Positions 1 to 64,000 of a stretch of DNA of 64,000 bases are shown piece after piece. The stretch's first letter is position 1; every line of letters begins with the position of its first letter. This DNA comes from Peptococcaceae bacterium BICA1-7 (GTDB lineage: Bacteria > Bacillota > Desulfotomaculia > Desulfotomaculales > Desulfocucumaceae). Made by a program: the position numbers and the translations under genes. The notes beneath the pieces are model-generated. The model did not search any database. It saw nothing but the letters and a program-made list of their open reading frames with translations, and was not told where the DNA came from. The DNA is taken from contig JUEB01000015.1 of NCBI GenBank assembly GCA_000802095.1, positions 1 to 64,000 on the forward strand, in the 5' to 3' direction.

Positions 1-1
1 T

Positions 2-211
2 ACTCATGCGGCCTATATTGCCGTAGGTAACAAGTTTATCAAGGTTGCTTACGCCATGTTACAAAAACGACGCCCTTTCCTTCCTCCTCTGTGGGATGGA
101 GAACCTTTGGCCAAACTTGTGACTGAATCAATAAAACTCCCCAAACACGCTGTAATTGCCCAGGAAAAACTGCAGCAATTATTAGCTGACCCTTTAAAAA
201 AAGTCTGTTAG
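2..211 (+). CDS. IS110-family transposase, C-terminal fragment
   Basis: The reading frame is open at the left edge and ends at TAG 209-211, giving the last 69 residues. The tail contains AAYIAVGNKFIKVAYAML followed by a basic RRPFLPP stretch, which resembles the end of IS110/IS1111-type transposases after the transposase_20 domain (family knowledge). These enzymes use a DEDD plus Tnp_20 active site and are guided by a structured RNA encoded next to the gene. The catalytic parts lie outside the window, so intactness cannot be judged. Confidence 0.72.
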   Translation, partial: THAAYIAVGNKFIKVAYAMLQKRRPFLPPLWDGEPLAKLVTESIKLPKHAVIAQEKLQQLLADPLKKVC

Positions 212-558
212 TTCTATTGGTTTAGTTTTATAACACCTTTTCCAAAAACTCTTTATATTTGACCGAGGGGAGGACTGTATAATTTCCAGAGGATAACCAT
301 AAACTCGTCGTTTAGCGTAGTCCCCCTCGTTCTACAAAATGCGAATAGTACGTTGGCACAAGACTACCGAACTGGCCAGGCTGCATCAATGTAGTACAAA
401 AGGCGAGGGATTACCCGGTTTCATGTATGAAGGGTTTGATGGAATTATCTGTTAAAGTGCTCGGCAAGTTGCTGATGTTAAAATTTTACATGTAACACAG
501 GTTGGTTTAATATTGTCAATTTTTCTTAAAAAACTATTGACATAGTACGGCTGAACGA
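212..558. other. Non-coding, structured flank of the IS110-type transposase
   Basis: About 350 bases without a credible gene. It holds a long imperfect hairpin whose arms are CGAGGGG-A-GGACT (264-276) and AGTCCCCCTCG (319-329), an inner TAAAC/GTTTA hairpin (300-314 region), a TTACATGTAA palindrome (486-495) and a TTGTCAAT/ATTGACA inverted repeat (513-542). In the IS1111 subgroup of IS110 elements the target-selecting RNA is encoded downstream of the transposase, so this could be such an RNA plus the element end. That is inference from position and structure only. Confidence 0.35.
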
Positions 559-590
559 TAAAAAGGCACCAGATAAAAAAACCGGTGCCT
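559..590 (-). terminator. Rho-independent terminator of the DUF2284/DUF169 genes
   Basis: On the minus strand AGGCACC (590-584) pairs with GGTGCCT (570-564), followed by TTTTTAT. It lies about 55 bases past the stop of the DUF2284 gene. Confidence 0.7.
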
Positions 591-644
591 AAAGAAGGAT
601 GTCCCCTGACTTTTGCTGACTCTCAACCTGGGCTGTGGTCAATA

Positions 645-1160
645 CTAGTCAATTAAGACAAATCCGTAGCGGTTCTGTTCGGAATTTCTGTCCCTGAGAA
701 CTTCACAGGGCAGGCCCAGTTGCCGTACTGTTTTATATACATCAATACCAAAGGACTGATCGCAGGGCCTTAGTTGATCAGGGTTTTTACACTCTTCCCC
801 CAAGTTTACACTGCATACTTCACAAATGTTGCAGTAACGCAGGGCGAAGGCAAAATAACAGCCGTCCAGAAAGGCTGCCCGTTCAATTTTCAGGGCTGCG
901 ATACTAATAGACCTGGCGCTGTTGGAGTGCAGCAAAAGTATATGGCTATACTTATTTATCATGGCTACTCTCTCATCAAAGGATGTGTCTCTGGTATGGC
1001 ATCTAATATCCTTTCTGAAAAAATTCTCACATCCCCAGCGGCACTTTAAAATGGCCCTGATATCAAAAACAATATCACCGGGAGTTATTAATCTGGCGTT
1101 GAGCATCCCGTATTCATTGGCCATCTCCATATATTTTGTCAGATTATCCCGGTTATCCAC
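645..1160 (-). CDS. DUF2284 putative metal-binding protein
   Basis: A 171-residue, cysteine-rich protein. Cysteines are spread as C..RWGC near the middle, then RYCNICEVC, EECKNP, RPCDQS and LPCEV in the C-terminal half; this is the pattern of DUF2284 proteins, predicted metal or Fe-S binders of unknown role. I place the start at a GTG (1158-1160) because AAGGAG lies eight bases upstream; a longer ATG start would overlap the upstream DUF169 gene by 37 bases and lacks a ribosome site. The gene starts five bases after the DUF169 stop, so the two are co-transcribed. Function unknown. Confidence 0.75.
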   Translation of the reverse strand: MDNRDNLTKYMEMANEYGMLNARLITPGDIVFDIRAILKCRWGCENFFRKDIRCHTRDTSFDERVAMINKYSHILLLHSNSARSISIAALKIERAAFLDGCYFAFALRYCNICEVCSVNLGEECKNPDQLRPCDQSFGIDVYKTVRQLGLPCEVLRDRNSEQNRYGFVLID

Positions 1161-1165
1161 GGAAA

Positions 1166-1951
1166 TCACTCCTTGCTCATCCTCTCCCGCACCTTCAGCC
1201 ACTCGTGCTCCTGGAGGAAGCTGCCCTCCACGTTGGACTCCATTTCCCGGAACATTTTGTAGGGCACTGTGAAGGAAAGTATATCCCTGTCCACCTGCTT
1301 GCGGGCTGAAATATCGAACATTCCGATGACCGCCCTGGGCTTTTCGGAATTGTCCTCGTTAAACGGTATTATTCCCGCTGTATGGCAGCCTGCCCCAAAG
1401 GGGGCGATAACGTTCTGATTGGTGTCCCGGGCGTAATTGGCCAGCACCACCATTGCCGAGAGCTGGTCGGGGTTGACGTAGAAAACCACCACCTTGGGGG
1501 TTTCTCCCTCAGAAACTTTTTCCAGGGGCTTGAAAACAACATATTCTGTGGGCACCTCGGTCATTGGCAGTGAGTCTACGAATTTTTTGGCCACCTCGGG
1601 GGTTTTGCAGTACTTTTCACCGTGCTCTATGGCCGGCATGTTCCTGACAATGTTTTTGCCCATGTCGGTGCTGCAGAATTCCTTGTTGCCGGTGGAGAGG
1701 AAGTTCTCTATGCCGGCAGGGAAATTGACGTACTGATTGCCGAAGCCCAGCCCCACACCTCCGCCCAGGCAGCCGAAGGTTTTGCGGTCAAATACAGCAG
1801 TCTTTCCCTTTGCAGCAGCGCTCAGCATGGAAACCACGCAGCCCCATCTTCCTTCCTTAAACTGCAGTGCGCCCTCCGGCTTTTCATCGGTAAGCACCAC
1901 CGCCACCGGGGAGTATTTCATCCCTATGGCCTTTGCTATATTGCTTTCCAT
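1166..1951 (-). CDS. DUF169 family protein
   Basis: 261 residues with the features of the DUF169 (COG2043) family: an N-terminal YSPVAVVLTDEKPEGALQF, conserved cysteines in GRWGCVVSML and KTFGCLGGGVGLGFG, and AGCHTAGIIPF near the C-terminus. DUF169 proteins are common in anaerobes and methanogens; their reaction is not known to me. AAAGGGGTGAT precedes the ATG. It is the first gene of a two-gene unit with DUF2284 and is separated from the BtrH-like gene by about 295 bases of repeat sequence, so a separate promoter is likely. Confidence 0.75.
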   Translation of the reverse strand: MESNIAKAIGMKYSPVAVVLTDEKPEGALQFKEGRWGCVVSMLSAAAKGKTAVFDRKTFGCLGGGVGLGFGNQYVNFPAGIENFLSTGNKEFCSTDMGKNIVRNMPAIEHGEKYCKTPEVAKKFVDSLPMTEVPTEYVVFKPLEKVSEGETPKVVVFYVNPDQLSAMVVLANYARDTNQNVIAPFGAGCHTAGIIPFNEDNSEKPRAVIGMFDISARKQVDRDILSFTVPYKMFREMESNVEGSFLQEHEWLKVRERMSKE

Positions 1952-2099
1952 TTAACATATCACCCCTTTATTATTACTAATCTTTGTAAGGAACTATGTT
2001 GGGAGACAGTAGACAGGAGGCAGAAAATAGAATGGTTTTGAGGTCAATTATGATACAAAAGGCCTGTGGAACCATATGTCCAGAAGGCCGCTGCTGGAA

Positions 2100-2271
2100 A
2101 TGCGCTCCTAATCTGTTTCCTGTCTCCCCGCCGTCTATAGACCGGAGACATTCCTCTGACCATGAAAGTACCGGAATTAGGAATTGGGGGGAGGCCAAAA
2201 GCCATCCCGATCGGGGACATTCCTGTCCCAATGAAATACCCGGGCTTCAGCAGGTGTGTCCCCATTCCGCT
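2100..2271 (-). repeat. Dispersed repeat, copy 1 (pair with 50099-50310)
   Basis: Read on the minus strand this stretch shares two exact blocks with the plus strand at 50099-50310: AAGCGGAATGGGGACACACC and GGAATGTCCCCGATCGGGAT, each slightly longer than quoted, followed by similar CCCCCCAAT-rich sequence. One end overlaps the final codons and stop of the BtrH-like gene, as the other copy lies directly after the stop of the symporter gene. Confidence 0.7.
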
Positions 2272-3242
2272 TCCGGCAGGTCCTGGATGCCTGTGAAAAA
2301 ATCTCTCTCCAGACCGGCAACTTCCATGGCCTTATGGCTGGCATGGGGAAACAGCTCCGGACTGCCCTCGCTGATTTCCTTTAACGTCATGGCCAGATCG
2401 GTCCATTTTTGGGCTATGGCCTTCATTTTTGACAGGGCTTCTTTTTCTTTAAGGGATGGCAGAAATTCCTCAGCTTCTTTTAAAAAGTTGTAGTATAAAA
2501 TTCTGAAGTTGGCCCCCCCGGTGCCCCGCCTTTCAATAACCTGGTAGGCAAACCTGGCGCACCAGCTCCAGTCGGGCAGCTCACCCCAGGAGGCCATGTC
2601 CCGGCTGAAGGACTCCATGGACTGCAGGCCCAGGCGGGGGTCTATCGGGTGCAGCATTGCCCGGGCTTTTTTGATAATTGAGCGGTAAATGGCCCGGGGC
2701 AGTTCGTTAATAGGGAAATAGGGAATTTCCCGCCAGTTATTCCGCACCGGGAAGGGCAGGGCATCGGACTTCATGGCCAGGGCCAGGGAGTCCAGGGAGG
2801 TTCTCTGCAGTCCCTCCCTCTCGGTGTCGGCCAGCAGAGCCTCGCCTCTTTCCGGGTCGTATCCGGCCAGCAGCACCACGTGGCCGCTGAAGTGGGAGCT
2901 TGTCTGGTAATAGTCCAGGTAATAAAGGTCGGTAAGCAGTATTACCGGCACATCCCGGTCAATCCATGCCTTCATTTGCTCCCAGGGGAATTGCTCTCCA
3001 GTGCGCCACTGAAACTGAAGTCCCAGGTTCTCAAAAAAATAAGTTTCCAAAAGAGGGCTTCTGCCGTTGAAGGCCCGCCTGGGGGAAAGCTCGCTCTTTA
3101 CAAAATAAAAGTCCGGGCCTTCACCCAGTCCGAAGCACATGGACTCGCTGAGCCCGTGGCCATGGTAGCCCGCAATGTCGGCCAGGGCGGTGGACCCGCA
3201 GTGAAAGCCTTTTTTATGCAGAAAGCCTTTGATAATTTTCAT
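2247..3242 (-). CDS. BtrH_N / DUF4872 domain protein
   Basis: 331 residues. The N-terminus (KKGFHCGSTALADIAGYHG, then MCFGLGEGPDF) and a central segment ending in HVVLLAGYD resemble the cysteine-protease-like BtrH_N fold of the butirosin biosynthesis protein BtrH, which transfers an acyl group from a carrier protein; the C-terminal half resembles DUF4872. C at residue 14 and H in SGHVVLL are candidate catalytic residues (inference). I use the inner ATG at 3240-3242 because CCGGAGG sits eight bases upstream. No carrier protein or amide synthetase is encoded nearby, so the substrate is unknown. It lies downstream of the kor genes and GntR on the same strand, about 190 bases away. The last codons fall inside a dispersed repeat. 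Confidence 0.65.
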   Translation of the reverse strand: MKIIKGFLHKKGFHCGSTALADIAGYHGHGLSESMCFGLGEGPDFYFVKSELSPRRAFNGRSPLLETYFFENLGLQFQWRTGEQFPWEQMKAWIDRDVPVILLTDLYYLDYYQTSSHFSGHVVLLAGYDPERGEALLADTEREGLQRTSLDSLALAMKSDALPFPVRNNWREIPYFPINELPRAIYRSIIKKARAMLHPIDPRLGLQSMESFSRDMASWGELPDWSWCARFAYQVIERRGTGGANFRILYYNFLKEAEEFLPSLKEKEALSKMKAIAQKWTDLAMTLKEISEGSPELFPHASHKAMEVAGLERDFFTGIQDLPEAEWGHTC

Positions 3243-3377
3243 TGCATATACCTCCGGATGTCTCTGATTTAAGTTTATCACAGTTACCCCGGAGACGGGA
3301 ATTGGAGATTAAGGGATTAGGGATTTGATTCCCATTTCCCAATTCCGGACCCGTGAATTATGCTTAATACCATATTA

Positions 3378-3417
3378 AAACACCCGCCCCGGGTCTTTAG
3401 TTCCCTGAGCGGGTGAA
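3378..3417 (-). terminator. Terminator of the kor-GntR operon
   Basis: Minus strand: CACCCGC (3416-3410) pairs with GCGGGTG (3387-3381 region), followed by TTTTAATA. It lies just after the GntR stop codon. Confidence 0.65.
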
Positions 3418-3430
3418 AAATTTTTAAACT

Positions 3431-4153
3431 CTATTCCTCGGAGGAGGTAAGGCGCTCGCCCCAGTATTCCAGCAGGTCATTGAGAACGCTGGCAATATGC
3501 TCCTGAGCTCTTAGCCTGGCCTCCTCGGCGTTGCGGCTGCGCAGAGCCTCGTACATGGCCCGGTGCTCCCTGACCATAATGGGCGCCCGCAGGGTGAGAA
3601 ATCCTATGCTGGACTTGGGAAACCCGTTCCACAGCCGGACTATCATTTTAAATAGCCGGGGGGACTTGGCGGCGGTGTATATGGTCTCGTGCAGAACTGT
3701 GTTGTACCCCGGCATTTCGTTCAGATGGTCATTCTCAAGGCACTCCTCCATTTTGCGGCAGACATCCTCCAGCTTGTTGAGCTCCTCCTCGGACAGGTGT
3801 TCGGCGGCCAGGCGGCAGGCCTCTCCCTCCAGCAGGCTGCGCAGGAAGTATATCTCCCTCAGGTCGTCCAGGGTGAAGGAGGCGACGGTGAATCCCTTGT
3901 AGGAGTGGTATTTTACAAGGCTTTCGGCTTCCAGCCTGAGCAGGGCCTCCCGGACATGAACCCGGTCGACGGCCATTCCCGGGGCCAGCTCTTCTATGTT
4001 AAGGCGCTGGTCAGGCTCCAGCACTCCGCCCAGAATGGAGTCCCGCAGCTTTTCATAAACTTGCTCCTGCACCGAAGAATACATGCCATTACTCTGCACC
4101 GGCTTTTCGGGGGCCAAAAAGTGCCCGCTGTATTTTATAAGCATTTCTTTCAT
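3431..4153 (-). CDS. GntR family regulator, FCD type
   Basis: 240 residues. A winged helix-turn-helix at about 28-95 (YEKLRDSILGGVLEPDQRL, then VHVREALLRLEAESLV) is followed by an all-helical FCD ligand domain with the metal-binding-type pattern D..R..LE and H..(H) spacing. A 25-residue N-terminal extension precedes the DNA-binding domain. GGAGGAGG lies well placed before the ATG. It starts 20 bases after korC, so it is the last gene of the kor operon and probably controls it, in response to an organic acid (inference from FadR/FCD relatives). A candidate operator is the palindrome at 6938-6951. Confidence 0.88.
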   Translation of the reverse strand: MKEMLIKYSGHFLAPEKPVQSNGMYSSVQEQVYEKLRDSILGGVLEPDQRLNIEELAPGMAVDRVHVREALLRLEAESLVKYHSYKGFTVASFTLDDLREIYFLRSLLEGEACRLAAEHLSEEELNKLEDVCRKMEECLENDHLNEMPGYNTVLHETIYTAAKSPRLFKMIVRLWNGFPKSSIGFLTLRAPIMVREHRAMYEALRSRNAEEARLRAQEHIASVLNDLLEYWGERLTSSEE

Positions 4154-4173
4154 GCGATAACCTCCTCCAATTA

Positions 4174-4746
4174 TTACTGGGAGACGGGGCCGGCCAGGCC
4201 TCGTCCGGCGGCCAGGGCCTTTTTGTTCAGTTCGGCTGTTCCGGCCGGGGCCCTGTCCAGCACGGCCTCTTCCAGCGAGGGCCAGGACACCAGGCCGGTA
4301 ACGCTGTTCAGTGCTCCCAGGGCCACAATGTTGGCCACCACTTCCCGGCCCACCTCCCTGGCGGTGGTGATTATCGGAAGGCTGCTGACGGCGGCGGTGG
4401 TTTTGGGCGAGTTGGGCACCAGTTTGGAGTCTGTTATGACCGCAGAGTCCCCGGCGGCCTCCGCAATGTACTTGTCGCAGGCTTCCTGGGTAAGGGCCAG
4501 CAGTATGTCGGGCCTTTCCACATGGGGGTAGTCGATAGGGCTGGAGCCTATGATCACCTCGGCCCGGGATGCCCCTCCCCTGGCCTCAGGCCCGTAAGCC
4601 TGGGTCTGGGCCACGTGGAACCCGTCCTTTAAAGCGGCCTCGGCCAGAATTATTCCGGCCAGTATAAGTCCCTGGCCCCCGGACCCGGTAAGCATTATCT
4701 GCACCGGGTCCGGCCATTTCCGGACCTTCTTATTTTTCCCTGGCAC
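4174..4746 (-). CDS. korC: 2-oxoacid:ferredoxin oxidoreductase, gamma subunit
   Basis: 190 residues. The motif LTGSGGQGLILAG at about 18-30 is the conserved start of the gamma (POR/KOR gamma) domain, followed by YGPEARGG and SSPIDYPHV. With korDAB it forms a CoA-dependent oxidoreductase that converts a 2-oxoacid (probably 2-oxoglutarate) and CoA to acyl-CoA, CO2 and reduced ferredoxin, reversible in anaerobes. It overlaps korB by 17 bases, which indicates translational coupling. The choice of 2-oxoglutarate over other 2-oxoacids rests on the separate D-A-B-C subunit layout and is not proved by the sequence. Confidence 0.88.
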   Translation of the reverse strand: MPGKNKKVRKWPDPVQIMLTGSGGQGLILAGIILAEAALKDGFHVAQTQAYGPEARGGASRAEVIIGSSPIDYPHVERPDILLALTQEACDKYIAEAAGDSAVITDSKLVPNSPKTTAAVSSLPIITTAREVGREVVANIVALGALNSVTGLVSWPSLEEAVLDRAPAGTAELNKKALAAGRGLAGPVSQ

Positions 4747-5545
4747 GTTTTACCACCTCCAGGTATTCTGCCGTGAATTCCGGCGCGTCATGCTGGTGCA
4801 GGAGGCCCACCGGAAACTGGCCCTCCTGCAGCGAGGCCCGGCCCTCTTTGATCCTGTCTATCAAAACAGCGCTTTCCTTTTGCCAGCGCACCATGTCCGT
4901 GGGGGTGGCCATCTTGTTGCGCCTCCCGTAGGAGGTAGGGCAGTGGGTAACCGCCTCAATAAGGGAAAAGCCCCTGTTATTCGCCCCCTCCACGATGAGC
5001 CTGGTGAGCAGCTGGTTGTGGTAGGTGGTGGCCCTGCCCACATAGGTTGCTCCGGCGGCCTCGGCCAGGCGGCACAGGTCGAAGGACTGCTCGATCATTC
5101 CGTAGGGGGCGGTGGTGGCCTTTTTGTCCCTGGGCGTCATGGGGGAAAACTGGCCCCCGGTCATGCCGTATATATGATTATTGAATATAATTGCTGTCAG
5201 GTCTATATTTCTCCGGCAGGCGTGAATAAGGTGGTTGCCGCCGATGGAGGAGGCGTCTCCGTCTCCCATGATCACAAAAACCTTCAGGCCGGGGTTGGCG
5301 AATTTAATCCCGGTGGCGAAGGGCAGCGCCCGCCCGTGGGTGGTGTGCACGGTATCAAAGTCCAGGTAGCCGGCCGCCCTTGAGGAGCAGCCTATACCGG
5401 ATACTATCACCACTTCCTGGCGGCTGTAATTAAGCTTTTCCAGGGCCACGGCGAAGTCTCTCAGCACTATGCCGTTGCCGCAGCCGGGGCACCATATGTG
5501 CGGCAGCATCTCCTGGCGAAAATAGCTGGTCACATTGAAGGGCAT
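4730..5545 (-). CDS. korB: 2-oxoacid:ferredoxin oxidoreductase, beta (TPP) subunit
   Basis: 271 residues with the thiamine diphosphate site GDGDASSIGGNHLIHA followed by NN (about 93-121), and CPGCGNG near the N-terminus and GIGCSSR, cysteines expected to ligate the proximal 4Fe-4S cluster. HTTHGRALPFATGIK is the typical beta-subunit signature. It starts one base after the korA stop and overlaps korC. Length agrees with 2-oxoglutarate:ferredoxin oxidoreductase beta chains (about 270-290). Confidence 0.92.
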   Translation of the reverse strand: MPFNVTSYFRQEMLPHIWCPGCGNGIVLRDFAVALEKLNYSRQEVVIVSGIGCSSRAAGYLDFDTVHTTHGRALPFATGIKFANPGLKVFVIMGDGDASSIGGNHLIHACRRNIDLTAIIFNNHIYGMTGGQFSPMTPRDKKATTAPYGMIEQSFDLCRLAEAAGATYVGRATTYHNQLLTRLIVEGANNRGFSLIEAVTHCPTSYGRRNKMATPTDMVRWQKESAVLIDRIKEGRASLQEGQFPVGLLHQHDAPEFTAEYLEVVKRAREK

Positions 5546-5546
5546 T

Positions 5547-6686
5547 TTAAAATCCCTCCTTCAGGGCTGATAATATCTCCATGGGGGTGAACAGTTCCCC
5601 GTCAACACGGGACAGGGGCCGCACCCTGGTTCTCCCTGCAGCCACCCGGGAAACCTCCAGCACCAGCTGGCCCAGGTTCAATTCAGGGACCAGCAGGGGA
5701 ATTCCCCGGGCGGCGGCGGCCTCAACTGCCTTTTCCGGAAAGGGCCAGAGGGTGGTGGGCCTGATTAGTCCCACTTTCATGCCCAGTTCCCTGGCTGCTT
5801 TCAGGGCGCTAACCGAAGACCTGGCCGAGCAGCCATAGGCAAAAATGGCCATTTCAGCATCCTTCATCTCTATTTCTTCCCAGTGTATGATCTGGTCGCG
5901 GTCATATTCAACCTTGCCCACCAGCCTTCTGATCAGCCGGTCGGTAACTGCCGGGCTGTTGGAGGGGTGCCCCACCTCGTCGTGCACCAGGCCGGTGAAA
6001 TTACAGTTAAAGCCCATGCCGAAGTCGGCAATGGGGGGCACTTCTTTCATGGTCCCCCCGAAGGGGCGGTATTCCTCCCTGCCTCCCCGGGGCCTTGGCC
6101 TTTCCACCAGCTTAAGCTTGCGGGGGTCCGGCAGTTTAACGCCCTCCCGGAGGTGGGCGATCACCTCGTCCAATAGAAGTATTACCGGTGTGCGGTATTT
6201 TTCCGAAAGGTTTACCGCCTTTACGGTAAGGGTATAGGTCTCCTGAACAGACCAGGGGCTTAGGGCTATGGAGGGGTGGTCGCCATGGGTTCCCCACCTG
6301 GCCTGCATCACATCTCCCTGGGAAGGGGCGGTGGGCCTGCCTGTGCTGGGGCCTCCCCTCTGCACATTGACTATCAGGCAGGGGACCTCGGTCATGCAGG
6401 CGTACCCTATATTCTCCTGCATCAGTGAGAAGCCCGGCCCGCTGGTGGCAGTCATGGACTTGACTCCGGCCAGAGAGCCTCCTATTATGGCGGCAATGCT
6501 GGCAATTTCATCCTCCATCTGGATAAACTTTCCCCCTATGGCCGGCATTTCTCTGGCCATCCACTCGGCTATTTCGGTGGAGGGGGTAATGGGATAGCCT
6601 GCAAAGAAGCGCACCCCGGCATCAACGGCCCCCTGGGCGCAGGCCTCGTTTCCCTGCATAAGGCGAATCTCAATAGGCTTACGCAT
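5547..6686 (-). CDS. korA: 2-oxoacid:ferredoxin oxidoreductase, alpha subunit
   Basis: 379 residues. The pyrimidine-binding domain carries GYPITPSTE (about 30-38), QMEDEIASIAAIIGGSLAG and TATSGPGFSLM, all alpha-subunit hallmarks; the domain II end has VPELNLGQL. It overlaps korD by eight bases. The N-terminal gamma domain found in some alpha-gamma fusions is absent, because gamma is a separate gene here. Together the subunits work in the cytoplasm with ferredoxin and could feed low-potential electrons to nitrogenase (inference). Confidence 0.92.
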   Translation of the reverse strand: MRKPIEIRLMQGNEACAQGAVDAGVRFFAGYPITPSTEIAEWMAREMPAIGGKFIQMEDEIASIAAIIGGSLAGVKSMTATSGPGFSLMQENIGYACMTEVPCLIVNVQRGGPSTGRPTAPSQGDVMQARWGTHGDHPSIALSPWSVQETYTLTVKAVNLSEKYRTPVILLLDEVIAHLREGVKLPDPRKLKLVERPRPRGGREEYRPFGGTMKEVPPIADFGMGFNCNFTGLVHDEVGHPSNSPAVTDRLIRRLVGKVEYDRDQIIHWEEIEMKDAEMAIFAYGCSARSSVSALKAARELGMKVGLIRPTTLWPFPEKAVEAAAARGIPLLVPELNLGQLVLEVSRVAAGRTRVRPLSRVDGELFTPMEILSALKEGF

Positions 6687-6900
6687 CTTTAACCACCCTT
6701 ATGGCATAATCGGGGCAGGTTTCCTCGCAAAGACCGCACCCGATGCATTCTTCCGGTTTATCCACGCTCACCTTTCCTAAATCGTCAAGGGACAGCACTC
6801 CTTTGGGGCAAACAGTGACACATAGATTGCACCCTTTGCACCACTTTATATTGACATCAAGGCTGGCCTTCGGGTTGTGTTCTGTTTGTAACGGAGTCAA
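6679..6900 (-). CDS. korD: 2-oxoacid:ferredoxin oxidoreductase, delta (ferredoxin-like) subunit
   Basis: 73 residues with two 4Fe-4S motifs, CKGCNLCVTVCP and CIGCGLCEETCP. It begins at a TTG codon with AAGGAGGT four to five bases upstream, which decides the start. It is the first gene of the kor operon and relays electrons from the TPP site to external ferredoxin (family knowledge). Confidence 0.9.
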   Translation of the reverse strand: MTPLQTEHNPKASLDVNIKWCKGCNLCVTVCPKGVLSLDDLGKVSVDKPEECIGCGLCEETCPDYAIRVVKDA

Positions 6901-6930
6901 TTTTCTACCTCCTTACAGGGCGTTTGCAAT

Positions 6931-6951
6931 ATTATAATGAATAATTATTCA
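6931..6951 (-). promoter_or_regulatory. kor promoter -10 with palindromic operator candidate
   Basis: On the minus strand a TATAAT (6936-6931) lies about 30 bases upstream of the korD start. Directly upstream of it is the perfect palindrome TGAATAATTATTCA (6938-6951), which falls in the -35/-10 spacer. A dimeric repressor bound there would block the promoter; the operon's own GntR is the obvious candidate (inference). No clear -35 is visible. Confidence 0.5.
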
Positions 6952-7446
6952 ATAATAGGGCTGGCAAAATACTGTACTAGCTATAATACTAATATTATTA
7001 CTTGTATAGCTGTTTGGCAATTAACTTGATCAACCATATCCTAATACTTATGACCATATATGCCATTTATCAGTAAAATAGTTTTATGAAGAGAGTAAAC
7101 ATGTGGTATATATTTTTTTATAGCATCTATCGGGTGATGACTAAGATTTTACCACATTTTAATCTCATTTTCAGCTTATTTTAAGGAAAGGGATTTATTA
7201 TATAGATAATCTTTTAAAACATAAATCAACGGTCCATGCCCCGGTTGGAAACCGGCCGGAAATTTTGCTGACAAAAGCTATCCCGGAAAGGATCAGCCCC
7301 GGGATTATTTTGGAAAAGAACGCCGCCTGGAGTGCATTTAAAAGAAAAGGGCGGTTCCGGTGCAGGCGACCCGGGAGTGGGCCGATAAAATAATTTATAA
7401 CCCGGTTCCCAACAGCTGGAGGAACCGGGCCTTCTTTTTTAATGGA
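6952..7446. other. Intergenic stretch with several hairpins
   Basis: The first 250 bases are AT-rich with no gene. From about 7230 the sequence turns GC-rich and folds into CCGGTT-GGA-AACCGG (7240-7255 region), ATCCCGG/CCGGGAT (7280-7306 region) and CCCGGTTCC/GGAACCGGG (7402-7430 region), the last followed by CCTTCTTTTTT on the plus strand. It could be a plus-strand small RNA ending in a terminator, or a decayed gene. I could not match it to a riboswitch class. Confidence 0.3.
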
Positions 7447-7484
7447 TAAAAAAGAAGCCTTCGATCCACAAAGGCCGAAGGCTT
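7447..7484 (-). terminator. Terminator of the 64-residue gene
   Basis: Minus strand: AAGCCTTCG (7484-7476) pairs with CGAAGGCTT (7463-7455), followed by CTTTTTT. Located ten bases past the stop of the small gene at 7495. Confidence 0.7.
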
Positions 7485-7494
7485 TAGCGTCTGA

Positions 7495-7689
7495 TCACAA
7501 TTTTTTTCTGGGACTGCCCGGGGCGATGCTTTTAATCGCCAGGGTCCACAGCAGGGTGGCCAGCCTGAGATATCTGGCCGGGCTGTATGTATAGCTTTTA
7601 CCTCTCTTTTGGGCCTCTTTCTCACTCTCACTCAGCCAGTCCGTGGCTCCGAACCGGTAGTACAGGTCTATTCTATCCTGGTCCCTCAT
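7495..7689 (-). CDS. Small hypothetical protein
   Basis: 64 residues, basic at the C-terminus (SPRKKL), no membrane segment and no cysteine. I do not recognise the family. It is supported as a real gene by a ribosome site (AAGGGGGT before ATG) and by an intrinsic terminator right after the stop. The start MRDQDRIDLYYRFGATDWLS is acidic-aromatic. It sits about 55 bases past the stop of the MocR-type gene on the same strand and could be read from that promoter. Confidence 0.5.
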   Translation of the reverse strand: MRDQDRIDLYYRFGATDWLSESEKEAQKRGKSYTYSPARYLRLATLLWTLAIKSIAPGSPRKKL

Positions 7690-7744
7690 TCCTGCACCCC
7701 CTTAAGTATTATTTTAGGGCTTGTTTTTAAAAATACCCTCTATT

Positions 7745-9247
7745 TTAGACTATAGGTATAAATTCTCTCCGGGAGACCGTCCCCGCCCGGCTGTTTCTTT
7801 CCTGTAACTCCCTTATAACTACACAGAGCGTTTTTATTCCGTGCTTTATGGCCCCGGCAGGGGCGTGGGTGAAATTTAGCCGAAGCATGTTGGCTCCCTC
7901 TCCGTTGGGATAAAAAACAGGCCCCGCCACAAAGGAAACTTTTTTTTTCACCGCCTCCTGCAGAAGGTTCACAGATGACATTGCTCCGGGCAGGGAGGCC
8001 CATATGTAAAACCCTCCCTCGGGTCTGTTCCAGGAAACCCCGCCGGGTGCATATTCCTCAAAAGTTTTTAACATGGTGTCCCTTTTTAGAATGTAGGTCT
8101 GCTTTACCCCTTCCAGGTGCTGCTGCAGGAGACCCTTCCTTAAATACAGATCTATAGCTCTCTGCAGAAGATTGTTGGTATGCAGGTCGGTCAGCTGCTT
8201 GGCGGCGGAAACAATCCTGGCAAATTCAGGGGGTACTGCCATCCAGCCCAGCCTCAGGCCGGGGCAGAGTATTTTGGACAGAGTGCACAGATATATTACA
8301 ATTCCTGATTTATCCATAGAGGCCAGGGGCGGCGGGGTAGGGCTTCCATAGTTTAGCAGCCCGTAGGCGTCATCCTCCAGCACCGGCACCCTGTACCGGC
8401 AGGCCAGATCAATGAGGTGCCTGCGCCTCTCTATGCTCATGGTAACCCCTGAAGGGTTTTGAAAGGTGGGAATGGTATATATAAGCTTGGGCCTGACCCT
8501 GCTTAGTACCCTCTCCAGCCTATCCACCATCATTCCCTCGCCGTCCAGGGGTATTCCTATCAGTTTTGCCCCGTAGGACCTGAATATGTCAATGGCCCCA
8601 AGAAAGGTCGGCTGCTCCGTTATTACCGCGTCACCGGGCTCCAGCAGCAGGCGGGCGATGAGGTCAAGGCCCTGCTGGGAGCCGTTTAAAACAATAAGGT
8701 TTTCCGGGGAGGCCTCGCAGTCCCGCAGACTGATCAGCTCAGCCAGGCTTTCCCGCAAAGAGGTCAGGCCCTGGGGGCAGTTGTGCTGCAGCACTGTTTT
8801 CCCTTCTGCCGACAGCACCTCCCTGAATATCTGCGCCAGATCCCTGAAGGGATATAGCTCAGGGTCGGCTATTCCCGAATCCATTGCCACCAGATCTCTC
8901 TGGCGGAGAAGCTCGGACATGGCGGTGCTGTATGGATTGATAAGGCTTTCGCCCTGGCCGCTTAATACCTCGTTCCAGGAAAAGCCATCGGTTTTTTCTC
9001 CGGCTCTGCCTACCACCTCAGTGCCTCTGCCCACGTGGGAAACTATGTAGCCGCCTGCCTCCAGCTCTCTATAAGCGTTTATCACGGTGCTCCGGTTGAC
9101 TCCCAGCAGCCCGGCCAGCTTTCTCTCGGCGGGAAGCCTGGCGCCTTCCTTCAGCGACCCGGAGAGTATTTCTCTGGTAATCTGTTCTGATAGCTGAAGG
9201 TAGAGAGGTTTTTTTGCCTGCCGGTCCAATTCTATGTTAAGATTCAT
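7745..9247 (-). CDS. MocR/PdxR-type regulator (GntR wing plus aminotransferase fold)
   Basis: 500 residues. The N-terminal winged helix (LYLQLSEQITREILSGSL, LPAERKLAGLLGVNRST) occupies about 1-75; the rest is a fold-type I PLP aminotransferase domain with the Schiff-base lysine in LSKILCPGLRLGW. MocR proteins bind PLP-amino acid adducts and regulate a divergent gene; here the divergent neighbour is a siroheme/Fe-S protein, which is unusual for known MocR targets. Start is the ATG at 9245-9247 because GGAGGGTC lies five bases upstream; a longer frame to 9277 has no ribosome site. The intergenic region carries repeated CCAAT(T)G boxes. Confidence 0.88.
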   Translation of the reverse strand: MNLNIELDRQAKKPLYLQLSEQITREILSGSLKEGARLPAERKLAGLLGVNRSTVINAYRELEAGGYIVSHVGRGTEVVGRAGEKTDGFSWNEVLSGQGESLINPYSTAMSELLRQRDLVAMDSGIADPELYPFRDLAQIFREVLSAEGKTVLQHNCPQGLTSLRESLAELISLRDCEASPENLIVLNGSQQGLDLIARLLLEPGDAVITEQPTFLGAIDIFRSYGAKLIGIPLDGEGMMVDRLERVLSRVRPKLIYTIPTFQNPSGVTMSIERRRHLIDLACRYRVPVLEDDAYGLLNYGSPTPPPLASMDKSGIVIYLCTLSKILCPGLRLGWMAVPPEFARIVSAAKQLTDLHTNNLLQRAIDLYLRKGLLQQHLEGVKQTYILKRDTMLKTFEEYAPGGVSWNRPEGGFYIWASLPGAMSSVNLLQEAVKKKVSFVAGPVFYPNGEGANMLRLNFTHAPAGAIKHGIKTLCVVIRELQERNSRAGTVSRREFIPIV

Positions 9248-9256
9248 TATGACCCT

Positions 9257-9350
9257 CCAATTGCTACGGATAGCCATCCAATGTCATTATTATAGAGCAT
9301 AAATACTCAATTAAAAACATCCAATTGCCATAAAAAATACCAACCAATTT
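9257..9350. promoter_or_regulatory. Divergent promoter region with repeated CCAATTG boxes
   Basis: Four similar boxes lie in the same orientation: CCAATTG (9257-9263), CATCCAATG (9275-9283), CATCCAATTG (9318-9327) and ACCAATTT (9343-9350). A minus-strand TATAAT (9294-9289) fits a promoter for the MocR gene between them. MocR regulators commonly bind direct repeats in such regions, so these are candidate sites. Confidence 0.45.
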
Positions 9351-9428
9351 AGGCGAAAGAGTGTGATTAAGCTCATTGCTGATATTAGCCGAAGGGGGTT
9401 ACAATCTTAAAAACAGGGGGTGTTTAAT

Positions 9429-10280
9429 TTGGACTGGGAAGCTGATGCCCTTAGAAGGCTGGAAAAGGTTCCTATATTTGTACGGAGCCGGGCCAAAAAG
9501 AAAATAGAAGAATACGCCCAAAGAAGGGGTAGCACTGCGGTGACTTCCGCTGATGTCACCAATGCCCGCGGAGAGATGGCCGGAGGCCCGGCAGACGAAA
9601 AAGATAAGCCCACAATTGAAGATCTGCTGGAGAGGGGAGCCCTGCCGGAGGGGCTCAAGTCCCGCAGCCACGAGGTTAAAGTATGCGGGGGAGCCGCCGG
9701 CTGCCCTCTCTCACTGATAGATGATACCCCAATATCCCGCCTGCTGTTTAGTGTTTTGGAGGAGTCCGGTCTGGCCGGCGGTAAGGCAGAGGGGCCGGTG
9801 TTATTTCATCACCGGTTCAGGGTGGCCCTGTCAGGCTGTCCCAACGCCTGCTCCCAGCCCCAGATTACCGACTTCGGGGTGATCGGCCAGGCCAGGCCCG
9901 AAAGGGGGGAGGCCCCCTGCAGCCAGTGCGGGGCCTGTGTGGATCACTGCCGGGAGGAGGCTGTGAGTCTTAGTGAAGAGGGTCCAATCTTTGACTACTC
10001 CAGGTGTGTCAGCTGCGGGGTATGTATACGGGCCTGCCCCTGCGGGTCCATTACCGGGCAGTGGTCCGGATACAGGCTCTTGGCCGGAGGAAAGCTGGGC
10101 AGGCATCCCCGACTGGCCGAAACACTGCTGGACTGTGCCGATGACAGCCGGCTTGCCCAGGCGCTTAAAGGGGCGGTGCGCCTCTATATGGAGCAGCGGC
10201 GGGAGGGTGAGCGCTTCGCCGGACTGGTGGAGAGACTGGGGATTGAAAGGGTGAGAGAGTTCATCTTTCCCCGTGACTGA
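9429..10280 (+). CDS. PCP_red plus NIR_SIR/4Fe-4S protein (sulfite-reductase-like, AsrC-like)
   Basis: 283 residues from a TTG at 9429-9431; AGGGGGTG ends six bases upstream, whereas the GTG at 9420 lies inside that ribosome site. Residues 1-45 match the PCP_red module of light-independent protochlorophyllide reductase (EADALRRLEKVPIFVRSRAK, then VTSADVTNARG). Next comes a nitrite/sulfite reductase 4Fe-4S/siroheme region with ALSGCPNACSQPQITDFG, then two ferredoxin motifs, CSQCGACVDHC and CVSCGVCIRAC. One siroheme domain is present rather than the two half-domains of full enzymes, so it is either a short AsrC-type sulfite reductase subunit or an electron-transfer relative. Regulated presumably by the divergent MocR protein. 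Confidence 0.7.
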   Translation: MDWEADALRRLEKVPIFVRSRAKKKIEEYAQRRGSTAVTSADVTNARGEMAGGPADEKDKPTIEDLLERGALPEGLKSRSHEVKVCGGAAGCPLSLIDDTPISRLLFSVLEESGLAGGKAEGPVLFHHRFRVALSGCPNACSQPQITDFGVIGQARPERGEAPCSQCGACVDHCREEAVSLSEEGPIFDYSRCVSCGVCIRACPCGSITGQWSGYRLLAGGKLGRHPRLAETLLDCADDSRLAQALKGAVRLYMEQRREGERFAGLVERLGIERVREFIFPRD

Positions 10281-10318
10281 GACCAATACCGGGGAGAAAG
10301 AAGAATGGGTCTTTTAAA

Positions 10319-10486
10319 ACCACAGAGAACACAGAGGACACAGAGATTTTTTAGCCTTTCTGAATGCAATAGGTAGAATTTATAAAATATAAGGTAAAAA
10401 ATACTATCCAAAGTTATATTCTTATCAGGACCTGAAAGTAGTGCCTTTGAGGTAATTCTCTGTGCCCTCTGTGTTTATAAAAAGGC
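10319..10486. repeat. CACAGAG inverted-repeat element, copy 1
   Basis: Ends are ACCACAGAGAACACAGAGG (10319-10337) and CTCTGTGCCCTCTGTG (10457-10472), which are inverted repeats of each other. The inside is AT-rich. The internal order is reversed relative to copies 2, 3 and 5. No coding frame. Confidence 0.75.
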
Positions 10487-10491
10487 ATTCA

Positions 10492-11439
10492 TTACTGCCT
10501 GGTGGTGGCCGTGCCCGCAGCTTTCTCTCCGGCTATAGCCTGGGCTTCCGGCTGCTCTTTTGACCTCAGCTGCAGCAGGATCACCGCAGACAGTATGAGG
10601 GCGCAGCCGGTCACCTGCATGATGGTGAGCACCTCGCCCAGCAGCAGGAAGGACAGTATCCCGGCCAGCACCGGCTCCATGGTGCTGGTAATCCCGGTTA
10701 CCACCGGGGAAAGGTGATTCAGCCCCTTGAAGAAAAAGCCGAAGGGCAGTATGGTGGCGAATATGGCTATATAGAAGAAGAATAGCCAGTCTGCGGCAGT
10801 GCCGTATGAGGTGAAGGTAATCCAGGGAGCCTTGTAGAGCGCCCAGGCGGCCCCTCCCACCCCCATTCCCCAGACCAGAAGGGTCCAGGGGGAGTATTTG
10901 GAAAGCCCGTATTTCCCGTAAACTGTATAAAAGGCGAAAGAGACCGCCGAGGCAAGGCCGGTGATAAGGCCGGGCACGGTTACCGCCATACCGGACCCGG
11001 TGGTGCCCTTAACCATTAAAAAGCCCCCGGTAATGGCCCCGGCAAGTGCCAGAAATCTGACGGGGCTTATTTTTTCTCCCAGGAACAGCAGTCCGTACAG
11101 CAGTATGAACACCGGGGCCAGGTACTCCAGAAAAACAGCGGTGGCCACATTGGTCTGACTGATGGTGAATAAATAGGTAAACTGAACGGTGGCCACACCG
11201 AAAATACCAAAAAATATCATGTAGGGGATGTCGCTGCGGCTTATTTTTAAAAGCCCCGGCCTAAACACCAGAAGGTAGGCGGCCAGCAGGGTAAAAGAGA
11301 GTATAAGTCTTATCTGCACCAGATCGAAGGGGCTGACCTGGCGGCTGAAGAGGTATTTGGCCGCCGTGGCCGACAGACCCCATAGAAGGTCGGCCAGTAG
11401 AATAAACAGAAAGCCTTTTAATTGACCTGATAAAATCAT
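10492..11439 (-). CDS. EamA/DMT family transporter
   Basis: 315 residues with about ten hydrophobic segments arranged as two EamA repeats (LADLLWGLSATAAKYLFSR at the start of the first; LITGLASAVSFAFYTVYGKY of the second), the usual size for drug/metabolite exporters. The C-terminal tail is polar and alanine-rich. GAAAGG precedes the ATG. It stands alone between a repeat element and the divergent HAD gene. The substrate cannot be told from sequence; amino acids or metabolites are typical. Confidence 0.85.
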   Translation of the reverse strand: MILSGQLKGFLFILLADLLWGLSATAAKYLFSRQVSPFDLVQIRLILSFTLLAAYLLVFRPGLLKISRSDIPYMIFFGIFGVATVQFTYLFTISQTNVATAVFLEYLAPVFILLYGLLFLGEKISPVRFLALAGAITGGFLMVKGTTGSGMAVTVPGLITGLASAVSFAFYTVYGKYGLSKYSPWTLLVWGMGVGGAAWALYKAPWITFTSYGTAADWLFFFYIAIFATILPFGFFFKGLNHLSPVVTGITSTMEPVLAGILSFLLLGEVLTIMQVTGCALILSAVILLQLRSKEQPEAQAIAGEKAAGTATTRQ

Positions 11440-11637
11440 TTTTTAGCGCCTTTCTTTATGCGTTAAAGAAATAGTAACAAGCCCCAAAGGGCTATCCTAA
11501 TATATTTAATGCCGGTCCCATTTTTCCTTTAAGGGCATTAATTTTTTTCCTGCCTGAAACCCGGGCTGCAAGGTGCAGGAAAGTTTTACCTCCATCACGA
11601 AATTAAACTAAAAAGTATTATTGGAAAGGTGTGTGTG

Positions 11638-12354
11638 GTGCTGAAGGCTGTATTATTTGACCTGGACGGGACTCTCCTGAGGATAAACACCGGGCATTTT
11701 ATGAATGAGTACTTAAAAGAGGTGGGAGCAGCAGTGGCCTCCCATGTTGATCCCGGGCCTTTTATTGTGGGCCTTATGGCCAGCACCTCTGTGATGATGG
11801 CCAATAAAGACACCTCAGCCACCAACTCTGAGGTGTTCTGGGAGGATTTCACCCGTCGTATGGGTGACTCCATAGAGATTGTAAAGCCAGTAATAGAAGA
11901 CTTTTACGCCAACAGGTTCGGCAGTCTGTCCCGGGTGGTTCAGCCGGGAGACTGGTCCCGGAAGGCGGTTCTGGCGGCCCTGGGCAGGGGGCTGCGCATA
12001 GGGGTAGCCACCCAGCCGGTTTTTCCGCTTTCGGCGGTGCGCCAGCGGATGTCCTGGGCCGGGGTGGACGACCTGCCCTGGGACTTTGTGGCCAGCTATG
12101 AGGAACTGCACTTTTGCAAGCCCAACCCCGACTATTTCAGGGAGATTGCCGAAAGGCTGGGGCTTTCCCCGGAGGAGTGCCTGATGGTGGGGAACGATGT
12201 GGAGGAAGACCTGGCGGCGGCCTCCACCGGCATGCGCACCGGCCTGGTCACGGATTTCCTGGTCAATGCCCAAAATAAAGAGTACAGCACAGATTGGTCC
12301 GGCACCCTGGCCGAGCTGCCCGGGTGGCTTGCGGAGTATAGAAACGGCTTATAG
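11638..12354 (+). CDS. HAD superfamily hydrolase
   Basis: 238 residues. Motif I is LFDLDGTLL at about 5-13 with the nucleophile Asp; motif III/IV are seen as CKPNPDYF and MVGNDVEEDLAAA. This is the phosphoglycolate phosphatase-like branch with a helical cap. Several GTG codons precede; I take the one at 11638, eight bases after GGAAAGG, which gives the usual MLKAVLFDLDGT opening. It ends just before a two-way terminator shared with the convergent PPC gene. The substrate is unknown. Confidence 0.82.
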   Translation: MLKAVLFDLDGTLLRINTGHFMNEYLKEVGAAVASHVDPGPFIVGLMASTSVMMANKDTSATNSEVFWEDFTRRMGDSIEIVKPVIEDFYANRFGSLSRVVQPGDWSRKAVLAALGRGLRIGVATQPVFPLSAVRQRMSWAGVDDLPWDFVASYEELHFCKPNPDYFREIAERLGLSPEECLMVGNDVEEDLAAASTGMRTGLVTDFLVNAQNKEYSTDWSGTLAELPGWLAEYRNGL

Positions 12355-12408
12355 AAAAAGGGGACAGGCTACTTTTTTACAACTAAAAAGTAGCCTGTCC
12401 CCTTTTTA
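12355..12408. terminator. Bidirectional terminator
   Basis: AAAAAGGGGACAGGCTAC (12355-12372) pairs almost perfectly with GTAGCCTGTCCCCTTTTT (12390-12407), with A- and T-runs on both sides. It serves the HAD gene and the convergent PPC gene. Confidence 0.85.
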
Positions 12409-12412
12409 ACCT

Positions 12413-12856
12413 TTAAACCGGAAGGAACTTAAGCATTTTTAGCCCGGACTCCTGCTCAAACTCCTTTACCGCGCCGGTTCCGGTCAGCTCTAGGATGATC
12501 ACCTCGGCTACCAGGTAGACCTCGGACAGTTTCCTGACACAGCCCATCAGCATCTGGTCGCCTTTGCCGAAGGCGCCGTGCAGGTGAAGCGCCGGCTCGC
12601 CGCCGTCACTGAAAAGTGTGCCTATGCCCACTATTTCCCTGCCGTCGCTAAATTCCCGCCATACCGGCACCGGGGGCAGCACGCACTCCTGTGGCCCCAC
12701 CACAACAGCAGCGTCTTTTAAAGCCCCGATCACATAAAGAACCCCGGCCTCTATTTTTTCAGCCAAGGCCAGTCTTTTAATCTCTTCAATAAGGTTATCG
12801 CCATCCTCCACTCTGGCCACAAATACCCGGCCCACTTGACCCTTTGCATATTTCAT
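12413..12856 (-). CDS. PPC/DUF296-domain protein
   Basis: 147 residues covering one PPC (DUF296) domain. The signature HLHGAFGKGD (HxHxxxG) lies at about 94-103, and the opening VFVARVEDGDNLIEEI is typical. Plant relatives with an added AT-hook bind DNA; stand-alone bacterial versions are of uncertain function and may be trimeric metal-binding proteins. GGGGGAA precedes the ATG. The gene is single, closed by the shared terminator, and followed upstream by a dispersed repeat. Confidence 0.8.
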   Translation of the reverse strand: MKYAKGQVGRVFVARVEDGDNLIEEIKRLALAEKIEAGVLYVIGALKDAAVVVGPQECVLPPVPVWREFSDGREIVGIGTLFSDGGEPALHLHGAFGKGDQMLMGCVRKLSEVYLVAEVIILELTGTGAVKEFEQESGLKMLKFLPV

Positions 12857-12913
12857 ATTTGCATTCCCCCAGTCAGATTTTTCCTGCCCTGAAAACCTCT
12901 CGGGTCTATATTA

Positions 12914-13090
12914 GCCACAGAGGTCACAGAGACCACAGAGAATTTACTCTTAAGCATTACTTTCGGGTCTGAAACAGAGTTGAAAATTAGAGAATTTTAG
13001 TCAGCCCTTTCCGATCTATTTTATAAAAACATTATATAGCATTCAAGCAAGTCTTAAAAAACTCTGTGTCCTCTGTGTGCTCTGTGGCTT
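12914..13090. repeat. CACAGAG inverted-repeat element, copy 2
   Basis: Left end CCACAGAGGTCACAGAG (12915-12931), right end CTCTGTGTCCTCTGTG (13060-13075) then CTCTGTGG. Interior blocks TTAAGCATTACTTTCGG and ATAGCATTCAAGCAAGTC recur in copy 5 almost unchanged, and CATTCTCCTTGGTGGCTGC follows at 13108. Confidence 0.8.
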
Positions 13091-13127
13091 AAAAAGGACC
13101 GTATTTTCATTCTCCTTGGTGGCTGCT

Positions 13128-14909
13128 TCAGGCCGCAGCCGGGGGTTTAAGGGAACCTTGGGCGGGATACCACCTCTGAAACCAGGCCGTGAATATAAAG
13201 GCCGGGATCAGTAAGATATGGGCAAGCACTATCCTGAGGACGCCTATGCCCGGGTCGAATTGGCCCAGCAGGGCTACCGCTGACTGGGCCAGGAATACCG
13301 AGCCCCAAACGGCGGTGATGATGGCGTTGGTTTTTATAAAAACTTTATTTGTCCATAGCGCCGGGTCCCATTTCCACTTTGAATATTCGGCGGTTAGAGG
13401 CGTGTCTGTGGCCAGAGTGCCAAACCACAGCCCGGCCAGAACAAGTTCACCCAGGGCAAGACCGTAGACATCGAAGAAGCCATAGCCCGAGAGGGTAACC
13501 AGCCAGGCCAGGGCAAAGTAAAGCGGTGTTCCGGAATCCATCCAGGTAGGGCTGCCGAAGGCTCTGCGGTAAGCCCACAGGACCGAGGACAGCAGCAGTG
13601 GGATACCCAGCTTAATGCCGGGGCTGAGGGCGGGTATGTGCGATATTATCCAGTAGGCTATCCAGGGCTTGAAGGCAAGGGCCAGCCAAACCATCCCCGG
13701 CAGACGAAAGGGACCCTTCTGGGAATCAGGCAGTGTTTTGGTACAGCCGGCTGTATTTGCCTGGTGTATTTCCTCCTGGGCGCTGCCCGCTGAAGAAAAC
13801 AATTCACCCATTCTTAAAAGAAGCCCAAGGTCGCCTTCTATAAGGTAAAGCCCTTGTAAATATGCTGTCTGCCCGGAAAGCTCTCCCCTGGCTATCTGAA
13901 GCCATATTTCCGACGGGGTGTGAATGGTTATGTCCGGAGAGGATACTGTTCCATCGTGTACCGTGCACCGGCCATTATCGATGCGCAGTACATATTCTCC
14001 CGGCTCCTTTCCGGTAACCAGGAACTGGTAGTCAGCCTTCAGACTTCCGGCGGCTTTGGGGCTGAATACCGTGGCCTGGCCACTGATAGCCTCAAAGAAA
14101 GTTTCAGGAGGTCTGCTGCTTGCCGGAGGCGGTGACAGGGCAGGTGAAATGGAACCGGCAGAAGGCAGCGCCTTTTCTGCCTTATTCTGTGGGGGCTGGG
14201 CAGTGATGCTGTTCCAGTGGGCATTGGTTATGTTTGCGTAGTGTTCAGGATTGGCTATAAGGGGGCGGTCAAGCACTGACTGAGTTTCTTCTGAAATACG
14301 GCCCTGTAACACCATTTCAAATCCTGCGCGCCTGCAGGCGTCGGTATACCAGCGGAGGCTTTCCTCCAGCTGCGGCTGGCCCAGAAACCCTCCTCCTGCG
14401 CAAAAAATAGTTGCGGCAAGCTCCATATCAGGGCCGGAGGTAAACATCCGGAAGGTTTCCTCCAGGCCTGAAAAATGGTGAGGCTCTGGATACCCGCAGT
14501 TGGAAATGAGTATTACCTTCTTGGGCCATTCCTGCTCAAAGCGGGTAGGATGTATGTAATGATCGCCACGCTTTATAATTTTGGGATTTAGAAGGGGTAT
14601 AAAGCGGTCCATAAAATCCTTCATCAGCCCGCTGGTGCTGAAAATATACAAAGGGGTGGCATAGACCAGGACATCCGCCCGGCGGATTTTTTCCAGCAGA
14701 TCAGGCATGTCGTCCCTGTGGATGCATACTCCCGGGGTCTTTGTCCAGCAGGCAAAGCAGCCTGTGCAGTGGTTTATTTTTTTATCCCTCAGATAAACAG
14801 TTTCAGTACTGGCGCCATTATCCCGGGCCCCTTCCAGGAAGGGCTGCAGGATGCGGTCAGTGTTGCTTCCAGTACCCCTGGGACTGCCGTTAACGGCCAG
14901 TAAGTACAT
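13128..14909 (-). CDS. Iron-sulfur flavoprotein-like reductase fused to SCP2 and a membrane domain
   Basis: 593 residues in three parts. About 1-230 is an NADPH-dependent FMN reductase/flavodoxin-like fold (LLAVNGSPRGTGSNT) with CTGCFAC and a further Cys at 48, 51, 54 and 62, the cluster arrangement of iron-sulfur flavoproteins. After a Pro/Ser-rich linker (236-266), about 268-372 resembles an SCP2 sterol-carrier domain (SPDITIHTPSEIWLQIARGELSG). About 402-590 holds roughly six membrane segments. The combination suggests a membrane-tethered flavin reductase acting on a hydrophobic substrate (inference). It starts 12 bases after the PadR gene, so the two form one operon. Confidence 0.75.
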   Translation of the reverse strand: MYLLAVNGSPRGTGSNTDRILQPFLEGARDNGASTETVYLRDKKINHCTGCFACWTKTPGVCIHRDDMPDLLEKIRRADVLVYATPLYIFSTSGLMKDFMDRFIPLLNPKIIKRGDHYIHPTRFEQEWPKKVILISNCGYPEPHHFSGLEETFRMFTSGPDMELAATIFCAGGGFLGQPQLEESLRWYTDACRRAGFEMVLQGRISEETQSVLDRPLIANPEHYANITNAHWNSITAQPPQNKAEKALPSAGSISPALSPPPASSRPPETFFEAISGQATVFSPKAAGSLKADYQFLVTGKEPGEYVLRIDNGRCTVHDGTVSSPDITIHTPSEIWLQIARGELSGQTAYLQGLYLIEGDLGLLLRMGELFSSAGSAQEEIHQANTAGCTKTLPDSQKGPFRLPGMVWLALAFKPWIAYWIISHIPALSPGIKLGIPLLLSSVLWAYRRAFGSPTWMDSGTPLYFALAWLVTLSGYGFFDVYGLALGELVLAGLWFGTLATDTPLTAEYSKWKWDPALWTNKVFIKTNAIITAVWGSVFLAQSAVALLGQFDPGIGVLRIVLAHILLIPAFIFTAWFQRWYPAQGSLKPPAAA

Positions 14910-14921
14910 TATGGAACCTCC

Positions 14922-15491
14922 TTATTTATCCGGCCTGCCGCCATCCTCCGGACTTTCAAGGGCCTTTAGGGAGCTATCGCACCAGTCCACCACCATCCTG
15001 GCCTGGCTCAGTCCGAAGTCCAGAGTCAAGGCCCAGTACCGGGCGTCTTCAACCGCCCCGGTGATATTTTTGTAATGATCGATTACCGGCAATATTTCCT
15101 TCTCATACCTGTCTATCAAGGCGACATGGCTTTCTCTCCACTGCCTCAGGTGGGAGGCCAGGCTTTCCGGGTCTGTAAGGTTGCCGAAAAATACCTTGAG
15201 CAGCATGGGGCTGCGCAGCTGAACAGTATCCGGCGGCCCGGCCAGCCAGCGGCCCAGTTCCTCGCGGCCGGGGCCGGTCAGGCTGTATACCTTCCGGCTT
15301 GGTTTTCCCTCCTGGTGCTCCACCTTTGCTTCCAGCCAGCCCAGCTCTTCCATTTTATTGAGTGTGCGATATATTTGCGGCAGGGTGGCATTCCAAAAAA
15401 AGTGAATGGAATTCTCAAAGGCCCACTTCAGTTCATAGCCGGTGCCGGACTTATAGCTCAGTAATCCCAAAAGAGCATGCTGCAGAGACAT
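14922..15491 (-). CDS. PadR family regulator, AphA/Vir C-terminal type
   Basis: 189 residues. The N-terminal winged helix (LLGLLSYKSGTGYELKWAFE, then IYRTLNKMEELGWLEAK) is followed by a helical dimerisation arm, length typical for PadR subfamily with the Vir_act_alpha_C domain. GGGGGT lies five bases before the ATG. It is the first gene of a unit with the flavoprotein-SCP2 fusion and diverges from fprA. Its close relative at 53352 has the same opening (LSY...GY.LK..F.NSI..FW). Confidence 0.87.
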   Translation of the reverse strand: MSLQHALLGLLSYKSGTGYELKWAFENSIHFFWNATLPQIYRTLNKMEELGWLEAKVEHQEGKPSRKVYSLTGPGREELGRWLAGPPDTVQLRSPMLLKVFFGNLTDPESLASHLRQWRESHVALIDRYEKEILPVIDHYKNITGAVEDARYWALTLDFGLSQARMVVDWCDSSLKALESPEDGGRPDK

Positions 15492-15508
15492 TTTTTACCC
15501 CCATAAAT

Positions 15509-15548
15509 TATATATGTAAGCAGTTGTATATATGTTAATGCATATATT
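15509..15548. promoter_or_regulatory. AT-rich palindromic operator candidate for PadR
   Basis: Between the divergent PadR and fprA genes lie TATATGTAAGCAGTTGTATATA (15511-15532, given here as an imperfect inverted repeat with TATATGTA and TGTATATA arms) and an overlapping TATATGTTAATGCATATA. PadR proteins bind such ATGTA..TACAT-like inverted repeats. Confidence 0.45.
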
Positions 15549-15565
15549 AAATCATGCACATAAAG

Positions 15566-15595
15566 TTGTCAAGAAAATATGAGGCATAATATAAT
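15566..15595 (+). promoter_or_regulatory. Sigma-A promoter of the FprA gene
   Basis: TTGTCA (15566-15571), an 18-base spacer and TATAAT (15590-15595). The start codon chosen for fprA lies about 50 bases after the -10. Confidence 0.6.
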
Positions 15596-15648
15596 AAAAA
15601 ATGGAAAGAGTAAAAATGGTTAATATTCATACTAAAGGAGCTGCAGGT

Positions 15649-16836
15649 TTGATCAAGATAAAGGACCAAATCTACTGGGCGGGCATTAAAGACTGGGAAA
15701 TTAAGAGATTTCACGGCGAGGAGTACTCCACCCACCGGGGGTCAACCTATAACTCTTACCTCATAAAAGACCAGAAAATTGCGCTGGTGGATACGGTATG
15801 GACACCTTTTCATGAAGGATTCGTTGAGGATCTGGAGAGGGAGGTAGGCCTTAAAAATATTAGTCTCATTGTGATTAACCACACCGAGCAGGACCATGCC
15901 GGAAGCCTGGCCTACCTGATGGAGAAAATTCCCGAGGTCCCCATATACTGCACCAAAAACGGGGCCATGATGATTAAAAAGCACTTTCACCGGGACTGGA
16001 ATTTTAACGTGGTTAAGACCGGGGACAGCGTAGAACTGGGAAAAAACAGGCTGGTCTTTGTGGAGATGACCATGCTGCACTGGCCGGACTCCATGGCCAC
16101 CTACGTGGCCGGGGCCAATGTGCTGCTGTCCAATGACGCCTTCGGGCAGCACTATGTCTCCCCGCACCTTTTTAATGACCAGGTGGACCAGGGTGAGCTT
16201 TTTCAGGAGGCCATAAAGTATTACGCCAATATTCTGACCCCTTTCAGCAGGCTGGTTAAGGCCAAGGTAAAGGAAATACTGGACTTAAAACTTAGCATTG
16301 AGATGATTGCCCCCAGCCACGGCATTATCTGGAGGGACAACCCCCTTCAGATAGTGCAGAAATACGACCAGTGGGCCGGAGACTACCATGAAGGCACCGT
16401 GGCCGTTATATACGACACCATGTGGGGGGCCACCAGGAAGATGGCCCTTTCTATCGCCAGGGGGCTGGAGAATAAGGGAGTGGGGGCAAAGCTTCTAAAT
16501 GTGGGGAAGTCCGACAAAAACGATATAATTACCGAGATATTCAAGTCCAGGGGAATTATAGTGGGAAGCTCCACCATCAACAAGGTGATCCTCAACTCTA
16601 CTGCGGCCTTGCTGGAAATGGTTAAAGGGCTGCAGTTTAAAAATAAAATAGGGGCGTCCTTCGGCTCCTACGGGTGGAGCGGCGAGTCGGTGAAAATAAT
16701 ACAGGAAAGGCTTAAGGAGTCGGGCATAGAGGTGGTTCAGGAGGGCATTAAGATGCAGTACGACCCCGAGCCGGAGGACCTTAAGGCCTGTGAGGCCTTT
16801 GGCGAGGCCTTCGCCGCCCGCCTCCTGGATCAGTAA
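15649..16836 (+). CDS. fprA: A-type flavoprotein (FprA/rubredoxin:oxygen oxidoreductase)
   Basis: 395 residues from TTG 15649-15651, eight bases after AAGGAG; this gives the usual family opening (IKIKDQIYWAGIKDWEIK), whereas the frame could extend to an ATG at 15601 without a ribosome site. The N-terminal metallo-beta-lactamase domain has the diiron ligands in HTEQDHAG, and later HWPDSM, D and H (SHGIIW). The C-terminal flavodoxin domain begins near 245 with IYDTMWGATRKMA. The enzyme reduces O2 or NO with electrons from rubredoxin or F420-like donors and protects oxygen-sensitive enzymes (family knowledge). No rubredoxin gene is adjacent. Confidence 0.92.
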   Translation: MIKIKDQIYWAGIKDWEIKRFHGEEYSTHRGSTYNSYLIKDQKIALVDTVWTPFHEGFVEDLEREVGLKNISLIVINHTEQDHAGSLAYLMEKIPEVPIYCTKNGAMMIKKHFHRDWNFNVVKTGDSVELGKNRLVFVEMTMLHWPDSMATYVAGANVLLSNDAFGQHYVSPHLFNDQVDQGELFQEAIKYYANILTPFSRLVKAKVKEILDLKLSIEMIAPSHGIIWRDNPLQIVQKYDQWAGDYHEGTVAVIYDTMWGATRKMALSIARGLENKGVGAKLLNVGKSDKNDIITEIFKSRGIIVGSSTINKVILNSTAALLEMVKGLQFKNKIGASFGSYGWSGESVKIIQERLKESGIEVVQEGIKMQYDPEPEDLKACEAFGEAFAARLLDQ

Positions 16837-16908
16837 AAATTCACCGGGTCGTAAAATATAGAAAATGCAAGGAACTTATACTGAATATAATGTATGTCCT
16901 TTTATAAA

Positions 16909-17088
16909 CCACAGAGGGCACAGAGAACACAGAGAATTTGCTCTAAAGCATTACTCTCAGGTCTAAGGACGAAGTGTAAAATCAGATTAAAAAGTCATAA
17001 TTAATATTATGAATTGAGTTTTAATAAAAGTCTTTTGGAGCATTCAAGCAGGGCTAAAAATCTCTGTGTCCTCTGTGTTCTCTGTGGT
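16909..17088. repeat. CACAGAG inverted-repeat element, copy 3
   Basis: Left end CCACAGAGGGCACAGAGAA (16909-16927), right end CTCTGTGTCCTCTGTGTTCT (17062-17081) with CTGTGG to 17087. It shares AAAGCATTACTCTCAGG and GAGCATTCAAGCAGGGC with the other copies. It fills most of the 400-base gap before the exonuclease gene; the remaining 150 bases show nothing recognisable. Confidence 0.78.
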
Positions 17089-17238
17089 TTTTTAGGACAT
17101 GCATCAATAGCATGCAAAAGTATTTTCATTTCGCTGCGATGCCTTTTCAGATAAGGCCGTCCTGAAGGAAATATTGTGCCGGGGTTGAATTACCGAATTA
17201 GATGATCACACCGGGGTGTTTCCGGAAGGAGAATTAAG

Positions 17239-18018
17239 ATGTTGTTCAAAATAGCCAGCTTTAATGCCAACTCCATCAGGTCAAGGCTGGGTGTCGTACT
17301 TGACTGGCTGGAAAAGGAAAGGCCGGATGTGCTTTGCCTGCAGGAAACCAAGGTGGAGGACGGGCTTTTTCCTGCCGCTGAGTTTTTAGGGGCCGGGTAT
17401 AACGTAATATTTAAGGGGCAAAAATCATACAACGGAGTAGCCATCGCCAGCCCCCACCCCATCGGCGGGGTGGTTACCGACGACGGGGGGCTGTCGCTGC
17501 CCGGAGAGGCAAGGCTTATTGCCGCCAACATAAAGGGAGTGCACATTGTCAATACCTATATTCCCCAGGGGCAGTCCCCCTCCAGTGAAAAATTCACTTA
17601 TAAACTAAACTGGATCAGAGGCCTGAGGGATTTTTTTCATCGCAGCTACAGCAATGATATGATGGTGGCCTGGGCGGGGGACTTCAACGTGGCCCCTGAG
17701 CCAATAGATGTGCACGACCCCAAAAGGCTGTACGGAAAAGTGGGCTTTCACCCAGAGGAGCATGAGGCGCTGAAATATGTAAGGGAGTGGGGCTTTACAG
17801 ATGTTTTCCGCCTGCATGAAAAGGAGGGGGGACACTATTCCTTCTGGGACTACAGGGTGCCTCAGCTTCTCAGGGCCAATAAGGGCTGGAGGGTTGATCA
17901 CATCTGGGCCACCCGGAAGCTGGCCCATCTTTCCCGAAGGGCCTGGATAGACAGGGAGCCCAGACTAAGGGAAAAGCCCTCGGATCACACCTTTATTGTG
18001 GCTGAATTCGAGGTTTAG
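17239..18018 (+). CDS. xth: Exodeoxyribonuclease III
   Basis: 259 residues, full length for the ExoIII/APE1-like family. Seen motifs: ASFNANSIRSRL at the start, LCLQETKVED (metal-binding Glu), YIPQGQ, GDFNVAPEPIDVHD (Asp/Asn), WRVDHIWATRKL and the catalytic SDHTFIVAEF at the end. It is a Mg-dependent AP endonuclease/3'-5' exonuclease for base excision repair in the cytoplasm. GAAGGAG precedes the ATG. Single gene, closed by the terminator at 18155. Confidence 0.93.
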   Translation: MLFKIASFNANSIRSRLGVVLDWLEKERPDVLCLQETKVEDGLFPAAEFLGAGYNVIFKGQKSYNGVAIASPHPIGGVVTDDGGLSLPGEARLIAANIKGVHIVNTYIPQGQSPSSEKFTYKLNWIRGLRDFFHRSYSNDMMVAWAGDFNVAPEPIDVHDPKRLYGKVGFHPEEHEALKYVREWGFTDVFRLHEKEGGHYSFWDYRVPQLLRANKGWRVDHIWATRKLAHLSRRAWIDREPRLREKPSDHTFIVAEFEV

Positions 18019-18154
18019 CTGCATGCGCCGCCCCGGTAATGGCAGGGGGAATTACCCGGGTGAGGTATATTTTGCTGTTGACAGCACAACCTGGCTGTGC
18101 TATCTTATCTTTAATCTGATAGTGCGTTTCAAAGCTGAAACAAAAGGCGAGGCA

Positions 18155-18187
18155 GCCTGCCGGTTTAAATACCGGCAGGCTTTTTTG
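18155..18187 (+). terminator. Terminator upstream of the nif promoter
   Basis: GCCTGCCGGT (18155-18164) pairs with ACCGGCAGGC (18171-18180), followed by TTTTTTGTT. It ends transcription from the exonuclease side about 20 bases before the nif -35 box. Confidence 0.85.
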
Positions 18188-18207
18188 TTAAATGCATAAG
18201 CCCGGTA

Positions 18208-18236
18208 TTGACAAATATATGTTCCAGGTATATACT
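18208..18236 (+). promoter_or_regulatory. Sigma-A promoter of the nif operon
   Basis: Consensus TTGACA (18208-18213), a 17-base spacer and TATACT (18231-18236). No -24/-12 sigma-54 promoter is visible here, so nif is not read by the NifA/sigma-54 route at this site. Transcription would begin near 18243, leaving a leader of about 265 bases before nifH. Confidence 0.85.
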
Positions 18237-18242
18237 ATTTAT

Positions 18243-19327
<1,085 letters not shown>

Positions 19328-19343
19328 TAGGAGAGTGAAGACA

Positions 19344-19670
19344 ATGTTGATGATCAGAGCCATAGTCAGGCCCGAGAGAACAGGAGTTGTCATGGCCGAG
19401 CTGAACAGCGCCGGCTTCCCGGCGGTAACCAAAATTGATGTGGTGGGCCGGGGCAAGCAGAGGGGGGTCAAGGTTGGGGAGGTGGTCTATGATGAAATCC
19501 CCAAGGAGATGCTTTTGATGGTGGTCCGGGACGAGGATAAGGAAGATGTGATCAGTGTTATTTCAAAATACGCCAGGACCGGGGAAAAGGGAGCCTTCGG
19601 TGACGGAAAAATATTTGTTACCCCGGTTGAAGAGAGCTATACAATAAGCAGCGGCGCTAAGGGACTGTAG
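19344..19670 (+). CDS. nifI1: Nitrogenase-specific PII protein NifI1
   Basis: 108 residues, GlnB-like, opening LMIRAIVRPERTG and ending with the PII C-terminal signature (TGEKGAFGDGKIFVTPVEE). I start at ATG 19344 because AGGAG lies ten bases upstream; the GTG at 19335 is too close to it. Position between nifH and nifD is typical. With NifI2 it forms a hetero-oligomer that binds and switches off dinitrogenase when 2-oxoglutarate is low (known from Methanococcus). Confidence 0.93.
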   Translation: MLMIRAIVRPERTGVVMAELNSAGFPAVTKIDVVGRGKQRGVKVGEVVYDEIPKEMLLMVVRDEDKEDVISVISKYARTGEKGAFGDGKIFVTPVEESYTISSGAKGL

Positions 19671-19683
19671 GGGGTGGCTGATA

Positions 19684-20064
19684 GTGAAGGAAATTATTGC
19701 CATAATACGCATGAACAAGGTTAATGAGACCAAAAAGGCCCTGGCCGACGCCGGTATCTGCAGTATGCACGCCATGAAGGTGATGGGCCGGGGGAAAATG
19801 AAGGTGGACTTCTCCCTGCTGGACGAGATTGGCCCCGGGGAGGAGATCGGGGGTATATTGGCCGACGGCCTGGCCAGCGGGAGCAGGCTTATCCCCAAAC
19901 GTATGCTGACCATACTTGTCCAGGATGGAGAGGTAAAAAATGTGGTGGATACCATAATAAAGGTGAACAGGCAGGGCAACAAGGGGGATGGCAGAATTTT
20001 TGTATCCCCGGTGACAGATGCCGCCAGGGTGAGGACAGGCGAGCGGGGAGAAGCTGCGCTGTGA
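19684..20064 (+). CDS. nifI2: Nitrogenase-specific PII protein NifI2
   Basis: 126 residues from a GTG with GGGGGTGG upstream. PII fold with a longer T-loop region than NifI1 (KVDFSLLDEIGPGEEIGGIL), as usual for NifI2, and the C-terminal GDGRIFVSPVTDAARVRTGE. Partner of NifI1 in ammonia switch-off of nitrogenase. Thirteen bases after nifI1 and 16 before nifD. Confidence 0.93.
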   Translation: MKEIIAIIRMNKVNETKKALADAGICSMHAMKVMGRGKMKVDFSLLDEIGPGEEIGGILADGLASGSRLIPKRMLTILVQDGEVKNVVDTIIKVNRQGNKGDGRIFVSPVTDAARVRTGERGEAAL

Positions 20065-20080
20065 GGAAGGAGGAGTTAAT

Positions 20081-21691
20081 GTGGCGGTAAACGAGAAAAA
20101 TTTTGATAAAATGCTTGACCAGTACCCCGCCAAGGTGAAGAGAAACCGTAAAAAACATATCATCATCAGGGATTCCTCCACGGCCGCCCAGGAGATAGAG
20201 GCCAATACCAGGACCATCCCGGGGGTGTTAACCAACCGGGGGTGTGCCTTTGCCGGGTGCAAGGGAGTGGTGCTGGGGCCTTTGCGGGATGTGGTGCACA
20301 TAGTGCACGGCCCCATCGGGTGCGCCTATTACAGCTGGCTGACCCGGAGGAATAAGGCCAGGTCGGACGATCCGGGAAAAAACTTTATGACCTACTGTGT
20401 CTCCACCGACATGCAGGAGAGCGATATAGTGTTCGGCGGGGAGAAAAAGCTGGCCAGGACCATAGATGAGGTAATGGAGATATTCAGTCCCGAGGCCATA
20501 ACCATTTCGGCCACCTGCCCGGTGGGGCTTATCGGGGATGATATACAGCAAGTGGCCCGGGAGGCCCGCAAAAGGCACGGCATCAATGTAATGTCCTTCA
20601 GCTGCGAGGGCTACAAGGGAGTGAGCCAGTCCGCCGGGCACCATATAGCCAACAACGGGCTTATGGAATGGGTTATTGGCCAGGGAACAACAGAAGATCC
20701 CCCGGGTCAGTTCGCCATCAATATGCTGGGTGAATACAATATTGGCGGTGACAGCTGGGAAGTGGAAAGGGTATTAAAGGAAATTGGCTATACCGTGGTT
20801 TCGGTAATGACCGGAGACGGGTCCTACGAGGAGCTGAAAAATGCCCACGTGTCCCAGTTGAATCTGGTGCAGTGCCACCGGTCCATCAATTATATAGCTG
20901 AGATGCTGGAGAAGAAATACGGCACCCCCTGGCTGAAGGTCAACTTTATAGGCATACAGTCTACAGCAGAGTCCCTTCGTAACATGGCCCTTTACTTTGG
21001 CGATGAGGGCCTCATCCAAAGGACCGAGGAGGTCATCGCCAGGGAACTGGCCAGGATAGAGCCGGCACTGGAAAAGTATAAAAAAATTTGCGACGGGAAA
21101 ACCGCCTTCTGCTTTGTGGGGGGGTCCCGGGGCCATCACTACCAGGGTCTTTACCAGGAACTGGGCATTGAAACGCTGCTGGCCGGCTACGAGTTTGCCC
21201 ACCGGGATGACTATGAGGGCAGGGATATACTGCCCCACGTAAAGACTGACGCAGACAGCAAAAACATACCGGACCTGCAGGTAGTTCCCGATAAAAAACG
21301 CTTCAGGCTGAAAATACCAGAGGAAAGGATGGCCCAGCTGCAGGAAAAAATACCCCTGAGCAATTACCAGGGGATGATCAGCGACATGAAGGACGGCAGC
21401 ATTATAGTGGACGATCTCAATCACTTTGAAACAGAGGAGTTTGTGAGGCTTTTAAAGCCCGATATATTCTCATCAGGCATCAAGGACAAATATATAGTCC
21501 AGAAGATGGGCATTCCCTCCAAGCAGCTGCACAACTACGACTACAGCGGTCCTTACGCGGGGTTTAACGGCGCGGTGAATTTTGCCCGGGACATAAGCAT
21601 GAGCTTTGTGTCTCCCACCTGGAATTTTATAGAGCCGCCGTGGAAAAATATCCCGCTTCTGGAGGGGACCATCGGGGAAGGGGAGTCATAA
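20081..21691 (+). CDS. nifD: Nitrogenase molybdenum-iron protein alpha chain
   Basis: 536 residues from GTG with AAGGAGGAG upstream. P-cluster cysteines sit in NRGCAFAGCKG, HGPIGCAYYSW and ATCPVGLIGDD; the FeMo-cofactor region shows VQCHRSINYI (Cys ligand) and LHNYDYSGPYAGF (His ligand), and SQSAGHH keeps the substrate-channel His. GGSRGHHYQG replaces the more usual GGSRPRH. The length is about 40-60 residues more than Azotobacter-type chains and agrees with the Clostridia form carrying an insertion. It ends two bases before nifK. Confidence 0.96.
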   Translation: MAVNEKNFDKMLDQYPAKVKRNRKKHIIIRDSSTAAQEIEANTRTIPGVLTNRGCAFAGCKGVVLGPLRDVVHIVHGPIGCAYYSWLTRRNKARSDDPGKNFMTYCVSTDMQESDIVFGGEKKLARTIDEVMEIFSPEAITISATCPVGLIGDDIQQVAREARKRHGINVMSFSCEGYKGVSQSAGHHIANNGLMEWVIGQGTTEDPPGQFAINMLGEYNIGGDSWEVERVLKEIGYTVVSVMTGDGSYEELKNAHVSQLNLVQCHRSINYIAEMLEKKYGTPWLKVNFIGIQSTAESLRNMALYFGDEGLIQRTEEVIARELARIEPALEKYKKICDGKTAFCFVGGSRGHHYQGLYQELGIETLLAGYEFAHRDDYEGRDILPHVKTDADSKNIPDLQVVPDKKRFRLKIPEERMAQLQEKIPLSNYQGMISDMKDGSIIVDDLNHFETEEFVRLLKPDIFSSGIKDKYIVQKMGIPSKQLHNYDYSGPYAGFNGAVNFARDISMSFVSPTWNFIEPPWKNIPLLEGTIGEGES

Positions 21692-21693
21692 GC

Positions 21694-23079
21694 ATGTTGG
21701 ACTGCACACCAAAAAATATAATGGAGAGGTCCGGCGGGGTAATCAACCCGGCCAAAACCTGCCAGCCCATAGGGGCCATATACGCGGCCCTGGGTATACA
21801 CAGGTGCCTGCCGCACAGCCACGGTTCCCAGGGGTGCTGCTCCTACCACAGGTCGCACCTGACCAGGCACTTCAGGGAGCCGGTGTTTGCCTCCACCAGC
21901 TCCTTCACCGAGGGGGCCTCGGTTTTTGGCGGCAGCGCCAATCTGAAAACAGCCATAAAGAACGTATTTACCATATACGACCCGGATGTCATGGCGGTGC
22001 ACACCACCTGCCTGTCGGAGACCATAGGGGATGACATCCCCACCATTATAAAGGGCGCCGAGGTGCCCGAGGGTAAACTGGTTATTCACGCCAACACTCC
22101 CAGCTACCAGGGGTCCCATATAACGGGCTTTTCCAATATGGTCAAGGGAATGGTGAGCTACCTTTCCCGGGCCACCCTGGAGACAAAAAAGGACCAGGCC
22201 AACATTATACCGGGGTTTGTCAATCCTGGTGATATGCGGGAGATAAAGAGGCTGGCCGGTGCCATGGGCATTGATTTTATAATGTTTCCCGACACCTCCG
22301 GGGTAATGGACTCGCCCATGACCGGGGAGCTGACCATGTTTCCCAGGGGTGGGGCCAGGGTGGAAGATATTGCGGATGCCGGCAACTCCAGGATCACCCT
22401 GGCTCTGGGAAGCTATGCCTCCAGCGATGCCGCCCGGGTGCTGGACAGAAAGTGCGGGGTTTCCGAACTGGTGCTCAAAACTCCCATCGGCATAAGGGCT
22501 ACCGATGAGTTTCTGATGGCCATAAGGCAGACCTTCACCAAAAAGGTGCCCTACGCCCTGGAAGAGGAAAGGGGGCAGCTGGTGGACATAATGACCGATA
22601 CACACTACCACTTCCACGGCAAGAGAGTGGCCCTTTTCGGAGACCCCGATGTGGTTATTGGGATGACTGAATTTCTATTGGGACTGGGCATGGAGCCGGT
22701 ACACGTGCTCACAGGCACACCGGGCGGGGCCATAGGCGCCACGGTGGGTGATTTTGAAAAGGAAGTAAGGGAAATGCTGGAGGCTGCCGGGGTAAAGGCC
22801 AGGGTAAAGGCCGGAGGAGACCTTTTCCAACTGCAGCAGTGGATAAAAAACGAGCCTGTGGATCTTCTGATTGGCAATACTTACGGCAAATATATAGCCA
22901 GGGCCGAGGACATACCCTTTGTGAGGGTAGGCTTTCCGGTGCTGGACAGGAGCTGCCACTCCTATTTCCCCATTGTGGGGTACAGGGGGGCCATGCGCCT
23001 GGTGGAGATGATCAGCGGGGCGCTTTTGGATAGGGCCGACCGGGATGCCGCCGAGGAAGACTTTGAGCTGGTTATGTAG
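21694..23079 (+). CDS. nifK: Nitrogenase molybdenum-iron protein beta chain
   Basis: 461 residues from the ATG two bases after the nifD stop (GAAGGGGAG upstream); an in-frame extension into nifD is not credible. P-cluster cysteines occur in AKTCQPIGA, HGSQGCCSYHRSHL and VHTTCLSETIGDD. The short N-terminus, lacking the roughly 50-residue extension of proteobacterial NifK, fits Clostridia. It pairs with NifD in the alpha2beta2 enzyme. Confidence 0.96.
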   Translation: MLDCTPKNIMERSGGVINPAKTCQPIGAIYAALGIHRCLPHSHGSQGCCSYHRSHLTRHFREPVFASTSSFTEGASVFGGSANLKTAIKNVFTIYDPDVMAVHTTCLSETIGDDIPTIIKGAEVPEGKLVIHANTPSYQGSHITGFSNMVKGMVSYLSRATLETKKDQANIIPGFVNPGDMREIKRLAGAMGIDFIMFPDTSGVMDSPMTGELTMFPRGGARVEDIADAGNSRITLALGSYASSDAARVLDRKCGVSELVLKTPIGIRATDEFLMAIRQTFTKKVPYALEEERGQLVDIMTDTHYHFHGKRVALFGDPDVVIGMTEFLLGLGMEPVHVLTGTPGGAIGATVGDFEKEVREMLEAAGVKARVKAGGDLFQLQQWIKNEPVDLLIGNTYGKYIARAEDIPFVRVGFPVLDRSCHSYFPIVGYRGAMRLVEMISGALLDRADRDAAEEDFELVM

Positions 23080-23099
23080 AGTTAAAAGGAGTGAATTAG

Positions 23100-24467
23100 A
23101 TGAGCGCGCAGCCTGAAAAAAATTCCGGCCTTGTGTTTGAGGAGAGAAAAGATTTTATACTGACCAAGGGAAAGCACAGGCAGCAGCTTAAGTGTGAGGC
23201 CGACAGCCTGGCGGGCTGTGTCAGCCAGAGGGCCTGTGTGTACTGTGGGGCCAGGGTTGTGTTAAACCCCATCACCGACGCCGTTCATCTGGTCCACGGG
23301 CCCATCGGGTGCGCCAGCTATACCTGGGATATAAGGGGAAGCCTCAGCAGCGGGCCGGAATTATACAGGTTCAGCTTTTCCACAGACTTAAAGGAAGGGG
23401 ATATTATTTTCGGCGGGGAAAAAAAGCTGGCCCGGGCTATCGACGAGCTGGTGGGAAAATATCATCCGGGACTGGTGCTGGTCTACTCCACCTGTATAGT
23501 GGGTGTCATCGGTGACGACCTGGAGGCCGTCTGCCGGGCTGCCTCCGAAAGGCACGGCATAGAGGTGCTACCGGTCCAGTCCAGCGGCTTTATAGGTAAC
23601 AAGTCTGCCGGCTACCGGGCCGCCTGTGACGCCCTGCTGCGCATCATCAGGCCGCCGGAGGGGAAGGGGCCTCCCGGGACAAAGAAAATCAACTACCTGG
23701 GAGACTTCAACCTGGCCGGAGAGGTCTGGATTATAAAGGGCTACTTAAAACAAATGGGTGTGGACATGAATGTTTCCTTTACCGGGGACTCCCGGTATGA
23801 AACACTGCAGAGGGCCGCAGGGGCCTCCCTTAATATAGTGCAGTGCGCCGGGTCCATGATCTACCTGGCCAATAAGCTGGAGGAGCTTTATGGTATTCCC
23901 TACCTTAATGTATCTTTCCTGGGACTGGAGGACACCGCCCAGTCCTTACGAAAAATTGCCTCCTGGTTTGGTGACGGCGGAATAACAGCCAGGGCCGAAG
24001 AGCTTATAGAAAGAGAGTCGGCCAGGGCAGGGAAAAGGCTTTCGTGGTACCGGGAAAGGCTGCAGGGGAAAAAGGCCGCAGTCTATGTGGGCGGGGGCTT
24101 CAAAGCCATATCGTTGATCAAGCAGTTCAGGGAGTTAGGCATAGATGTGGTGATGATTGGCACTCAGACCGGAAGGAAAGAAGAGTATGAGACCATCAGC
24201 GAGATGGTTGACGAGGGAACGGTGGTGCTGGATGACGCCAACCCCTCGGAGCTGGAAAAGTTCATGCTGGAAAAAGGCGCCCACCTGCTGGTGGGGGGAG
24301 TGAAGGAAAGGCCCCTGGCCTATAAGCTGGGGGTGGCCTTTATTGACCATAATCACGACCGCAAGCATCCTTTAAGCGGCTTCGTGGGGGCGGTTAATTT
24401 TGCCGGCGAGGTTTATTCCACCCTCTGCTCACCGGTGTGGAAATATGTGGGAGGAGGTATCCTGTGA
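23100..24467 (+). CDS. nifE: Nitrogenase FeMo-cofactor scaffold NifE
   Basis: 455 residues, NifD-related: SLAGCVSQRACVYCGARV and HGPIGCASYTW correspond to the cluster-binding cysteines, and the region equal to the NifD cofactor His reads FIDHNHDRKHPLSGFVGAVN (one residue trimmed). NifEN accepts the NifB cofactor and matures it with Mo and homocitrate. AAAAGGAG precedes the ATG. Its stop overlaps the GTG start of nifN. Confidence 0.94.
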   Translation: MSAQPEKNSGLVFEERKDFILTKGKHRQQLKCEADSLAGCVSQRACVYCGARVVLNPITDAVHLVHGPIGCASYTWDIRGSLSSGPELYRFSFSTDLKEGDIIFGGEKKLARAIDELVGKYHPGLVLVYSTCIVGVIGDDLEAVCRAASERHGIEVLPVQSSGFIGNKSAGYRAACDALLRIIRPPEGKGPPGTKKINYLGDFNLAGEVWIIKGYLKQMGVDMNVSFTGDSRYETLQRAAGASLNIVQCAGSMIYLANKLEELYGIPYLNVSFLGLEDTAQSLRKIASWFGDGGITARAEELIERESARAGKRLSWYRERLQGKKAAVYVGGGFKAISLIKQFRELGIDVVMIGTQTGRKEEYETISEMVDEGTVVLDDANPSELEKFMLEKGAHLLVGGVKERPLAYKLGVAFIDHNHDRKHPLSGFVGAVNFAGEVYSTLCSPVWKYVGGGIL

Positions 24468-25867
24468 GCGATAAAACTGTGCACTGCCGGAATTACAATG
24501 AAAACCCCTGCAGCATGTGCATGCCCATGGGGGGAATCCTCCCCTTCAAGGGCATCGGCCAGTCCATGGTGATCATTCACGGGTCCCAGGGCTGCAGCAC
24601 ATACATGCGCAGACACATCGCCGAGCACTTCAATGAGCCTATTGATGTGGCTTCTTCCTCACTCAATGAAAAGGGGACCATATACGGTGGAGAAGAAAAT
24701 CTAAAGAAAGGCCTTGATAATTTAATAAAGGCGTACCGGCCCCGGGTTATCGGGGTGCTTACCACCTGCCTGGCCGAAACTATCGGCGAGGACATAGACC
24801 GGATAGTGGAGGAATACCGCCTGGAAAGAGGGCTTGGCCAGGAGTGCTCCATAATTGCCGTGCCCACCCCCGGCTACGGGGGAACACATTTTGAGGGGTA
24901 CTGGCTGGCGCTGAAAGAATTGGCCCGGCTGGCCGGGAGAGTGCCGAAGCACTCCAGGATAAATGTTATTATCCCCAACTTAAGTCCCGCAGACATAAGG
25001 GAAATAAAAAGAATACTGGGTTTGATGAAGATAGAGTATATACTGCTGCCCGATTTTTCGGACACCCTGGACCGCCCCTTCGAAAGGCCGTACAAAAAAA
25101 TACCCGGCGGAGGTACAGAACTTTCGGACATTATGGCCATGGGGGGCTCACGGGCCACCATACAGATGGGCATGACGGTGGATGAGAGACTTTCCCCGGG
25201 CAAATACCTGGAAAAAGAGTTTGGGGTGCCGCTCTACAACATTCCGGTGCCCATGGGCATTGAGGGCACAGATACTTTTTTAGGCCTTTTGAGCCGGATA
25301 TCGGGACACCCGGCGCCGGAAGAGCTGTCCCGGGAAAGGGGCAGGCTTTTAGACTGTATGATTGATTCGCATAAGTATAACTTTAGGGGCAGAAGCGTTA
25401 TATTCGGCGAGCCTGAGCTGGTCGGCGCCATGGCGGCAACCTGTATTGAAAATGGTATTTTCCCGGTGGTGCTGGCCACCGGGAGCAAAACGGAAAAATT
25501 GTCCCGGCTGCTGCAGCCCTGGCTTGAGGAGCACCATATTAAATGCCTTTTTCTTACTGAGACCGACTTCTTCACCATACGGGAGCAGGCGGTGAGAGGG
25601 AAGGCCAATATTGCCATAGGCCACTCCGATGGCAGGTATCTTACCGAAAGGGAGGGGATCCCCCTGGTGAGGGCAGGCTTTCCCATTCATGACCGGGTTG
25701 GGGGGCAAAGGCTTCTGTCGGTGGGCTACGCCGGCACCGCCATGTTCCTGGACCGGATTACCAATACACTGCTGGAGAACAAGTACAGTAATTATAGGTC
25801 ATCCATGTACCGGAAATTCTACCGGGGCGATGAAAAGGATGCTGTGCCCGCAGGAAAGTCAAGGTGA
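24464..25867 (+). CDS. nifN: Nitrogenase FeMo-cofactor scaffold NifN
   Basis: 467 residues. The start is GTG 24464-24466 inside a GTGA overlap with the nifE stop, preceded by GGAGGAGG. NifK-like signatures NPCSMCMPMGG, HGSQGCSTYMRRH and LTTCLAETIGED. No NifX/NifB domain is fused, unlike in Clostridium pasteurianum where NifN and NifB are joined. It overlaps nifB by four bases. Confidence 0.93.
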   Translation: MSDKTVHCRNYNENPCSMCMPMGGILPFKGIGQSMVIIHGSQGCSTYMRRHIAEHFNEPIDVASSSLNEKGTIYGGEENLKKGLDNLIKAYRPRVIGVLTTCLAETIGEDIDRIVEEYRLERGLGQECSIIAVPTPGYGGTHFEGYWLALKELARLAGRVPKHSRINVIIPNLSPADIREIKRILGLMKIEYILLPDFSDTLDRPFERPYKKIPGGGTELSDIMAMGGSRATIQMGMTVDERLSPGKYLEKEFGVPLYNIPVPMGIEGTDTFLGLLSRISGHPAPEELSRERGRLLDCMIDSHKYNFRGRSVIFGEPELVGAMAATCIENGIFPVVLATGSKTEKLSRLLQPWLEEHHIKCLFLTETDFFTIREQAVRGKANIAIGHSDGRYLTEREGIPLVRAGFPIHDRVGGQRLLSVGYAGTAMFLDRITNTLLENKYSNYRSSMYRKFYRGDEKDAVPAGKSR

Positions 25868-26826
25868 AGAGTATGAAATGCCAGTGTAAAACAAGCCAGA
25901 ATAACAGCAAAGATATAAATCCCCGGGAGCCGGAGGACAAAACAGGAAGACATCCCTGCTTTTCTATTGAGGCTCATCAGAGGTATGCCCGCATGCACCT
26001 GCCGGTGGCCCCCGTTTGCAATATAAGCTGCAATTACTGCAGCCGGAAATATGACTGCGTGAATGAAAGCAGGCCCGGAGTGACCAGCCAGATTCTTACT
26101 CCCACCCAGGCACTGCAGAAGTTTATGATAGTCAGAGATAAGGTGGAGAACCTCAGCGTGGTGGGAATAGCCGGGCCGGGGGACGCGCTGGCCAACTGGG
26201 GTAAAACCAGAAAGACCCTGGAGCTGATCAGGGGCCGTGACCCGGAGGTTATTTTCTGTCTTTCCACCAACGGACTGCTGCTGCCCGACTATGCAGGGGA
26301 ACTGGTTGAGCTGGGGGTCGGCCATGTGACCGTTACCGTAAACTGCCTGGACCCGGCCATAGGGCAGGGTATATACCGGTATGTGGACTACAGGGGCCAG
26401 AGATACGAGGGACTGGCCGGGGCCGCCATACTGATAGCCAGCCAGTTGGAGGGAATCAGGCATCTGGTGCGCCGGGGAGTGCTGGTAAAGGTAAATATAG
26501 TGATGATCAAAGGGGTAAATGATTTTCATATTCCTGATGTAGTTAAAAGATTAAAGGATATGCATGTATTTATAAGCAATATAATGCCTCTCATACCTGC
26601 CCGGGGCAGCGCCTTCGAAAACTATCCCGGTACCGGCGCAAAAGAGCTTAACTCGATGAGGGCGGCCTGCGGCGCCGACCTGAGGCAGATGTACCACTGC
26701 CGCCAGTGCAGGGCCGACGCCATAGGCATGCTGGATAATGACAGGTCGGCGGAATTCAGAACCGTTCATGAGGAAGAGGGAGCTACAGGTAAAGGAGCAG
26801 TCTGCCGGAGCGCCCGGGCGGTTTGA
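25864..26826 (+). CDS. nifB: FeMo-cofactor biosynthesis radical SAM protein NifB
   Basis: 320 residues from a GTG overlapping the nifN stop (GTGA). Radical SAM motif CNISCNYC with PVAPV before it and ESRPGVTSQ after; the C-terminal CRQCRADAIGML supplies further cluster ligands. NifB fuses two 4Fe-4S clusters with a carbide to NifB-co. The C-terminal NifX-like domain of proteobacterial NifB is absent, so it is the short archaeal/Clostridia form. Confidence 0.95.
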   Translation: MKSMKCQCKTSQNNSKDINPREPEDKTGRHPCFSIEAHQRYARMHLPVAPVCNISCNYCSRKYDCVNESRPGVTSQILTPTQALQKFMIVRDKVENLSVVGIAGPGDALANWGKTRKTLELIRGRDPEVIFCLSTNGLLLPDYAGELVELGVGHVTVTVNCLDPAIGQGIYRYVDYRGQRYEGLAGAAILIASQLEGIRHLVRRGVLVKVNIVMIKGVNDFHIPDVVKRLKDMHVFISNIMPLIPARGSAFENYPGTGAKELNSMRAACGADLRQMYHCRQCRADAIGMLDNDRSAEFRTVHEEEGATGKGAVCRSARAV

Positions 26827-26847
26827 TGGACAAAGGAGTGGAGAATA

Positions 26848-27156
26848 GTGAATAAACCCAAATACCATATATTTGTGTGCACCAGCTCCCGGGTCAACGG
26901 CCAGCAAAAAGGCTTCTGCCATGCCAGGGAATCGGTGGAGATAGTGAACAGCTTCATGGAGGAAATAGAAGAAAGGGGGCTGGGCGGCCAGGTGATGGTC
27001 TCCAACACCGGCTGCCTGGCCCTGTGCGAAAGGGGTCCCCTAGTGGTGGTTTATCCCGACAGTGTCTGGTACGGTGGGGTATCTCCGGAGGATGTCGAGG
27101 AGATAATGGATGAACACATTGAGGGGGGCAGCCCGGTAAAGCGCCTGGAAATATAA
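26848..27156 (+). CDS. Thioredoxin-like [2Fe-2S] ferredoxin
   Basis: 102 residues. Cysteines at 11, 24, 56 and 60 are at the same positions as in the thioredoxin-fold [2Fe-2S] ferredoxin of Clostridium pasteurianum, which interacts with its MoFe protein (established). GGAGTGG precedes the GTG. It lies 21 bases after nifB inside the operon, so a role with nitrogenase is likely, either electron transfer or protection. Confidence 0.9.
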   Translation: MNKPKYHIFVCTSSRVNGQQKGFCHARESVEIVNSFMEEIEERGLGGQVMVSNTGCLALCERGPLVVVYPDSVWYGGVSPEDVEEIMDEHIEGGSPVKRLEI

Positions 27157-27204
27157 TCAGCTAGCAGCTCTAAAGTGGTGGCGGCTGGGAAGGGGTGGCC
27201 GGTT

Positions 27205-27828
27205 ATGGGTGCAGAAATAGCGGTCCATGTGGGAGAGAGCGGCCTTACCGCCTCTCTCTATGAAAAGGGAAAAGTTATTGTGTACCGCAGGAATATGGGA
27301 AGCTGGATCCCGGTGAGAGAAAAGGAATTTATGCTGGACCTGGGACTGGGCATGCGGGAAACCAGGGAAAAGATGAGGGAGGTGGCTGTATTTCTGTCCG
27401 GCTGTGGTGTCCTTGTAGGGCTTAATGTCACCGGGGTGCCGTATTTTGAGCTGGAGAAAGCAGGTTTGAGCATATGGGAATACCAGGGCAGCCCCGCTGA
27501 CTTTCTTGATGCCATACTGGAAAAAGAGGAGGAGGAGCGATCTCTCCGGGGCAAAGGGGATATAATAAGCCTTCCGGTTCCGGAGGAAGTAGCCGGGGGC
27601 TGTTACCGGGTTTCCATTAAAGGAATACAGGAAGGGAATACCGGCCTGACGTCAAAGCAGGCGCTGCTTCCATTTATTCGCTCACGGGTATTTTACTCTC
27701 TGGAAATAATGTGCAGCCACGCGCCCCCCTGGCTGGAGGCCGAGATAAAAGGCGGCTCTCTTAGCGGTGAAATAAAAAGTGCGGGGGGCGGGGTGGTGGT
27801 GACTATAAAAAACAGCTGCTGTGTTTGA
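27205..27828 (+). CDS. AnfO-like nitrogenase accessory protein
   Basis: 207 residues from ATG 27205 with AAGGGGTG upstream. The pattern EIAVHVGESGLTASLYEKGK, then MRETREKMREVAVFLSGC and GVPYFELEKAGLSIWEYQG strongly resembles AnfO, named from the Fe-only nitrogenase cluster; its biochemical role is unknown. A CCV end and several cysteines could bind metal. Last gene of the nif operon. No anfG/vnfG gene is present, so an AnfO-type protein serves a Mo-type cluster here, or supports another nitrogenase elsewhere. Confidence 0.75.
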   Translation: MGAEIAVHVGESGLTASLYEKGKVIVYRRNMGSWIPVREKEFMLDLGLGMRETREKMREVAVFLSGCGVLVGLNVTGVPYFELEKAGLSIWEYQGSPADFLDAILEKEEEERSLRGKGDIISLPVPEEVAGGCYRVSIKGIQEGNTGLTSKQALLPFIRSRVFYSLEIMCSHAPPWLEAEIKGGSLSGEIKSAGGGVVVTIKNSCCV

Positions 27829-27830
27829 TC

Positions 27831-28008
27831 AACCTTGGGGGCCGGCACCGGGTTCTCCTAATGTGAAAACCCTCCTGGCCGGCCCGCCTGCATGGCGGTG
27901 TTTTATGCTTCAAGAAAGTATATGACGCTTTTTGGCAAACAGGAGCCTTTTTACTGACTGCTGACAGCTGATTGCTGACGGCTGACCTCCCGTCAGGGCG
28001 GTTTTTTT
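27831..28008 (+). terminator. End of the nif operon: hairpins and a weak terminator
   Basis: After the AnfO stop, GGGCCGG/CCGGCCC arms form a long hairpin (27841-27887 region) without a T-run; then a tract of GCTGACAGCTG-like repeats; then CCTCCC-GTCA-GGGCGG followed by TTTTTTT (27986-28008), the probable terminator. It slightly overlaps the end of the convergent WtpA-like gene. Confidence 0.5.
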
Positions 28009-28822
28009 AGCAGGGGATCAGCCCGCAGTCTTCCAGTATTTCTTCTCCCTCACTGCTGGTCAGTATCTCTATAAACTGCCGGGCCAATTCCCTGCTGCTG
28101 CTGTTTCTGGGCACTGCCACGGCGAATTCGATAGGAGCCCCCTTTACCTGGGATTCCTTTCCCACTTTCTCAAGGGTTACCACTGCCCGGGAATAATGCA
28201 GCGCCTGGGCGGGGTTGGAGAGGTTTATCCGGCTGGGAAACTCCACGTGCCGGAAACCGAATTGCTCTGCCACCGACGAGTAGGAAAAGGCGTAGTCCAC
28301 CCGGCCTTCCAGAAGGGCTGAGGTGAGATCGATGGACTTGGGATAGATTCTATCAGGCCCGCACTTAGTGTCCAGTTTTTGGTAAAGCCCGGGCATATTA
28401 TAATACTCCCCGGCCAGCTGCCATAGCATTAAAGCCCTGTATCCGCAGGGGTCCAGGTTTTCATCCGATCTGGCGAAGGTAACATCCTCCCTGGACAGTA
28501 TCTCCATCCAGTTTTCTTCATTAATCAGTCCGCTGTATTTGGCCAGTTCGTCGTAGGCCAGCACCATCCTGTCAGTGGCAAAAACAAAGAACACATCCAC
28601 ATGACGGGGCACCAGCAGGTCATCAAAAACGTGGGGGTCTGCCAGGGCGATTACATCCACATCGCACCCTTCCAGAAGAGCCCGGGCACAGGCTCTTGAG
28701 CCGGCGTAATCAAGAGTAACCCTTACCTGGGGGTACTCCCTGGTGAATAACCGGACACATTCCTTCATGGGCTTCCTCAATGCCCCGGCATGAAGTATTT
28801 TTAGGTTTTGTTCCTTTCTCAT
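28007..28822 (-). CDS. WtpA-like tungstate/molybdate-binding protein without signal peptide
   Basis: 271 residues of a periplasmic-binding fold. The motifs LKILHAGALRKPM, DVIALADPHVF, FVFATDRMVLAY and DPCGYRALMLWQLA match WtpA/ModA-type oxyanion binders. The sequence starts MRKEQNLKILHAG, with no hydrophobic leader or lipobox, so it should be cytoplasmic, and no permease or ATPase follows. It starts 15 bases after a PadR gene on the same strand and converges with the nif operon. A role as Mo/W sensor, store or metal donor is inference. Confidence 0.72.
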   Translation of the reverse strand: MRKEQNLKILHAGALRKPMKECVRLFTREYPQVRVTLDYAGSRACARALLEGCDVDVIALADPHVFDDLLVPRHVDVFFVFATDRMVLAYDELAKYSGLINEENWMEILSREDVTFARSDENLDPCGYRALMLWQLAGEYYNMPGLYQKLDTKCGPDRIYPKSIDLTSALLEGRVDYAFSYSSVAEQFGFRHVEFPSRINLSNPAQALHYSRAVVTLEKVGKESQVKGAPIEFAVAVPRNSSSRELARQFIEILTSSEGEEILEDCGLIPC

Positions 28823-28837
28823 TTAGACCTCCCGGGG

Positions 28838-29206
28838 TTAATCCCCCTTTGTTTCCCTGTAATACCCGATAAAAGAATCTATTTGCTGCTTGCGCTCCTC
28901 CAGCCTGGCGATCCAATCCTCCAGAAGCTTTTGGCCCTCCGGAGTCAGATGGTACTCTCTTCTGGCCGGCCCGGACTCACCGTGCCTCCAACTGGATACC
29001 ACCAGCCCCTCCTGATCCATCCTCCTCAGTGTGCGGTAAACCGTGGCGGTGTCGGGATCAGATTCAATAAACCGGGACTGGCTTAATTTTTGAATCAGAT
29101 CGTAGCCATGGGCCTCTTTCCGGTGGAGCAGAAGCAGTATGGCCGGCTGGGTCAATTTTTCCATCGGTAGGGGCAGGAGGTCCGCCGCCTTTTTCTTTTC
29201 CGGCAT
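28838..29206 (-). CDS. PadR family regulator
   Basis: 122 residues: winged helix with AILLLLHRKEAHGYDLIQKL and TVYRTLRRMDQEGLV, then a short helical end. The short type (PadR-s1-like). AGGTGATCC precedes the ATG. First gene of a two-gene unit with the WtpA-like protein; it may sense the metal state together with that protein (inference). Confidence 0.88.
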   Translation of the reverse strand: MPEKKKAADLLPLPMEKLTQPAILLLLHRKEAHGYDLIQKLSQSRFIESDPDTATVYRTLRRMDQEGLVVSSWRHGESGPARREYHLTPEGQKLLEDWIARLEERKQQIDSFIGYYRETKGD

Positions 29207-29237
29207 TGGATCACCTCTTTTAGTAAATAATCTTATT

Positions 29238-30206
29238 CTATAAGAAGTATTGTATTATGTACCTGATTGCCAGGAAAAGCACCAGAAAGGCCATTATTCC
29301 CTTGACAAAGCCTTCTTTTAAAAACTTTTGAACATAGGCCCCGCAGTATGTTCCCAGCAGTCCTCCCAGGCCGAAAAGAGCCCCCAGCGCCCAGTCAGGG
29401 GCTATATGGGCTGATGCCCCCAGTGGGGTGAACTCCAGCAGGGTATAAAATAGCACTCCGGCTATGGATGTGATAAAGGTTCCGGCCAGGGCAGCCCCGG
29501 CCACGGTATATACCGGGAGATTTAGTATGGAAACGCAGAAGGGTGCAATTATGGCCCCTCCCCCGATGCCATAAATCCCCCCGATGAGCCCCACCACCAG
29601 GGCCAGGGAGAAGATGGTCAAAGTTCCGAAGGAGTAGGTCTCCCCCCAGAATTCGTACTCTATTTTCTTAAGGGAGAAGCTTTTTGTTTTAACCACCGCC
29701 TCAGCAGGCAGGCCGGCAGCCAGCCTTTTGCTGGTTTCGCCCCTTTGCTGCTTTATTCTTTCACTGAATTTCTGATCCAGGGCCTTGTTTTGGGCCTTCT
29801 TTTTCTTTGATCCGCCGGTAAGCTCCAGGGCAAGCTTAACCCCCAGGTAAAGCAGCACCAGTCCCACAAAGAGCTTAAAGGCCCCGGGGTCGGGCAGATA
29901 TTTAATCCTGGCCCAGGACCCGACAAACACCCCGGGCAGTGTTCCCACCACTACCACCCAGGTAAGGGGCCAGGCCATGCGCCCTTCCTTTATGTACCGG
30001 TACAGACCGCCGGGGATGGCCACTATGTTGTAAATCATATTGGTGGGACTTACCGAGGGGCTGGTGTAATTAAGCACACTCATCTGAAAGGGCAGAAGCA
30101 GGAATGCTCCGGACACTCCGGCCGGAGCCGTCAGGGATGATATCAGAAAGGCTACCAGAGGGGGTATAAAAGGGTTGATTTCAACTCCGGACACTGGGAA
30201 ATACAT
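29238..30206 (-). CDS. TauE/SafE family sulfite/anion exporter
   Basis: 322 residues with about eight membrane segments, the TauE/SafE repeat seen as PFIPPLVAFLISSLTAPAG and GLIGGIYGIGGGAIIAPF. A central charged loop (GGSKKKKAQNKALDQK onward) is longer than usual. The start is the ATG at 30204-30206 because GGGAGGAAAA lies just upstream; the frame extends further without a ribosome site. The family moves sulfite, sulfoacetate or similar anions. Close to a sulfite-reductase-like gene only at a distance (9.4 kb). Confidence 0.85.
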   Translation of the reverse strand: MYFPVSGVEINPFIPPLVAFLISSLTAPAGVSGAFLLLPFQMSVLNYTSPSVSPTNMIYNIVAIPGGLYRYIKEGRMAWPLTWVVVVGTLPGVFVGSWARIKYLPDPGAFKLFVGLVLLYLGVKLALELTGGSKKKKAQNKALDQKFSERIKQQRGETSKRLAAGLPAEAVVKTKSFSLKKIEYEFWGETYSFGTLTIFSLALVVGLIGGIYGIGGGAIIAPFCVSILNLPVYTVAGAALAGTFITSIAGVLFYTLLEFTPLGASAHIAPDWALGALFGLGGLLGTYCGAYVQKFLKEGFVKGIMAFLVLFLAIRYIIQYFL

Positions 30207-30798
30207 AAATTTTCCTCCCTGCATAGGTATATGCTTAATGCACATAGATGTTATTATGATAATACCATAATGTGTCATTAATCACAAATCCTTTTTGATG
30301 GGCTGGCAATCTTTCTGATCTTAGAAAGGTGTGTATAAGGCCTAAAATGCGGTAGGAAATAATAAAAAGTTAAATTAAATCAAGTTATTTAAAGACTATT
30401 TATAAAATTTGTCGACAAAAGCTATTTTGTATTATAAATATAAAATAAGGAATTTTCAGAGAAATTAATCGTGTAAATTTATTTGGCGGGACCTGAGCAT
30501 TTTTTTAAAAAACAGACAACTCTCCTGGAAAAAATGATGTGTTAGTATCGATAAAAAAAGCGTGTAATTATAAACCATTAATTAGGCGTATAACAAAAAA
30601 TGGGCAAAAAAGATCTGGACTGGTAGGGAAGTAAGTGGTAATATATAATTTGTATAATCCAGGGGATGCAAGTATTGGAAGAACTGACGAAAATTCAGGC
30701 TAGAAGGCTATCGGAGGAATGTTAGCATTCCTTATGGAATAAGCTTCTAAAAAGAGGACAAACTATTTTAAAATAAACTATAAGAAAGGGGTTATGCT
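30207..30798. other. AT-rich intergenic region before the glycosyltransferase gene
   Basis: About 590 bases with no credible frame. Only a perfect hairpin GGAATG-TTAG-CATTCC (30716-30731) and a ribosome site (AAAGGGG 30785-30791) stand out. I looked for cyclic-di-GMP and other riboswitch signatures and saw none that I could support. Confidence 0.4.
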
Positions 30799-32049
30799 TT
30801 GGGCGATTGGTTGTTCTATACTCTTACAGCGATTGTTTCCATTTCCGAAGCGGTAATCCTACTAGTGTTGATGTACTATTATTTTGTATCCGTTTTCGGC
30901 TGGAAAAAACATGATGAGAATAAGGATTATACACCGGATAAACGATTTGCCCTTATAACTGCGGCGCACAATGAGGAGGCGGTTATAAGATATCACATAG
31001 AAAGCCTGAAAAAACTTAACTACCCCACCGATCTTTTTGATATTTATGTGATTGCCGACAACTGCTCTGACAAAACAGCGGATACCGCCCGGGCCGAGGG
31101 AGTAAATGTCTTCGAGCGGTTCTCCAAGCAGAGGGGCAAAGGATTTGCTCTGGAATGGATGTTTAACGAATTATTTAAAATGGAAGACCAGAAGCAATAC
31201 GATGCTATTTGTGTATTTGACGCCGATAATGTGATTTCATCCAACTTCCTTTTGGAGATGAACTCCAAACTGAAGCAGGGCTATCGCTCCATACAGGGCT
31301 ACCTGGATACCAAAAACCCCAGAGATTCCTGGGTTACCGCCTGTTACGCCACTGCTTACTGGTCAATGAACCGCATGTGGCAACTGGCCCGATTTAATCT
31401 TGGACTTTCCAATGCCCTGGGAGGCACCGGGCTGTGCCTGGACTACACGCTGCTTAAAAAGTACGGGTGGGGAGCTACCTGCCTTACCGAGGACCTGGAA
31501 TTCACCATGAAGCTCCTTCTCAATGACATAAAGACAGCCTGGTCCCATGATTGCAGGGTTTATGATGAAAAGCCGGTGCATTTTTCACAGACCTGGAGGC
31601 AGCGCACCCGCTGGCTGCAGGGGCACTGGGACGTTGCTCTGAGGTATATGGTCCCGCTCTTTATTAAAGGAGTCAGGGAGAAGAAGTGGTACTGCATTGA
31701 CGGTGCGATTTACCTGTTCCAGCCCTTTGTGATTATGGCCATGCTTATTAACATGATTCTTGCCGGTGTGTCCGTCTTCTTCTCGGAGCCCATTTATGAG
31801 GCTGCAATTTCCGGACTTATGCCGGGCTGGTTCTGGGTGGCTTTCGGTATATTGGGGTACTGCTATCCGATGCTTGGGCTGATACTGGAAAAGGCTCCCC
31901 GGTCGGCGTACTACTATTATATAACCTATCCCATATACGGTTTGACCTGGTTCCCGGTTACCCTGGTGGGTCTGTTCAAGCACGGCAACCAGAGCGAGTG
32001 GGCGCATACCATGCACACCAGAGGAATTTCCATAAGCTCCCTGGAGTAA
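30799..32049 (+). CDS. Membrane family 2 glycosyltransferase
   Basis: 416 residues from TTG, eight bases after AAAGGGG. One N-terminal membrane segment (about 8-34), then a GT-A domain with ITAAHNEEAVI, CVFDADN (metal-binding DxD-like), TEDLEF and the processive-enzyme motif QRTRWLQGHW, then about four C-terminal membrane segments. This layout is that of cellulose/hyaluronan/poly-GlcNAc-synthase-like enzymes that make and export polysaccharide. No PilZ domain is fused. Followed by a terminator and the NAGPA-SLH gene. Confidence 0.88.
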   Translation: MGDWLFYTLTAIVSISEAVILLVLMYYYFVSVFGWKKHDENKDYTPDKRFALITAAHNEEAVIRYHIESLKKLNYPTDLFDIYVIADNCSDKTADTARAEGVNVFERFSKQRGKGFALEWMFNELFKMEDQKQYDAICVFDADNVISSNFLLEMNSKLKQGYRSIQGYLDTKNPRDSWVTACYATAYWSMNRMWQLARFNLGLSNALGGTGLCLDYTLLKKYGWGATCLTEDLEFTMKLLLNDIKTAWSHDCRVYDEKPVHFSQTWRQRTRWLQGHWDVALRYMVPLFIKGVREKKWYCIDGAIYLFQPFVIMAMLINMILAGVSVFFSEPIYEAAISGLMPGWFWVAFGILGYCYPMLGLILEKAPRSAYYYYITYPIYGLTWFPVTLVGLFKHGNQSEWAHTMHTRGISISSLE

Positions 32050-32092
32050 TTATATAGAAAACAAAGGGATAGCAGGAAAAAATGTCGAAGTA

Positions 32093-32136
32093 AAAAAGCA
32101 GCGTAACAGTAATGTTATGCTGCTTTTTAAATTTTT
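32093..32136 (+). terminator. Terminator after the glycosyltransferase
   Basis: AAAAAGCAGCGTAAC pairs with GTTATGCTGCTTTTT (32114-32128), followed by AAATTTTTT. Confidence 0.8.
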
Positions 32137-32154
32137 TGACATACGGAGGAGAAA

Positions 32155-34815
32155 ATGACAGCTTTTGCAAAGACAGCAAGGTATCTTATTTTACTTATCC
32201 TGGCGGTGACTATGCACGCCTCTTCTGTGCCGGCCCTGGCCTCCATACAGGGTGAAAGCGTGCTGGAGAGCAGGCCTGTGGCGGATGGACTTATTTTAGA
32301 GAAGCATGTGCTCAGTGTGGGCGGGGGAAAAACGCTGGTATACATATTAAGGGCCAATATTGCCAGCCCTTACCTGAAAATAAATACCATTGTAGGGTCT
32401 GACGGGTCTTTTGGAAAGAATGGCAAAGTTACCGAAATGGCGGTTAAGTCCGGTTCTGTGGCTGCAGTCAATGCTGATTTTTTTCAGATGACTGAGAGCG
32501 GACGGCCAATAGGAATGACCTTCCGGGATGGTCTGCTGCTTTCCAGCCCGCCTCTGCGGAGCGATATGTACGGGTGGGGGATTACCCGGGACGGGAAACC
32601 TCTGATAGACCTTTTCACTTTTACGGGAAAGGTTACCTCCGCAAATGGGAAGACCCATTCCCTGGCTGGAATAAACAAACCCTCATATTTCGTGGGGGGG
32701 GATGAAAGCACCCCGGTAACTTCCCATGAAAACGCCCTTTTGCTGTATGACCGGCAGTGGGGAGAAACCAGCAGGGGAAAGATTGGTGAGGCTGACAGTG
32801 TGGTGGAGGTGTTTGTCAGCGGCGGCATTGTTACCGATGTGCTGGTCAACCAGCCAAGCAAAAATATACCGGAGGGTGGACAGGTGCTTGCCGGAAGAGG
32901 GCTGGCGGCGGATTTCATCAATCAGAACATTAAGGTGGGAGATAGTATATCCGTTGACTATTCAGTTAGTCCCGGTAGCAATGAACTGTGGGCCGGCACC
33001 GGGGGCTGGTCGCTTTTGGTTGAAGGCGGTAAGGCCAATAGCAATTTCCCCGGGTCCATAAACAGCCCCGCGGCCAGGACTGCCCTGGGATACATCTCCG
33101 ATGGGAAGACATTGCTGGTGGTGGTGGCCGAGAAGAGCAGCGCCAGCCGGGGACTGACATTAAATGAGCTGGCCCAGTATATGGTGGGGCTGAGAGTTGA
33201 AAAGGCCCTCAATCTAGACGGGGGAGGATCTACCACACTGGCGGCCAGACCCCTTGGAGAAGAGAGCCCGGTGCTGGTAAACAGCCCTCAGGGTAAAGCA
33301 CAGAGGCCGGTGCCTACTGCCCTCGGCTTTTTTAGCAGCGCTCCCCGGGGAACCCTGACAGGGCTGTTAATAAAAGGCCCTGAGGTTATTCTTCCGGGAG
33401 ATGATGCCTTATTCAGCCTCAAAGGATATGACACGCACTTTAATCCGGTAACTGTAGAACAGGAAAATGTAAAGTGGTCGGTGGACTCAGGCCCGGGTAG
33501 TTTTACCAACAGCACCTTCAAGTCCGATAAAGGAGGACTTACCACCATTTTAGCCGGCTACGGCGGCAGGACCGTGAACAGGCCGGTGAAGGTTATGGGG
33601 CCGGAGGACTTTAAGAGAGTGGTGGTTGACCCATCTTCCATTGTTCTGCAGCCTGGGAAAACAGCTTCTCTTTCAGTTAAGGCGGTGGGATATGACGATA
33701 CCGTCTACAATCTTTCCGAAAGGCATTACTCTGTAACTGTTGACAGCGGGCTGGGAACATATCAGGGCGGGGTATTCAGGGCTTCGGACAATCCCTCGGC
33801 GGGAGAGCTGAAAATAGTATTTAACGGGATATCTGTAGCTGTTCCGGTCACCATAAAGGATGATCACCAGGCGGTCTTTAGCTTCAACCCGGGACAGCCG
33901 GGGCAGCTTAAGCTGGGGAGCTTTGTCATGAGCATACCCGGTGGCGCTTTCAGCCAGCCGGTGAGCCTTTCGGCGGATCTGGCCGGGGAGCTGCCGGTCC
34001 CCGTTCCGGAAAAGTATAAAATGGTCTCAGCGGTCAGTGTCCGGGCTGCCGGAGAAGAGCCGGACCTTGCAGAGCCCGCTCTGGTGGAATGGAAATATCA
34101 GCCGGAAGAGGCAGGGAGAATAGCGGTGCTGCAGCTGGCCGGGGATAAGTGGGTGGAAATACCTTCAACTATTTACGAAGAGGAGAATAAAATAAGCTGC
34201 TCCATCAGTGACCTGGGCACACTGGCACTGGTCTGGGACCAGAGTCCTCCGGTAAGCTTCGTAGACATGGAAGGGCACTGGGCCGAGGAGGTAGTGTCAG
34301 GCCTGTCCAGGAAGGGAATAATCAGCGGGTACCCGGGAAACATTTTTGACCCCTCCAGACAGGTCACCAGGGCTGAGTTTTCGGTGATGCTGTGCAGGAT
34401 CTTCGGCTGGGAGCCGGAAGAGGGCAGGGCCGGGTTTAAGGATGAGGGCTCAATGGCCGGCTGGTACCGGGGATATGTAGTGGCCGCCTATAATAAAGGT
34501 GTCATATCAGGCTATGAGGACAATACCTTTCTACCCGCCAGACAGGTGACCAGGGCCGAGATGGCCGCCATGGTCTTTAAGGCCCTTTCCCTTGAGCCGG
34601 ATAAAACCGTCAGGCTGGACAGTGTGTTCAGGGATGGCGGCAGTATAGACAGTTGGGCGGTGGGGCCGGTGTCGGCCATATATACCGCCGGGCTGATGAA
34701 AGGTGACAATGAGAACAGGTTCAGGTCCAAGGACAGGGCCACAAGGGCAGAAAGCGCAGTGCTGATGGATAATGTTTTAAAATACAGGCTGAAGGGCCAG
34801 ATAATTATTAATTAG
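32155..34815 (+). CDS. Phosphodiester glycosidase (NAGPA) domain protein with three SLH domains
   Basis: 886 residues with a signal peptide (about 1-30, ending PALAS). About 85-400 resembles the NAGPA domain, related to the enzyme that removes GlcNAc from phosphodiesters (VAAVNADFFQ, ARTALGYI, LNLDGGGSTTLAARP). A middle portion holds Ig-like beta repeats (about 405-575). The C-terminus has three SLH modules with VSFVDMEGHWAEEVV, ISGYEDNTFLPARQVTRAE and a degenerate third, which bind cell-wall polymer. A cell-surface glycan-modifying enzyme, perhaps acting on the polymer made by the neighbouring glycosyltransferase (inference). Confidence 0.85.
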   Translation: MTAFAKTARYLILLILAVTMHASSVPALASIQGESVLESRPVADGLILEKHVLSVGGGKTLVYILRANIASPYLKINTIVGSDGSFGKNGKVTEMAVKSGSVAAVNADFFQMTESGRPIGMTFRDGLLLSSPPLRSDMYGWGITRDGKPLIDLFTFTGKVTSANGKTHSLAGINKPSYFVGGDESTPVTSHENALLLYDRQWGETSRGKIGEADSVVEVFVSGGIVTDVLVNQPSKNIPEGGQVLAGRGLAADFINQNIKVGDSISVDYSVSPGSNELWAGTGGWSLLVEGGKANSNFPGSINSPAARTALGYISDGKTLLVVVAEKSSASRGLTLNELAQYMVGLRVEKALNLDGGGSTTLAARPLGEESPVLVNSPQGKAQRPVPTALGFFSSAPRGTLTGLLIKGPEVILPGDDALFSLKGYDTHFNPVTVEQENVKWSVDSGPGSFTNSTFKSDKGGLTTILAGYGGRTVNRPVKVMGPEDFKRVVVDPSSIVLQPGKTASLSVKAVGYDDTVYNLSERHYSVTVDSGLGTYQGGVFRASDNPSAGELKIVFNGISVAVPVTIKDDHQAVFSFNPGQPGQLKLGSFVMSIPGGAFSQPVSLSADLAGELPVPVPEKYKMVSAVSVRAAGEEPDLAEPALVEWKYQPEEAGRIAVLQLAGDKWVEIPSTIYEEENKISCSISDLGTLALVWDQSPPVSFVDMEGHWAEEVVSGLSRKGIISGYPGNIFDPSRQVTRAEFSVMLCRIFGWEPEEGRAGFKDEGSMAGWYRGYVVAAYNKGVISGYEDNTFLPARQVTRAEMAAMVFKALSLEPDKTVRLDSVFRDGGSIDSWAVGPVSAIYTAGLMKGDNENRFRSKDRATRAESAVLMDNVLKYRLKGQIIIN

Positions 34816-34840
34816 TATAGTAGTGAAGGGTGGTTAAAAA

Positions 34841-35731
34841 GTGGACGAAAGTAGTTTTTATATTGTGGATGTTTTTGCGGAAAGCAGGTATTCCGGCAAC
34901 CAGCTGGCTGTGTTTGTAAGCGGTCACCTGCACTCCGACGGGGAGATGCAAAAACTGGCCCGGGAAACCAACTTTTCCGAAACCACCTTCATCTTTCCCC
35001 GGGAAAGCTCCGGTAACACATTCAGGGTAAGAATTTTCACCCCACACCAGGAGGTGCCCTTTGCAGGGCACCCAACGCTTGGGACTGCTTACATTATAAT
35101 CACGGAGCTTTTAAAAAGGCCGGTGGACAGTATAGTACTGGACCTGAAGGCCGGTAAAATTCCGGTGGCGGCATACTATGACAGTGAGGGCAGTCTGGAC
35201 AGGCTGGTAATGAAACAGCTGGAGCCTGTTTTCGGCCCGGAGCTGGAAAGAACCCTGTCAGCCCGGATACTGGGACTGTCAGAAGATGATCTGGATGGTA
35301 ATTTCCCTGTCCAGGAAGTTTCCACCGGCCTGCCGGTGGTTATAGCACCTTTAAAAACACTGGCGGCAGTACAGAGGATAAAGGTGGACGCCGGTCTGCT
35401 AGCCAGCCGGTTTGACAGCCTCAGTGCCAGGGGAATACTGGTGTTTAGTCCGGAAACCTATGAAACAAAGAATAGACTCAATGTAAGGGCATTTTTCCAC
35501 CACTACGGTATTCCCGAGGACCCGGCCACCGGCAGCGCAGGTGGCTGCCTGGCGGGCTATCTGGCCAGGCACCGCTATTTCGGAGCAGAGAGCTTTGATA
35601 TAACAGTGGAGCAGGGCTATGAGATAGGGAGAAAGTCTGTGCTGCACCTGGCAGCCTCTTTGAAAGGTGAAAACTACAATATACATGTGGGTGGAAAAGT
35701 TGTCCCCATAGCTCGCTGCCAGTTAGTCTGA
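34841..35731 (+). CDS. PhzF family isomerase/epimerase
   Basis: 296 residues from GTG with GAAGGGTGG upstream. PhzF-type diaminopimelate-epimerase fold: opening [20 protein letters not shown], the catalytic Glu in [20 protein letters not shown] and [15 protein letters not shown]. The real substrate of most PhzF homologues is unknown; no phenazine genes occur here. It lies 25 bases after the NAGPA-SLH stop. Confidence 0.9.
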
Positions 35732-35855
35732 TTCTTAGGGTAGAAGCCATCCACTCTCCTGTCTGCCGACAAAAGGTGCTACCCTCAAGCAGTCTCCCGA
35801 CCTGGGGTAATGCTGTTTAGCAGTCTCCTGTCTCCCGCCGCCCATGGGGCGGCTT

Positions 35856-37076
35856 TTAATACAGGTTGGAGAAATTAAGCAGCTGATTATCCCGGGGACC
35901 TATATTTATTGGCTGGGGCCTTATTTCTCTGGTTTCGGGATTTATCACGTATCTTAGGCCATCTTTGGCCCTGGTGTCAAGAGGTGCTGATATAAATGAT
36001 ATTTCATTATCCGGCATGGCCAAAAGCTGCATATTGGTCTGGTGCTTCCTGGTGGTGTGGACCATGGTTTTAATACTGTTTGAGGAAGTGTCAAGGAAGT
36101 CTATTTTATCCTCCCCGCCGCCTGGTCCCCCGGACTGTATAAAGGCCAGGGAATTTCCGTAGGAGGTCCAGATCACACTGCTTATGGCATATGACTGGTC
36201 AGGATTGGAATAAATCCGTTGGGGAGGAGCGCCTATCTTCCCGGACACCCATATCCCCGAGGCGCAATTGAGGCTTATGCGGTCATCTGCCGAGCTGCGT
36301 AGCAGGGTGGCTCCGTACACTACCTTTTCCCCATCCGGTGAAATAGACGGCGCGGAAAACTCCACCCAAAGCTTGCGGTTTAGCTGATCAATGGTTATTT
36401 TTTGACTGCCGTACCGGGAGACCAACTGGTCCAGCTGATCCTGGGGCATGAGGCTGACCCATTCTTCCCGGCCGTTGACTTTATTAAGGGATCGGCCGTC
36501 CCACAGTCCCCCGCTGTCAATTATGCTGATTTTTCCCGTCAGCACGTCAATAGTACAGATTTCCTGATAGGGAAAGGTATTGGTCACGTCCTTCCAGATA
36601 AAGAGGAGCCGTCTGCTGTCCGGGAACCATGAAAGGCAGGTCACTTCCTGCATGCCGGATACATCTTTGAAGTACTCTCTGCTTTTTTTAAGGCCGGTTA
36701 GTTTCTGAACCACCAGGTAGCGGACAGTGCCACCCGCGTTCCACTGGGTGTAGGCGGCATATTTACCATCCGGGCTTACAGCCCCGTAATTATCCGGGGC
36801 CACCTCCGGAAGCGGCAGTATCAGCCTTGACCTGTTGGCAGCAGGATCATAAGCCACCAGGGAGCTTCCCTGCTCTTCCGGGGTAAGTCCTGTAACCCAG
36901 CCGCTGTAGCCACCCCCGGTGTACTGCACTACTGCCCACAGGGCCGCTCCCGCTGACAGCAGAAGAAGTGCCGTTATAAGAAGAAGTTTTAACTTTGAAT
37001 TTAGTCCCTTTTGGGATATGCTTATAGTTTGCAACAACAAATTTGCTTGATTTCCTCCACAAGGTGTGGAAATCAT
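35856..37076 (-). CDS. Membrane-anchored TolB-like beta-propeller protein
   Basis: 406 residues. An N-terminal membrane segment (about 29-50, LLLITALLLLSAGAALWAV) is followed by beta-propeller-like repeats with AVSPDGKYAAYTQW, CLSWFPDSRRLLFIW, SISPDGEKVVYGA and IWTSYGNSLAFI, as in TolB/WD40-like PD40 repeats. Probably exposed outside the membrane. The start is uncertain: AAAGGAGG touches the ATG at 37074-37076, which is too close, so a non-ATG start a few codons later is possible. Function unknown. Confidence 0.7.
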   Translation of the reverse strand: MISTPCGGNQANLLLQTISISQKGLNSKLKLLLITALLLLSAGAALWAVVQYTGGGYSGWVTGLTPEEQGSSLVAYDPAANRSRLILPLPEVAPDNYGAVSPDGKYAAYTQWNAGGTVRYLVVQKLTGLKKSREYFKDVSGMQEVTCLSWFPDSRRLLFIWKDVTNTFPYQEICTIDVLTGKISIIDSGGLWDGRSLNKVNGREEWVSLMPQDQLDQLVSRYGSQKITIDQLNRKLWVEFSAPSISPDGEKVVYGATLLRSSADDRISLNCASGIWVSGKIGAPPQRIYSNPDQSYAISSVIWTSYGNSLAFIQSGGPGGGEDKIDFLDTSSNSIKTMVHTTRKHQTNMQLLAMPDNEISFISAPLDTRAKDGLRYVINPETREIRPQPINIGPRDNQLLNFSNLY

Positions 37077-37192
37077 CCTCCTTTCCCAAAAAACGACAAA
37101 TAATATTATGTAAGGTGATATATACTGATTTTATCACAAAAAAGGCCCTGGACAACCCCGGGCCTCAAATGTATCTGCAATTTTATGGAAAA

Positions 37193-37969
37193 TTATTTTC
37201 CCGCCCACCTGGGCTCTCTCTTTTCCAGAAAAGCCTGTATGCCTTCCCTGGCGTCTTCGGTGGTGGTATTGAGAGATATAACCTCGGTGGCGTAATTGAG
37301 GGCCATGAAGTCTTCCATGTTAATCTGCTGGTAGAAGGCGCGCTTGCCGGCGCTTATAGCGGTAAGGCTGTATCCGGCTATGGTTTTTGCCAGGCTGATG
37401 GCAGCCTGCTCCAGTTCTCCGGGGGGGACCACCCTGTTTACAAGTCCGTGGGCAAGAGCTTCCCCGGCAGTGATAAATTCACCGGTAAAAAGCATTTCCA
37501 GCGCTTTTTTCCTGCCTATGTTGCGGCTTAAGAAAACAGACGGGGTAGTGCAAAAAAGGCCTATTTTAGCGCCGGGGGTGGCGAAGAGGGTGTCTTCGGC
37601 CGCAACGGCCAGGTCGCAGGCGGCCACCAACTGGCAGCCGGCTGCCGTGGCTATCCCGTGGACCTGGGCTATAACCGGCTGGGGCATTTCTCGTATAGCC
37701 CGCATGGCCCCATAACAGGCCTGGAAAACGCCTAGCACATCCTGGGGCCCGCCCCCGGCAACCTCCTTTAAGTCATGTCCTCCGGAAAAAATTTTACCTG
37801 CCCCCCTGATAATCACCACGTTGACTTCCTTTTTGACGCCTACTTCCCGCAAAAGGCCGGTCAATTCTTCCAAAAGAGCACTGGACAGGGCGTTTCTTTT
37901 TTCAGGGCGGTTTAGTGTCACGGTACCTACTTTACCTTCACTATTGAACAGAATATTTTGATATTTCAC
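37193..37969 (-). CDS. Enoyl-CoA hydratase/isomerase family protein (ECHDC3-like)
   Basis: 258 residues of the crotonase fold, with RGAGKIFSGGHDLKEV (CoA and oxyanion region) and GIATAAGCQLVAACDLAVA. The two glutamates used for hydration are replaced: GCQL instead of GCEL, and PGAKIG instead of PEINLG. That, and the GLFCTTPSV stretch, places it near ECHDC3-type proteins, so hydratase activity is doubtful. Start is GTG 37967-37969, six bases after GGAGGTG. Stands alone. Confidence 0.82.
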   Translation of the reverse strand: MKYQNILFNSEGKVGTVTLNRPEKRNALSSALLEELTGLLREVGVKKEVNVVIIRGAGKIFSGGHDLKEVAGGGPQDVLGVFQACYGAMRAIREMPQPVIAQVHGIATAAGCQLVAACDLAVAAEDTLFATPGAKIGLFCTTPSVFLSRNIGRKKALEMLFTGEFITAGEALAHGLVNRVVPPGELEQAAISLAKTIAGYSLTAISAGKRAFYQQINMEDFMALNYATEVISLNTTTEDAREGIQAFLEKREPRWAGK

Positions 37970-38116
37970 GGTATTCACCTCCGGTTTTTTTGAGGATTAG
38001 TATTTATTCGTTGGCCTGCCGCCAGTTTCCTTTTGGTTCTATTAATTAAGTGTCACCTGGTAAAAAGAGGATACTGCTTAAAAGTGTTGAAAGCAATATT
38101 AAAGGGGGTATGTCAA

Positions 38117-38458
38117 ATGGAATACACCGCACCCTACCTTTTCCGCGGCTGGCTGGGAGGCTTTCTGGCGGTATATGCTGTTTATTACATACTTAGCCGC
38201 TTTGTGTTCAACAAAATGGAAGTGGTCAGGGCCTCCAGGCTCTCCCTGGCGGTGAGCTTTGTGCTGCTTATCATGATCAGTGATTACACCGTTCCCCAGG
38301 CGCTTCTTTTTTTCACTCCGGCAATAGTCAATGTGTACATAATTGAAAGCTATATTCATAATAGGAAGACCTGTCCAAGCTGCAGCGGAAAGATTAAGAA
38401 GAATGCCAAAACCTGCAGTCTTTGCGGGTGGGACCTGGTTAATAAAGATACTGTCTGA
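38117..38458 (+). CDS. Small membrane protein with C-terminal zinc ribbon
   Basis: 113 residues. Three hydrophobic segments (about 10-30, 42-60, 65-80) precede a zinc-ribbon with CPSCSGKIKKNAKTCSLCGW. Start ATG 38117, seven bases after AAAGGGGGT; the frame extends upstream without a ribosome site. Function unknown; convergent with the phosphoesterase gene, six bases apart. Confidence 0.7.
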   Translation: MEYTAPYLFRGWLGGFLAVYAVYYILSRFVFNKMEVVRASRLSLAVSFVLLIMISDYTVPQALLFFTPAIVNVYIIESYIHNRKTCPSCSGKIKKNAKTCSLCGWDLVNKDTV

Positions 38459-38463
38459 ACGCC

Positions 38464-39873
38464 CTAGCTGTTGTCGAATATGTGCCGTTCCAGGTGAAAG
38501 CCGCTGTCCAGGTTTTCCACTGTAATGGTGTCCACAGCCTTCAGCATCATTTTTTCGCCTACCGGGGAGTAATACTGAATATCAAGGGAATACGGTGTTC
38601 TGTCTCCCTGCAGCATTCTCATTCCGGCCGCCCCGGTACTGCCTGAGTCTATCATTATACTGCCCTTCTCCTCTTTTACCGCCAGCCTGTGGTCATGCCC
38701 ATAAATAATAACAGGCGCTTTTCCTGCCAGTAGTCCCGCTATACGGTGATTGTGGACAGCCAGTATATCGGGCTGCTCATCTTGGGCAAGTTTTTCCGCT
38801 ATTTCCCCGGCGTAGCCCGGAATCATCTCCAGGGGAGGTGAGTCTATGTCCAGGCTTTTCGAAGAGGGGTCGGAAAATCCTGCAAAACGCAGTTTTTTTA
38901 CCATCACTGTGCTTCCGTCAAGCACGGTCACTCCGCGGATAGATTTCATCTTTTTAATAGTTTCCGGGGAGTCATGGTTTCCGGCAATATATAGATAGGG
39001 TATTTTTAGCCCGGACAGATTCTCCAGAAGAAGGCTTTCCAGGGGTGTCCCGTAATCTGTTATATCCCCCGTGTCTATAATAACATCCACCTTGAAGGAC
39101 TCGGCAATGCGCTGTATATAGGTCATGGACGCAGGGTTGTTGTGAATGTCTGAAACATGCAGCACCTTTATCATCCCCTCCTGGTCCCCGGCCCCGGCAC
39201 TGAAATTGTCTATCTGGCTGAACAGCTGATGAATGTTGGTGGCCACCATCTCCATATTGCTGCTCAGAGTGTCTATCTTGTCAAGGGACTGACCGGCCAG
39301 CCCGATTATCCAGGGGGCTGTTTTCAGCGCTCCGGTGTACTCAGGATTTTTAAACCTGTTTATATCGTAGGTGGCATAGGTTCCCAGCAGCAAGACACCC
39401 ATGACCAGCGTAGCTGCCATGGCCCCCCACAGGTGTTTGAGGCCCGGCCTGCGCTGCAGTATAAATACCCCGAAAGCTCCGCCGGCCGCTGACAGCAGGA
39501 GTATTTTCAGCGCCAGTATAACTGCGGCGCGCCGCAGATCCTTGGCTACTGAATCAAACATGCCGGCGTTTATTTCTTTCTTCTCCAGCATTTGCTGCAC
39601 CGACTGCAGGTCGATGCTCCTGATGCTTAAGTCCAGTGATAGAGGAGTGGAGTGGGTATTGGCCATTACATTGGCCAGCGGTGGCATTTCCACCACGGTG
39701 CGCCCCAGGACTGCCGGACGGATGCCCATTTGTACCTCAAGGGCCTCAATCCTAAAGGACTGGTGGCCCATCAGGCTGATGAAGATAAAAGCAAAAACCA
39801 GGGCTGAAAGATAAACCCCCACAGACCGGGCATTATTGAACAATATGCTTTTTCTTACCAGTACAGGCTTCAC
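38464..39873 (-). CDS. Membrane-anchored metallophosphoesterase
   Basis: 469 residues. Two to three N-terminal membrane segments (about 17-37, 115-140, 150-172) enclose a roughly 80-residue extracytoplasmic loop; the phosphoesterase domain begins near 238 with VLHVSDIHNNP, then DTGDITDYG, AGNHDS, VHNHR and GHDHR, the full set of binuclear metal ligands. Substrate unknown; relatives act on nucleotides or lipid phosphates. It has no obvious operon partner and diverges from the sigma-54 activator gene. Confidence 0.87.
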   Translation of the reverse strand: MKPVLVRKSILFNNARSVGVYLSALVFAFIFISLMGHQSFRIEALEVQMGIRPAVLGRTVVEMPPLANVMANTHSTPLSLDLSIRSIDLQSVQQMLEKKEINAGMFDSVAKDLRRAAVILALKILLLSAAGGAFGVFILQRRPGLKHLWGAMAATLVMGVLLLGTYATYDINRFKNPEYTGALKTAPWIIGLAGQSLDKIDTLSSNMEMVATNIHQLFSQIDNFSAGAGDQEGMIKVLHVSDIHNNPASMTYIQRIAESFKVDVIIDTGDITDYGTPLESLLLENLSGLKIPYLYIAGNHDSPETIKKMKSIRGVTVLDGSTVMVKKLRFAGFSDPSSKSLDIDSPPLEMIPGYAGEIAEKLAQDEQPDILAVHNHRIAGLLAGKAPVIIYGHDHRLAVKEEKGSIMIDSGSTGAAGMRMLQGDRTPYSLDIQYYSPVGEKMMLKAVDTITVENLDSGFHLERHIFDNS

Positions 39874-40078
39874 GTCACTCCCCCTGTCAGCGGTTATGCT
39901 ATAAACAATGATATATGCTGATCAATACCAATACCACTGAAAAATAGTGGTATCCAGTGTATATGGATGTCAGTGGGCTTAAGGTGCCAGGATGAGTCAG
40001 CGCCCGCAAAAGGTTTTCCCTATGGTCCTGGCGAAAATAAATAGTATAAGTATATGTAAGTCATGGAGGCAGAATATT

Positions 40079-41791
40079 ATGAATTGCACTAATCTCGAGA
40101 GGATTATGGGTTCGATAAATAATGCTGTAATTGCTGTTGATATAGATGGAAAAATAAACTACTGCAACCAGCAGGTTGAAAAATTCCTGGGTTTTCCGGC
40201 CGATAAAATAGTGGGACGTGATGTAAAGGCTTTTTTCCCCACCACCGGTTTGCTGGAGGTGGTCAGGGACGGCGTCCCTCAGATAGGCCGCAGGCTTGTT
40301 ATCAATGACGGCACCTATTTGACCAACCGCACCCCTATTATTGTGGACGGGAAGATTGTGGGAGCGGTGGCGGTCTTTCAGGATGTTACAGAGATACAGA
40401 ATATAATTGATGAGCTGACCACCAAAAATGAAAAGTATGTTGAGCTTAAAGAAACTCTGACTTCTATCCTTGAGCTGTCCAGCGATGGAATAGTTGCAGT
40501 GAACAGAGATTATATAATAACCATGGCCAATGAGGCCTTTGCCGGCTTTTTCAACAAGAAGGTTGATGAAATTGTAGGCAAGCATGTAAAGCAGGTGTAT
40601 GGGAATCCTATTTTCCCGCAGGCCATGGAAACCGGCGAGTCAGAGTATGGCTATGTAACTACCCTTAATGGGCATGAGATTATAGCCAGTCGCGTACCCA
40701 TAAAGAAAAATGGCCGGATTACAGGGGCGCTGGGCACAGTGGTCTTTAGAAATATATCGGATCTCTATCGGCTCAGTGAAAAAATAAAAAGCCTGCGCAG
40801 CCAGTTGGATTTTTACAGGGATGAGCTGGTGAAGGTAAAGCGAACCAGATATACCTTTGACCAGATAATAGGGGAGCACCAGGATTTTGCCGCCCTTAAG
40901 AAGATTGCCCGTAAAGTGGCGGACACCCATTCTACTGTGCTGATCCGGGGAGAAAGCGGAACGGGCAAAGAGCTGTTTGCCCAGGCCATGTATATTGAGA
41001 GCAGGCGTAGCGCAGGCCCCTTCATCAGGGTCAACTGCGCGGCCGTACCGGAGACACTGCTGGAGTCGGAGTTATTCGGATATAAGGAGGGAGCATTTAC
41101 CGGGGCCAAAAAGGGCGGACAGGTGGGGAAGTTTGAGCTGGCCCACAAAGGGGTAATATTCTTGGATGAAATAGGAGACATGTCTCTTCATATGCAGGCC
41201 AAGGTGCTCCGGGTGCTTCAGGAAAAGGAAATAGAGCGGCTGGGGGATAGCCGTCCCCGCCATGTTGATGTGCGGGTTATAGCCGCCACCAACAGGAACC
41301 TTGAGGAAATGATCGCCCGTGGTGAATTTCGCGAGGATTTATACTACCGTATAAATGTGGTTACTCTGACCATACCACCCCTGAGGGAAAGAGAGGGAGA
41401 TCTGGATTTACTGATCAGACATTTTATCGTGAAGTTCAACCGGCAGTTTGGGATTAAGGTTGAAGGAGTTGACGAGACCTCCAGGCGGCTTCTTTTAAAT
41501 CACCGCTGGCCAGGCAATATACGTGAATTGGAAAACGTGGTGGAGAGGGCCTTTAACCTGCTGGAGGGAAATATAATTAAAAAGGAGCACCTCCCCCTAT
41601 ATTTGCATAAAGCCAAAAAAAAGGGGAAAATACAGTCAGGTGGGTTACCACGGCTTATTGACGAGATTGAAAAGGAGACCATACTGGAAGCGCTGGAAAG
41701 GTGTGGCGGAAATAAGCTTCAGGCAGCTGAAAGCCTGGGCATTTCACGGGCGGGGCTATATAAAAAAATGAAAAGGCATAATATCAAATGA
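40079..41791 (+). CDS. Sigma-54-dependent transcriptional activator with two PAS domains
   Basis: 570 residues from ATG 40079, nine bases after GGAGG. Two PAS-like sensor domains (about 8-110 and 125-235) lead to the AAA+ domain with Walker A GESGTGKE, the sigma-54 loop GAFTGA and Walker B LDEIGDM, then a Fis-type helix-turn-helix (NKLQAAESLGISRAGLYKK). The PAS domains may sense a small ligand or redox state. Directly downstream are a 37-base palindrome and a -24/-12 promoter in front of a CoA-transferase gene, its likely target. Confidence 0.94.
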   Translation: MNCTNLERIMGSINNAVIAVDIDGKINYCNQQVEKFLGFPADKIVGRDVKAFFPTTGLLEVVRDGVPQIGRRLVINDGTYLTNRTPIIVDGKIVGAVAVFQDVTEIQNIIDELTTKNEKYVELKETLTSILELSSDGIVAVNRDYIITMANEAFAGFFNKKVDEIVGKHVKQVYGNPIFPQAMETGESEYGYVTTLNGHEIIASRVPIKKNGRITGALGTVVFRNISDLYRLSEKIKSLRSQLDFYRDELVKVKRTRYTFDQIIGEHQDFAALKKIARKVADTHSTVLIRGESGTGKELFAQAMYIESRRSAGPFIRVNCAAVPETLLESELFGYKEGAFTGAKKGGQVGKFELAHKGVIFLDEIGDMSLHMQAKVLRVLQEKEIERLGDSRPRHVDVRVIAATNRNLEEMIARGEFREDLYYRINVVTLTIPPLREREGDLDLLIRHFIVKFNRQFGIKVEGVDETSRRLLLNHRWPGNIRELENVVERAFNLLEGNIIKKEHLPLYLHKAKKKGKIQSGGLPRLIDEIEKETILEALERCGGNKLQAAESLGISRAGLYKKMKRHNIK

Positions 41792-41798
41792 TATAAAG

Positions 41799-41835
41799 CT
41801 GTTTACACTGTTTACACTGTAAACAGTGTAAACAG
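41799..41835. promoter_or_regulatory. Palindromic upstream activator site
   Basis: Perfect palindrome: CTGTTTACACTGTTTACA, a single central C (41817), then the exact complement. Each arm is itself a tandem CTGTTTACA repeat, so two nested dimer sites could be formed. Its centre is about 130 bases before the -24 element, a normal distance for an enhancer-type site of a sigma-54 activator. Confidence 0.75.
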
Positions 41836-41945
41836 ATGCGGCAATTGGGAAAACAAGGCTGTCCTCAAAGGGCGGCCTTTTCTGCGTTTACACGTTATAC
41901 AGCACGTAGCCCTCCTAATGCCTATGCCTGCTGATATTTCTTCAC

Positions 41946-41961
41946 TGGTACGGCTTTTGCA
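41946..41961 (+). promoter_or_regulatory. Sigma-54 (-24/-12) promoter of the CoA-transferase gene
   Basis: TGGTAC-GGCTT-TTGCA has GG and GC exactly ten bases apart and matches TGGCAC-N5-TTGCW with one change. Transcription would start near 41972, about 37 bases before the gene. Confidence 0.8.
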
Positions 41962-42008
41962 CTTATATCAAGGCAAATTATTCAAAATTTGCTGAGAAAG
42001 GGGAAGCG

Positions 42009-43382
42009 TTGGAAATGTCTGTAGATTTATCCAGGGTAACTGCCTTAACTCCCGGAGGGAGCAGGTTAACCGTTTACCCCGTGGACCGCAGGAGAATAAG
42101 AGAAATGTACAGGCAAAAGCTTGTAACAGCACACGGGGCAGTTAAGCTGATAAAGTCATGCCATAATGTTGTTTTACCCCTGGGGTGCGGGGAGCCGGAG
42201 GCGCTGGTGACTGCCATGGGGGAGCGCGCCGGAGAATTGAGGGATGTGAAGGTTCATCAGATGCTTCCCCTGAGGAAGTCCGCCTACCTGGACCAATCGC
42301 TGTCCGGAAGCTTTTGTCATGTTTCCTGGTTTACCAGCGGGGCTAACCGCCAGGGGGTTAATGAGGGCTGGTCGGACTATATGCCGGCTCATTTTCATGA
42401 TATACCAAAGATGATCAGCGATTATGTAGATGTGGACGTTTTTATGGGAACCGTGTCTCCCATGGACGACCGTGGCTATTTCAGCTTTGGGCTTTCTGTG
42501 GACTATACCACCACCGCCGCCAGCCGGGCAAAGACTGTCATTATCGAGGTGAATCCGAATATGCCGCGGACCAGAGGGCACAGCCTGATACACATCTCCG
42601 AGGTGGATTATATAGTAGAGAGCGGCAGTCCTATTCCAGAGTTGTCCATACCGCAGGCCACCGTGGAGGATGAAATAATAGGGGCCTGTATAGCCGAGCT
42701 GATTGAGGACGGTTCCACCATTCAGCTGGGTATTGGAGGAATGCCCAACGCTGTGGCCAGGGCACTTATTAACAAAAAAAACCTGGGTGTGCACACTGAA
42801 ATGATCACCGATGGAATGGTGGACCTGGTGGAGGCCGGGGTTATAAACGGACGTGAAAAATCACTTCATCCCGGCAAGATTATCGGTAGCTTTGCGGCCG
42901 GGACCAGAAGGCTGTATGATTTTTTAAACGAAAATCCCTTGGTGGAGATGTACCCGGTATCTTATGTAAATGACCCCTTCATAATAGGTCAGAACAGCAA
43001 AATGGTTTCCATCAATGCCTCTCTTGAGGTGGATCTTTTCGGGCAGTGCGCCTCGGAAAGCATAGGGCCGGTTCAGTACAGCGCCACCGGAGGGCAGTCG
43101 GACTTTGCCAGGGGATGTCTCCGGTCCCCCGGCGGTAAGGGATTTATTGCCCTAAAATCTACCGCCAGAAAGGGAACTCTTTCTAAAATTGTGCCCCTGC
43201 TGAAGCAGGGCTCCCAGGTCAGCTGTTCCAGAAATGATGTGGATCACCTGGTAACCGAATACGGAGTGGCCAAGCTTCGCGGTAAAACGTCCAGGGAGAG
43301 GGCCCGGGAGATAATAGCGGTGGCTCATCCCGACTTCAGGCCCCAATTACGGGAAGCTGCGCTAAAAATGGGGCTTATGTAA
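42009..43382 (+). CDS. Acetyl-CoA hydrolase/4-hydroxybutyrate CoA-transferase family protein
   Basis: 457 residues from TTG with AAAGGGG upstream (an ATG six bases later is also possible). Two-domain family I CoA-transferase fold; IQLGIGGMPNAVARAL and the likely catalytic Glu in HTEMITDGMVDLVEAGVI are seen, plus YSATGGQSDF. The enzymes move CoA between acetyl-CoA and acids such as 4-hydroxybutyrate, succinate or butyrate. Controlled, by context, through the sigma-54 promoter and the upstream PAS activator, so it may serve inducible use of an organic acid. Confidence 0.88.
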   Translation: MEMSVDLSRVTALTPGGSRLTVYPVDRRRIREMYRQKLVTAHGAVKLIKSCHNVVLPLGCGEPEALVTAMGERAGELRDVKVHQMLPLRKSAYLDQSLSGSFCHVSWFTSGANRQGVNEGWSDYMPAHFHDIPKMISDYVDVDVFMGTVSPMDDRGYFSFGLSVDYTTTAASRAKTVIIEVNPNMPRTRGHSLIHISEVDYIVESGSPIPELSIPQATVEDEIIGACIAELIEDGSTIQLGIGGMPNAVARALINKKNLGVHTEMITDGMVDLVEAGVINGREKSLHPGKIIGSFAAGTRRLYDFLNENPLVEMYPVSYVNDPFIIGQNSKMVSINASLEVDLFGQCASESIGPVQYSATGGQSDFARGCLRSPGGKGFIALKSTARKGTLSKIVPLLKQGSQVSCSRNDVDHLVTEYGVAKLRGKTSRERAREIIAVAHPDFRPQLREAALKMGLM

Positions 43383-43419
43383 AATTGATAAAATTTCCCC
43401 CTGTATTGGTTTTTATTGT

Positions 43420-43455
43420 GGCCAGTCCCGATTACCAGGGACTGGCCTTATTTTC
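43420..43455 (+). terminator. Terminator after the CoA-transferase
   Basis: GGCCAGTCCC (43420-43429) pairs with GGGACTGGCC (43438-43447), followed by TTATTTT. Confidence 0.85.
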
Positions 43456-43494
43456 ATGCAAAACTTATATACCATATTAAAGCACCAGAGCATT

Positions 43495-44676
43495 TTACAG
43501 ACATACAATTTCCTGATCAAAGGTGGTCAGTGCTTCAAGGCCGTGTTCTCCCACCACAAAGGTGTTTTCTATGCCGGCCCCGCCGTCAGGAAAGACAAAT
43601 TTAGGCTCCAGGGCCAATACCATACCTTTTTCCAGGGGGGTTTTGAAACCTCTGGCCAGCACCGGAAACTCGTCAAGCTCTATGCCCACTCCATGCCCCA
43701 CAAAGGGAGCCGGGTGGGGGTAGCCCATGAAGTGATCCTTAAGCCCGTAACGGGAGGCTATACTGATGGCCAGGGAGTAAAGGTCCTCACAGATAACCCC
43801 GGGCCTGGCCTTCTTTTTTATCTCTTCCTGTATCTCCACTGCTATGCCGTAGGCTTTGGCAAACCTGTCCGGAAGTCTGCCCAGGCAGAAAACCCTGGCC
43901 TGATCCACCATATAACCCCCGTAGACAGCCACATAGTCCACCATTACAGGCTCATTGGCGGCTATCTTTTTAAAACCGGCGCTCTGGGGGAAGGAGGGGT
44001 TAAGTCCAGGCCCACCGGTGGGGCTGTCCAGGAAGCTGGGAACTCCCATATTTGATCCTGACAGCAGGTGCCCGTAATATATTTCCTGGTTAAATCCCCT
44101 CATGCGCACAAAGCCCTGGTGTCCTTCCCGGCGGTATTCCGCCTCCAGCCTGCCGGCCAGATCCACCTCGGCAATGCCCTCCACAAGAAATTCCTTTACC
44201 CGGGAAAACAAAGAGTGGCTTAAAGAGGCCGCTTTTTTAAGAATGTTCAGCTCGTAGGAAGATTTAATCATTCTTACCGATCTGATTAGCCCGCTTATGT
44301 CAACGATCTCGGCCGGAGTGAACATTTTCTGGTATTTGAGGTACAGGGAGGCTGGCAGCACATCCAGCTCAAGGCCAATCGACTTAATCCCGGTGAACCC
44401 GTAAGAACTGATCATCCCGGGCAAATCCTTCACATTTTCCAGAGGGAGCACCTCCTCCAGGGCTGATTCCTCTCTGGCCCTGGGGAAGCTTTTTTTCACC
44501 ATCAGAACAGGTTTGCCCTGGGCAGGAACAAAAAGGTGAGATTGCTGGACAGTGCCTGTAAAATAAAATAAATCGGCATTTTGCACTATAACCGCCCCGT
44601 CCACACCTTTTTTCTGCAGTAAGTCCTGCAGCCGCTCAGTACGGCGCAGTAATTCTCTGCCAGGAGTAAGGTCCAT
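43495..44676 (-). CDS. M24 family metallopeptidase (Xaa-Pro aminopeptidase-like)
   Basis: 393 residues: an N-terminal creatinase-type domain (about 1-150, DGAVIVQNADLFYFTGT) and the pita-bread domain with the metal ligands in VDYVAVYGGYMVDQAR, FVGHGVGIELDE, LALEPKFVFP and GIENTFVV. Likely releases N-terminal residues before proline from peptides, or acts on a related amide. GAAAGGAGG precedes the ATG. Stands alone, divergent from the TRAP operon. Confidence 0.9.
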   Translation of the reverse strand: MDLTPGRELLRRTERLQDLLQKKGVDGAVIVQNADLFYFTGTVQQSHLFVPAQGKPVLMVKKSFPRAREESALEEVLPLENVKDLPGMISSYGFTGIKSIGLELDVLPASLYLKYQKMFTPAEIVDISGLIRSVRMIKSSYELNILKKAASLSHSLFSRVKEFLVEGIAEVDLAGRLEAEYRREGHQGFVRMRGFNQEIYYGHLLSGSNMGVPSFLDSPTGGPGLNPSFPQSAGFKKIAANEPVMVDYVAVYGGYMVDQARVFCLGRLPDRFAKAYGIAVEIQEEIKKKARPGVICEDLYSLAISIASRYGLKDHFMGYPHPAPFVGHGVGIELDEFPVLARGFKTPLEKGMVLALEPKFVFPDGGAGIENTFVVGEHGLEALTTFDQEIVCL

Positions 44677-45012
44677 TTTGATTCCTCCTTTCTATCAATT
44701 AATAAAAGCAAAAAATATGCCAACAGCTTTTCGGTGGCATATCTCCAGCAGTTAAGCCTAAAAAGAGGGCTCCTCCAATACATGGCAGGAGTGGGGTGTA
44801 GACTAAAATACACATAAGTTAATAATTATTAACAGTTATTATACTATTATTATCTTATTCCCATATATAATAACGCTAGTATTAAGTATTGAAAAGACTC
44901 TGTACCCAATTTACATAATTACCTGCCAATTCAAAAGATTTTAGACAACCTGCCAATTGTTTAATTAAATAGGTTATAATATTTCTATTAAAATAAACAG
45001 GAGGGGACGCAT
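44677..45012. promoter_or_regulatory. Divergent control region of the M24 and TRAP genes
   Basis: Contains a hairpin ATATGCCA/TGGCATAT (44716-44741 region), a pair of exact direct repeats ACCTGCCAATT (44921-44931 and 44948-44958, 27 bases apart) and a TATAAT (44975-44980) that fits the TRAP operon, about 30 bases before its start. The -35 is not clear, as in regulated promoters. Confidence 0.45.
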
Positions 45013-45996
45013 GTGTTAAAGATCAGGAAATTATTAGTGGTATTGGCTATTGTTTCCATGGTGGCCGCCCTGGCCGCAGGCTGCGGGGGAAAGAAAGAGG
45101 GAGACCAAAAGGCAGCTCCTGAAAGCAAGAAATTTGTTAACATTGCCACGGGCGGTACAGCCGGAGTGTACTATCCCCTGGGAGGGGCCATGGCAGAGAT
45201 TCTCAATAAGAATGTAACCGGCGTTAACGCCACTGCGCAGACTACCGGGGCCTCAGTGGCCAATGTCAGCGCCCTCAAGGACGGCAGTGTGCAGGTGGCC
45301 TTTGTGCAGAACGACATCGCCTTCTATGCCGCCAACGGAACTGAAATGTACAAGGATAAAAAGGTGGAGGGCATAAAAGGGCTGTCCACTCTTTATCCTG
45401 AGACCATCCAGATAGTGGCCCTGGAGAAATCCAATATTAAGGATATTGCCGGACTAAAGGGCAAGCGTGTGGCTGTGGGCGCGGCGGGAAGCGGCACTGA
45501 GGCTAACGCCCGGCAGATATTGGAGGCATTTGGCATTACATATAATGATATAAAGCCCCAGTATCTATCCTTTGCCGAGGCGGCAAACAATCTTAAGGAC
45601 GGCAACATAGACGCCGCCTTTGTTACAGCGGGACATCCCACGGCCGCCATACAGGATATAGCCGCCCAGCATAAAATTAGCCTTTTACCGGTTGCTGCCG
45701 ATTCAGCTGACAAGCTAATCAAGCAGTATCCCTTCTACACCAAGTTAAGCATACCGGCCGGAACCTATCCCAACCAGGATAGTGAAGTAGCGGCTGTGGC
45801 TGTTATGGCTATGCTGGCGGTAACCGACAAGATGGATGATCAGATGGCCTACGACATTACCAAGGCCATATACGGCAACCTGGATAGAATAGCCGCCGCC
45901 CATGCCGTAGGTAAGAGTATTAAAAAGGAGTCAGCCAAGAACGGAATGTCAATCCCGCTTCATCCCGGGGCGGAGAAATACTTCAACGAGAAATAG
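45013..45996 (+). CDS. TAXI-family TRAP transporter substrate-binding lipoprotein
   Basis: 327 residues from GTG with AGGAGGGG upstream. A lipoprotein signal with lipobox LAAGC (Cys about 24) and then NIATGGTAGVYYPLGGAMAEI, the defining TAXI motif. It captures a solute, often glutamate or another dicarboxylate, outside the membrane and delivers it to the TRAP permease. First of three genes. Confidence 0.93.
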   Translation: MLKIRKLLVVLAIVSMVAALAAGCGGKKEGDQKAAPESKKFVNIATGGTAGVYYPLGGAMAEILNKNVTGVNATAQTTGASVANVSALKDGSVQVAFVQNDIAFYAANGTEMYKDKKVEGIKGLSTLYPETIQIVALEKSNIKDIAGLKGKRVAVGAAGSGTEANARQILEAFGITYNDIKPQYLSFAEAANNLKDGNIDAAFVTAGHPTAAIQDIAAQHKISLLPVAADSADKLIKQYPFYTKLSIPAGTYPNQDSEVAAVAVMAMLAVTDKMDDQMAYDITKAIYGNLDRIAAAHAVGKSIKKESAKNGMSIPLHPGAEKYFNEK

Positions 45997-46041
45997 CTTA
46001 TTGGGAGGTGGCCGGACCCCTGCAAGGGGGTCCGGCTTACA

Positions 46042-46572
46042 ATGAGAAATATTGTATTGCAGCGATCCCCGGCCAAAGCTCTGGGATTGCTGTTTTTAAT
46101 ACTGGCGCTGCTCTTCCTGGTAAAGCTCCCTTTTTTGGTGGTGGCCGACCGGGATAGCTATCCTGTTTTATTCTTTGCCCTGACGGGTAAAAAGGAATTC
46201 AGCCTTTATTATACTCACTCGGTGCAGAAAACACCGGTGCAGGAAAACTTTTTTGTTGATCAGGAAGACAGGCTGCTGCTTACCTCTACAGAGTATGAGT
46301 CACTGGGGGTGGGGACCCCTTTCCTGCCGGATGAAGGGAAATTGGTCAATCAGCAGGGGAAATATTTTCTTTCCGGCCTTAGCCGGCATTTTGAGGAAGT
46401 GGACCTGGGGGCCTCGCCTATAGCGGGCCATGCCCTTATAATTAAGAATAAAAAATATATTGTAAATGATTATTTTGCTCCGAATGAATTGGTCAGAATC
46501 CGGGTCATCCGATGCAGCACTGCATTTATTTTATGGCAAAAAATTGTACATAGGAGGGAAACGGTTGACTGA
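46042..46572 (+). CDS. DUF1850 protein
   Basis: 176 residues, one N-terminal membrane segment (about 13-33), then the DUF1850 core with FSLYYTHSVQKTPVQENF. This family is regularly found between TAXI binding proteins and fused TRAP permeases; its role is not known but probably supports the transporter. It overlaps the permease gene by eight bases. Confidence 0.87.
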   Translation: MRNIVLQRSPAKALGLLFLILALLFLVKLPFLVVADRDSYPVLFFALTGKKEFSLYYTHSVQKTPVQENFFVDQEDRLLLTSTEYESLGVGTPFLPDEGKLVNQQGKYFLSGLSRHFEEVDLGASPIAGHALIIKNKKYIVNDYFAPNELVRIRVIRCSTAFILWQKIVHRRETVD

Positions 46573-48529
46573 CAGGGTTGATCCCCAGGGGGAAGAGATA
46601 AATGAAAAGTTAAATATGGAAGAATTTATGTCCAAGTATGACAAGGAGTCCGACTACCGCCGGTATACAGGTATCGCAGCAAGGATTATCGCCGCCATTG
46701 CCATCACTTTTTCAGTCTTTCAGCTGTATACGGCTGTATTCGGTGTTTTGGACGCCCATATACAGAGATCTATCCACCTTTCTTTTGCCATGGTCCTGGT
46801 TTATCTGTTGTATCCCACCAGGCGCAGCTGGTCCAGGGAAAAGCTGCACTGGTTTGATGCTGTCCTGGCGTTTTTGGCTGCTGCCACCCCGCTGTATATA
46901 GTTGTGTTTTACCAGGAGCTTGTTTTGAGGGCGGGGGATGTGACTTTTACCGATCTGGCGGTGGGTACCCTGGGTGTTTTTTTAGTTCTGGAAGCGGCCA
47001 GAAGAGTAGTGGGCTGGCCAATTGTGATCGTGGCCAGCGTATTCCTGGGATACGCCTTTATGGGACCACTGCTGCCGGGTATGCTGGCTCACCAGGGTGT
47101 GGACCTGGAGCACCTGATAGGACACCTGTTTTTTACTACTGAAGGGGTATTTGGTATTCCTCTGGGAGTTTCATCAACCTTTATATTTCTTTTTATCCTT
47201 TTCGGCGCCTATCTTGATAAAACCGGTCTGGGCATGTTTTTTATCGATCTGGCAAAGGCTGTGGCAGGTTGGGCCAGAGGCGGCCCGGCCAAGGTTGCTG
47301 TGCTCTCCAGCGGGCTTATGGGAACAATATCCGGAAGCTCGGTGGCCAATGTTGCTGGGACAGGCAGCTTTACCATACCCATGATGAAAAACCTTGGCTA
47401 TAAGCCTGAGTTTGCCGGCGCCGTAGAGGCCGCGGCCTCTACTGGAGGGCAGCTGATGCCCCCCATAATGGGAGCTGCTGCCTTTCTTATGGCTGAATTC
47501 ACCGGGGTAGCTTACATTGAGGTGGTAAAGGCCGCTGCTATACCAGCCCTTTTATACTTCACGGGTATTTGGATAGGTGTCCACCTGGAGGCTAAAAAAC
47601 AGGGCTTAAGGGGTATATCCCGGGAGTTGCTTCCTAAGATAGGGAGCTTGATTGTGGAACGGGGTCACCTGGCTATCCCCCTTATACTTATAGTGTATGT
47701 GCTGGTTGCAGGCTATTCACCCATGAAGGCCGCTCTGGCGGGCATTATCATGAGCATTGTGGCCTCTATGCTGAGGAAATCAACCCGTATTTCAGCCCGT
47801 GATATAGTCAAGGGGCTGGAGAATGGCGCCCGGGGGGCACTGGGTGTGATTATAGCCTGCGCCACCGCCGGGATAATTATCGGTGTGGTGACCAAGACCG
47901 GTGTTGGACTAAAACTGGCCTCCACCCTGATAGACATGGCCCACGGCCTTCTCCTGCCCACACTCTTTCTTACCATGATTGCATCTATTGTCCTGGGTAT
48001 GGGGGTGCCTACCACGGCCAACTACGTGATTACCTCCACCATCACCGCCCCGGCGCTTATTCAGATGGGCGTGCCCATCTTATCGGCCCACATGTTTGCC
48101 TTTTATTTCGGCATTATCGCAGACGTTACCCCACCGGTGGCCCTGGCTGCCTACGCGGGTTCCGGTATTGCCCGAAGCGACCCTATGAAAACCGGCGTTC
48201 AGGCCTCCAAGCTGGCTATTGGGGCTTTTCTGATTCCATATATTTTCGTTATGTCGCCCTCTCTTTTACTGATAGATACAACCCTGCCCGCGGTTTTGCT
48301 TATTCTGGCAACATCGGTGACAGGAATGGTCGGTGTAAGCGCTGCGGTCTCCGGATACCTAATAACAAGGGCATCCTTGCTGGAGAGACTGGCGTTGTTT
48401 GCAGGCGGCCTGATGATGATAAAACCTGGCTTTATTACAGATTTAGCCGGGGCGGGACTGCTGCTGGGGGTATATCTCTTACAGCATATACGTAGCCGGC
48501 ATAAGCAGAAACAGATTCTGAACAGTTAG
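46565..48529 (+). CDS. TRAP transporter fused permease (DctQ-DctM, TAXI type)
   Basis: 654 residues. TTG 46565 follows AGGAGGG by six bases and fits the overlap with DUF1850. The first four membrane segments correspond to the small DctQ subunit, the rest (about 14 segments) to DctM, with SGSSVANVAGTGSFTIP and STGGQLMPPIMGAAAF, the conserved TRAP large-subunit motifs. Sodium- or proton-driven uptake. Confidence 0.92.
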   Translation: MTDRVDPQGEEINEKLNMEEFMSKYDKESDYRRYTGIAARIIAAIAITFSVFQLYTAVFGVLDAHIQRSIHLSFAMVLVYLLYPTRRSWSREKLHWFDAVLAFLAAATPLYIVVFYQELVLRAGDVTFTDLAVGTLGVFLVLEAARRVVGWPIVIVASVFLGYAFMGPLLPGMLAHQGVDLEHLIGHLFFTTEGVFGIPLGVSSTFIFLFILFGAYLDKTGLGMFFIDLAKAVAGWARGGPAKVAVLSSGLMGTISGSSVANVAGTGSFTIPMMKNLGYKPEFAGAVEAAASTGGQLMPPIMGAAAFLMAEFTGVAYIEVVKAAAIPALLYFTGIWIGVHLEAKKQGLRGISRELLPKIGSLIVERGHLAIPLILIVYVLVAGYSPMKAALAGIIMSIVASMLRKSTRISARDIVKGLENGARGALGVIIACATAGIIIGVVTKTGVGLKLASTLIDMAHGLLLPTLFLTMIASIVLGMGVPTTANYVITSTITAPALIQMGVPILSAHMFAFYFGIIADVTPPVALAAYAGSGIARSDPMKTGVQASKLAIGAFLIPYIFVMSPSLLLIDTTLPAVLLILATSVTGMVGVSAAVSGYLITRASLLERLALFAGGLMMIKPGFITDLAGAGLLLGVYLLQHIRSRHKQKQILNS

Positions 48530-48545
48530 GTAAACCGAACTCTTT

Positions 48546-48574
48546 AGTGCCTTCCGGAGGAAGGCGCTTTTTTT
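48546..48574 (+). terminator. Terminator of the TRAP operon
   Basis: AGTGCCTTCC-GGA-GGAAGGCGCT followed by TTTTTT. Confidence 0.85.
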
Positions 48575-48738
48575 ACTCACCAACAGAAATACAGCCCCGC
48601 CCTAACCCATTCTCCGCCCCTCCCGGTTTAAGCCGGCCTAATATCATATTATGGAGAAAAAGAAAGATTCATGTTAGAATTGCATAGCAGGTGTATTATT
48701 ATAGATGATTAAATACTGCAGGGGAAGAGAAGGATCAC

Positions 48739-50091
48739 TTGAGAGGTAATCTGAAGAACTGGCAGATAATTCTGTATAGCATGGGCGGGGAGTCCTACAT
48801 GGTGGTGTTTGCCCTGACCGCCTGGATTATGTACGGCTATTGCCCCCCCGAGGGCAGGGGAGTGCAGCTGCTTTCACTGGCCACCTTTTCGGTCGTAACC
48901 ACTCTGGCCAGAATTATTGAGGCAGTTTTAAATCCAGTGGTGGGCTATATAAGTGACAACACCAGCACCCCATGGGGCCGGAGGATTCCCTTTATATTCG
49001 GGGGGGCTGTTCTGACAGCTATCTCCCTGATACTGATATCAAGGCCACCGGTTGTTACCGGGGCGGATAAGCTGAATGTAATATATTTTTCTTTTTTCTT
49101 TATTTTGTTGACAGTGTCCAGTCTTTTCATGTATCAGCCGGTGCTTGCCCTGGGGCCAGAAATTACTGCAGACAGTAATGAAAGGGTAAAAATTACCAGC
49201 ATAGCTCTTTTTTTGGGAGTTATTGTAGGGCTTTTTAATCTTACCCAGGGCCTGGCCTTTGAAAGGCTGGGATTTGCAAACACCACCCTTATATTTGGGC
49301 TGACTGTATTTATACTGGCCATGGGGCCGGTGGTTTCCATTAATGAAAAAAGAGATGTGATCATACGTGATAGAACTGAGCTGAGCCCCAAAACTGGATT
49401 TTTTAAAGGAATGTCAGGCATCCTCCAGAACAGGATATTCCTTTTGTTTGCTCTGGCCAACAGCATACAGATGCTTTCCTTCGTTACACTAACTGCCGCC
49501 GCCCCCTATCTGCTCACCGAGGTTGCCGGCAAAAAACCCGGCGATACTGTGGTGCTTGGCCTTTTCTTCCTGTCTGGGATGCTTGTGGGCATTCCGGCGG
49601 CCAACATTCTCACCAAAAAGTACTGCAAAAAAAATATTTTTACCTGGAGCGTTCTGGCGGGCGTACTGCTGTTTTTCTGCATGGCCTTTCTGGCCTTTCT
49701 TCCTGAACGGGCGGTGTACCCGGCAATACTGGTTTTTTCCTTTTTTTATGCATTTGTCTTTATGTTTACCAATACCGTAAAAAACCCTATGCTGGCGGAC
49801 GTTATTCTACTTGACGGCCAGTTGTCCGGTGAAAGGAAGGAAGCCCTTTTTATAGGAACACACGGCCTTATATTTCGAACTATTGACTCGGCCAACATAC
49901 CCATTACCGCAGCCCTTTTCGCCCACTTCGGCTACAGCGCGGGCAACTCCCTGGGCATTTATCTTGTTTTCCCGGTTTGCGCAGTAATTAATCTGGTAAG
50001 CTTTTTTATTATCAAAAATTATCCCCTGGATGACCAGGGAGGCTTTCTGGAAGGCTACAGAGAAAAATATGGCTATATTAAGGAAAGGTGA
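48739..50091 (+). CDS. MFS transporter, glycoside-pentoside-hexuronide (GPH) type
   Basis: 450 residues, about 12 membrane segments, TTG start with AGGGGAAGAG upstream. The GPH/MFS_2 signature is seen in LNPVVGYISDNTSTPWGRRIPFI (central part DNTSTPWGRRIPF). It would import a sugar or related solute with a cation. No sugar-metabolism gene is adjacent. The dispersed repeat begins just after its stop. Confidence 0.83.
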   Translation: MRGNLKNWQIILYSMGGESYMVVFALTAWIMYGYCPPEGRGVQLLSLATFSVVTTLARIIEAVLNPVVGYISDNTSTPWGRRIPFIFGGAVLTAISLILISRPPVVTGADKLNVIYFSFFFILLTVSSLFMYQPVLALGPEITADSNERVKITSIALFLGVIVGLFNLTQGLAFERLGFANTTLIFGLTVFILAMGPVVSINEKRDVIIRDRTELSPKTGFFKGMSGILQNRIFLLFALANSIQMLSFVTLTAAAPYLLTEVAGKKPGDTVVLGLFFLSGMLVGIPAANILTKKYCKKNIFTWSVLAGVLLFFCMAFLAFLPERAVYPAILVFSFFYAFVFMFTNTVKNPMLADVILLDGQLSGERKEALFIGTHGLIFRTIDSANIPITAALFAHFGYSAGNSLGIYLVFPVCAVINLVSFFIIKNYPLDDQGGFLEGYREKYGYIKER

Positions 50092-50098
50092 CACACCG

Positions 50099-50310
50099 TA
50101 AGCGGAATGGGGACACACCTCCCTGATGTGATTGACTCTGGAGGTCTGAGGAATGTCCCCGATCTGGATATTGGCTCTGAAGGTCGGAGGAATGTCCCCG
50201 ATCGGGATGGTTTTTGTGCTCCCCCCAATCCCCAATCCCCAGCAGCAGAAAATAGAAGGCATAAAGGAAACAGGGAGAATGTTGATGGTTGGCAGCAGGC
50301 AGGTCTGAAT
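50099..50310 (+). repeat. Dispersed repeat, copy 2 (pair with 2100-2271)
   Basis: Begins AAGCGGAATGGGGACACACC and holds two versions of GGAATGTCCCCGATC, the second extended as in copy 1. Inserted directly after a gene stop codon, as is copy 1. No coding frame supported. Confidence 0.7.
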
Positions 50311-50422
50311 CCGTCCAGGGAATAGATTTTTGAAGGCTGGTGTCGGTAAAAGGTGAAATAAAAAAAGCCTCCCCTCAGTAATATTATGGTAATATATGGT
50401 AAATGGTTTGGGGGGGTTGCCC

Positions 50423-50617
50423 GTGAGGTGGGTAGGGCTGAAGTACAGTTTGGTTTCCAGCCTGGTGACGGAGTACAGGGACCTGCTGTTTCTGGCGGCG
50501 TTCACCTTCTGCTCGCTGTGTGCTATTCACTTTTTTTCCACTGTAATCTTCTACCAGGGGGAGTTGAGTGATCTTTTTTCCGGAGGTGTCATTATATTTA
50601 GCTCAAAGGGACAATAG
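50423..50617 (+). CDS. Possible small membrane protein
   Basis: 64 residues from GTG, with GGGGGGG about four bases upstream. It has one or two hydrophobic stretches (LLFLAAFTFCSLCAIHFF). No family recognised. It lies between two repeat elements; a chance frame is possible. Confidence 0.3.
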   Translation: MRWVGLKYSLVSSLVTEYRDLLFLAAFTFCSLCAIHFFSTVIFYQGELSDLFSGGVIIFSSKGQ

Positions 50618-50636
50618 ATTGCTTATACTGTTGGTT

Positions 50637-50815
50637 ACTGCGGTCGGAATACAGAAGACAGAATTCAGAATTCAGAATGGTTTGGGCATTTCTCATAAGT
50701 TAAATAAAGCTTTTTAGCTGGGCTCATAACCTCTGTGTCCTCTGTGCTGTAGTTTAAAAAGTACCCCAATTTTCATCCTCCTGGTGGCCGTTTTTGGCGG
50801 ACCGGGTGTCTGGAT
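50637..50815 (+). repeat. Half copy of the nested repeat (copy 4)
   Basis: CGGTCGGAATACAGAAGACA and CAGAATTCAGAATTCAGAAT match the start of the element at 52963; then CTCTGTGTCCTCTGTG (50731-50746) and TCATCCTCCTGGTGGCCG match its right half. The left CACAGAG arm is missing, so this copy is partial. Confidence 0.7.
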
Positions 50816-50867
50816 TATGAATTTTTCCGTCTGTATGGCGGTTTTTTTATTTTTTTTTGGATATGTA

Positions 50868-50916
50868 TTGACTGATTATTTATTATGTATAACATTATAT
50901 ATAACGATGTACAAAG
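50868..50916 (+). promoter_or_regulatory. Promoter and shared operator of the enoate-type reductase
   Basis: TTGACT (50868-50873), 16-base spacer, TAACAT (50890-50895). Overlapping the start point is TATATATAACGATGTACA (50897-50914), nearly identical to the motif in the promoter of the gene at 56232 and at the same distance from the -10. Confidence 0.55.
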
Positions 50917-50942
50917 CACCAGTGATACAAGGAGGGAATATT

Positions 50943-52937
50943 TTGGAACTGCTTTTCAAGCCTATTAGAATAGGCGGCATGGAGTTGAAGAACCGTATTT
51001 CGATGCCGGCCATACATCACAATTATACCCCTGACGGCTTTGTCAACGACAGGCTGGTCAAGTATTACGAGACAAGGGCCAGGGGTGGCGCAGGCCTCAT
51101 TATAGTGGGTGGCTGCACCATTGATATGATAGGCATCGGGCCAAAAATGATCGGCCTGCATGACGATAAGTACATAGAGGGGCTGAAAAGGCTAACCGGC
51201 GCTGTTAAGGGGGCCGGGGCCAAAATTGCCGCCCAGTTGTACCAGGCCGGGAGGTATACACATTCCTTCTTTATAGGCCAGCAGGCCATAGCGCCCTCGC
51301 CCATAGCCTCAAAGTTTACCGGGGAAGTGCCCAGGGAAATGACCTCCGAGGATATTGAAATGGTTATAGAAAGCTTTGGCGAAGCTGCCCTGAGGGCTAA
51401 AAAGGCAGGGTTTGACGCTGTTGAGATTATTGCCAGCGCGGGCTATCTCATCTGCCAGTTTCTCTCTCCCATAACCAACCAGAGGACCGACCAATACGGT
51501 GGGTCATGGGAGAATAGGTGCCGCTTCGGGATCGAGGTTGTTAAAAGGGTCAGGGCCAGGGCGGGCAGTGATTTTACAGTTCTGGTGAGGCTGTCGGGCA
51601 ATGACTTTATGCCTGGCAGCAACACCAACAAAGAGGCCGCCCTTTTTGCCGCAGAGTTGGAAAAAGCAGGTGCAGACTGTTTTAACGTTACCGGGGGCTG
51701 GCATGAAACCAGGGTTCCTCAAATTACCGGTGACCTCCCCCGGGGGGGCTTCGCCTATCTGGCCAGTGGGGTCAAGGCCGCTGTCAGCGTTCCGGTGATA
51801 GCCAGCAACAGGATTAACGACCCCGAGGTTGCGGAAAGAATACTGATCAGCGGCCAGGCCGATATGGTCAATATTGGCCGCCCGATGATTGCCGACCCTC
51901 ATTTTGCCAATAAGGCCCAAAACGGCCGGCACAAATCCATAAGAAAATGCCTGGCCTGTAATCAGGGCTGCATGGACATGGTTTTTTCCGCCCAGGAGGT
52001 GCACTGTGCAGTTAACCCTCTGGCCGGCAGGGAATATGAGATATCAGTGGAGCCTGCGGCCTCAGCACGGAAGGTTCTGGTAATTGGCGGGGGCCCGGCC
52101 GGGATGGAAGCTGCCCTTACGGCGGCCTCCAGGGGGCACCAGGTCACCCTTTGGGAAAAAAGCGGGCGGCTGGGCGGCCAGGTCCACTATGCGGCTGCGC
52201 CTTCCGGCAAAAAAGAGTTTTTGAGCCTTGTTTATTATTATGAGCATGAGCTTAACGAAAAGGGCGTCAAGGTGGAGTTGAACAGAGAGGCCACTGCCGG
52301 AGATGTTGTAAGGCAGGGGGCCGATGTGGTGGTGGTGGCCACCGGGGCCGGGCCGGCAGGGGCCCCCTTCATGGTCAGTGCCCCTGAAAAAGTGTATACG
52401 GCCCTTGAGGTGCTGGACGGCACCGCCATCCTGGGGAGAGAAGTGGTGGTGGTGGGGGGCGGCGCAGTGGGCTGTGAAACAGCCGTAACCATCGCTGAGA
52501 TGGGCACCATAAGTGCGGAGACCCTTAAATTCCTCATGGAGAATGAGGCCGAGTCCTATGAAACCCTGTTAGGGCTGCTTAACCGGGGCACAAAAAATGT
52601 TACCGTGGTGGAACTGCTAAAGGGTATAGGCAGGGACATAGGCAAAAGCACCAGGTGGGTGGTTATGAAGAATATAAAAAGGCTGGGGATTAAGGTTATT
52701 GACCAGGCCGGGGTGAAAGAAGTCAACGGCCAGGGAGTTTTAATAGAGCGTGAAGGTCAGGAGACACTTATCCCTGCCGACAGCGTGGTGCTGTCCGTGG
52801 GTTCCAGGCCTGTGAACGGGCTGGCCGGCGAGCTGCAGGGAAAAGTTTCTCAATTGCATATCATTGGCGATGCTTCCAGTCCAAGAAAGATTACAGAGGC
52901 CATCCGTGAGGGGTTTGAGCTGGCTGTAAAAATATAA
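50943..52937 (+). CDS. NADH:flavin oxidoreductase / 2,4-dienoyl-CoA reductase-like (OYE) protein
   Basis: 664 residues from TTG 50943, seven bases after AAGGAGGG; upstream codons form a hydrophobic but unsupported extension. The N-terminal TIM barrel (about 1-335) is Old-Yellow-Enzyme-like (PIRIGGMELKNRISMPAIHH, AAQLYQAGRY). Four-cysteine 4Fe-4S loop CLACNQGCMD and a later C in EVHCAVNP. The FAD/NAD part starts near 375 with VLVIGGGPAGMEAAL and has VVVVGGGAVGCETA. The enzyme would reduce an activated C=C bond with NADH. A PadR gene follows. Confidence 0.92.
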   Translation: MELLFKPIRIGGMELKNRISMPAIHHNYTPDGFVNDRLVKYYETRARGGAGLIIVGGCTIDMIGIGPKMIGLHDDKYIEGLKRLTGAVKGAGAKIAAQLYQAGRYTHSFFIGQQAIAPSPIASKFTGEVPREMTSEDIEMVIESFGEAALRAKKAGFDAVEIIASAGYLICQFLSPITNQRTDQYGGSWENRCRFGIEVVKRVRARAGSDFTVLVRLSGNDFMPGSNTNKEAALFAAELEKAGADCFNVTGGWHETRVPQITGDLPRGGFAYLASGVKAAVSVPVIASNRINDPEVAERILISGQADMVNIGRPMIADPHFANKAQNGRHKSIRKCLACNQGCMDMVFSAQEVHCAVNPLAGREYEISVEPAASARKVLVIGGGPAGMEAALTAASRGHQVTLWEKSGRLGGQVHYAAAPSGKKEFLSLVYYYEHELNEKGVKVELNREATAGDVVRQGADVVVVATGAGPAGAPFMVSAPEKVYTALEVLDGTAILGREVVVVGGGAVGCETAVTIAEMGTISAETLKFLMENEAESYETLLGLLNRGTKNVTVVELLKGIGRDIGKSTRWVVMKNIKRLGIKVIDQAGVKEVNGQGVLIEREGQETLIPADSVVLSVGSRPVNGLAGELQGKVSQLHIIGDASSPRKITEAIREGFELAVKI

Positions 52938-52962
52938 AAAAGCTTATTCTGATATTCTTAAT

Positions 52963-53309
52963 GGTCGGAATACAGAACCCAGAATTCAGAATTCAGAATG
53001 GTTTGGGCCGCCTTAAACGGCCACCAAGGAGGATGTAAATTCTGGTCTTTATTAAGCCACAGAGGACACAGAGATCACAGAGAATTTACTTTTAAGCATT
53101 ACTCTCAGAGGTCTGAAGCAGAGTAAAAAATTAGAGTATTTTTGTTAGCCCTTTCAAATCTATTTAAAAAAAACCTCATATAGCATTCAAGCAAGTCTTA
53201 AAAAAACTCTGTGTCCTCTGTGTGCTCTGTGGCTTAAAAAGGACCGTATTTTCATTCTCCTTGGTGGCTGCTTTTGGCAGCCCGGGTGTCTGAATTCTGG
53301 ATTCCGACC
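52963..53309. repeat. Nested inverted-repeat element containing CACAGAG copy 5
   Basis: Three nested pairs of arms: GGTCGGAATACAGAACCCAG (52963) with CTGGATTCCGACC (53297-53309); GGCCACCAAGGAGGATG (53018-53034) with CATTCTCCTTGGTGGC (53251-53266); CCACAGAGGACACAGAG (53056-53072) with CTCTGTGTCCTCTGTG (53208-53223). The core is almost the same as copy 2. No gene is present in this 414-base gap. Confidence 0.8.
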
Positions 53310-53351
53310 GTATAGAATTTCAGAATAAGCCTAAAAAGTGTTGGTGTTTTT

Positions 53352-53927
53352 ATGTCTTTATCATATGCCATTCTGGGGCTATTAAGCTACCGTCCTATGA
53401 CAGGATACAGCCTCAAGGAGGTTTTTGACAATTCCATAAGCCACTTCTGGCACGCACATCTTAGTCAGATTTACCGGGAGCTGTCCAGAATGGAGGAAAA
53501 CGGGCTGGTGGCATCGGAAGTCCAGCGGCGGGAGGGAAGGCCTGACAGAAAAGTCTATCACATAACCTCCCGGGGTGAGGAGAACTTGCAGTCCTGGCTG
53601 GTGTCCTTTCCGCAAAAACTGGTCATGAGCTATAATGATGAGTTTCTTCTCAGGCTGTACTTCGGTGGCAGAATCGGACGGGATGAGATACTTTTTCAGA
53701 TGACCAAGTACAGAAAGGAAACAGAGTCCCGGCTGAATCATTTCCAGTCCCTCTACGGGATCATTGAGGAATTTTCCAAAAAGGCCGGTGGTCCAGGTGA
53801 CAGGCTATACTGGGAGCTCACCCTGGACCTGGGAGTCCGGCTGCTCAGGGCAAACCTGGAGTGGACAGAGAAAGCCCTTGATAAAATAAGATCCGGAGAT
53901 GAATCACAGATCAAGCCGCAGGGCTAG
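53352..53927 (+). CDS. PadR family regulator, AphA/Vir C-terminal type
   Basis: 191 residues. Winged helix (LGLLSYRPMTGYSLKEVFD, IYRELSRMEENGLVASE) plus helical arm; clearly related to the PadR protein at 14922. There is no strong ribosome site before the ATG, so expression may be low or the start different. Its position after the OYE-type gene suggests it regulates that gene. Confidence 0.86.
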   Translation: MSLSYAILGLLSYRPMTGYSLKEVFDNSISHFWHAHLSQIYRELSRMEENGLVASEVQRREGRPDRKVYHITSRGEENLQSWLVSFPQKLVMSYNDEFLLRLYFGGRIGRDEILFQMTKYRKETESRLNHFQSLYGIIEEFSKKAGGPGDRLYWELTLDLGVRLLRANLEWTEKALDKIRSGDESQIKPQG

Positions 53928-53976
53928 AGGGTTGTCCGTAAAAATTGTTTTAATTAGTAAAACCATAAAAAAGTAC

Positions 53977-54005
53977 TTGATCTATTAAGGAAAATATATT
54001 ATATT
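53977..54005 (+). promoter_or_regulatory. Sigma-A promoter of amtB-glnK
   Basis: TTGATC (53977-53982), 17-base spacer, TATATT (54000-54005). The leader to amtB would be about 310 bases. Confidence 0.75.
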
Positions 54006-54054
54006 ACTGTTATCAGAAAGCAAATAATACTCACTGGTGAGTAAAGGGGCACTG

Positions 54055-54098
54055 AAGCCCGGCATCATATTAAAGTATGATGCCGGGCTTTTCTATTT
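54055..54098 (+). terminator. First terminator in the amtB leader
   Basis: AAGCCCGGCATCATA (54055-54069) pairs perfectly with TATGATGCCGGGCTT (54076-54090), followed by TTCTATTTAT. Confidence 0.88.
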
Positions 54099-54170
54099 AT
54101 TTATCTTTTTATTTTGTTTAGAAGTTATACTGTTAAGTAGGAAAATATATAATACGATGTGGTATTATCT

Positions 54171-54216
54171 GGCGAGGGTGCTAATTGTGTTGTAATAGCG
54201 CCCTCGCCATTTTTAT
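54171..54216 (+). terminator. Second terminator in the amtB leader
   Basis: GGCGAGGGTGCTA (54171-54183) pairs with TAGCGCCCTCGCC (54196-54208) with one G-U pair, followed by ATTTTTATT. Confidence 0.85.
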
Positions 54217-54323
54217 TGTAACATTTGCAAACTACTGTGCTTCTTGCCAGCCAGGCGCCGGCTTTGGGAGGAAATGCAGTGGAAAATAAAAATCCAAATA
54301 ATTGCTACCAAGGAGGAATTATT

Positions 54324-55724
54324 ATGTCACGTTTTGCGCTAAAAATGAAATTATTGTTTTTATTGTTGTTTGTCAGTATACCCGGCCTGGCATGGGCCGA
54401 TGACGGCGGGGGGTTGGACAGTGGAGACACCACCTTCATACTGATGTCCACCGCCCTGGTGATGCTGATGACCCCCGGCCTGGCCCTTTTTTACGGAGGG
54501 ATGGTCAGAAAGAAGAATGTATTGAGCACCATTATGCAGAGCTTTATCGTAATCGGGCTTATATCGGTGCAGTGGGTGCTGTTCGGCTATTCACTGGCCT
54601 TCGGCCCGGACCAGGGGCATCTGGTGGGGGCGCTTAGCTGGCTGGGGCTGAACGGAGTGGGCCAGGAGGCCAACGCCGACTACTCGGCTACCATACCACA
54701 CCTTTTATTCATGGCCTTTCAGCTTATGTTCGCCATCATAACAGCAGCCCTTATTACCGGATCAATAGCTGAGAGGATGCGCTTTCCTGCCTTTTTGGGA
54801 TTCATTCTGCTGTGGTCCACCTTTGTATATGACCCTCTGGCCCACTGGGTCTGGGGAGTGGATGGCTGGCTTAGAAATTTGGGCGCCCTGGACTTTGCCG
54901 GGGGCACCGTGGTGCACATAAGCTCAGGTGTATCCGGGCTGGTGGCCGCCCTTGTGCTGGGCAGGCGCAAGGGGTATGGCACCGAGGCCATGATACCGCA
55001 CCAGCTTCCCTTTACAGTGCTGGGGGCCGCCCTTTTGTGGTTCGGCTGGTTCGGGTTTAACGCCGGCAGCGCTCTGGCGGCCAACGGCCTGGCGGCCAGC
55101 GCCTTTGTAGTGACCAATACCTCGGCGGCCATGGCGGCACTGGCCTGGGTGTTCGCCGAGTGGCTGCACCACGGCAGGCCTACAGTACTGGGGGCCGCCA
55201 GCGGAGCAGTGGCAGGCCTTGTGGCCATAACCCCGGCGGCAGGATTTGTGACACCCATGTCCTCGCTGGCCATAGGACTGGTGGCCGGGGCAGTCTGCTA
55301 CCTGGCGGTAAGCGTGGTCAAGAGAAAGCTTGGCTACGACGATTCTCTTGATGCCTTTGGGGTACACGGCATAGGAGGTATTTGGGGGGCACTGGCCACC
55401 GGCATATTTGCCACCAAGTCTGTCAACGAGGCCGGGGCCGACGGGCTCCTATACGGAAACGCCGCCCAGTTGGGCACACAGGCTATTGGAGTGCTGGCCA
55501 CTGTAGCCTTTGCGGGAGCAGCCACCTTTGTCATACTGAAGCTGGTGTCAGTGGTTACCGCCCTAAGGGCTACTCCTGAGGAAGAGGAAATGGGACTGGA
55601 CCTTTCCCTGCACGGTGAGGACGCCTACCCGGATATTATGAGCGGCTCTATATTAAATAGTGTTTATTCACCCGGCCATGTTTCGGCCAGCTCAGTTATG
55701 AAGCCGGGCATGAGCCTGAAATAG
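54324..55724 (+). CDS. amtB: Ammonium transporter
   Basis: 466 residues from ATG 54324, with AAGGAGG upstream; it begins with a signal peptide (about 1-25, GLAWA) as in Amt proteins. Eleven membrane segments; conserved [21 protein letters not shown] (first pore His) and [13 protein letters not shown] (second pore His). It conducts ammonium into the cell and is gated by GlnK, encoded 14 bases downstream. The leader places it under antitermination control like nif. Confidence 0.96.
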
Positions 55725-55738
55725 AAAGGATTGGTAAT

Positions 55739-56077
55739 ATGAAAAAGATTGAATGCATTCTCCGGCCCGGAAAGCTGGAAGAAGTGAAAGAAGCCCTTAA
55801 TCAGTCCGGGGTGCACGGCATGACGGTTATGCAGGTGATGGGCTGCGGACTCCAAAAGGGCCGCAAGGAGGTATACAGGGGCACCGAGCTTACCATAAAC
55901 CTTCTGCCCAAGGTTAAAATTGAGATCATTGTAAAGGACAGCCAGGTGGAGGAGGTCATAGCCCTGATCAGACAGTCGGCCTTGACCGGTCAGATAGGAG
56001 ACGGCAAGATATTTGTCAGCTCTGTTGAAAATGCAGTTAGAATAAGAACAGGGGAAACAGGCGATGCTGCTCTATAA
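55739..56077 (+). CDS. glnK: PII nitrogen regulator (GlnK type)
   Basis: 112 residues, a typical PII trimer subunit with the C-terminal GQIGDGKIFVSSVENAVRIRTGE. In the T-loop Tyr46 is kept (EVYRGTEL) but position 51, the uridylylated/adenylylated Tyr of many PII proteins, is Leu. Control therefore likely rests on ATP/ADP and 2-oxoglutarate binding. Linked with amtB, whose channel it blocks in relatives. Confidence 0.94.
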   Translation: MKKIECILRPGKLEEVKEALNQSGVHGMTVMQVMGCGLQKGRKEVYRGTELTINLLPKVKIEIIVKDSQVEEVIALIRQSALTGQIGDGKIFVSSVENAVRIRTGETGDAAL

Positions 56078-56090
56078 TGAGCGGATAGGC

Positions 56091-56125
56091 CAGGAAAAGA
56101 CAGCCGGTAAGGCTGTCTTTTCCTG
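56091..56125 (+). terminator. Terminator of amtB-glnK
   Basis: CAGGAAAAGACAGCC (56091-56105) pairs perfectly with GGCTGTCTTTTCCTG (56111-56125). Confidence 0.8.
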
Positions 56126-56165
56126 TTGAAGTTTGAATTTTTTTTAAATACTGCTGCAAAACATA

Positions 56166-56214
56166 TTGTAAACTGCCGCTATAATCATATAATTATATAT
56201 AACAATGTACATAG
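56166..56214 (+). promoter_or_regulatory. Promoter and shared operator of the winged-helix ferredoxin gene
   Basis: TTGTAA (56166-56171), 16-base spacer, TATAAT (56188-56193). TATATATAACAATGTACA (56195-56212) overlaps the start point, matching the motif at 50897-50914 with one difference, and at the same distance from the -10. Confidence 0.58.
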
Positions 56215-56231
56215 AAAGAAGGTAATCAGAT

Positions 56232-57368
56232 ATGGGTCACCTGACCTTGGCCAAGGATGAGGTATACAGGGCGCTGGCCGAGCGGCTTGCGAAAAACCCT
56301 GTGGGGGCGGTTGTAAATGAAACTCTAATGAAAATACTTTATATTTTGTACGGTGAGCCCGAGGCCGCCATAGGCAGCAAATTCCCCATGCGCCCGGCCA
56401 CCATCGGCAAAATATCTGAAAAAACAGGCTTTAACATTGAGGAGCTTAAGGTCCACCTGGAAAATATGGCCCAAAAGGGACTGGTGGCCGATTTTCCGAG
56501 GAAGGGAGAGACTCTGTACTATCTGTCTCCCCTGGTGGTGGGCTGGTTTGAGTACACCTTCATGAGGGTTACCGACCGCATCCCCATGGCCGAGCTGGCC
56601 AGGCTGTTCAATGATTATCACCATGAAAAGGGAGTAACCGAAGAATTTTTCGGGGCTGAAACAAAAATGTTTAATGTGCTTCCCTATGAGGGTCACATTC
56701 CCCCGGAGGTTCAGTCTGAGGTGCTGACCTATGAAAGGGCATCACAGATGATCAGGGATTCCGGTGGCGGATCACTGTCCATGTGTTACTGCCGCCACCA
56801 GGCCAGGCATATGGGAAAAGCCTGTGACAATCCCGTGGAGGATGTCTGCACCAGCCTGGGGAAGGCTTCCGAGTTTCTTGTCAGAAGGGGTTTTGCCCGC
56901 CCTGCTGCGGTAGATGAGCTGCTCAGGGTGCTGGAAAAGACAGAAAGCCTTGGCCTTGTCCACATAGGAGACAATGTTCAGAATAACCCGGCCTTTATTT
57001 GCCACTGCTGCGGGTGCTGCTGCGGTGTGCTCAGATCCATTAACCAGACCGGAGTAATGTCGGTGCACCCCGGCAATTTTATCCCCCTGGTGGACCAGGA
57101 AAAATGTGTGGGCTGCGGCACATGTGCCCAAAGGTGTCATATAGGGGCCATCGAAATAATTGAGACTGTGCCCGGGGATAAAAAAAGCAGAAAGGCCTTT
57201 GTGAAGGAAGACCTCTGCATTGGCTGTGGAGTCTGCCTGGGAGGATGCAAAAAGGAATCCATAGGGTTTATACGCAGAAAAACCATTCATGTTCCACCAA
57301 AGAATATGAAGGAGCAAATGATGCAGATAGCAGCCCAGAAGGACAGGCTGAAAAACTTTATTGAATAA
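56232..57368 (+). CDS. Winged-helix, cysteine-rich 4Fe-4S protein
   Basis: 378 residues, GAAGG before the ATG. Residues about 25-90 look like a winged helix (IGKISEKTGFNIEELKVHL). A central segment has Cys185, 187, 199, 206 (MCYCRHQ, KACDNPVEDVC) and a dense CHCCGCCCG at 257-265, followed by two ferredoxin motifs CVGCGTCAQRC and CIGCGVCLGGC. Such proteins occur in anaerobic, often syntrophic or sulfate-reducing bacteria; the reaction is not known to me. The combination may couple redox state to DNA or protein binding. Not in the amtB operon: a terminator and its own promoter precede it. Confidence 0.72.
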   Translation: MGHLTLAKDEVYRALAERLAKNPVGAVVNETLMKILYILYGEPEAAIGSKFPMRPATIGKISEKTGFNIEELKVHLENMAQKGLVADFPRKGETLYYLSPLVVGWFEYTFMRVTDRIPMAELARLFNDYHHEKGVTEEFFGAETKMFNVLPYEGHIPPEVQSEVLTYERASQMIRDSGGGSLSMCYCRHQARHMGKACDNPVEDVCTSLGKASEFLVRRGFARPAAVDELLRVLEKTESLGLVHIGDNVQNNPAFICHCCGCCCGVLRSINQTGVMSVHPGNFIPLVDQEKCVGCGTCAQRCHIGAIEIIETVPGDKKSRKAFVKEDLCIGCGVCLGGCKKESIGFIRRKTIHVPPKNMKEQMMQIAAQKDRLKNFIE

Positions 57369-57408
57369 GATAGCCGCCAAAGAGAATAAAAATACGGTCC
57401 TTAAAAAG

Positions 57409-57548
57409 CCACAGAGTGCACAGGGGACACAAAGTTTTTTTTGGCCCGGGTGAATGCTATATTAATGTTTGTATTTTATTTTTTTACTTTAAGACCTGAG
57501 AGAAATGCCTAAGAGTAAAATCTCTGTGATCTCTGTGTCCTCTGTGGC
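57409..57548. repeat. CACAGAG inverted-repeat element, copy 6
   Basis: Left end CCACAGAGTGCACAGGGGAC (57409-57428), right end CTCTGTGATCTCTGTGTCCT and CTGTGG. The interior is in the opposite orientation to copies 2, 3 and 5 (AAATGCCTAAGAGTAAA, complementary in sense to TTTACTCTTAAGCATT of copy 2). Confidence 0.72.
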
Positions 57549-57597
57549 TAATAGAGACCCCGGAGGCTTTCAGGTAAAATACGGAATCCAGAATATT

Positions 57598-57624
57598 AAG
57601 AAACCCGGCTTAGCCGGGTTTCTT
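57598..57624 (-). terminator. Terminator of the HD-domain gene
   Basis: AAGAAACCCGGC-TTA-GCCGGGTTTCTT; it overlaps the stop codon of the HD gene by two bases. Confidence 0.75.
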
Positions 57625-58120
57625 AATCTCTTTCACGGAGGCTCAGGGCTATTGCCCTGCCTGTTCGGGTCTTAAAATTATAGTTGACCATTTTTTCGAA
57701 CCTGGCATAATTTCCTGAGAACACTGGAAATTCCGGAAGGTTGGCTATCAAATCGGCCTCCCACAGCGCCTGAAAGTCAGGCCCGTCTATTTTGGAACGG
57801 TGATGGTGGTTGCCTACTATGTATAGAACCCTGGCAGTTGTTTCAGGGTCTGCACCGGCCTCTTCCAGCACCTTTTTGGCCAGGGGTGGGCCTTCCCTGT
57901 GCTGGAAAACCGGGGCGGCTGATTTATACCGGACTAAAGCCTGCTTGATGCCAATATCGTGGAGGACGGCAGCCAGTTCCACAATTACTCTTGCTTTGTT
58001 TCCAGGGAATTCACCATTGTATATGGCCAGGGAGTGCTTAAGCACCTCCAGTGCGTGATTAATCCTTTTATGGTCATCCCCGAATATTGAATACATACCT
58101 TTTATGGTCTTTTCAAGCAT
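57623..58120 (-). CDS. HD-domain phosphohydrolase-like protein
   Basis: 165 residues of a small HD domain: DHKRINHALEVLKHS at 16-30 supplies the first His, VLHDIGIKQAL the HD pair and GNHHHRSK further ligands. Likely a metal-dependent phosphohydrolase of unknown substrate. Its start overlaps the end of the cysteine-rich gene by eight bases, so both are translated together. Confidence 0.85.
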   Translation of the reverse strand: MLEKTIKGMYSIFGDDHKRINHALEVLKHSLAIYNGEFPGNKARVIVELAAVLHDIGIKQALVRYKSAAPVFQHREGPPLAKKVLEEAGADPETTARVLYIVGNHHHRSKIDGPDFQALWEADLIANLPEFPVFSGNYARFEKMVNYNFKTRTGRAIALSLRERD

Positions 58121-58391
58121 GTTCTACTGGTATGTCCACTTTTTTATTGATTATGCCTCTCCATTTTTCTGACACTGTGATATGCTGTGGGGACACGGGG
58201 TCAGTTAATACAGCCAGCTCATCTGTGGGTACAAGATAGCTGGGCATTTGGCCGCCCTTTCCGAGGCCCTCTATGATGCCGTGCAGGCGGCTAACATTGC
58301 AATTTTCACAGTGCTTTCTGGTGAGCAGGCACTGTTCGCAGGCCCTCTGGAGAAGTCTGCCGATTTGATCAAAATCACTATCCATGAACAT
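58113..58391 (-). CDS. Small cysteine-rich protein
   Basis: 92 residues from the ATG at 58389-58391 (a weak AAGGATG lies upstream; the next ATG six bases later is also possible). Four cysteines in CEQCLLTRKHCENC near residue 20 suggest a metal or Fe-S site. No family recognised. Overlaps the HD gene and probably acts with it. Confidence 0.6.
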   Translation of the reverse strand: MFMDSDFDQIGRLLQRACEQCLLTRKHCENCNVSRLHGIIEGLGKGGQMPSYLVPTDELAVLTDPVSPQHITVSEKWRGIINKKVDIPVEHA

Positions 58392-58544
58392 AATAACCAC
58401 ATCCTTATAATAAATAAAAAGGGGCCGTATCTTCACGATAAGGCCTCTTTGCCGTCACCTGTAATATAAATATACTATTTTATAATAAAAAATACAATTG
58501 ATTATAGTAGTGTATACAGTATAATTACCCGGCAGTGTAGATGG

Positions 58545-59207
58545 CTATCTGGTGTTTGAGTAAATATATCTGGTTAATCCAAGGTAATCCGCCGGAGAAA
58601 GTCCCTCAAAGCAAACATTGACGATATATTTGCGATAGCTTTGCCCTTTGAGACCGGCCTGCTGGTTGAAATTTATGTCAGACATCTTTTTAATCTTCAT
58701 AACTGCTCCCCTTACCAGAAGGCTTCTGGTTGAATAGCCTTCCGGAATATAGAACTGGAACAGGAGGTACTCCCCTTCCTGATGAAACCTGGAGGAGTAC
58801 ATTTTTATACCCCCGGGGCTCATATTTAAGGAATAGGTTGTATACCAGGTTTCCTCCGGGTTTTTTAATTCCATATACCTTATCCGCAGCTCGCAGGGAA
58901 TACGGATGTTTTTTCTTCTTTCCTCGTGTTTTTGCCTGGAGGCAATCCGCACTTCCATATAGTCAGTAAACAATTCATAAACCGTGCCGTTATACAGGGT
59001 GGCCTCATATTCTCCGCTGTCGTTGATTATTCTTAGCTCAACCTTGCGCATGGTTTCCAGGGCAGGGTCCCGAAAAGCCGGTACGCTTAGAGTTATCTTA
59101 TCTCCTGAGACTGACAGCACATTGCAGGAATAAAAGATAGAGGAGCCCTTGGCTCTCAACCCCATGATGGCGTCCTGTTTTATATCGTCCAAACTAATGG
59201 TTTCCAT
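58545..59207 (-). CDS. PilZ-domain protein (YcgR-like)
   Basis: 220 residues: an N-terminal YcgR-like beta domain (about 1-95) and a PilZ domain with EERRKNIRIPC (RxxxR) and LNMSPGGIKMYS (NxSxxG), the cyclic-di-GMP binding residues. It would sense cyclic-di-GMP and act on motility or surface polysaccharide. Not linked to flagellar genes here. Confidence 0.88.
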   Translation of the reverse strand: METISLDDIKQDAIMGLRAKGSSIFYSCNVLSVSGDKITLSVPAFRDPALETMRKVELRIINDSGEYEATLYNGTVYELFTDYMEVRIASRQKHEERRKNIRIPCELRIRYMELKNPEETWYTTYSLNMSPGGIKMYSSRFHQEGEYLLFQFYIPEGYSTRSLLVRGAVMKIKKMSDINFNQQAGLKGQSYRKYIVNVCFEGLSPADYLGLTRYIYSNTR

Positions 59208-59379
59208 CTCTTCTCCTGTTAGGGTCTTATATGTTCGACATATTGAAACAATATAGGCATATTAAATTAATTATAACTTATTTTTAAATGAGAGTTAATC
59301 TATTTCTTTTTGGAGGGAAAAGGGGTGGCTTATAGAATTAGTAATAATACTGAAATAATGATTAAAAGAGGTGACTATA

Positions 59380-59502
59380 ATGGATCAGGTCCTTGAAAAA
59401 ATTGCCTGCCCGGTAAAGGACTGCGGGATGGTTTTTTGGGTGGAAAAGGGTGAGGAGCCCAGATATTGCCCTTTCTGTGGTGTTATAATAAATCTTGATT
59501 AA
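59380..59502 (+). CDS. 40-residue zinc-ribbon protein
   Basis: A short gene, MDQVLEKIACPVKDCGMVFW at the start, with CPVKDC and YCPFCG forming a four-cysteine zinc ribbon. GAGGTG lies before the ATG and an intrinsic terminator lies 23 bases after the stop, which support it as real. Function unknown. Confidence 0.65.
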   Translation: MDQVLEKIACPVKDCGMVFWVEKGEEPRYCPFCGVIINLD

Positions 59503-59524
59503 TAAAGACGTTATAGATTACCCT

Positions 59525-59566
59525 AAAAACCTTAGCCGGGATTTTTTCCCCGGCTAAGGTTTTTAT
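59525..59566 (+). terminator. Terminator after the zinc-ribbon gene
   Basis: AAAAACCTTAGCCGGG pairs with CCCGGCTAAGGTTTTT. Confidence 0.88.
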
Positions 59567-59666
59567 TAGCCTCAAATGTAAGAAAATATTAATAACCTGT
59601 TAAGCATTATGTAATTAGCACCGGCTATAATTACACTTAACAGTTAAAGAATAAGGGGGAATTAAT

Positions 59667-60155
59667 ATGTCCTGGAGCATTTTAAATTTTACCGGCGAAG
59701 AGATCATCAATCTGGCCACCGAAATTGAGAAGGCCGGAAAATCTTTTTATGAGGCGGCTGCCCAAAAGGTGGATATTCCTGAAGTAAGCGCCCTTTTTAA
59801 GGCTCTTGGCAACGAGGAGGAAAAGCATATAGAGGATTTTCAGTCCTTAAAAAAGCACCTTGACGGAAGTTTTACCCCGGAAGAGAGCTATCCCGGGGAG
59901 TACAGGGACTACTTAAAGGCTATAATTGATAATCATGTGTTCAATATAAAAAATGTCGATGAGTTTGCCATGGGCGCGGTGGTTGCCAGAGAGGCCCTGG
60001 CCGTGGCTCTGCGCTTTGAAAAGGATTCCATAATGATTTTCCAGGAGTTCATGAAGGTGGTTGATGAGCCCGGACGTATTATAGTACAAAAGCTTATCGA
60101 CCAGGAAAAGGAGCATATAGGCCTTCTGGCGCGTCTTAACAAGATTAAGTGGTAG
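59667..60155 (+). CDS. Ferritin-like (rubrerythrin-type) protein
   Basis: 162 residues of a four-helix bundle with diiron ligands in NLATEIEKAGKSFYE, GNEEEKHIEDF, VAREALAVALRFEKDS and IDQEKEHIGLL (E, ExxH pairs). The rubredoxin-like C-terminal domain of rubrerythrin is absent, as in the COG1633 family. Probably handles peroxide or iron; consistent with oxygen defence in an anaerobe. AAGGGGGAA precedes the ATG. Confidence 0.88.
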   Translation: MSWSILNFTGEEIINLATEIEKAGKSFYEAAAQKVDIPEVSALFKALGNEEEKHIEDFQSLKKHLDGSFTPEESYPGEYRDYLKAIIDNHVFNIKNVDEFAMGAVVAREALAVALRFEKDSIMIFQEFMKVVDEPGRIIVQKLIDQEKEHIGLLARLNKIKW

Positions 60156-60178
60156 TATATAATAAAATATTTATTTTT

Positions 60179-60210
60179 AAAAAAGGACCTGAAAACGGTC
60201 CTTTTGTTTG
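60179..60210 (+). terminator. Terminator after the ferritin-like gene
   Basis: AAAAGGACC-TGAAAAC-GGTCCTTTTGTTTG. Confidence 0.8.
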
Positions 60211-60324
60211 TGTTTGAAAAAATATGCAATATTACCGTACAATTTGGAAGGATAATTAAGATTGTTGTGGAAAAGATTAAGCTGGGTAAATATGGTGATG
60301 ATAATAGTATGTGAGGATAACATA

Positions 60325-61170
60325 ATGAAACAAAAGATGAAGGTGAAGTTCTGGGGGGTTCGGGGTTCCATTCCGAGTCCCGGTATGTTGACCAGTAAGT
60401 ATGGTGGAAACACACCCTGCGTGAGTATACACCTGGGTGAGGATAAAACCCTTATTCTGGATGCAGGAACTGGTATTCGCCAGCTTGGCAAAGAGCTGGA
60501 GCCGGTTTTAACAGATATTTTTCTGATAGTCACACATATTCACTGGGATCATATTCAGGGCTTCCCCTTTTTCGCTCCATTATTCCAGAAGGATAGGGTT
60601 ATATATGTTTTTCCATACCAAAGGGGAGAAACCATGTTTAATTCGCTGTTTGTACAGATGGATGGGGCACACTTTCCGGTAACAATGGATCACATACCAT
60701 CCAAGTGTTGCCTGGTAACGGAAGATATAACAGTTTTTATGCGTCAGCACGGTTTTTATATAACCCGCATTACCAATAACCACCCGGGAGGGGCATATGG
60801 ATTCAGGGTTGAGAATAACGGCCGATCTGTGGTCTACATAACGGACAATGAGCTGTTCCCTCCCGGGGGAGAAAACAGCTGGAACAGCTTTGTAGATTTT
60901 TGCAGGGATGCTGATTTGCTTATTCATGATGCCCAGTATACTGAACAAGATATGCCCTACAAGCACGGGTGGGGGCACAGCCTGGTAGAACAGGCGGTTG
61001 GTCTGGCCGCTTCGGCGGGAGTGAAGCACCTGGTCCTTTTTCACCACGACCCTGACAGAACCGACGATGAGCTTGACCTTATACAGGAGAGGACGTCCCG
61101 GGAAATTGGGGAAAGAGGGCTGGATATAAGGTGTTCGGTAGCCTATGAAGGGCTTGAATTGGAGTTGTGA
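60325..61170 (+). CDS. MBL-fold metallo-hydrolase (ribonuclease Z/phosphodiesterase-like)
   Basis: 281 residues from ATG 60325 with GAGGATAA upstream. Opening KVKFWGVRGSIPSPG is typical for a cyclic-phosphodiesterase-like MBL branch; metal site HIHWDHIQGFPFF, later NNHPGGAYGF, DNE, and LLIHDAQYT and FHHDP. Substrate unknown. Confidence 0.88.
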   Translation: MKQKMKVKFWGVRGSIPSPGMLTSKYGGNTPCVSIHLGEDKTLILDAGTGIRQLGKELEPVLTDIFLIVTHIHWDHIQGFPFFAPLFQKDRVIYVFPYQRGETMFNSLFVQMDGAHFPVTMDHIPSKCCLVTEDITVFMRQHGFYITRITNNHPGGAYGFRVENNGRSVVYITDNELFPPGGENSWNSFVDFCRDADLLIHDAQYTEQDMPYKHGWGHSLVEQAVGLAASAGVKHLVLFHHDPDRTDDELDLIQERTSREIGERGLDIRCSVAYEGLELEL

Positions 61171-61196
61171 AAAAACCGGCGAACGCCGGTTTTTTA
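61170..61196 (+). terminator. Terminator after the MBL gene
   Basis: AAAAAACCGGCG-AACG-CCGGTTTTTT; begins at the stop codon. Confidence 0.88.
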
Positions 61197-61198
61197 GC

Positions 61199-61376
61199 TT
61201 TCAGCCGTCAGCTTTCAGCTGTCAGCCTTCAAAAATTGCGCATACATGACTAGTCGCCCAAAGGGCGGCTTTTTATATAGCTATCAGCCATCAGCTAACA
61301 TCAATCCTAAAAGGAGTAATTTTATTCTCCGGGGTAGCCTGATTGATGACAGCTGACGGCTGATAGCTGTTCGCCC
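61199..61376. repeat. TCAGCTGATAGC-type repeat tract
   Basis: Several versions of CAGCTGACGGCTGATAGC and its inverse (TTTCAGCTGTCAGCC, GCTATCAGCCATCAGC, ACAGCTGACGGCTGATAGCT) form an inverted-repeat tract; a similar short tract lies at 27956-27986 after the nif operon. No gene seen. Confidence 0.6.
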
Positions 61377-61486
61377 GGAGGGCCAACATAATTATTGACT
61401 GGCTAATATTGGACATATAAAATGATTTTGTATAATAATAGAAATTAATGGTATTATTGGCGATTGGATGGAAGGGGGCTCTTGCT

Positions 61487-62752
61487 ATGGCTGTAAATGA
61501 AAAGCCGGTGGTTCTACTGGGTATCGGCAATAACAGAATAGAAGAATGGATTAAAGTATTTTTTCTTGAGCAGGCCGACATCACGGTTTCTCCTGCCGAT
61601 GACCAGGCACTGAGGGAAAGAATAAGCCATCTTTGCCCGGATATCCTGGTATTAATGCGGCAAAATTCAATGGGAGGGATACCTGACGCCGGCAGCCTTG
61701 CGGTAGCTGCAGCCCAAAATGTTCCGGCCGTCCTTTTTATAGTAGGTGAGCTGGATGATGAGGGAAAAGAGCTGTATGACCAGGCCAGAGAGGCCGGGGT
61801 GCAGAATATAATAACCTGTGAAAGAGGCGGGCAGATATACGGTGATGAGCTTGTTTACAGCCTTACAGGACTGATCAGGGAAATAAGCGCCCCGGCCGGG
61901 AGAAAGGAAGAAGAGGAGTGTGCCCCGGACAGCCGGCTTAGCACAGAGGCCAGAAAAACAATAAACTCACTTTTTCAAAGCGCCGGCAGTATAGGCAGGG
62001 CCATCATCAAATCGGCCAAACCATCCCCAAAGAAGACCCTTGGTATAATAAGAAGTTCCAAAGGAATATCATTAGAAAATACCGGGGAGATCAGCCCGGG
62101 CCTGGCCCAGCTATCCCCCACCTCAATTGTTCCCGGAGGGATTCTGGCTGTGGTCACTCCCTGGAGGCCAAATCTTGCCGGCAGGCTGGCCGCCCAGGCG
62201 GCAAAAATGTTCGGGGAGGTGGATGGTAGCCAGGTGTCATACATAGGAGCCAGCGGAAGCAGCACAGGGGCCCTTTGGCTGGACGTGCCGGAGGAGGAGC
62301 TGCTTATGTCAGACTGGAGGGTGCCCGGATCCAGCTGCCCTATAACCAGGGGAAATATAAAAATATTTGCCGTGGATCCTGTTAAAGATCTGCATACCGG
62401 AAGTGATGAGGAGTTAAAGGACCTGCTGCTCAGTGTGAGAAAGACTTCCACCTATACTGTGGTGGATTTTGCCGGAGATATGACCATGGCCCGGAAGGCT
62501 GCCCTGCAGGGCCGCACTGTTTTGCTGGTGGTGGCTCCCGGAAATGACCCGGTGGAATTGAGGGTTTCAACCCTTTGGATAAGAAATATAAAGGATGGCT
62601 GTAAAAATGTGGTGACCGGCATAGATATCCGGGGAGTGCTTCCGGAAATTCCCGAAGAATTAGACCCCAGGGTTATTGTAAGAAATAATCCCGCCGACTC
62701 CCTCAATACAGCTCTGAAAAAGAATAATGATAATGTGTTTGTATGGGTATAA
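61487..62752 (+). CDS. CpaE/TadZ-like protein: receiver-like domain plus degenerate ParA-like domain
   Basis: 421 residues from ATG 61487, eight bases after AAGGGGG. The first about 130 residues alternate beta strands and helices like a receiver domain (PVVLLGIGNNRIEEWIKVFF, CPDILVLMRQ). A low-complexity linker follows; from about 225 the protein looks like a ParA/MinD fold (GGILAVVTPWRPNLAGRLAA, YTVVDFAGDMTMARKAALQG, VLLVVAPG) but the Walker A glycine-lysine motif is missing. TadZ-type proteins position pilus systems and often have degenerate ATPase sites. No pilus gene is visible; an SLH protein gene follows. Confidence 0.55.
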   Translation: MAVNEKPVVLLGIGNNRIEEWIKVFFLEQADITVSPADDQALRERISHLCPDILVLMRQNSMGGIPDAGSLAVAAAQNVPAVLFIVGELDDEGKELYDQAREAGVQNIITCERGGQIYGDELVYSLTGLIREISAPAGRKEEEECAPDSRLSTEARKTINSLFQSAGSIGRAIIKSAKPSPKKTLGIIRSSKGISLENTGEISPGLAQLSPTSIVPGGILAVVTPWRPNLAGRLAAQAAKMFGEVDGSQVSYIGASGSSTGALWLDVPEEELLMSDWRVPGSSCPITRGNIKIFAVDPVKDLHTGSDEELKDLLLSVRKTSTYTVVDFAGDMTMARKAALQGRTVLLVVAPGNDPVELRVSTLWIRNIKDGCKNVVTGIDIRGVLPEIPEELDPRVIVRNNPADSLNTALKKNNDNVFVWV

Positions 62753-62940
62753 ATGTTTTCTATTCTATATTGTCAAATATGGCATAAATAGTCAGTAAAG
62801 TTTTAAATATCGACAAATTAGCAGGGGGTTAAAGGAAAATTGTAGTATAATAGATAAATTAACTGAAACAAAAAAAGCTTTGCCAACGTCTTAAATTATA
62901 AGTGATTCTTTTAAAAGAAACAGGTTTGGGGGGTTTGCTT

Positions 62941-64000
62941 TTGAGATCCAGGTGTCTGTTACCGTTACTGATGGCATTGTTGTTAACCCTCACTGTGGGG
63001 ACGGCCCAGGCTGCTGATTTGACATATGACTATACCGACGTGGGCAGTCACTGGGCCCAGGAGTCAATTGCAGAGTGCAGGGTTAATGATTTTATGACGG
63101 GTTATCCGGGCAACACCTTTGGTCCTGAGAGGGCACTCAGCAGGGCTGAGGCGCTGGTTTCCATCAACAGGGGACTGGGATGGGGGAAAGAGGCAGAAAG
63201 CGCCCCCACATCAACAATGAGGTTCCCACCGGATGTGGCAGACATTTTTAAAGGCCATATAGTTTTGGCTGCCAATAAACAGTTAATCAGTAAGAATGCT
63301 ATTTCGGTCATCAATTTTAACAGCCCTGCGCCCAGATACGAGGTGGCTGCCTGGATAGCCAGGGCCCTTAATCTAAAGGGGCAGGGGGGAAGCCTCTCCT
63401 TTACCGACATAGGCGGGATGACTCCTGAGAACAGGGATCTGCTGTCCGGAGTGGTCCAGGCGGGAATAATGAGTGGAGATCCTGAACATACTTTCAGGCC
63501 CAACGGTTCGCTGACCAGGGCTGAAATGGCCTCTATACTGGCCAGGATGCTGGACGGTGGGAAAATAAGCCCCGCTGCGGGCCGTCATATAACCGGCAAG
63601 CTGACCCAGGTGGAAGTGGTCCAAAAGAAGCTGACCGTGCAGACCTCCGGCAAAACTGAAACTTTTGATTTATCCGGACAGTATGCCCTTTTCAGGAATG
63701 GTAAAAAATCAAGCCTTGATCTTTTTAAGGTGGGGGATAATGTAAGGGTGTCCCTGGATGCTTCCGGCAAGTGTACTTTTGCCGCAGCCACCGGGGATGC
63801 CACCCCGGGGAGCCAAAACAGCGGGGCAGGAATAGAAAATACCGGCGCTCCTGACTCCAGCTATGTGCCCCGGGGTAAAACAGGATATGTGGTAAACAAG
63901 TACGCCGATTATTTTACAGTGCGCCTTAGCGATAATTCTGTCCAGGAATTATGGGCCTCAGGACTGACCTTTATAAAGGGCGGATCGCCGGGAAATTACA
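62941..64000 (+). CDS. SLH-domain surface protein, 5' part (runs off the window)
   Basis: TTG start seven bases after GGGGGG; 353 codons are visible and open to the edge. Signal peptide (about 1-24, ending AQA), then SLH-like modules: YTDVGSHWAQESI with GYPGNTFGPERALSRAE, a weaker second one, and FTDIGGMTPENRDLL with GDPEHTFRPNGSLTRAEM. After about 215 residues follow beta-rich segments with TGKLTQVEVVQKKLTV and TGYVVNKYADYFTVRL, similar to each other and probably repeats. A cell-wall-bound protein. Confidence 0.82.
   Translation, partial: MRSRCLLPLLMALLLTLTVGTAQAADLTYDYTDVGSHWAQESIAECRVNDFMTGYPGNTFGPERALSRAEALVSINRGLGWGKEAESAPTSTMRFPPDVADIFKGHIVLAANKQLISKNAISVINFNSPAPRYEVAAWIARALNLKGQGGSLSFTDIGGMTPENRDLLSGVVQAGIMSGDPEHTFRPNGSLTRAEMASILARMLDGGKISPAAGRHITGKLTQVEVVQKKLTVQTSGKTETFDLSGQYALFRNGKKSSLDLFKVGDNVRVSLDASGKCTFAAATGDATPGSQNSGAGIENTGAPDSSYVPRGKTGYVVNKYADYFTVRLSDNSVQELWASGLTFIKGGSPGNY

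Follow-up and report, generated by a model that had tools for sequence, protein, structure and literature searches.

Antitermination by ANTAR-domain proteins has already been connected with nitrogen genes. In the available text of Ramesh et al. (2012), ANTAR RNAs were predicted before genes for ammonium transporters, PII proteins, glutamate synthase, glutamine synthetase and nitrogenase (PMC3369931), and ANTAR RNAs before nitrogen genes are also described in PMC3369936. Several such RNAs may occur in one transcription unit, as in Desulfotomaculum acetoxidans, in which 13 were predicted in six units (PMC3369931). The published consensus has A at position 1 (A1) and G at position 4 (G4) of the loops (PMC3369931, PMC8164766). 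A1-to-U changes hurt the targets of EutV, and the induction was impaired when the Enterococcus faecalis eutP linker was cut to 3 bases, which is the length in module 1 described below (PMC3369931). The crystal structure of EutV with its RNA shows G4 stacked on Tyr164; A1 makes no specific contact and may serve against pseudotriloops (PMC8934654).

The window analyzed here is a stretch of 64,000 nucleotides from Peptococcaceae bacterium BICA1-7 (contig JUEB01000015.1, positions 1 to 64,000 of the forward strand), which carries an amtB-glnK operon. Since ANTAR RNAs before ammonium transporters were predicted in 2012, the leader of this operon is a well-supported further example of a known system. 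It very probably consists of two ANTAR-operated attenuators in series, in a regulon shared with nif, gltB, glnB-amt and glnA. The features of the amtB-glnK region are as follows.

53977..54005, + strand: sigma-A-like promoter TTGATC-17-TATATT, from a consensus scan
54028..54043, + strand: module 1 hairpin P1, TACTC[ACTGGT]GAGTA, from sequence and scripted scan
54044-54046, + strand: module 1 linker AAG (3 nt), between P1 and P2
54047..54060, + strand: module 1 hairpin P2, GGGC[ACTGAA]GCCC, from sequence, scripted scan and model R1
54055..54090, + strand: module 1 terminator, 15-bp stem with arms 54055-54069 / 54076-54090, then a T-rich tract
54149..54168, + strand: module 2 hairpin P1', ATAATAC[GATGTG]GTATTAT, from scan and model R1, arranged as in the same-genus leader L020
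54170..54183, + strand: module 2 hairpin P2', TGGC[GAGGGT]GCTA, from scan and model R1
54170..54217, + strand: module 2 terminator, arms 54170-54183 / 54196-54209, then TTTTTATT
54232..54282, + strand: GGCGCC apical-loop hairpin, located 3' of the second terminator and 5' of the amtB Shine-Dalgarno
54324..55724, + strand: ammonium transporter gene amtB (PF00909, E 2.5e-139; TIGR00836)
55739..56077, + strand: PII protein gene glnK (PF00543)

An earlier note on this DNA had described a promoter, P1, AAG, P2 and a perfect 15-bp terminator sharing the 3' arm of P2, and this anatomy was correct base for base. The -35 and -10 letters are identical in the same-genus amt leader (L020). The 15-nt arms of the module 1 terminator are 100% complementary, and the 3' arm of P2 lies within the 5' one. 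Both loops (ACTGGT and ACTGAA) start with A, in agreement with the published A1. The fold of 54020-54093, with the terminator formed, exceeded its shuffles in stability by a wide margin (z -7.1), and folding without the 3' arm of the terminator yielded P1 and P2, the first and last loop bases of P1 being paired. Model R1, built from 22 modules (21 before amt and 1 before nif), scored module 1 at 30.0 bits over 54028-54059, a sequence that is among its seeds. When own-genome sequence was scanned, a dual-hexaloop module was found at 3 of 86 terminator-like sites, all three before amt or glnB.

The earlier note had seen a single leader. Module 1 stood as described, but the hairpin at 54170-54209 belongs to a second complete module at 54149-54217, which had been overlooked within the same interval and whose loops start with G. 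In each module, two neighboring hairpins with stems of 3 bp or more carry six-base loops with G4, and the P2 hairpin overlaps an intrinsic terminator. P1' and P2' are separated by a single C (1 nt, scanned with full-length stems). The arms of the module 2 terminator (14 nt) are 93% complementary and use the 3' arm of P2', and its fold had a z of -6.25. The score of module 2 with model R1 was 33.6 bits over 54151-54182, again among the seeds. A at loop position 1 is absent from module 2 (GATGTG, GAGGGT); because G takes its place, this module is outside the strict published ANTAR RNA consensus.

Both modules are present in a genome of the same genus (G002), the Amt of which is 94% identical, and P1', P2' and the overlapping terminator were kept in each of the two amt leaders examined from the genus. 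In G006, which belongs to another genus of the same family, the first loop pair is GTTGTT/GTTGTT (scan) and the second is AATGTT/AATGGT (by eye). A 16-nt direct repeat, 94% identical, links 53988-54003 in the -10 region of the promoter with 54139-54154 at the start of module 2, and is possibly the trace of a leader duplication. The near copy of the promoter region that AGGAAAATATATAATA forms at 54139-54154 raised the idea of a second promoter before module 2, which was dropped because the hairpin would presumably begin a few bases from its +1.

The recurrence of the arrangement was assessed in 30 amt loci of the order, drawn from 60 genomes searched (48 with a match). A scan for RNNGNN loops with an overlapping terminator gave 40 modules on the coding strand, some of them overlapping registers of one site, compared with none on the opposite strand and 1 in the reversed sequence. 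When the list was read by hand, a module was present in 22 of the 30 loci and lay at most 800 nt before amt in 20; for the other 10 loci, this relaxed scan yielded none over that distance. Among amt leaders from other groups, only 2 of 80 had a module. The scan was also run with no loop sequence imposed, and 44 pairs of six-base loops were obtained, versus 3 on the opposite strand (overlapping registers included). Loop lengths of 4, 5, 7 and 8 gave 19, 1, 6 and 10 pairs, respectively. Among the 44 pairs, position 4 was G in 36 P1 and 38 P2 loops, and a purine stood at position 1 in 39 P1 and 39 P2 loops.

The earlier note had called for a covariation check on homologous leaders, and the stems of P1 and P2 do covary. 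In an alignment of 22 modules, with rows chosen for their stems, 98.9% of the cells are paired and both sides vary in 7 of the 9 pairs; in 98 distinct modules aligned by the model, the values are 98.5% and 6 of 8. Because both alignments favor structure, what counts most is how varied the compensated pairs are, together with the slid controls. The clade stem consensus is GATAC/GTATC and GGC/GCC, and the P1-P2 linkers of the 98 modules are 2-12 nt long, mostly 3-7, with P1 counted as 5 bp. Loop identities were counted in matches to a model whose seeds all had a purine (R1) at position 1 and G4. Position 4 was G in 78 of 78 non-seed and in 98 of 98 distinct matches, although the model favors G. 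At position 1, A and G occurred in 59 and 19 P1 loops and in 60 and 18 P2 loops of the 78 distinct non-seed modules, and the joint identities (P1, P2) were AA in 50, GA in 10, AG in 9 and GG in 9. Thus, of the A1/G4 rule in the earlier note, G4 was kept in homologous leaders, but position 1 is A or G rather than strictly A, which suggests a corrected target consensus for the clade with a purine at loop position 1. This purine rule is compatible with the EutV-RNA structure, because G4, not A1, is contacted. In the accessible text of the literature checked, no statement of such a rule was found, and it could still be published elsewhere.

The clade-wide purine is the reason for which we hold that module 2 probably works like module 1. 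The alternative, that only module 1 is an ANTAR target and module 2 a plain or otherwise regulated terminator, is rather unlikely. It draws on the G that starts both module 2 loops and on the need for A1 in EutV targets, as the A-to-U changes indicate; yet G1 recurs in 19 P1 and 18 P2 loops of the 78 non-seed modules, A1 is free of specific contact in the crystal structure (PMC8934654), and P1', P2' and the overlapping terminator of module 2 are shared by both genus members examined.

It is very improbable that the attenuators are worked by an agent other than an ANTAR protein, such as a metabolite (glutamine riboswitch) or an antiterminator of the LicT/SacY or GlcT type. Genes for amt, PII and GS can likewise be preceded by glnA RNAs, which occur in tandem as well (PMC2864571, in its available part), but neither in the window nor in five other loci did any Rfam family score up to its gathering threshold. 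A permissive Rfam scan of the leader gave only matches far below the gathering scores (the best was RsaJ, 28 bits versus 100). Furthermore, the G4 dual hexaloop, the preference for six-base loops and the co-occurrence with ANTAR genes fit ANTAR RNAs specifically. Hardly credible, too, are plain terminators, the first of which would end the PadR-type gene upstream (53352-53927), with the second in reserve and the small hairpins arising by chance. The padR-like gene is indeed the near upstream neighbor on this strand, and each of the two hairpins has the qualities of a good terminator, but a promoter-like site separates padR from them. A dual hexaloop of the A1/G4 or R1/G4 type connected to a terminator was absent from all 5000 dinucleotide shuffles made of 53930-54323, let alone two R1/G4 pairs precisely overlapping two terminators. 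Within the order, the arrangement is found repeatedly before amt, but it hardly occurs before the amt of other groups.

The ANTAR reading of the leader was extended to the whole genome with model R1. On the 4.7-Mb own genome, the model gave 7 matches at E<=1, all before nitrogen genes, of which 3 were seeds and 4 non-seeds. They lie in the leaders of amtB-glnK (two sites), nif (18126 and 18320), gltB, glnB-amt on contig 5, and ANTAR2-glnA. The nif leader is in the window, its modules had likewise been overlooked in the earlier note, and it has the following features.

18126..18157, + strand: ANTAR module GTTTC[AAAGCT]GAAAC..AGGC[GAGGCA]GCCT with terminator, 33.3 bits, among the seeds
18256..18287, + strand: weaker module TAACC[AATGTT]GGTTA..TGC[GAAGGC]GCT with terminator by eye, 19.7 bits, non-seed
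18320..18350, + strand: module AATTC[GCTGCA]GAATT..GGC[AAGGGC]GCT with terminator by eye, 24.8 bits, non-seed
18509..19327, + strand: nifH, first gene 3' of the nif modules, from profile matches
19684-20064, + strand: PII-family gene, downstream of nifH
20081-21691, + strand: nifD, downstream of the PII-family gene

In the nif leader (18126-18465), the three modules in series are accompanied by a fourth hairpin seen by eye, GGGC[ATTGGC]GCCC, which overlaps a terminator-like stem, GCGCCCCGGTTTT/AAAAACTGGGGCGT, followed by a T-rich stretch (by eye). The second ammonium transporter operon of the genome, glnB-amt (contig 5, 43000-46500, L166), has an ANTAR module before glnB; between glnB and amt there is a single hexaloop with a terminator, GAGC[AAAGAC]GCTC. 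Together, these leaders make up a clean candidate regulon that would place ammonium uptake, nitrogen fixation and ammonium assimilation under one switch at the RNA level.

In the class, 113 genomes were searched; R1 matches at E<=0.01 were found in 74 and ANTAR genes in 99. The matches occurred in 72 of the 99 ANTAR-bearing genomes versus 2 of the 14 ANTAR-less ones (Fisher p 4e-5), and 27 of the 99 had no R1 match at E<=0.01. The next gene was classified for 29 of the 30 best-match loci (L136-L165), L162 being left out as a second copy of the G002 leader. It was Amt in 15, ANTAR in 4 (once followed by glnA), glutamine synthetase in 2 and NifH in 3, Amt being over-represented because the seeds were mostly amt leaders. 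Four loci had other next genes, for an ECF sigma factor (622 nt away), a family-less protein, a URO-D family protein and an FAD-dependent oxidoreductase, and one had no gene in reach. The best R1 match of the class (L136:1500-1760) resembles an amt leader in its module and GGCGCC hairpin, with no amt gene close behind; this leader is perhaps decayed or displaced.

The genome was also searched for the ANTAR-domain protein that the earlier reading implied, and two REC-ANTAR proteins were found (2 matches over the Pfam cut-off), both encoded beside glnA. Together with the recurrence of dual hexaloops with G4 and the covariation of the stems, these genes support the view of the leader as an ANTAR target. 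They flank a conserved cluster, ANTAR1 - glnA-like - gltS-like - gltBD - ANTAR2 - glnA - glnA, in which gltBD is present in only some relatives. By sequence, the nearest structures that have been solved are Rv1626 (1s8n) and 6wsh/6ww6. The latter we take to be the EutV of the crystal-structure paper; the structure tables name 6wsh only 'response regulator'. The EutV residues that contact RNA, Arg142, Lys149, Glu160 and Met172, match R, K, E and M in both ANTAR proteins, and the position of Tyr164 holds F in P0002 and Y in P0003. Near the ANTAR1 locus lies a serine-recombinase-like gene, judged by sequence (L018:1268-2962), which seems to overlap the end of the open frame 1049-1531 (L018), as in skin-like elements.

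The receiver residues are D, T and K in P0002 and D, V and K in P0003. The phospho-acceptor position of 20 related ANTAR proteins was D in 15 and E in 5. The five Glu-bearing REC-ANTARs (in L171, L178, L181 and L183) include one that also has Ser and one that has Arg at the receiver Lys; from their residues, the Glu-bearing proteins are possible pseudo-receivers, perhaps not driven by a kinase. A PAS-HisKA-HATPase kinase gene (L168:774-1949) is directly upstream of ANTAR1 in this genome, and also in G002 and G005, and its product is a candidate partner of ANTAR1. In G003, G004, G011 and G037, the tested neighbors of ANTAR1 were ATPases or a transposase-like gene, and in G001 a HAMP-type kinase was near it. 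The two-component system suggested by the earlier note thus has partial support: one ANTAR gene has a PAS kinase gene beside it, but other relatives are without it at that place and Glu replaces Asp in 5 of 20 related proteins.

The following mechanism is drawn from the leader anatomy and the work on EutV. Transcription from the promoter at 53977-54005 would run into two attenuators in series. By default, each intrinsic terminator would form, and RNA polymerase would be halted before amtB at one or both of them. A REC-ANTAR protein, probably activated under nitrogen limitation, would bind both hexaloops, P1 recruiting it and P2 holding it. P2 (and P2') would then stay folded, its 3' arm would be kept from the terminator, and read-through into amtB-glnK would follow. 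The same ANTAR proteins may control nif, gltB and glnB-amt as well as their own glnA operon, and two terminators in series should lower leakage. In this scheme, the binding, the antitermination, the pairing of each ANTAR protein with a module, the signal that is sensed and the direction in which the system responds are predictions. They build on what is established here: the RNA anatomy with its recurrence and covariation, the presence of ANTAR genes, and the leaders found to carry the element.

The amtB leader also carries the GGCGCC hairpin upstream of the Shine-Dalgarno, another feature overlooked in the earlier note, with an MFE of -22.6 and a z of -2.2, and 5 of 200 shuffles were as stable. 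GGCGCC was the commonest apical-loop 6-mer in the 260 nt before amt (13 of 30 leaders; the next non-overlapping 6-mer was in 6). The GGCGCC hairpins of other amt leaders of the order are similar in form and have unrelated stem sequences. A stricter test over 1.2 Mb on both strands gave 40 sites, many of which were in coding sequence or were opposite-strand duplicates; among the 40, those in leaders close before a long gene were mostly in amt leaders. Covariance model R2 of the hairpin had 15 matches at E<=1 over 69 loci, with its own seeds and near relatives at the top. In the own genome it had 2 matches at E<=5, neither in the window, so that the model is too weak to map the hairpin. Alignments A2 and A5 were left unused because the gaps had been placed at the ends and not in the loops. 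No Rfam match at gathering level was obtained for this hairpin, and a literature search by listing showed nothing on it in amt leaders. In the nif leader, GGCGCC overlaps a terminator-like arm (by eye). The hairpin was rejected as a third ANTAR P2, since its apical loops have 7-13 bases in most leaders and no terminator follows it in the window. We consider doubtful a composite gate, in which the A1/A1 and G1/G1 attenuators would be read by two ANTAR paralogs in an AND-type or graded manner, followed by an amt-specific action of the hairpin with the invariant GGCGCC loop, once antitermination has occurred, on translation or stability.

Compared with the RNAs in the available text of Ramesh et al. 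(2012), the two attenuators have the same dual hexaloop hairpins, the same overlap of P2 with an intrinsic terminator and the same association with nitrogen genes; they differ in that loop base 1 is A or G, and is not the same in the two modules of the leader, and in the clade stem consensus. The RNA anatomy is also like that of the E. faecalis EutV/eut leaders, and the REC-ANTAR proteins carry the corresponding R, K, E and M residues. However, the leaders here precede genes of nitrogen assimilation and fixation instead of ethanolamine use, and the drive by a kinase is putative. Moreover, the linker is 3 nt in module 1 versus 5-12 nt in E. faecalis eut, and Tyr164 of EutV is replaced by Phe in one ANTAR protein and kept as Tyr in the other. 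In Klebsiella nasF/NasR and Pseudomonas amiE/AmiR, nitrogen genes are under ANTAR-dependent antitermination (PMC3369931, available part), as is predicted for the present locus. The proteins found here combine the ANTAR domain with a receiver domain (REC) in one chain. To our knowledge, the sensory parts of NasR (Klebsiella) and AmiR (Pseudomonas) are not REC-kinase pairs.
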